Assembly: GCA_001871015.1 (NCBI GenBank)
Contig: MNUO01000021.1
Coordinates: 1 to 7,539, forward strand
From: Candidatus Desantisbacteria bacterium CG1_02_38_46
GTDB taxonomy: Bacteria > Desantisbacteria > UBA1551 > UBA1559
DNA: 7,539 bases
Direction: 5' to 3'
The translations under genes were made by a program, and so were the position numbers. The notes under the pieces were generated by a model. It saw only the letters and a program-made list of their open reading frames with translations, ran no database searches and was not told where the DNA came from. Shown piece by piece: positions 1-7,539 of this stretch. Within the stretch, counting starts at the first letter, position 1. The number at the start of each line of letters is the position of its first letter.

Positions 1-218
1 AGACTATTGTCTGCTCCTTAATGAAGAGTATCGACCACTGACACGCTGGTTATTTCGGGGCTCAATTCCTTCACTTGCGTTATAGCTCGATATTTCCCGC
101 TTCCCGCACCACTTTATTTGTTACCAAATAAAGTGTGAGATTAAGTGTTAGGCTGGTGGCTAACCTTTACCTAAGTCGGACTTGCACCAACAAGAACTAA
201 TACACTTTCTCGGCACAC
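1..218 (-). ncRNA. Group II intron, 5' part (domain I), truncated by window edge
   Basis: This stretch looks like the 5' end of a self-splicing group II intron, a ribozyme retroelement that usually encodes a reverse transcriptase/maturase. Read on the minus strand it starts GTGTGCC at 218, fitting the GUGYG consensus. It continues with a hairpin around GGTGCAAGTCC (191-175), an 11-bp perfect stem closed by a GUAA tetraloop (135-110), and the segment ATAACGCAAGTGAAGG (about 92-77). An ACGCAAGU string and a later GAAA-containing segment also occur in domain I of Ll.LtrB, as I recall it. A small hairpin with loop UUCAUUAAG (28-14) could carry EBS1. No open reading frame of useful length crosses it. 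Catalytic domain V, the maturase ORF and the 3' splice site would lie beyond position 1, so completeness and activity cannot be judged. The call is by pattern memory, without a covariance-model search. Confidence 0.8.
110..135 (-). other. Perfect 11-bp stem with GUAA tetraloop inside the intron
   Basis: The two arms at 110-120 and 125-135 are exact reverse complements. The loop at 121-124 reads GUAA on the minus strand, a GNRA tetraloop, but UUAC on the plus strand, which supports minus-strand RNA as the functional molecule. GNRA-capped stems in group II domain I dock into receptors elsewhere in the ribozyme. Assignment to a named tertiary contact is not possible from this fragment. Confidence 0.75.
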
Positions 219-237
219 TCATTTTATTTCCCTCCTT
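219..237 (-). promoter_or_regulatory. Strong RBS and start codon of the intron-interrupted gene (5' exon)
   Basis: On the minus strand AAGGAGGG (237-230) lies seven bases before an ATG (222-220), an optimal Shine-Dalgarno arrangement. Only ATG plus one A (219) precede the intron-like GTGTG at 218. Reading on without splicing gives a 20-codon peptide ending at a TAG (162-160), too short and too intron-like to be a real gene. The simplest reading is that this is the 5' exon of a gene whose body lies past the left edge, beyond the intron. What that gene encodes cannot be seen. Confidence 0.6.
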
Positions 238-258
238 TTGAAGTGTTCTTTTACATAC

Positions 259-287
259 ATTATAGCACAAATTTTTACATTTGTCAA
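259..287 (-). promoter_or_regulatory. Consensus sigma-70 promoter facing left
   Basis: TTGACA (287-282) and TATAAT (264-259) are separated by exactly 17 bp, so both hexamers and the spacing match the housekeeping sigma-70 consensus. Transcription would begin near 252 and run into the strong RBS/ATG at 237-220 and then the intron, leaving a short leader of about 30 nt. The promoter starts ten bases after the stop codon of the preceding gene, and no intrinsic terminator is visible between them, so read-through from the upstream operon is also possible. The spacer holds a 6-bp dyad (284-279 with 272-267) that could be an operator. Confidence 0.8.
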
Positions 288-296
288 GTTTTCGCA

Positions 297-1112
297 TTAA
301 AGACCCAAAATTTTTTTTAAATACTGGATACTTTTTTCTGCAATTACTTCTGGCCCTGGACTGAAATCAAAAACTTCAACTGAAATATATTTATCGTAGC
401 CTATTTTTTCTAAAGCTTCTTTAATCGGTTCATATTTAACTTCGCCAAATCCAGGACCTGATAAATTAGGGTCATTTGCATGGAAATGAGCCAGATAACC
501 TTCAGAGGATTTTATAATTTCTGTAATTTCTTTCTCTTCCCCGCACATTGCTTTAACATCTAAGTGGAGTTTGAAATTGGGATGATTTATTTCTTTAATT
601 ATCTTCAGCGCCTCTTCTGCAGTATTTATAAAATTGGTTTCTTTTTTGGTCAGTGGTTCTAAAGCAATAACAACATTTCTTTCTTTTGCCAGAGGTAAAG
701 CTTTAAGAAAACATTCTTTTGCATAATTATAAGTCTGCTCGTAAGTAGAGGAAGAAGGAATATCTCTTTGTTTTGGAGAGCCAAAAATCATCAGCCTGCC
801 ATTTAAATCAGCACAGAAATTAACTAATTCCTTCAGATAATCAATTGTTCTTTCTCTGACTGTTTTATTTTGGGAACTGATACTTAAACCCTCGGGAGAT
901 GCCAGTAACCAATGCAATCCGATAATCTCTAAATTATTCTGCACCGCCAAATCTTTAATTTCCTTTCTTTTATCTGCTGAAATCTCTTTTACAGATTTAG
1001 CAAAAGTAAAAGGAGCAATCTCTATTCCATCATAACCAAGCGAAGAAACATAACTGACAGTTTTTTCCCACTCCCACTCCTTAAAAATTTCATTGCATAT
1101 CCCAAATTTCAC
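297..1112 (-). CDS. Sugar isomerase/epimerase-like TIM-barrel protein (D-tagatose 3-epimerase/AP-endonuclease-2 fold)
   Basis: A 271-residue protein of the xylose-isomerase-like TIM-barrel superfamily, whose members isomerise or epimerise sugars using one divalent metal. With the GTG start at 1112, the predicted metal ligands are Glu152 (ALEPL), Asp185 (HLDVKAM), His211 (HFHAND) and Glu246 (VEVFD). These are the residue numbers I recall for Pseudomonas D-tagatose 3-epimerase. Glu158 is also kept, but the positions of its substrate-contacting His188 and Arg217 are Ala and Leu, so the substrate probably differs. The GTG follows GGAGGG (1121-1116). A longer reading from a GTG at 1154 would overlap the previous gene and lacks such a site. 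It is the last gene of the operon, 13 nt after the previous stop, and looks cytoplasmic. Family is confident. The exact reaction (ketose 3-epimerase, hydroxypyruvate isomerase or other) is open. Confidence 0.88.
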   Translation of the reverse strand: MKFGICNEIFKEWEWEKTVSYVSSLGYDGIEIAPFTFAKSVKEISADKRKEIKDLAVQNNLEIIGLHWLLASPEGLSISSQNKTVRERTIDYLKELVNFCADLNGRLMIFGSPKQRDIPSSSTYEQTYNYAKECFLKALPLAKERNVVIALEPLTKKETNFINTAEEALKIIKEINHPNFKLHLDVKAMCGEEKEITEIIKSSEGYLAHFHANDPNLSGPGFGEVKYEPIKEALEKIGYDKYISVEVFDFSPGPEVIAEKSIQYLKKILGL

Positions 1113-1125
1113 TTTCCCTCCAGTT

Positions 1126-1884
1126 TTATTCGTTATATGCTTTAAATAAAGCACGATAATAACAAAGCAATCTTTCTGGCTGTGGATTTGCTGGTATCTC
1201 TGCTAAGCAAAAACCTTCATACCTAACACCTTTAAGAAGAGAAAAAAGTTTTCTCCATGGATATTCATTCCATAGTTCATTTATATGCACCAGACCGATT
1301 TTATCCTTTAAAAGTTCAAAATTCTTATCAATTGAACCAGATTCATCCAAATCTGTCATATTAGAATTCCAACAGACATAAAGGTTAGGATGATTGGCTA
1401 TATCCACCATTTTTTTGATATAAGGAGGATGCCAGGTTCCTGTCCCATGCACCTCCAGCCTGATTTTTATGCCAAAATCAGCACCAGATGAACTAACCTC
1501 TTTTAAAGAAAGTCCAATCTGTTCAATTGTTTTCTCTTTAGAAACTCCTTCTGGAAAAGCGTTTGGCCTTACTTTTACTCCTTCAGCTCCAACATCACTT
1601 GCTAATTTGATATATTCTTTACTACCTTCAATATTTTTTCTCAATTCTTCTTTATCAGGACTATGGTATTCAAAAACTGAACCCAGACCAACAAGTTTGA
1701 TTGGTGAATCTGCAAATTTTTTTCTTATTTCTTTCCTTTCCTCCTTAGATAAGTTTACTTCAACTTTATGTGCATGAGTGGTTCTCAATTCTACTCCCTC
1801 ATAACCAAATTCACTGCACTTTTTAATTATTGTTTCTACATCCCAATCCTTAGCAATTTCATAAGTCACTATACCAAGTTTCAT
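1126..1884 (-). CDS. Second sugar isomerase/epimerase-like TIM-barrel protein, divergent metal site
   Basis: A 252-residue cytoplasmic protein of the same TIM-barrel superfamily as its downstream neighbour but clearly not a recent copy. The N-terminal strand (MKLGIVTYEI) and the GYEGVELR motif (27-34) are typical. Candidate metal-site residues are Glu144 (IRLEVHG), His200 (LVHINE) and Glu229 (LAEIP). The position expected to be Asp is Asn173 in VCWNSN, so metal binding or chemistry may differ from classical epimerases. The ATG at 1884 follows GGGGAGGT with four bases between, and it overlaps the stop of the propeller gene as ATGA (1884-1881), implying translational coupling. The two neighbouring isomerase-like genes probably catalyse successive or related steps on one sugar. 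The substrate is unknown, and an inositol (IolE-like) or hydroxypyruvate-isomerase-like role cannot be excluded. Confidence 0.85.
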   Translation of the reverse strand: MKLGIVTYEIAKDWDVETIIKKCSEFGYEGVELRTTHAHKVEVNLSKEERKEIRKKFADSPIKLVGLGSVFEYHSPDKEELRKNIEGSKEYIKLASDVGAEGVKVRPNAFPEGVSKEKTIEQIGLSLKEVSSSGADFGIKIRLEVHGTGTWHPPYIKKMVDIANHPNLYVCWNSNMTDLDESGSIDKNFELLKDKIGLVHINELWNEYPWRKLFSLLKGVRYEGFCLAEIPANPQPERLLCYYRALFKAYNE

Positions 1885-3110
1885 TTTACCTCCCCAAATT
1901 CAAAACGAATTATGTACACCTGTCTGCTACCTTCATGAACTGAATTGAAAACAATCATATCGCCTCTCGGGCTCCAGCGTGGATGCAAATCGCACCTCCA
2001 GTATTCAGGAATTTTTGGATTAAAAAATCTCGGCGGTTCATAGAATCTTCCCAGGGAAAGAACAGCATTAGTAGACATATCCATCAGCATTAAATTTTGC
2101 ATGTGAAACACTGAATCGGGATATCTATCTATTAACATCCATTTACCATCAGGAGAAAAAGTTCCATGCCCATCAAAATCTAATAATCCATTTCCAAGTA
2201 TTTGATAATCATTTTTACCATCTGTAAAAAATACAGGGCACCATTTTTTCTCCTGATATAGAGCAGTAATCATCAATTTATCTTTTGAGTACCAATCATA
2301 ATGTGAACCAGACCAATTCCAGTAAGAAGGAAAACAAGCTCGCAATTCTTTGCCATCCGGATTAACAGTCATAGAAACTGTATGCCATCCTCTATCTTTT
2401 TTCTGTATTCGGGCAAGAAAAAATATCCGGGTACCATCTTTATTAAACAAAGTATGATTAAACCACATCAATGATTTTGCACTAACATCAGAAGGAATTC
2501 CTAAAAATTTTTTCACTTCAGCAATGGAAACAATTAATTTAGACTTTCCTGTCTTAAGATCAATAAGAAAAAGTCCATCATCAGCAGGATAGGGCTCATC
2601 TAAGCGGGGATTACATCCTCTTCCGTCATAACCATAGTCAGGTCTTGTTATGCGCAGACGAGCAAAATTGATACTAACAGCTTTTTCCCCTTCTGGAGAA
2701 ACACCACTAACAGGATGAGAAATTACACATTCTTCTTTTTTGGTAAATACATTCAGGATAATAGAGACAAACTTTCTATCTCTAAAGTCATTGTAAATAA
2801 TTTTTGAATCTGGAGCAGTTCCCAACCAGTGTGCCATACAACCCTGCTGAAAATTCCAGGCACGGGTTTTTGCCAATTGAATAAATTTTTTAGTTTTTAA
2901 ATTTACGAGCCCAAGTGTTGCTACATCCTTTATTGTTGGAAGGTGCTCCTGGACTGTGGTTTCAAGTACTGTTATGTATCTCTGTGTAATATCAAACGAA
3001 TTTATCCCATAATAAGAAGCAAGTAAATGCTCTGTTTTTGTGTCTGTCAATCTCTCTGCTTTCGATACCTTTGGAAAATTAACCACTCCACCAGAATAAT
3101 TCTTACGCAT
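1881..3110 (-). CDS. TolB-like beta-propeller protein resembling oligogalacturonate lyase (PL22-like)
   Basis: A 409-residue protein with repeated TolB/PD40-type propeller blades. Clear blade motifs are FNHTLFNKDGTRIFFLAR (217-234), GHGTFSPDGKWMLID (314-328) and HPRWSPRGDMIVFNS (376-390). No signal peptide or membrane segment is visible, so it should be cytoplasmic, unlike periplasmic TolB. Spacing of HYDW (270-273) and DLHPRW (374-379) recalls the Mn2+-binding histidines of oligogalacturonate lyase, where I remember His287 and an HPHP motif. Here the first His of HPHP would be Asp374, so lyase activity is uncertain. Related proteins, as I recall, are common in Planctomycetes-type genomes without known function. 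AGGAG lies six bases before the ATG. It sits 13 nt after the URO-D-like gene and overlaps the next gene by four bases. Propeller fold is confident, enzyme activity is inference. Confidence 0.75.
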   Translation of the reverse strand: MRKNYSGGVVNFPKVSKAERLTDTKTEHLLASYYGINSFDITQRYITVLETTVQEHLPTIKDVATLGLVNLKTKKFIQLAKTRAWNFQQGCMAHWLGTAPDSKIIYNDFRDRKFVSIILNVFTKKEECVISHPVSGVSPEGEKAVSINFARLRITRPDYGYDGRGCNPRLDEPYPADDGLFLIDLKTGKSKLIVSIAEVKKFLGIPSDVSAKSLMWFNHTLFNKDGTRIFFLARIQKKDRGWHTVSMTVNPDGKELRACFPSYWNWSGSHYDWYSKDKLMITALYQEKKWCPVFFTDGKNDYQILGNGLLDFDGHGTFSPDGKWMLIDRYPDSVFHMQNLMLMDMSTNAVLSLGRFYEPPRFFNPKIPEYWRCDLHPRWSPRGDMIVFNSVHEGSRQVYIIRFEFGEVK

Positions 3111-3123
3111 TTTTTTCTCCTTT

Positions 3124-4251
3124 TCATAACCAGCAAGTTAGTTTTGCTAAAAGTCGTGAATATTCAATATAGTTGGGCCAGGAGATATCAGGGGGAACGC
3201 CGTGGTCACATCCTGGAATAAATCCCCCATCTTTTAAAAGCGGAGGAACTACCCTCATTACTTCTTTTTCTATAACTGCCCCGCCTTTAGCAATTGCTCT
3301 TTTATCAATTCCTCCTCTATAAGCCATCTTCTTCCCGTAAATCTTTCTATAATTTACTATGTCGTTTCCAGCAGCTACTTCTATCGGGTCACAGCAATTA
3401 ATTCCTGCTTCAATCCAGAGCGGAATTAATTCTCCAATATAGCCATCTGAATCCATATCAATTATCGGACAATTGTGCGCCTTAATCTCAGAAACCCACT
3501 TTTGCCAGGTTGGCAATAAAAATTTTCTCACCATTTTTGGAGAAATCATACTGTGCTCTTTATAAGCCATATCTTCAGAAATCCACACATAGTCTACCTC
3601 AATATTATTTAATATTGGCTTCATTGTCTCAAGGACAAATTCTGTCCAGAAATCAACCATTTCCTGAACAAAATCCGGCTTCTGGGCCATGAACATACAG
3701 AGATTCTCAAACCCACACCATTCACGCAATTGCCAGAAAGGACCATTAACATAAAAACCAAAGACATAATCCCTCTTTTTAACTTTCCTGCATCTTTCTT
3801 CAAAATCACTGGGAAAGCGACCTAATGTTTTGGGGTTATATCTTTTTTTCATCTCCTCCCAATCTTTCTCATTTTCTACTGGAAACTTATACCATTTTCT
3901 TGTAACAAAATCCTTTGCAGAACGAATGTATGTGTAGTCGTATTTATCTGATATTTCTGTAATTGCTCCCATCCAATCCTGAACTATGTAATGTCCATCC
4001 TTATGCTCCAGGACCTTTTCCTCAAATTGTGGAATCATTTTAAAAGAAACATTGAGATTTATCTGTGGTTGTGTCTGGTCTGGTTCTATTTTTAGAATTT
4101 TGAGTAAAGCTTCAAAATAATCCATTCCTTCGGGAAGACCCTGCTTATGCCACATAGCTAAAGTAGATTCCCTCGCTCCCCCAGGAGAAAAAGGAATTTT
4201 ATCAGGATTACCAAATAATATAGTTTCTAAAAATCTTTCCCTTTGAGTCAT
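3124..4251 (-). CDS. Uroporphyrinogen decarboxylase (URO-D) superfamily protein, not HemE
   Basis: A 375-residue TIM-barrel protein of the URO-D superfamily, which includes HemE and the corrinoid methyltransferases MtaA and CmuA. The family start MTQRERFLETILFGNPDKIPF (1-21) fixes the ATG at 4251. Other hallmarks are WISEDMAYKEHSMISPKMVR (223-242), the IIDMDSDGYIGELIP strand-turn (263-277), GINCCDPIE (283-291), YRGGIDKRAI (311-320) and GGFIPGCDHGVPPD (342-355). The HemE substrate-binding RQAGR motif is replaced by PGGARES (23-29), and no heme genes are nearby, so heme synthesis is unlikely. The Shine-Dalgarno is weak (AAGAG, four bases before ATG). It heads the four-gene cassette. Such URO-D paralogues often accompany sugar-catabolic genes in Planctomycetes-like genomes without an assigned reaction. 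Methyl transfer or a decarboxylation/lyase step on a sugar acid are possibilities only. Confidence 0.85.
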   Translation of the reverse strand: MTQRERFLETILFGNPDKIPFSPGGARESTLAMWHKQGLPEGMDYFEALLKILKIEPDQTQPQINLNVSFKMIPQFEEKVLEHKDGHYIVQDWMGAITEISDKYDYTYIRSAKDFVTRKWYKFPVENEKDWEEMKKRYNPKTLGRFPSDFEERCRKVKKRDYVFGFYVNGPFWQLREWCGFENLCMFMAQKPDFVQEMVDFWTEFVLETMKPILNNIEVDYVWISEDMAYKEHSMISPKMVRKFLLPTWQKWVSEIKAHNCPIIDMDSDGYIGELIPLWIEAGINCCDPIEVAAGNDIVNYRKIYGKKMAYRGGIDKRAIAKGGAVIEKEVMRVVPPLLKDGGFIPGCDHGVPPDISWPNYIEYSRLLAKLTCWL

Positions 4252-4266
4252 TATACTCTTTTTTCT

Positions 4267-4297
4267 AAAAAAATCAAGTTTTCAAATTTTTGAACCT
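4267..4297 (-). terminator. Weak candidate intrinsic terminator after the SprA-like gene
   Basis: Immediately after the stop codon, TTCAA (4294-4290) can pair with TTGAA (4285-4281), extended through a two-base bulge by G4295-C4278. Two bases later comes a run of seven T (4273-4267) on the minus strand. The stem is short and AT-rich, so termination is likely partial at best. It nevertheless sits at the only gap in the window before the sugar cassette. Confidence 0.3.
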
Positions 4298-7200
4298 CAG
4301 AAGCGAATGACACCGCGCAGGGCAATGCTGAGCGCAATATAATCCTTCGTGTAATCCTCCATATTGTTGAAATATGTGAATGAAAATGTAAAAGTTGTAA
4401 GAAGATTTTCTGCAACATTATATGTAAGTCCAAGAGAAGAGTTAACCCTGTTTGTACTTTCTGTTTTATTATCTTCCTTAACTCTTTTGATCTCTGCGTC
4501 TGTGGTATTTGTCAAATCAAGTTTATTGGTAAGGACAATTGGCTTCAGGAATGGAATTTTAATGGAGATTGGAAATCTAAAATAATAATCTGTTTTAACA
4601 GAAGGCGAAAGTATAGAGGTATTCTTTAAATATGCTCCCCTCTCCTCAGTATCGAAAGTATAATTCAGGGAATAGTACTGATTTAAATCAGGGTTCCACC
4701 TGACCTGCCAGGAACAGGAAGGAGAGCTTGAAGTAGCTTTGGATACATTTACTGTCTCTGATATTCTATGGTTATAATTACCCATAAAATAGGATGATTG
4801 TGAAATTTTCTTGAAAATCGGGAAAGCCTGATTTAAGTCGAGGCGAGCACTTCCACCATAGGCAAGGCTATTAACCTGATTAAACGAACCCTGGTTCTGA
4901 CTTTCATCCTGCCCCCAGGAAAAGTTGGCACCTGTACTCAGCGGGTCCCAGAAATAAAGATTTGAACTGAGACTATAAGACTTTTTGTTGGAAGCTGTTT
5001 TTCGATTATCTGAAATCGGTGAAATAGATTCTTTCAGGTCTTGAAAAACCTGCCAAATATCGTTGGTGATATTCCAGAAATCTATACTCTGGCTCAGATT
5101 ATCGTATGCGGTGTTAATTCCTATATTGAATGAATTATAGAAATTGAAAAATTTTAGAGCATTGTACCAACTCTCAGGCGTTACATTTGCACTAACACCT
5201 ATGGATGCACTGGCACTTACATTTTTAAAAAGATCTGAAACAAAAAAGTAATTTTCATTAACGCTTTCGTCAAAAGTTATACTCGGGCTTACCCCTTTTA
5301 TCAAAGATGTACCGCAGCCAACTCGGACGTTCTGGTTGCTTGAAATGGGTCGGAAAACATTTGATAGAGGAGTTTTTGTCTGCGGCTGTTCCTGGCTGGT
5401 CTGCCTTATGCTGTAAGAAGGAGTGAAAGTAAGGTTTGGAATTGGATTGGAAGTAAAATCTAAACCAAAATCATGCGTTTGATTTTGCAAGTATGCCACT
5501 GTTTCTGAATTTTGTGCAGGCCGCACTTCTCTTTTGTCGCCGCTTATGGAATAGCGCACATTAGAAGAAAGACTGTGGCCAGTTGGAATCAAATAAAATA
5601 ATTTCCTGGGAAAAACATAGCTGTAGCTGGTGGAACCTGAATAAGGCTGATATATTTCATACTGCTCAGCACCCTTAAAATTACTATACAGCTCACTTTT
5701 TCCATAGGAACCTGAGAGGTTAGGAATATACGAGCGTGTGAATTGCAAATTATAATTTTGAGATTCCTGGCTTCTCTCACCCAATCTGCTCTGCGGAACA
5801 TCCTGGGCTGATGAGGGTTCAAGATAGGTTCTCGTCTTTGACCAGGACCCGCTTAATGGTAAGGATATGCCCCACTGGGCAGGCATAAATCTGGAAACTA
5901 TGAGCGTTCCATTTACCCCCTGGTAGTCATAATCCTCTGCGGGTGTTGCAACGCCAACTGTTTCAAATTTATGGGTTATCTGTTTTCGATTGTAACCAAT
6001 GTTTAAAAGTCCATTTGCAATATCAGTGCTCAATGCTACCTTCCAGGCATACCCCTCTTTAACTTCAACTTCATCTAAATGCAGTTCATCTAACCAGATT
6101 TCCCTTTTTGCACCTCCTGTGCTCGTATCAGAAACACCAATTGTAATCTGCTTTATATTATAAAGTATTTCCCTGTCCTCAACACCTGCAGGTGAAAATT
6201 TAGTCAGCTCATTCAAAGACCTGATATCTATAGATTTAAGAGTCCACTTCTGCTCCATACTTGCATCCACTTTCATCTGATATTCATAACATGTTGTGTC
6301 ATCCATACCAAATCTTAAAACCAGTGTGCAGCCAGAACTATTTGCTGTAGGATAAATCCAGAATTTTAGTTTGCGATAGTCAGTAAAATTCATTGCGCTT
6401 GTCCATTTCTGTGTTGTTGAACCCTGCCCTGGAGTATTAAAATAATAGATCAATGCCATTGATTGCTCTTTTGGCCAGAGGGATTTGGAAAGTCCACCAT
6501 ACACTGTTTCAAAACTTGGATACAATTCTTCAAAATAATCATTTATCCCATCGCCGTCTTTGTCGTCATCACTTTTTCCTATATAATCCCTGGGAGAATT
6601 ATAATACCCGGCATGGTCTTTCGTATTTCTTGCCTCTACAGTAAATGTGTTGCCTCCTGTTGTGTCGCTCATCGATATATTAGCCCATTTATTTCCCACT
6701 ATGGAAATTGCATCCATCTGTATTGTCCCATTCTTTGTCACTCCTGTAGGATTCTTTAACCATAGGCGCATATGTTTAACCATAGTCCAATCAGTATCTC
6801 CTTTAACCTGGGCCGTAAAAGGAATTCGGTACAGTTTCCAATTGCCAGATGTTGCCACAATGCAGGCTGCATCCAACCCATCGAAAGTGTGTATCTTTTG
6901 ATTGACGGCATTTAATTGCCCGTCACCATCTAAATCTTGGGTATCAAGTCTTTTGTTACCAGCACCTATTTTAACTATACTTCCATCATATTTGATGAAG
7001 TTCCAGCCTACATCTTCCCCTAAATTCAGCTTTCCATCTCCATTTATGTCTTCAGTTTTGGGTTGTCCTGCTTTCCAGGCACCTGCATCACCTGGAAATC
7101 CTCCCCTTCCATCAGAATCCTCGCTGATAATTCCTAAGTCTATGAAAAATTTTATATCTGAAGGAGGAGATTTTACCCAGAATTCCAGTGCATTGTACTG

Positions 7201-7539
7201 GGAATAGTCCTGTGCATACCTGGAAATTGGGTAGCAGATTGAAATCCAACCGCTATCAGAAATTGTGTAATTAATTAAAAGGGAACGGGCACTTGTAGAA
7301 CTTGGGTCATGTCCCTCATCTTTATTTTCTAAAGTGTAATTTCCCCTTGCAGACTGAGTTTCTTCATCGGAGGCGTCTGGAATCTTGGGAGCACTTGAAA
7401 TTCTCCAGGAATACATATCAACTGGCATATCAACAGATAATCTAATTCCCTCCATATCCTCAACCATTGCCTTGCCAAAAGTGTTTGGATTCTTCCAGCT
7501 ATACGCAGCTTCTCCTGCAAGACTCATCGTAACAGGAAT
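4297..7539 (-). CDS. sprA: SprA-like outer-membrane beta-barrel surface protein, C-terminal part (5' end beyond window)
   Basis: The frame stays open to the right edge with no ribosome site before the first internal ATG (7527), so this is the last 1081 codons of a larger protein. Counting from that Met, GEAAYSWKNPNTFGKAMVEDMEG (5-27) matches the GEVA-to-DDFEG region of SprA, the giant Bacteroidota barrel through which type IX-secreted proteins leave the cell. Two jelly-roll-like modules follow, around YNALEFWVKS (111-120) and YRKLKFWIYP (384-393), the second ending in IWLDELHLDEVEV. Asp-rich EF-hand-like loops lie at 160-172, 198-210 and 320-334. From about 495 to the end the sequence is alternating amphipathic strands with many aromatic residues, finishing LRGVIRF, and the final Phe suits insertion by the BAM complex. 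Family is confident. A type IX secretion role outside Bacteroidota is inferred. Confidence 0.82.
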   Translation of the reverse strand: MPVTMSLAGEAAYSWKNPNTFGKAMVEDMEGIRLSVDMPVDMYSWRISSAPKIPDASDEETQSARGNYTLENKDEGHDPSSTSARSLLINYTISDSGWISICYPISRYAQDYSQYNALEFWVKSPPSDIKFFIDLGIISEDSDGRGGFPGDAGAWKAGQPKTEDINGDGKLNLGEDVGWNFIKYDGSIVKIGAGNKRLDTQDLDGDGQLNAVNQKIHTFDGLDAACIVATSGNWKLYRIPFTAQVKGDTDWTMVKHMRLWLKNPTGVTKNGTIQMDAISIVGNKWANISMSDTTGGNTFTVEARNTKDHAGYYNSPRDYIGKSDDDKDGDGINDYFEELYPSFETVYGGLSKSLWPKEQSMALIYYFNTPGQGSTTQKWTSAMNFTDYRKLKFWIYPTANSSGCTLVLRFGMDDTTCYEYQMKVDASMEQKWTLKSIDIRSLNELTKFSPAGVEDREILYNIKQITIGVSDTSTGGAKREIWLDELHLDEVEVKEGYAWKVALSTDIANGLLNIGYNRKQITHKFETVGVATPAEDYDYQGVNGTLIVSRFMPAQWGISLPLSGSWSKTRTYLEPSSAQDVPQSRLGERSQESQNYNLQFTRSYIPNLSGSYGKSELYSNFKGAEQYEIYQPYSGSTSYSYVFPRKLFYLIPTGHSLSSNVRYSISGDKREVRPAQNSETVAYLQNQTHDFGLDFTSNPIPNLTFTPSYSIRQTSQEQPQTKTPLSNVFRPISSNQNVRVGCGTSLIKGVSPSITFDESVNENYFFVSDLFKNVSASASIGVSANVTPESWYNALKFFNFYNSFNIGINTAYDNLSQSIDFWNITNDIWQVFQDLKESISPISDNRKTASNKKSYSLSSNLYFWDPLSTGANFSWGQDESQNQGSFNQVNSLAYGGSARLDLNQAFPIFKKISQSSYFMGNYNHRISETVNVSKATSSSPSCSWQVRWNPDLNQYYSLNYTFDTEERGAYLKNTSILSPSVKTDYYFRFPISIKIPFLKPIVLTNKLDLTNTTDAEIKRVKEDNKTESTNRVNSSLGLTYNVAENLLTTFTFSFTYFNNMEDYTKDYIALSIALRGVIRF

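Follow-up and report, generated by a model that had tools for sequence, protein, structure and literature searches.

As described in PMC4465626, the Azotobacter groEL intron is a group II intron that lies at a stop codon, in a subset (Michel and colleagues 2007, cited there) with a large insertion at the 5' extremity of the intron. The intron described here likewise belongs to group II and interrupts essential genes at a translation signal codon, but the codon is a start rather than a stop, and GTGYG abuts the exon without the large insertion by which that text defines the subset. C.te.I1 of Clostridium tetani is similar in that the downstream ORF starts inside domain V/VI motifs and the N-termini differ between spliced and unspliced RNA. 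It differs in occurring at one locus, in having no IEP, in the alternative splicing of surface-layer exons and in an upstream exon that is a whole gene, with no start-codon targeting (PMC3919590). The TeI3/TeI4 twintrons of Thermosynechococcus elongatus also sit at an ORF start, between two possible AUGs, where the protein could begin at the first AUG if spliced and at the second if not. However, the second of these AUGs is part of the host ORF rather than of the intron, and there is one conserved homing site (PMC2882425). Splicing likewise selects the ribosome-binding site of a gene in the c-di-GMP allosteric ribozyme of Clostridioides difficile, but this is a group I ribozyme at a single domesticated riboswitch locus and not a mobile start-codon family (PMC3984707). 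An RT match with no endonuclease match, as found here, resembles RmInt1-like IEPs without an endonuclease domain as treated in PMC8914252. No account of start-codon-targeting introns with their own initiation module turned up in the searchable literature, which missed key older work. The main prior-art risk is a 2007 work by Michel and colleagues, because it reportedly may also discuss initiation codons.

An interrupted gene at a contig edge

The window, which is the whole stretch of 7,539 nucleotides analysed here, is the entire contig C2 of a 1.73 Mb assembly in 133 contigs (G000), and the intron is cut off at the contig edge, continuing only on other contigs (Table 1).

Table 1. Features of the interrupted gene and its surroundings in the window.
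Feature	Position	Strand	Basis
Sigma-70-like promoter TTGACA-N17-TATAAT, host gene	259..287	minus	sequence
Shine-Dalgarno (SD) AAAAGGAGGG, host gene, 5' exon	about 230..239	minus	sequence
ATGA, host start codon and first base of codon 2, end of 5' exon	219..222	minus	57 independent 5' exons
5' portion of group II intron (domain I), truncated at contig end	1..218	minus	RF02005 and copies on C105, C122
EBS1, UUCAUU on the minus strand	20..25	minus	domain I alignment, 16 introns, two controls
Dead-end 20-codon reading from host ATG in unspliced RNA	160..222	minus	translation
Xylose isomerase-like TIM barrel gene, upstream of the interrupted gene, same strand	297..1154	minus	Pfam PF01261

The initial annotation had proposed that a group II intron immediately follows a start codon on the same strand, with promoter, SD, ATG, A and GTGTGCC in that order, and the minus strand bears this out. 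The host ATG is at 222-220 and the A at 219, ATGA is the pairing target of EBS1, and GTGTGCCGAGAAAG, with the GTGTGCC 5' end, begins at 218 immediately after it. ATGA ends the exon, which holds only initiation signals plus one base of codon 2 as had been claimed, and the translation agrees with the 20-codon dead-end peptide that would stop at 160. The Rfam model RF02005 (group II D1-D4) matches 184-1 with 65 bits and an E of 7e-17, broken off at the contig end. The first 222 bases of the window were found again, with zero mismatches, at the ends of C105 (after GAGAGGTGGGAAA-ATGA) and C122 (after CAGGAGGAAAGAG-ATGA). All three intron 5' ends in this genome stand after an SD and ATGA, and the 5' exons are otherwise different. 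Because the intron recurs 100% identical on two contigs with other 5' exons, we regard the boundary in the window as confirmed and not a chance likeness.

Six places in the genome have a domain V (RF00029): five contig ends (C33, C70, C76, C85 and C98), where the match is above cut-off, and the inside of an RT-bearing intron at C76:34751-36606. The five contig-end copies are nearly identical, that is one intron, and those that reach far enough hold the IEP C-terminus upstream of domain V, which supplies the domain V and part of the maturase that the initial annotation had asked for. All five 3' ends read GGAGG-TATAAAAG-ATG-TCT-ACT-CGA-C| and finish GGAGGTATAAAAG ATG TCT ACT CGA C|A, and the Rfam model stops at the same base. 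Each is followed by a long ORF that resumes the frame from ATGA, encoding M28-peptidase/FtsX-domain, OmpA-domain, M50 protease, MbnB/TglH/ChrH-family and DUF6807 proteins. Such identical introns in multiple copies suggest recent mobility. The full-length group II intron at C76:34751-36606, which encodes an RT of its own, was rejected as a copy of the window intron; it has a different 5' exon and lacks an SD-ATG of the TCTACTCGAC kind.

A comparison with an intron-free homologue was made for a sister copy (C105/C76). In G001, a genome of the same order, the orthologues of the genes at the C105 end and the C76 start adjoin with no intron between them, and this synteny joins the two contigs. From reading its sequence we take the gene at the C105 end to be an NAD synthase gene (nadE); C76 opens with the M50 (site-2) protease gene. 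The G001 protease starts at GGGGAGGTATT-GTG, 16 codons ahead of the HExxH motif, and the splice-restored start lies at an equal distance, so that the G001 start codon and the spliced start match exactly. We also used G001 to seek a 3' exon partner for the 5' exon in the window. The match to the isomerase gene of the window lies at a contig end, and the DUF6807 gene of C98 had no match in G001.

Every testable feature marks the element as a group II intron, with splicing and mobility predicted. It has GUGYG and AY ends, a domain V (in this genome and in whole relatives), a predicted bulged A at -7, where a branch A is expected (7-8 nt from the 3' splice site), and an anti-AUGA EBS1, with controls matching their own exons. 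The RT/maturase is present in a whole relative and as a C-terminal piece in the copies of this genome. The upstream terminator or attC-like stem of group IIC introns is absent, and the 5' exons consist of an SD and a start codon.

Elsewhere in the window, the promoter (287-259) holds the palindrome ACAAAT-N6-ATTTGT between -35 and -10. Similar promoter-like stretches occur at six further places in the genome, on C4, C15 (two), C35, C43 and C66 (L008-L013), and together these are possibly the operator of one regulon. A 1076-aa ORF at 4297-7527 has DxDxDG-like motifs in its first half when read by eye, and had no Pfam match.

Start codons as the insertion target

RF02005 proved too insensitive for locating 5' ends in other genomes, and the exon-blind pattern GTGYGCCRRGNAAAG was used instead. 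This pattern, whole introns and the copies in this genome gave 57 independent 5' exons, after leaving out eight in one repeat family and seven matches that were another Nitrospira intron or chance. All 57 end in NTG[A/G] (ATGA in 49, ATGG in five, GTGA in two and TTGA in one), and 60% have an SD core of at least 5 nt compared with 11% of shuffles. GTGYG stands directly after ATGA in all copies, as GTGYGCC in relatives and GTGTGCC in this genome, where the 3' end of the intron is CGAC. Insertion at a start codon is not an isolated event; this lineage regularly targets start codons. A second pairing (IBS2) that would fix upstream exon letters was considered and rejected: the base counts showed no fixed letters, just an SD-like G/A block from -15 to -11.

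When domain I of 16 introns was aligned, EBS1 was UUCAU (anti-AUGA) in nearly all start-codon introns. In the window, UCAU pairs with AUGA and the leading U with the first base of the 3' exon, A; this base is A in 95 of 107 3' exons and can pair with the U that precedes EBS1. L111 has UUCGU, not UUCAU, which is compatible with a G-U pair, as are the ATGG and GTGA exons. The two control relatives have EBS1 sequences ATTCGT, with the 5' exon ACGAAT, and GGGACA, with the 5' exon TGTCCC.

We also compared eight relatives picked by similarity, regardless of SD-ATG or exon. Four of these (L185, L186, L187 and L194) have both the ATGA site and the SD-ATG; the other four (L059, L063, L188 and L189) are inserted elsewhere and are without the SD-ATG. 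The IEP tree groups the start-codon introns with L063 as the sole exception, and the tree then needs two changes. The 3' end of L063 is ATATTATATCTACTCGAC, compared with SD..ATATTATGTCTACTCGAC in its clade, and retargeting was accompanied by loss of the start module.

Other introns and landing sites were seen in these searches. A Nitrospira MAG has a second group II intron (GTGCGCCAAGAAAAGCTTTTCAGG) whose 5' exons are not start codons (G290:C376 (L269), L230, L236, L242, L247 and L252), and one copy of this second type lies inside a start-codon intron as a twintron. In G295 (Deltaproteobacterium AUK176), many start-codon introns sit in one repeat family, after TTTATATGA| and before AAATAGC.. 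(L234, L240, L251, L271-L274, L278 and L279), with a mobile or repeated element as the landing site. Plasmids of Candidatus Megaera polyxenophila (L305 and L307) carry a more distant intron with the 5' exons AAAAATGA| and AAATTGG|. Its AGGA..ATG lies 33 nt upstream of the 3' end and does not share the phase of the exon; this intron may be an independent or a less strict start-codon variant.

The intron's own SD and start codon

The intron ATG is 13 nt from the splice site and the host ATGA is 4 nt long. Both lengths are 1 modulo 3 and therefore the host frame is kept, spliced or unspliced. The predicted spliced junction ATGA|A.. gives ATG AAA/AAC..., with the five N-termini MKKNIILCF, MKKILVFMF, MNILLSLVA, MKKRISLGL and MKRRIIVKA. 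The predicted unspliced reading from the intron ATG is MSTR(Q/H)... (for example MSTRQKN.. and MSTRHIL..), in the same frame as the host. The initial annotation had concluded that translation of the host gene must depend on splicing, and this is unsupported, given that the intron has an SD and an ATG of its own at its 3' end, in the host frame; the interpretation of the initial annotation as a whole is partly supported. The host gene is probably still translatable with or without splicing, through the intron SD and ATG. We infer both that the intron splices and that its start is used.

To follow the lineage we searched with a pattern made of the domain V end, SD, ATG and TYTACTCGAY. Start-codon intron 3' ends were found in at least 116 genomic stretches from many phyla, a sample that was chosen by the SD-ATG pattern itself and says nothing on how often the module is absent. 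One Nitrospira MAG holds at least 28 of the listed stretches, and other taxa among the listed matches include Deltaproteobacteria, Ignavibacteriales, Omnitrophota, Elusimicrobia, Spirochaetes, Chitinispirillales, Chloroflexi and WOR-3; viral contigs had no match to the lineage. Many other genomes hold whole introns with both junctions inside single contigs. The IEP of a whole relative matches TIGR04416 and RVT_1, that is, RT, with no endonuclease match. Among the matches listed, 107 distinct 3' exons were usable, and in 83 of them the host frame exceeded both other frames in length (p 9e-21). It reached at least 60 codons in 79 of the 107, compared with 5 and 6 in the other frames, leaving 28 with no host frame of that length. 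Hosts include GroES (groES), adenylate kinase (adk), IspH (ispH), HisRS (hisS), glutamine synthetase, PilT and FolC, and the GroES, Adk and IspH family models start where the predicted spliced protein starts.

At some loci (L078, L102, L141, L167/L057, L168 and L058) the intron is mostly lost. In remnants of the L078 type, SD-ATG-TCTACTCG, or a near copy, is kept directly 5' of an open frame, and the genes headed in this way include OprB, xylose-isomerase-like and UDPGP genes. These decayed copies are unable to splice and therefore the gene start is that of the intron, if the gene is expressed. A 5'-truncated start-codon intron is also present on the Caedibacter taeniospiralis plasmid pKAP298 (L301:2010-3925). 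It has the EBS1 TTCATTT and ends in SD-ATG-TCTACTCGAC, and the public record, which is complete, is not annotated as such.

In predicted folds of domain VI, the 3' strand AUGUCU-A-CUC pairs with GAGGGGCAU. All 39 folds leave the A at -7 bulged, and 37 have every base of the AUG paired. From these models the initiation codon appears to be built into the branch-site helix, and the folded RNA would hide the intron start. Although the domain VI loops have diverged until they share little else, the SD, the spacing and the ATG are retained. Masking of the SD by a domain VI hairpin was rejected as a general rule; it applied to one sub-clade only (23 of 39 folds above shuffles, not significant overall).

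A proposed mobile replacement for the start codon

We favour the idea, with a probability of about 0.83, that these mobile group II introns form a lineage that specialises in translation starts and brings a replacement initiation site with it. EBS1 (UCAU with a U before it) would pair with AUGA|A at the start codon, and reverse splicing would place the intron between ATGA and the remainder of codon 2. Domain VI would bring SD-spacer-AUG fused to the conserved 3' strand UCU ACU CGA C, which in unspliced RNA would be codons 2-4 plus one base. Spliced RNA would then give M-K... and unspliced RNA a new start at M-S-T-R-.... Paired in the domain VI stem beside the bulged branch A, the intron AUG would be masked in the folded ribozyme, and would be exposed in RNA that is unspliced, misfolded or made from a 5'-truncated copy. 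The target, the EBS1 match, the in-frame module, the spread and the decay series can be read from the sequences themselves. Insertion would probably be nearly harmless even in essential genes.

The most serious alternative, although we consider it unlikely, is that splicing is rare and that the retroelement parks in leaders and replaces the gene start, much as a transposon with its own ribosome-binding site would. Unspliced RNA of C.te.I1 makes up 75-95% of transcripts (PMC3919590), and truncated copies that are unable to splice still head genes, both of which fit this idea. Yet full copies have intact domains V and VI, the branch A, GUGYG/AC ends and the EBS1-IBS1 match, they maintain an exact splice frame that a leader-only element would not need, and reverse splicing requires a splicing-competent intron. 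It seems less likely still that targeting is real and splicing efficient and that the intron SD-ATG is unused for the host, having arisen as a side effect of domain VI structure or of the copying of target-like sequence. The base-pairing of the AUG in the predicted domain VI is consistent with a structural role of this kind, but the SD, spacing and ATG are conserved while the loops have diverged, the phase of the module always agrees with that of the exon, introns with targets other than start codons (L063, L188 and L189) lack the module, and in 5'-truncated remnants it survives as the sole start of the gene. We give almost no weight to insertion of the group IIC type, downstream of a terminator or other stem-loop with ATGA there by chance, or to a repeat assembly artefact. 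The three 5' ends in this genome do lie at contig ends, like collapsed repeats; however, whole introns with both junctions occur within single contigs in many other genomes, and the 5' exon ends in a start codon in 57 of 57 cases.

Group II introns are usually rare in bacterial housekeeping genes. A lineage specialised on start codons would explain how a mobile intron could multiply in such genes, where every gene has a site and the part that is broken is supplied. With slightly less confidence than in the lineage itself, we think it likely that these are selfish introns that cross phyla, with an anti-AUG EBS and their own in-frame SD and AUG making host translation independent of splicing, and that they multiply in essential genes and leave starts behind as copies decay. 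Annotation pipelines probably call the interrupted genes from MSTR... and may overlook the intron. Such an intron would be a natural targetron-like element directed at start codons, and intron-derived sequence would become the translation start of host genes.
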